NCBI GenBank assembly: GCA_021799915.1
Contig: JAJYZN010000098.1
Span: 1-9,857, forward strand
Direction: 5' to 3'
DNA from: Actinomycetes bacterium
GTDB lineage: Bacteria; Actinomycetota; Acidimicrobiia; Acidimicrobiales; RAAP-2
DNA: 9,857 bases
Shown here: positions 1-9,857 of the stretch, piece after piece
Layout of the letters: every line of letters begins with the position of its first letter
How positions within the stretch are numbered: position 1 is the stretch's first letter
Notes under the pieces: model-generated
Database searches by the model: none
Told to the model about the DNA's origin: nothing
The model's input: only the letters and a program-made list of their open reading frames with translations
Program-made: the position numbers and the translations under genes

Positions 1-1
1 G

Positions 2-709
2 CCGATCATCAAGGCGGACTACACGAAGCTGGGCGGCAAGATCGTCGCAACCGAGTCGATCTCAGCCGGGCTGTCGACATACAGCTCTGAGGCGTCTGCG
101 CTGATGGCAAAACACCCGCAAGTCGTCTTCACCCAGATGACACCACCTACGGCAGCAGCGTTTTTCAAGAATTTGGAGTCGCTGAACTTGCTGAAGGTAC
201 CGTTCATCGGCACGACATTCATGGCAGGAGCGACAGTGATCCAGGCGATCGGCCCCTCCCTCTCGAAGACGCAGATGGTGGAGGTCCAGGGCAGCACAGC
301 GATCTCTGGAGCAGGCAGTCTCTTCAAGGCGACCTACCAGAAGGTCAATGGTCATGCAGTGGAGTCGGGTGCCAACTTCGCCTACGACTGCACGGTCGAC
401 TTCGCTCTTGCGATGGACAAGGCGAAGAGCTTCAGCGGTCCCAAGGTGATCGCGCACATGGACACAGTCTCGAACCCTCCGGGGGTCAAGGTGTACACGT
501 ACGCGCAGGGCCTGGCCGAGCTGAAGAAGGGCAAGAAGATCGACTACACAGGCGTCAGCGGTCCGATGAACTTCAACAAGTACCACAACGTCAACGGAGC
601 GTGGAGCGTGGTGCGTGCGACGGGGAAGTCGACAGGCAGCGTGTCGGTGGTCGAGACAATCACCGCGACACAGATCGTGAAGTACCAGCAAGGCAAGGGG
701 AAGATGTAG
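2..709 (+). CDS. ABC transporter substrate-binding protein, branched-chain amino acid (Leu/Ile/Val) type, 5'-truncated
   Basis: The frame enters from the left edge and runs 235 residues to a TAG stop, so the N-terminus (signal peptide and first lobe) lies outside the window. What remains resembles the C-terminal part of periplasmic-binding-protein family 6 (LivJ-like) proteins. It has alternating strand and helix segments such as PQVVFTQMTPPTAAAFFKNL and VPFIGTTFMAGA, then a hinge-like stretch with 'YDCTVDFALAMDKA'. The tail 'DYTGVSGPMNFNKYHNVNGAWSVV' (around residues 180-203 of the visible part) is the family's typical ending, where a 'G.SG.v.Fd..G' motif closes the cleft. Such proteins are secreted or lipid-anchored and deliver amino acids, short amides or aromatic acids to a Liv-type permease, which would lie upstream. 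Third codon positions are visibly less G+C-rich than in the following genes. The family is clear; the ligand is unknown. Confidence 0.85.
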   Translation, partial: PIIKADYTKLGGKIVATESISAGLSTYSSEASALMAKHPQVVFTQMTPPTAAAFFKNLESLNLLKVPFIGTTFMAGATVIQAIGPSLSKTQMVEVQGSTAISGAGSLFKATYQKVNGHAVESGANFAYDCTVDFALAMDKAKSFSGPKVIAHMDTVSNPPGVKVYTYAQGLAELKKGKKIDYTGVSGPMNFNKYHNVNGAWSVVRATGKSTGSVSVVETITATQIVKYQQGKGKM

Positions 710-768
710 AGACCACACCGGCGGTGGCGCGGCTGGGCTGGGCTGGGCCGGCCCGACCGAGCGGCGGG

Positions 769-801
769 GGGAGGTGGACGCCTGTCCGGCGTTCACCTCC
801 C
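769..801 (+). terminator. Strong hairpin, probable terminator of the substrate-binding-protein gene
   Basis: A 14-base left arm (769-782, GGGAGGTGGACGCC) pairs with 788-801 (GGCGTTCACCTCCC) around the loop TGTCC. Thirteen pairs are Watson-Crick and one is G-U. It begins 60 bases after the stop of the upstream gene. No T-run follows, which is common for hairpin terminators in high-GC actinobacteria. Just upstream, 731-751 holds three GGCTG units in tandem. Termination is inferred from position and stem strength. Confidence 0.6.
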
Positions 802-839
802 AGCTCTCGGGGTCCCCGACATGGGAACGGTCTCGGCGA

Positions 840-857
840 CGAGCCGGTGTCGGCTCG
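840..857 (+). other. Second perfect hairpin in the 245-base gap before the oxidoreductase gene
   Basis: CGAGCCG (840-846) and CGGCTCG (851-857) form a perfect 7-bp stem around GTGT. Slightly upstream, TCGGGG (807-812) and CCCCGA (814-819) form a perfect inverted repeat around one T. These may be a backup terminator, a leader structure or a regulator site for the gene starting at 955. I see no convincing -35/-10 pair in the gap. Its role is unknown. Confidence 0.35.
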
Positions 858-954
858 GCCAGAGGTGAGATGTGGGGCGTACGCTGCCGTCGATCCGGCG
901 GCCCCACGATCTGAGCGGCAGGACAGCTACGGGCACGAGAGGAGCAATCGAGGG

Positions 955-1881
955 ATGACGACGGCGGAGGAGCACGAGAGGCGGGCTGGCGTAGCAGCCC
1001 AGCCGGTCGTCGGCGTGGTCGGGCTCGGCACGATGGGCGGGGCAATGGCACGTCACCTGCTCGCCGCCGGGTACCGGGTGGTCGGTCACGACGTGGACTC
1101 CGATGCGACGGCGCGATGTGCGGCCGCGGGCGGGAACGTGGTGGAGAGCGCAGCGGAGGTGGCTGGAGCTGCCGACGTGGTGATCCTGTCCCTTCCCTCC
1201 CTGGCTGCCTTCGAGGCGGTGATCGACGGCAGCGGGGGTCTTGCGGACGTGGCAGAGCCTCGCTGCCGGATCGTCGTAGAGACGAGCACGTTGCCCCTCG
1301 AGCTGAAGCGGTCTGCCCACGCAAGGCTGGCAGCTCGCGGGCTCGAGCTCCTCGACTGTCCGATCAGCGGCACCGGCGCCCAGATGGCCGCCGGGGATGC
1401 CGTCTTCTACGCGAGCGGTGACGACGGCGCCGTGGGCGAGATCGCACCGTTGCTCCAAGCGTGCGGAAAGGCGGTGTTCAGCCTCGGCGCACTGGGTAAC
1501 GGCACCAAGCTGAAGCTCGTTGCGAACCTTCTGGTGGCAGTCCACAATGCGTCCGCCGCCGAGGCTCTGGTCCTCGCCAGGGCTGGCGGGATCGAACCCT
1601 CGGTCGCATTGCCTGCACTCGTGGCCGGGGCGGGAAGTTCCCGCATGCTCGAGCTCCGCGGCCCGATGATGGTGGCCGAGAAGTACGAGCCACCCTCGAT
1701 GAAGATCCGCCTCTTCATGAAGGACGTCTCGATCATCACGGCCTTTGCCGAAGAGGTGGGCTGCACCTTGCCGGTGTTCGAGGCGGCCGGCCGGCTCCAC
1801 CGGGCAGCGCTCGACGCCGGCTGGGCTGAGGCCGACCCGGCGAGCGTCCACGCGGTGGTGGACTGCAATCCACCTTCGTGA
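955..1881 (+). CDS. NAD(P)-dependent oxidoreductase, 3-hydroxyisobutyrate dehydrogenase family
   Basis: The 308-residue protein has the usual length for the beta-hydroxyacid dehydrogenase family, which oxidises 3-hydroxyisobutyrate, tartronate semialdehyde-related and similar 3-hydroxy acids with NAD(P)+. The N-terminal Rossmann motif is GLGTMG at residues 23-28, followed by an HDVD segment at the end of the second strand. The substrate loop DCPISGTG is at 134-141 (family form D.P.SGG). The catalytic segment contains K187 and N191 in the K-x3-N spacing typical of the catalytic Lys and its partner Asn. The C-terminal half is all-helical, as expected. The ATG at 955 was chosen because AGAGGAG lies about 11 bases upstream and only low-complexity sequence precedes it in frame. 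A TauE/SafE exporter follows after 31 bases. The family is secure; the exact substrate is not. Confidence 0.88.
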   Translation: MTTAEEHERRAGVAAQPVVGVVGLGTMGGAMARHLLAAGYRVVGHDVDSDATARCAAAGGNVVESAAEVAGAADVVILSLPSLAAFEAVIDGSGGLADVAEPRCRIVVETSTLPLELKRSAHARLAARGLELLDCPISGTGAQMAAGDAVFYASGDDGAVGEIAPLLQACGKAVFSLGALGNGTKLKLVANLLVAVHNASAAEALVLARAGGIEPSVALPALVAGAGSSRMLELRGPMMVAEKYEPPSMKIRLFMKDVSIITAFAEEVGCTLPVFEAAGRLHRAALDAGWAEADPASVHAVVDCNPPS

Positions 1882-1912
1882 GGAGCTGCCATCCGTCTCG
1901 GAACACCCCGCG

Positions 1913-2665
1913 ATGACAGCCGGGGCCGCCGCCGCTGCCGTCGGGGCTGGGATCGCGGCAGGGACCATCAACACGGTGGTCGGGTCCGGGACGCTCGTCA
2001 CTTTCCCGGTCCTTCTCGGCCTCGGGTACGGACCGCTGGTGGCGAACGTGTCCAACTCCATCGGGCTCGTACCCGGAGGCGTGAGCGGCGTGATCGGGTA
2101 CCGACGTGAGCTGGTGGACCAGGGCCGACGGGTACTGGGCCTGTCGATCTTCGCCTTGATGGGCGGTCTGATCGGCGCTGCGCTCCTCCTGGAGCTCCCG
2201 GCTTCGGACTTTCGCCACGCCGTCCCGGTGTTGATCCTCGTCGCCTGCGGGCTCGTGGTGGTGCAGCCGGTGCTGCGCAAGGCATTGCCGCGTCGGGACC
2301 GAGAGGGCGGGCCCTTCAGCCGCTGGGCGCTGCGCTCGGCTTCGTTGGCCGTGGCCGTCTACGGCGGGTACTTCGGGGCCGCCCAAGGAGTCATCCTCAT
2401 CTCGGTCCTGGGTCTCGCTGTCCGTGACAGCCTCCAGCGTCTCAACGCGGTCAAGAACGTCCTGGCCCTGATGGCGAACACCGCGGCCGGTGTCGTCTTT
2501 GCCGTGGCCGCTCCCGTGTCCTGGCCGGCTGCAGCAGCCATCGCTGCCGGGTCGATCCTTGGTGGCGTCCTCGGCGCCCGCATCGGCAGGCGGCTCTCTC
2601 CGGCGGTCTTGCGTGGCGTGGTCGTGGTCGTCGGCCTGGTGGCGGCCGTCCGGCTGCTCGCCTGA
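1913..2665 (+). CDS. TauE/SafE family membrane protein (putative anion/sulfonate exporter)
   Basis: The 250-residue, strongly hydrophobic protein has about eight membrane segments (roughly 3-22, 27-60, 74-94, 103-121, 138-168, 180-200, 205-222, 232-250). It shows the two-repeat layout of the TauE/SafE family. GSGTLVTFPVLL (24-35) is followed by N45 and N48 and a 'GVIGYRREL' loop. The second-half counterpart is GAAQGVILISVLGL (155-168), followed by 'LNAVKNVLALMAN'. Charged stretches at 122-131 and 224-227 mark cytoplasmic loops. Family members move sulfite, sulfoacetate, sulfolactate or other small organic anions out of the cell. The ATG at 1913 has no good ribosome site close by (a GAGGAG sits 28 bases upstream, overlapping the previous stop). 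Translation may depend on coupling to the preceding dehydrogenase. The substrate is unknown. Confidence 0.85.
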   Translation: MTAGAAAAAVGAGIAAGTINTVVGSGTLVTFPVLLGLGYGPLVANVSNSIGLVPGGVSGVIGYRRELVDQGRRVLGLSIFALMGGLIGAALLLELPASDFRHAVPVLILVACGLVVVQPVLRKALPRRDREGGPFSRWALRSASLAVAVYGGYFGAAQGVILISVLGLAVRDSLQRLNAVKNVLALMANTAAGVVFAVAAPVSWPAAAAIAAGSILGGVLGARIGRRLSPAVLRGVVVVVGLVAAVRLLA

Positions 2666-2695
2666 GCCCGATGACCGCCCCCTGGGCCAGCGCGA

Positions 2696-2716
2696 GATGA
2701 TTGGAGTACAATCATC
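2696..2716 (+). promoter_or_regulatory. Perfect dyad overlapping a TACAAT -10-like box: candidate operator/promoter
   Basis: GATGATTG (2696-2703) and CAATCATC (2709-2716) are exact reverse complements around GAGTA, forming an A/T-rich island in G+C-rich surroundings. The right arm includes TACAAT (2707-2712), one mismatch from the sigma70 -10 consensus TATAAT. No clear -35 is seen at 16-18 bases. The ATTG-n5-CAAT core resembles the small dyads bound by GntR-type repressors. It sits between the exporter gene and the amidohydrolase operon, about 130 bases before the latter's start. It could therefore switch the 2849-8944 gene row. No regulator gene is in the window. Confidence 0.45.
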
Positions 2717-2848
2717 ATCGACGGCGGGCCAATGCTCACTGCGGCGCGCCGGAGTGGCGGCGGCTCTCGCGCTGGTCGCCACGGCGGCCACGGTGGTCGC
2801 CCGGCGACGAGCGGCGGCTGGCCCGCCGGCCCGAGAGGAGATCGTACG

Positions 2849-3835
2849 ATGAGCGTGGACGTGCACAACCATGTGATGCCGATCGAGGCGCTGGACCTGC
2901 TGAGCTCGGATCCGACCTACGGCGTCACCATCGAGGACGGTACCTGGAGCGGTGCGCACCACGTCGCCTTCTCGATCGACCCTTCTTTCTACGATCCTGC
3001 GGCGAAGCTGGACTACATGGAAGCCCGCCGGGTCGACGCGGCGATCGTCTCGCCCCCTCCGCCGCTGTACTTCTACGACGTCTCGGCCGAAGACGGGGTC
3101 CGACTGTGCGAGGCATCCAACGAGGGGATGGCGAAGTTCTGCGGCCACGCTCCAGATCGCTTGCGATGGCTGGCCAACCTGCCAATGCAAGATCCTGACC
3201 AGGCTGCGGGCATGTACCGCTCGGCGGTGGGGTCCGGTGCGGCTGGGGCCGCGATCGGGACCTCGATCGACGGCGGACGGCTCGATGAGGAGCGGTTCGA
3301 GCCGTTCTGGGCCGCTGCCGACGACCTCGGCCTCCCCGTGCTTGTCCACCCCGCCTTCAACGAGCCGCATGCGGGGCTCTCGCCGTTCTACCTTCAGAAC
3401 GTGATCGGCAACCTCCTGGAGACCACCGTCATGGTGGAGCGCCTCATCTGCACCGGTGTGCTCGCCCGGCACCCTCGCGTCAAGCTCGTCCTCATGCACG
3501 GCGGCGGGTACCTGCCGTACCAGGCGGGCCGCCTCGCTCACGCGTGCGGCGTGCGGCCGGAGATCACCGTCGATGCCGGGAGCGTCTGGAGCGCATTCGA
3601 CCAGCTCTACTTCGACACCATCACGCACGACCCGGGGGCCCTTCGTTACCTGGTGGAACGCGTCGGCGCGGATCGTGTCGTGCTCGGTACCGACATGCCG
3701 TTCGACATGTCCGAGGACCGCCCGATGGAGCTCCTCGAGTCCACCCTGGACCCCGAGACGATCCGGGCGGTAGCAGGCGCCAACGCCGTAGCGCTCTTCG
3801 GCGCCAACGCACCTCGGCCGCTCGCCGCGAGCTGA
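2849..3835 (+). CDS. Amidohydrolase family 2 protein, ACMSD-like metal-dependent hydrolase/decarboxylase
   Basis: The 328-residue protein belongs to the amidohydrolase-2 group, which includes 2-amino-3-carboxymuconate-6-semialdehyde decarboxylase (ACMSD), gamma-resorcylate decarboxylase and related TIM-barrel metalloenzymes. The metal ligands can be placed: HNH at residues 6-8 on strand 1 (the H-x-H signature), H167 in 'VLVHPAF', H217 in 'LVLMHGGG' and D282 in 'VVLGTDMPF'. The spacing is close to that of ACMSD. 'GGGYLPYQAGRLAHA' after H217 is also typical of the family. The ATG at 2849 has GAGAGGAG (2833-2840) eight bases upstream. The preceding in-frame sequence is low-complexity and contains an apparent promoter region. 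The gene is the first of a tight five-gene row and probably decarboxylates or hydrolyses a ring-derived or unsaturated acid. The exact substrate cannot be read. Confidence 0.88.
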   Translation: MSVDVHNHVMPIEALDLLSSDPTYGVTIEDGTWSGAHHVAFSIDPSFYDPAAKLDYMEARRVDAAIVSPPPPLYFYDVSAEDGVRLCEASNEGMAKFCGHAPDRLRWLANLPMQDPDQAAGMYRSAVGSGAAGAAIGTSIDGGRLDEERFEPFWAAADDLGLPVLVHPAFNEPHAGLSPFYLQNVIGNLLETTVMVERLICTGVLARHPRVKLVLMHGGGYLPYQAGRLAHACGVRPEITVDAGSVWSAFDQLYFDTITHDPGALRYLVERVGADRVVLGTDMPFDMSEDRPMELLESTLDPETIRAVAGANAVALFGANAPRPLAAS

Positions 3836-3854
3836 TCACGCCCAGGTGTCGTCC

Positions 3855-4808
3855 ATGGATCCGTTCCGGGTGGTGTTGACCGACCAGGTCTTCCCCGACA
3901 CGGTGATCGAACGCGGCATCATCGAAGCTGCTGGGGGCACCCTCGAGGTGGGCGCTGGCGACCGGTCCGCGGTCCTCGGGCTGGCGCGCACCGCCGACGC
4001 CGTGCTCACCACGTACTTCCCCCTGCAGCGCCAGGACATCGAGCGGCTCGTGCGGTGCAGGATCATCGCTCGCTACGGGATCGGCGTGGACAACGTCGAC
4101 GTGACCGCAGCTGCCGAACGTGGCATGGTCGTGACGAACGTCCCCGACTACTGCGTCGAGGAGGTGGCGACCCACGCTCTTGCCATGGCGTTCGCCCTCT
4201 TGCGCAAGCTGCCCGAGGGGCATGCGGAGATCCTTCGGGGCGGCTGGGGGGTCGGCGGCCTTCGGCCGATGAGCCGGCCATCGGAGCTGACGCTCGGCCT
4301 CGTCGGCTACGGACGGATCGCCCGCCGGGTGGCCCAAGGAGCCCGCGCGCTGGGCATGGCGATCGTCGTGCACGACCCGTTCCTCTCGGAGCCGGCACCC
4401 GACGGCGTCGACCTCGTCGACCTCGCCACGCTGCTCGGTCGAAGCGACGTGGTGTCGCTCCACTGCCCGCTCACCGAGACCACTCGCGGCCTCATCGGCC
4501 CCGACGAGCTGGCGGCGATGCGTCCGAGCGCAGTGCTCGTCAACACCTCGAGGGGCCCCCTCGTGCGCTTCGACGCCCTGACGGCTGCCCTTCGCGCCGG
4601 GCGCCTGGCCGGCGCGGGGCTCGACGTCTTCGAGACGGAGCCTCCCGATGCGGGCTCCCTGCGCGATGTTCGCGGACTCCTGGCGACGCCGCACGTCGCC
4701 TTCTACTCCGAGGCGGCGATCAGGGAGTCCCAGCACAAGGCGGCGACCCAGATCGTGAAGGCAATGGCAGGGGAGCCGGTCGACTACCTCGTGCGCCCGC
4801 CCGGTTGA
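3855..4808 (+). CDS. D-isomer-specific 2-hydroxyacid dehydrogenase, CtBP/3-phosphoglycerate dehydrogenase-like
   Basis: The 317-residue NAD-dependent dehydrogenase interconverts a 2-oxo acid and a D-2-hydroxy acid. The NAD-binding motif is GYGRIA (151-156), with D174 ('VVHDPF') at the end of the second strand pointing to NAD rather than NADP. The catalytic Arg is R233 in 'NTSRG', the Glu is E262 in 'DVFETEP', and the His is H280 in 'TPHVAFYSEAA'. The R-E spacing of 29 equals that of E. coli SerA (R240/E269). The 'TPHVAFYSEA' block and a 'GEPVDYLV' tail resemble the C-terminal-binding-protein subgroup. The ATG at 3855 is preferred over the GTG at 3846 because AGGTG (3844-3848) then serves as a ribosome site six bases upstream. 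It lies 19 bases after the amidohydrolase and 8 before the next gene, so it is clearly in the operon. The physiological substrate is unknown. Confidence 0.88.
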   Translation: MDPFRVVLTDQVFPDTVIERGIIEAAGGTLEVGAGDRSAVLGLARTADAVLTTYFPLQRQDIERLVRCRIIARYGIGVDNVDVTAAAERGMVVTNVPDYCVEEVATHALAMAFALLRKLPEGHAEILRGGWGVGGLRPMSRPSELTLGLVGYGRIARRVAQGARALGMAIVVHDPFLSEPAPDGVDLVDLATLLGRSDVVSLHCPLTETTRGLIGPDELAAMRPSAVLVNTSRGPLVRFDALTAALRAGRLAGAGLDVFETEPPDAGSLRDVRGLLATPHVAFYSEAAIRESQHKAATQIVKAMAGEPVDYLVRPPG

Positions 4809-4816
4809 AGGACGAC

Positions 4817-6628
4817 GTGAGGGATCCGATCGCAGCGGAGGTCATGGACCTCGACGACGAGGGCGCAACGGCGTCCGTCGTCGGCGCCAAGGCGGCACGT
4901 CTTGCAGCGGCACGGCGCGCGGGGCTCCCAGTGCTGCCGGGGGTCGTGGTACTTCCGGGACCCGGCCGACTCCTCGTGGACGAGATGCTGCCCGATGTGC
5001 ACCGGCACGGTCCCCATGCCGTCTCCCTGGCCCTGATGGATGCCGTGGCGACGCGCGTCCTGCTTGGCGACGCTTGCGGGCGGGCTGCGGCCCTCGGCTC
5101 TTCACTCGTCGCCCGCTCGTCTTCGTATGTGGAGGACGATCCGCTGTGGTCGGGGGCCTTCTCCTCCTTTCTCGACGTCGAGCCGCCTCATGTCGCGATT
5201 GCGGTGGCCGGTTGCTGGGCTTCGACCCTCGCGCCGTCGGTCCTCGAGCTCTGCGACAAGACGGGCACGATGCCCGGCGAGGTATGCCCAGCCGTGCTCG
5301 TCCAGCCGATGGTGTCCCCCGACGCGGCTGGGACCGGGACCTACGTGCCGGGAGGGCCCGTCGAGGTGGTCGCGGTGTGGGGCTCTCCGGCCCCGCTGCT
5401 CGCCGGGTGGGCAGAAGGTTGGAGCGCAACGATCCGAGCAGGACGAGCCGAAGGGCCCGCAGTGGGTGGCCCGCCGCTGCCTGGGCGTCCACAGAGGCCG
5501 ATCGACCGGCCATTGCCGACCGCCTGGCTCGCCGCAGTGGCCGACCTCGCTGGCGCGGCGTGCGGCGGCGAGCCTGCCGCTATCGAGTGGGCGATCGTGG
5601 ACGGTCGCGCCGTGCTCCTGCAGGTCCGCCCGCTCGTCGGGCAGGCAGAGAGAGGTGAGGAACCGGAGGCCAGCGTCGTGAGAGCGGGGCTGCTCGAGCG
5701 GGGGACCCTCGAGCCAGGTCTGGCCGATGGAGCGGCAGCGTGTCGCGCGGCCGATGTGGCTTGGGCTGCGACCCGGTACGGCGGACCGCTCGGCGACGAG
5801 CTGGTGCTGCCCTGGCTGCTCGCGCTCGGCAGAGCAGCTCCGACGATGGAGGCGGCAGCGGGCGAGTGGGGTGGCCGACCGCAGGGCGGGGTCCCGGCAC
5901 TGCGGGCGATGTTCGAAGGGGCGGTCGATGCAGGGACCGCCCTCGGGGCAGCCGCGCTCGGTTGTGCGCAGGCTGCGCTGCCCTCTGCGGCCAGCCGGCT
6001 CATTGCGCGAGTGGCTCAGGGGGCACTCGACACACTCGACGGGCTTCACGCCGTGGACGCGACATCGGCGCGGGAGGCGGTAGCGGCATTCGATGCCATT
6101 GGGAGGGCGCTCGTCGCCGCCGGATCACTCGCACATCCCGAGCAGCTCTGGGGCCTGTCTGTCGACGAGGTGCGACGCCTCCTCGCGCTGCCCGCGTCGG
6201 GCGGATGGCACCGGCACCGGCACCGCACCCTGCGATGGCAGCCGCTTGTCCAAGCTGTCATCCGCGCCCAGGGCCGCCTGCAGGCCGGCGACGGCGTGTC
6301 TCCGGGATCTGGCGCAGGACCGGGACGTCGGCTCACGTCGCCCGCCGACCTGCGCCGCGTGGTCCCAGGCGACGTCGTCGTCCTTCGGCGCCCGATCCCG
6401 CAGTTGGCGCCCGCGCTCTGGGCGGCTGCGGCGCTCGTGGCCGAGTCTGGTAGTGGAGCTGCCCACCTGGTCGAGGTAGCCCGCTCGCTACGCGTGCCGG
6501 CCGTCGTCGCCGTCGGCCCCGTGGTTACGGCGGACGGGGAGGATTTGGTGCTCGTGGACGGCGATCGTCACGAGATCGCTGTGCTTCGCGCGCGGCGCCC
6601 AGCGGAGACACGGGGCGGTCCAGGCTGA
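4817..6628 (+). CDS. PEP-synthase-like enzyme: ATP-grasp (PEP/pyruvate-binding) domain plus phosphohistidine swivel domain, no PEP TIM barrel
   Basis: The 603-residue protein has an N-terminal PPDK/PEP-synthase ATP-binding domain (about 10-275). It carries K25 in 'VVGAKAARL', 'ARSS' at 99-102 with R100 and E106/D107, then 'SGAFSSFLDV', 'VLVQPMVSPDAAGTG', E257 in 'IEWAIVDG' and Q269/R271 in 'LLQVRPL'. A helical, less conserved linker (about 285-490) follows. The C-terminal swivelling His domain (about 500-595) has 'VVPGDVVVLRRP' and H550 in 'AESGSGAAHLVEVARSLRVPAVVAVG'. In this superfamily the His carries the phosphate from ATP to the acceptor. The usual Thr-Cys/Ser-His-Ala-Ala context is altered to Ala-Ala-His-Leu-Val. 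The ~300-residue C-terminal PEP/pyruvate barrel of PEP synthase is missing, so the acceptor must be bound elsewhere, as in rifampin phosphotransferase or phenylphosphate synthase. The GTG at 4817 (GAAGGA upstream) was chosen. A TTG at 4805 overlapping the previous stop and an ATG at 4844 are alternatives. The function is open. Confidence 0.8.
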   Translation: MRDPIAAEVMDLDDEGATASVVGAKAARLAAARRAGLPVLPGVVVLPGPGRLLVDEMLPDVHRHGPHAVSLALMDAVATRVLLGDACGRAAALGSSLVARSSSYVEDDPLWSGAFSSFLDVEPPHVAIAVAGCWASTLAPSVLELCDKTGTMPGEVCPAVLVQPMVSPDAAGTGTYVPGGPVEVVAVWGSPAPLLAGWAEGWSATIRAGRAEGPAVGGPPLPGRPQRPIDRPLPTAWLAAVADLAGAACGGEPAAIEWAIVDGRAVLLQVRPLVGQAERGEEPEASVVRAGLLERGTLEPGLADGAAACRAADVAWAATRYGGPLGDELVLPWLLALGRAAPTMEAAAGEWGGRPQGGVPALRAMFEGAVDAGTALGAAALGCAQAALPSAASRLIARVAQGALDTLDGLHAVDATSAREAVAAFDAIGRALVAAGSLAHPEQLWGLSVDEVRRLLALPASGGWHRHRHRTLRWQPLVQAVIRAQGRLQAGDGVSPGSGAGPGRRLTSPADLRRVVPGDVVVLRRPIPQLAPALWAAAALVAESGSGAAHLVEVARSLRVPAVVAVGPVVTADGEDLVLVDGDRHEIAVLRARRPAETRGGPG

Positions 6629-6710
6629 TGCCGACGCTACGGTCGTCGGGTGCCCGGCAGCCACGGGCTGGATGGGCTCGGATCGCCCTGGGTTGCGAGG
6701 AAGGAGTGCG

Positions 6711-8225
6711 ATGACCTCGGCGGAGAGCCCGGAACTGCTGCGCCGTGGGCTGCTCGTGGGCGGACGGGAGGTCCCGGCCGCGTCCGGCGGCACGCTCAGC
6801 GTCGTGAGCCCGGCGACCGGCCGGCCCGTCGCCGTGGTGGCCCGCGCCGAGCGGGAGGACGTCGACGCCGCCGTCCACGCGGCTCGCGAGGCGTTCGATG
6901 CCGGGACGTGGGGCGAGCTCCCGCCGGCACAGCGGGCGCGAGTGCTTCACCGGTTCGCCGACGGGATCGAGCGGAGACTCGAGGATCTCTACGTCCTGGA
7001 GAGCGTCAACAACGGGCGCCCAATCCGGGAGACCCGGGCACAGGTATCGCGGGTGCCCGAGTGGTTCCGCTACAACGCCGCGCTCCTGCTGGCCGATCGC
7101 AGCGACCTCATCCCGATCGCAGGCCCGTACCACTCCTACACGACCCGCTTCCCTCTTGGGGTCGTCGCGATCCTCTCGTCCTTCAATCATCCGCTGATGA
7201 TCGGCTCGAAGAGCCTCGCGCCCGCCCTGGCGACGGGCAACTCGGTGGTGCTCAAACCATCCGAGCAGACGCCGCTCACCTCCCTGCTGCTGGGAGAGAT
7301 CGCCGCCGACTGCGGGTTGCCACCAGGGGTGCTGAACGTGATCGTGGGGCTGGGATCGGTCGCCGGCGCGGCCCTGGCCGCACACCCCGACGTGTCGAAG
7401 GTGACGTTCACCGGGGGCACGGATGCCGGGCGCTCGGTGGCCATGGCAGCCGCCGCTCATCTCGCAAAGGCAACCGTCGAGCTGGGCGGCAAGTCTCCGG
7501 TGCTCGTCTTCGCCGACGCCGACCTCGAGGACGCCGTGCGGGGGGCTGCGTTCGCCGGGTTCGTGGCTGCCGGCCAGACCTGCATTGCCGGCACCCGGCT
7601 GCTCGTCCAACGCGAGGTGCACGACGAGTTCGTCGCCGGTCTGGTAGCGCAGGCGCTGACGCTGCGCGTCGGCGACCCGTCCTCACCGGATACCGACGTC
7701 GGTCCGGTCATCTCGGACCGCGCCCGCGAACGAATCCTCGACTACGTCCGGATCGGCTGCGCCGAGGGTGCCAGGGTGGCCGTCGGTGGTGGCGCCGCCA
7801 AGGTGGACGGGCTGGAGGGCGGCTTCTTTGTCGAACCGACCGTTCTCGTCGGGGTCACCAACCACATGCGGGTGGCGCGCGAGGAGATCTTCGGCCCCGT
7901 GCTCGTCGTCATCCCCTTCGACGACGAAGACGACGCGGTCGAGATGGCCAACGACTCGCCCTACGGGCTGGGGTCGGCGGTGTGGACGGGGAACGTCGCC
8001 AGAGCCCACCGGGTGGCGAACCGCCTTACCCACGGCATCGTCTGGGTGAACGACCACCATCGCCTCGACCCCGCGTCGCCCTGGGGCGGCGTCCGGGGCA
8101 GCGGGGTGGGGCGCGAGGGTGGATGGGAGTCGTTCCACGACTTCAGTCAGATCCGTTCGGTCACCGTCCGCATCGCCGAGGAGGGTGTCAACTGGTATGG
8201 CGGCGAGCACGGGCGGCTCAATTGA
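6711..8225 (+). CDS. NAD(P)+-dependent aldehyde dehydrogenase
   Basis: The 504-residue protein has the standard length for the ALDH superfamily, which oxidises aldehydes to carboxylic acids. The oxyanion Asn is N159 in 'LSSFNHP', followed by 'NSVVLKPSEQTP' for cofactor binding. 'FTGGTDAGR' is the Rossmann turn, E257 in 'VELGGKSP' is the general base and C291 in 'GQTCIAGTR' is the nucleophile. The E-C spacing of 34 is canonical. 'EEIFGPVL' and 'NDSPYGLGSAVWT' complete the C-terminal signatures. The ATG at 6711 is preferred over the in-frame ATG at 6672 because AAGGAG (6701-6706) precedes it and the conserved N-terminus starts here. It follows the PEP-synthase-like gene by 82 bases without a convincing terminator and overlaps the next gene by four bases. 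It presumably oxidises a semialdehyde made by its neighbours; the substrate is unknown. Confidence 0.93.
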   Translation: MTSAESPELLRRGLLVGGREVPAASGGTLSVVSPATGRPVAVVARAEREDVDAAVHAAREAFDAGTWGELPPAQRARVLHRFADGIERRLEDLYVLESVNNGRPIRETRAQVSRVPEWFRYNAALLLADRSDLIPIAGPYHSYTTRFPLGVVAILSSFNHPLMIGSKSLAPALATGNSVVLKPSEQTPLTSLLLGEIAADCGLPPGVLNVIVGLGSVAGAALAAHPDVSKVTFTGGTDAGRSVAMAAAAHLAKATVELGGKSPVLVFADADLEDAVRGAAFAGFVAAGQTCIAGTRLLVQREVHDEFVAGLVAQALTLRVGDPSSPDTDVGPVISDRARERILDYVRIGCAEGARVAVGGGAAKVDGLEGGFFVEPTVLVGVTNHMRVAREEIFGPVLVVIPFDDEDDAVEMANDSPYGLGSAVWTGNVARAHRVANRLTHGIVWVNDHHRLDPASPWGGVRGSGVGREGGWESFHDFSQIRSVTVRIAEEGVNWYGGEHGRLN

Positions 8226-8944
8226 CCGGGCTGCCCTCCGTCGACGGCCTGAGGATCACCCAAGACGACCAGGTTCTGCGCGTCACCATCGACCGCGGGG
8301 ACGACAACCTTGTGTCGATGGCGATGTGCGAGACCCTGACGGGCCTTCTCCTCCACCCTCCGGAAGGTTGCCACGTCATGCACCTGCGTGCTGAGGGAGG
8401 CCCTTTCTGCCTGGGGCGCGACCGAGGAGGAGACGACGTTGTCGTCCTTCGCCGGCAAGCCGAGACCCTCGTCGCTCTCAATCGGGCGTTGGCCGAAGGC
8501 CAGCTCGTCACCGTCACCGAGGTCGCCGGGGACGCCGCCGGGTTCGGTGTCGGCCTGGCGGCGCTGAGCGATGTCTCGGTGGCGGCAAGCTCGGCACGGT
8601 TCTGGTTCCCGGAGGTCGACGCGGGGCTCGCCCCGACGGTGGTGCTGGCATGGTTGCCCCGGGTGGTCGGCCGAAGGCAGGCGTTCCGCCTGACCGCCAC
8701 CGGAGCCCCGGTCGACGGAGAGGAGGCGGCGCGCCTCGGGCTCGTGACCCGGGTGGCAGACGACGACGCGCTCGGGGCCGCTGTACGGGCCGAGATCGAT
8801 GCATTGCTGGCCCGCCCGTGGCGGACCCACCTCGAGATTCGGGCTTTCCTGACCGAATCGGCCGGGGTCGATCCGGCGACCGTCGACCGCATGGCCGCCG
8901 ACCGTCTGGTGCTCGGATCCCTCCGGCTCGCCGGCGGGTCGTAG
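8222..8944 (+). CDS. Enoyl-CoA hydratase/isomerase (crotonase) family protein, one catalytic Glu missing
   Basis: The 240-residue crotonase-fold protein shows the first oxyanion-hole segment 'LRAEGGPFCLGRD', the second segment 'GDAAGFGVGLAALSDVSVA', then 'ARFWFPEVDAGLAP' and 'LPRVVGRRQAFRLTATGAPVDGEEAARLGLVTRV'. These match the family order. Aligned to rat mitochondrial enoyl-CoA hydratase, E164 is kept (E131 here) but the E144 position is Gly (G111), so classical hydration is doubtful. Isomerase, hydrolase or decarboxylase chemistry on an acyl-CoA is more likely. No ATG or GTG lies before the conserved start. The TTG at 8222 overlaps the TGA of the aldehyde dehydrogenase, and with no clear ribosome site, translational coupling is likely. 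It is the last gene of the row and a hairpin follows. Confidence 0.82.
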   Translation: MTGLPSVDGLRITQDDQVLRVTIDRGDDNLVSMAMCETLTGLLLHPPEGCHVMHLRAEGGPFCLGRDRGGDDVVVLRRQAETLVALNRALAEGQLVTVTEVAGDAAGFGVGLAALSDVSVAASSARFWFPEVDAGLAPTVVLAWLPRVVGRRQAFRLTATGAPVDGEEAARLGLVTRVADDDALGAAVRAEIDALLARPWRTHLEIRAFLTESAGVDPATVDRMAADRLVLGSLRLAGGS

Positions 8945-8957
8945 CCGGAGCAAGCGG

Positions 8958-8980
8958 GTGCCTCAGTGGATTCGAGGCAC
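8958..8980 (+). terminator. Hairpin after the crotonase gene, possible terminator
   Basis: GTGCCTC (8958-8964) and GAGGCAC (8974-8980) form a perfect 7-bp stem around a nine-base loop, starting 14 bases after the stop. No T-run follows. Its position in the 104-base gap suggests it separates the catabolic row from the peroxiredoxin gene, but attenuation or chance is possible. Confidence 0.4.
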
Positions 8981-9048
8981 GTACCCGACGGCTGGAAGAT
9001 CGCAACAGCGCCGAGCGTGCGCGGAGAAAGGGAGAGGAGACGGAGTAG

Positions 9049-9537
9049 ATGGCTGACAACCAGGGGGCGAACCCCGGCGATGGGAGCGCGGCGCCGGACT
9101 TCACGCTCCGGCACACCTTCGAACGGGAGGTGAACCTGCGGACGGCGCTTCGAGCCGGGCCGGTGCTCCTGGCTTTCTACGTCTTCGATTTCGGCTCCAT
9201 ATGAACGCGCGAACTGTCCCAGTTGGGACAGTGGAGCGGTGAGATCGGGCGTCTCGGGGGCCAGGTCTTCGGCATCGCAGTTACGGCCACCTTCTCGCAG
9301 CAGGCGTTCGCTGGCTCATTGGGGATCGACTTCCCGCTGCTCTCCGACTGGGACCGCACCACGTGCGCCGCATATGGCGTCCGCTACGACGTCTGGAAGG
9401 GGCACGCCGGGCTGGCGAAGCGATCGCTGTTCGTCGTCGACCGGGAGGGCGTCGTCCGGTACCGGTGGGTCACGGACGACGCTGCTGTGGTACCCGACCT
9501 CGCGGAAGCCGTGACCCTGCTGGCCGATCTGACCTGA
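9049..9537 (+). CDS. Selenocysteine-containing peroxiredoxin (AhpC/TSA, AhpE-like), Sec encoded by in-frame TGA at 9202-9204
   Basis: Read through one TGA, the frame gives a 162-residue peroxiredoxin, a thiol/selenol peroxidase that reduces H2O2, organic peroxides or peroxynitrite in the cytoplasm. N-terminal 'AAPDFTLRHTFEREVNL' and 'GPVLLAFYVFDFGSI' lead to the TGA at codon 52, followed by 'TRELSQLGQW'. This is the family's '..F....C-T-x-E-L' active site, with TGA exactly where the peroxidatic Cys belongs. Downstream are 'GIDFPLLSDWDRTTCAAYGV' and 'AKRSLFVVDREGVVRYRW', with the active-site Arg at R125. The size is close to M. tuberculosis AhpE (153 residues). C106 is the only cysteine. The Pro and Thr of the usual P-x3-T-x2-C are V45 and G49. 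The ATG at 9049 has GAGGAG (9034-9039) nine bases upstream. TGA is an ordinary stop elsewhere in the window, so recoding must be local; a SECIS-like hairpin follows. A nonsense mutation is the alternative, but the intact conserved frame argues against it. Confidence 0.85.
9202..9232 (+). promoter_or_regulatory. Sec codon (TGA 9202-9204) with putative bacterial SECIS hairpin
   Basis: ACTGTCCC (9213-9220) pairs perfectly with GGGACAGT (9225-9232) around the loop AGTT (9221-9224). The stem starts nine bases after the TGA and the loop lies about 17 bases after it. Bacterial SECIS elements sit inside the coding sequence just after UGA, with a short stem, a small apical loop about 16-37 bases away, and a G among the first loop bases. 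All of these hold here. CGC (9208-9210) could add a lower helix with GCG (9236-9238) across an internal loop. There is no bulged U as in E. coli fdhF. The partner would be SelB with tRNA-Sec, neither of which is in the window. Confidence 0.7.
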
Positions 9538-9579
9538 GACGGTACGGGCCAGCCGTTTCCTCCTGACCGCCGGCGCCCC

Positions 9580-9585
9580 TAGACT
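9580..9585 (+). promoter_or_regulatory. Possible -10 box (TAGACT) upstream of tRNA-Ala
   Basis: TAGACT fits the actinobacterial -10 pattern TAnnnT and lies about 86 bases before the tRNA. Only a weak -35 candidate (TTTCCT, 9556-9561, spacer 18) is visible. Between it and the tRNA, GGCACCG (9616-9622) and CGGTGCC (9641-9647) could pair as a long-loop hairpin. This is a low-confidence call based on position and motif only. Confidence 0.25.
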
Positions 9586-9671
9586 TCCTGCGTCCGACGA
9601 TCGGGCCGGTTGGACGGCACCGAGGCCGGCAGCATCGCGGCGGTGCCCCGGCAAGACAGCGGGTTCCGGAC

Positions 9672-9748
9672 GGGGACGTAGCTCAGTTGGCTAGAGCGCC
9701 TGCTTTGCACGCAGGAGGTCGTGGGTTCGAGTCCCATCGTCTCCACCA
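9672..9748 (+). tRNA. tRNA-Ala (anticodon TGC), CCA end encoded
   Basis: All arms can be drawn. The acceptor GGGGACG (9672-9678) pairs with CGTCTCC (9738-9744). The D arm is GCTC/GAGC (9681-9684, 9694-9697). The anticodon stem CCTGC/GCAGG (9699-9703, 9711-9715) has loop TTTGCAC, giving anticodon TGC at 9706-9708. The T arm is GTGGG/CCCAT (9721-9725, 9733-9737) with loop TTCGAGT. The discriminator A (9745) is followed by an encoded CCA. The acceptor contains the G3:U70 pair (9674 with 9742), the main identity element for alanyl-tRNA synthetase, so the anticodon and the identity pair agree. It reads GCA and probably other GCN codons. Confidence 0.97.
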
Positions 9749-9857
9749 GAGAGGTCTTCACTTTTTAGGTGGGGCTCACTTCACGTTTCGGACTGTCGTC
9801 ATCGTGCCAGAGGGCTGTGATACGGGCCGGCCGGTGTTGTGGTGGACCGCCGAGCGG

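What the first reader, a model, noticed from the sequence alone, without database searches (positions are those of the whole stretch)
9049..9537. Peroxiredoxin with selenocysteine (TGA) at the peroxidatic position
An in-frame TGA sits exactly where the catalytic Cys of an AhpC/TSA peroxiredoxin should be, between 'FYVFDFGSI' and 'TREL'. The frame on both sides is intact and carries conserved peroxiredoxin features, including the active-site Arg and the 'FPLLSD' and 'FVVDREG' blocks. TGA is a true stop in seven other genes here, so this is site-specific recoding rather than a code change. Standard gene calling would report two fragments (about 9049-9204 and a TTG-started 9223-9537) and miss the enzyme. 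Sec-containing peroxiredoxin-like proteins are known in bacteria, but this one in an actinobacterial-type background appears easy to overlook.
Basis: partly seen in the sequence, partly recalled or inferred. Interest (0 to 1): 0.92.

Follow-up and report, generated by a model that had tools for sequence, protein, structure and literature searches.

The report
Actinobacterial selenocysteine peroxiredoxin, rebuilt active site
A small enzyme of a peroxide-removing family in actinobacteria is built around the rare amino acid selenocysteine, written with a stop codon, so standard gene finding cuts it in two; in its relatives the stop codon and its decoding tRNA change together.

Summary
The finding holds. 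The frame 9049-9537 carries one in-frame TGA (9202-9204) where AhpC/TSA peroxiredoxins have the peroxidatic Cys. Counting the window, I found 26 members with a stop codon there: TGA in 22, TAG in 4 (Blastococcus, Geodermatophilus). Wherever tRNA-Sec was found its anticodon matches: UCA in 18 TGA genomes, CUA in 4 TAG genomes; 3 TGA genomes gave none. SelA, SelB and SelD are present in nearly all genomes tested. A hairpin nine bases after the codon (9214-9231) shows strong codon bias (Leu TTG in 21 of 21 rows with Leu, 5.4% elsewhere), so it is a good SECIS candidate. The Sec members form one clade (99/98) without Cys members among 62 sequences compared. Nine of 24 members have no Cys. A UAG-Sec AhpC of Blastococcus saxobsidens was published in 2017; whether it belongs here is unresolved. 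The window's genome is not held; selenium incorporation and activity are untested. Verdict: a convincing selenoprotein gene, new variant of a known kind.

The parts
9031..9039 (+). purine-rich Shine-Dalgarno-like sequence GGAGAGGAG
   Evidence: read directly from the sequence
9049..9201 (+). upstream part of the selenoprotein gene (51 residues, ends FYVFDFGSI)
   Evidence: same frame conserved in relatives; F43-G49 invariant in 24 rows
9202..9204 (+). TGA read as selenocysteine (residue 52), at the peroxidatic Cys position
   Evidence: stop codon here in 26 family members, TGA in 22 and TAG in 4; Cys in 36 of 36 other relatives compared
9214..9231 (+). SECIS hairpin candidate: 7-bp stem CTGTCCC / GGGACAG, loop AGTT
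   Evidence: 24 of 24 rows have at least 5 contiguous pairs; codon-choice bias inside it; changes on both sides at 3 pairs of 21 aligned rows
9205..9537 (+). downstream part of the selenoprotein gene, with its own TGA terminator
   Evidence: Pfam AhpC-TSA; Arg125 in 62 of 62 sequences
6672..8225 (+). aldehyde dehydrogenase, neighbour kept in some relatives
   Evidence: Pfam Aldedh; found in L001, L002, L006 and, on the other side of the gene, in L011
8228..8944 (+). enoyl-CoA hydratase/isomerase family gene directly upstream
   Evidence: Pfam ECH_1; found in L001, L002, L006 and L011

Best explanation
The gene encodes a 162-residue selenoprotein of the AhpC/TSA (peroxiredoxin) superfamily, nearest in fold to PrxQ/Bcp and AhpE enzymes. 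TGA 9202-9204 is decoded as selenocysteine by the SelB system, with the hairpin at 9214-9231 as SECIS. Sec52 sits in the first turn of the active-site helix and most likely reduces a peroxide by a one-Sec mechanism: Sec is oxidised to selenenic acid and then reduced by an external thiol. Shown here: the frame, the conserved stop, the matching anticodons and the machinery in relatives, the hairpin's codon bias, the fold model. Inferred: decoding in this organism, peroxidase activity, and the reductant (mycothiol/mycoredoxin or thioredoxin, by analogy with AhpE, recalled). The confidence is for the selenoprotein claim; for the peroxidase claim it is about 0.7.
Against: No genome is held for the window. 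Folding energy against synonymous shuffles was weak: mean z -0.63 over 24 rows; only 1 of 24 rows had none of 200 shuffles as low, the window had 11 of 200. In the slid-partner control of the hairpin, counts of double changes and pair types are as high for some slides as for the structure; only percentage paired and covariation score stand out. One Sec-type genome (G012, a fragmented MAG) gave no SelB or tRNA-Sec and only a partial SelA, and G013 and G018 gave no tRNA-Sec. The active site lacks the Pro and Thr/Ser of peroxiredoxins, so peroxidase activity is not assured. One database homologue (P0013) has Arg at residue 52.
Confidence: 0.93

Rival explanations
1. It is a true selenoprotein but not a peroxidase: with Pro and Thr/Ser gone, Sec52 serves another redox task, such as thiol-disulfide or selenenylsulfide exchange.
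For: V at -7 and G at -3 in 26 of 26 Sec members, against P and T/S in 36 of 36 Cys relatives; no Cys at +5 in 24 of 24 and no Cys at all in 9 of 24 rows examined.
Against: The active-site Arg is kept in 26 of 26 and the fold matches peroxiredoxins over nearly its whole length; a lone Sec without partner Cys does not look like a CxxC-type oxidoreductase.
Confidence: 0.2
2. The TGA is a real stop: a broken gene, or two separate products, the second starting at TTG 9223.
For: An ORF from TTG 9223 exists and databases hold it as a protein.
Against: 26 members keep both halves in frame, with two different stop codons matched by the tRNA anticodon. The TTG taken as start overlaps the hairpin loop and is conserved as Leu codon +7 in 21 of 24 rows, TTC in 3.
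Confidence: 0.03
3. General stop-codon read-through or a wider code change rather than site-specific Sec insertion.
For: Both TGA and TAG appear at the same place within one family.
Against: TGA ends 6 other genes in the window, the gene's own terminator is TGA in 18 of 24 rows, and each codon goes with a tRNA-Sec of matching anticodon.
Confidence: 0.02

Closest known systems
AhpE (1-Cys peroxiredoxin, Mycobacterium tuberculosis; PDB 4x0x, 1xxu)
   Different: Cys instead of Sec; keeps P and T of the signature
Archaeal PrxQ/Bcp (PDB 3hjp, 2cx3, 2ywn)
   Same: best sequence matches and best fold match
   Different: P and T/S kept in all three; the A. pernix enzyme 2cx3 has Cys at +5, here S, T or A in 24 of 24 rows (Leu by alignment in the further row L096)
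Sec peroxiredoxins PrxU (NF040737) and Prx-SUH (NF045827)
   Same: peroxiredoxin or thiol peroxidase families with Sec members (PrxU as Sec type by name and recall; Prx-SUH listed with CxxU in PMC13188914, passages seen)
   Different: 40.4 and 22.3 bits against cut-offs of 270 and 298; the same review gives known Sec peroxiredoxins a PxxxTxxU motif, here VxxxGxxU
AhpC with Sec-UAG in Blastococcus saxobsidens DD2 (PMC5330540, passages and a figure legend seen)
   Same: AhpC-type selenoprotein of a Geodermatophilaceae species, UAG codon, CUA tRNA-Sec, predicted SECIS
   Different: its sequence could not be seen, so identity with this clade is unresolved; a wider TGA-bearing actinobacterial family is not mentioned in the passages read

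Membership tests
AhpC/TSA (Pfam PF00578) | score above the curated cut-off | tested here: met
   86.3 bits against 26, residues 12-138, with C at position 52
Peroxiredoxin (peroxidase sense) | reactive residue at the peroxidatic position at the start of the active-site helix | tested here: met
   position 52 aligns with Cys in 36 of 36 Cys relatives; helix 50-68 in the model
Peroxiredoxin (peroxidase sense) | PxxxT/SxxC signature | tested here: not met
   V at -7 and G at -3 in 26 of 26 Sec members
Peroxiredoxin (peroxidase sense) | active-site Arg | tested here: met
   Arg125 in 62 of 62
Peroxiredoxin (peroxidase sense) | reduces hydroperoxides | not testable with these tools
   needs an enzyme assay
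Bacterial selenoprotein | in-frame stop with tRNA-Sec of matching anticodon in the genome | tested here: met
   concordant in 22 of 22 relatives' genomes with a tRNA-Sec found, 3 more gave none; the window's own genome is not held
Bacterial selenoprotein | SECIS hairpin after the codon | tested here: met
   conserved hairpin with codon bias and covariation score above the controls; energy test alone weak
Bacterial selenoprotein | selenium in the full-length product | not testable with these tools
   needs 75Se labelling or mass spectrometry
PrxU (NF040737) | curated score cut-off | tested here: not met
   40.4 bits against 270
Prx-SUH (NF045827) | curated score cut-off | tested here: not met
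   22.3 bits against 298
AhpE | one-Cys (here one-Sec) mechanism without resolving Cys | tested here: inconclusive
   9 of 24 have no Cys in the 40 residues before and all residues after the Sec; 15 of 24 have Cys106

The most novel reading that the evidence does not exclude
A Sec-only branch of the PrxQ/AhpE superfamily whose active site was rebuilt around selenocysteine: Sec replaces not just Cys but the catalytic help of Pro and Thr/Ser, so the enzyme works by chemistry different from ordinary peroxiredoxins, and the family lived through a natural UGA-to-UAG change of its key codon.
Probability: 0.4. Interest if true: 0.72.

Novelty: new variant of a known kind. Interest (0 to 1): 0.56.

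Why it matters
It is a natural test of why an enzyme needs selenium: a clade without Cys members in the set compared, in which having Sec goes with losing two residues held to be essential for peroxiredoxin catalysis. Its UGA and UAG members give a matched pair for studying how the Sec codon changes. It is also hidden from annotation: databases hold it as two fragments, and the C-terminal piece, without the active site, is often named a peroxiredoxin.

Tried and rejected
Broken gene, two-product gene and code change were considered and rejected (see rivals). Folding energy of the hairpin region against synonymous shuffles gave only weak support; codon choice and paired changes carried the argument. 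RNAalifold on the ungapped alignment found only 4 pairs, in part because some rows have a 5-base loop. A scan of viral contigs found no relative. Plasmid records with a match (99) were all under 60% identity. A comparison of neighbouring genes showed no partner gene shared by all members; the aldehyde dehydrogenase and enoyl-CoA hydratase genes recur in window, L001, L002, L006 and L011; by eye many clusters are antisense or shadow ORFs. The structure model's coordinates were not in the Python box, so no distances around Sec52 were measured. Searches of the paper library for this lineage turned up PMC5330540 as the only direct precedent I saw; papers other than PMC5330540, PMC13188914 and PMC5029168 (passages) were seen as listings only. 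The 2016 paper on Sec recoding (10.1002/anie.201511657) is not held and is known to me by recall; I take it to be reference 56 of PMC5330540.

Full report
Observation. The frame 9049-9537 has one internal TGA at codon 52 (9202-9204); translated through, it gives 162 residues. With Cys at 52 the protein matches Pfam AhpC-TSA at 86.3 bits against a cut-off of 26, over residues 12-138. TGA ends 6 of the 8 other protein genes that I delimited in the window; the other two end in TAG.

Homologues. A protein search gave 1891 hits, of which the best 120 are listed; 119 of these are 96-142 residues long and lack the FDFG stretch that precedes the codon, and the one full-length entry, P0013, has Arg at position 52. 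A second search with residues 10-75 gave 6 hits, all upstream pieces ending exactly before the stop. In genome contigs 22 loci encode relatives: 16 have TGA at position 52, 4 have TAG (Blastococcus and Geodermatophilus) and 2 have Cys. In a class survey 10 of 395 genomes had a match at E <= 1e-25, all 10 with one in-frame TGA, 3 of them new. In a phylum survey 12 of 396 had one: 4 with one in-frame TGA (2 new) at 194 bits or more, and 8 without stop at under 100 bits. In the family of Geodermatophilus 4 of 112 genomes carry a member, all TAG, the same four as before; 105 others have only weaker matches, the best at 85 bits. One of these was flagged with a TGA, which proved to be its terminator. 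With the window this makes 26 members, 22 TGA and 4 TAG.

Machinery. tRNA-Sec was found and its anticodon read in 17 of the 20 Sec-type genomes: UCA in 13 TGA genomes, CUA in the 4 TAG genomes (ARAGORN labels the CUA ones tRNA-Pyl). The 5 further TGA genomes all have UCA. G012, G013 and G018 gave none; the G013 match over the cut-off is a tRNA-Ser. So codon and anticodon agree in 22 of 22. SelB is over its cut-off in 13 of 20 Sec-type genomes; G001-G006 score 219-234 bits against 242, each on one contig with SelA and SelD; G012 has none. SelA is over its cut-off in 22 of 23 tested, with a partial hit in G012. SelD is over its cut-off in 22 of 23, missing in G015. I did not test SelA, SelB or SelD in G615 and G685, nor SelB in G216, G243 and G278. 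The Cys genome G021 also has SelA, SelB and SelD over their cut-offs, but no tRNA-Sec was found in it; G022 has no SelA or SelD match at E <= 1e-30. The window's own genome is not held; its nearest relative L001 shares the hydroxyacid dehydrogenase, aldehyde dehydrogenase and enoyl-CoA hydratase genes upstream at 78-86% identity.

SECIS. Nine bases after the TGA begins CTGTCCC-AGTT-GGGACAG (9214-9231). The 51 bases from the TGA fold at -22.2 kcal/mol, z -3.12 against dinucleotide shuffles. All 24 rows examined have at least 5 contiguous pairs next to an AGTT loop, 22 of 24 at least 6, some with a 5-base loop. On 21 aligned rows 82.3% of cells pair and 3 pairs show changes on both sides; 1 of 500 shuffles reached the covariation score, 3 of 500 the number of such pairs. 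Sliding the partners lowers the percentage paired (to 42-58%) and the score, but not always the number of double changes or pair types. The strongest sign is codon choice: Leu +7 is TTG in 21 of 21 rows with Leu (the other 3 rows have Phe TTC), where TTG makes up 5.4% of 261 Leu codons elsewhere in these genes; Gly +8 is GGA 13, GGG 9, GGC 2, where GGC is 51% elsewhere. Against this, folding energies beat synonymous shuffles only slightly (mean z -0.63). These rows are related, so the counts are not independent events.

How it probably works. Sec52, held by the peroxiredoxin fold and, by homology, near the conserved Arg, attacks a hydroperoxide and becomes a selenenic acid, which an external thiol reduces. 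A member without any Cys cannot form an intramolecular selenenylsulfide, so a one-Sec cycle like that of AhpE is the simplest. The lost Thr/Ser and Pro mean that this step could be tuned to another substrate, or may not be peroxide reduction at all. Activity and reductant are inference.

What is known. Sec peroxiredoxins are known in bacteria: 91 in 78 organisms in a 2016 survey (PMC5029168, passages seen), with a PxxxTxxU motif according to a 2026 review (PMC13188914, passages seen). A 2017 paper reports an AhpC selenoprotein with a UAG codon in Blastococcus saxobsidens, and CUA tRNA-Sec in Geodermatophilaceae (PMC5330540, passages seen). This family does not reach the cut-offs of the two Sec peroxiredoxin models that turned up in NCBIfam. 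I therefore call it a new variant of a known kind, not a new kind.

Noticed in passing
L108 (G078 contig 17) 1169-1263 and L138 (G078 contig 11) 1533-1628: One Geodermatophilaceae genome holds two tRNA-Sec genes: one with anticodon UCA in lower-GC DNA (61-68%) near an ORF that looks, by eye, like a transposase, and one with CUA near the only SelB found at E <= 1e-60 (79% GC). Possible dual decoding, recent acquisition or a stray contig.
   Followed up: partly
L108-L137: A tRNA-Sec match is in 108 of 112 genomes of the Geodermatophilaceae family; of the 30 loci fetched, 8 have UCA and 22 CUA, so the change of Sec codon seems to have happened within this family.
   Followed up: partly
window 9199-9201 and the same place in relatives: The base before the Sec TGA is A in 11 of 20 TGA rows against 150 of 2760 third positions elsewhere; Ile there is the rare ATA in 8 of 10 (4 of 99 elsewhere). 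The 4 TAG rows have C. Possibly a 5' context effect on decoding.
   Followed up: partly
   Followed up: no
G243, G019, G278, G216, G020, G018, G012, G021 and a second, partial copy in G002: SelD itself carries one in-frame TGA in these genomes.
   Followed up: no
window 6672-9537: Aldehyde dehydrogenase, enoyl-CoA hydratase and the selenoprotein lie in the same order in L001, L002 and L006; in L011 the two genes follow the selenoprotein.
   Followed up: partly
L012 / G012: This MAG has the TGA gene but no SelB or tRNA-Sec found and only a partial SelA; misbinning or incompleteness is likely.
   Followed up: partly
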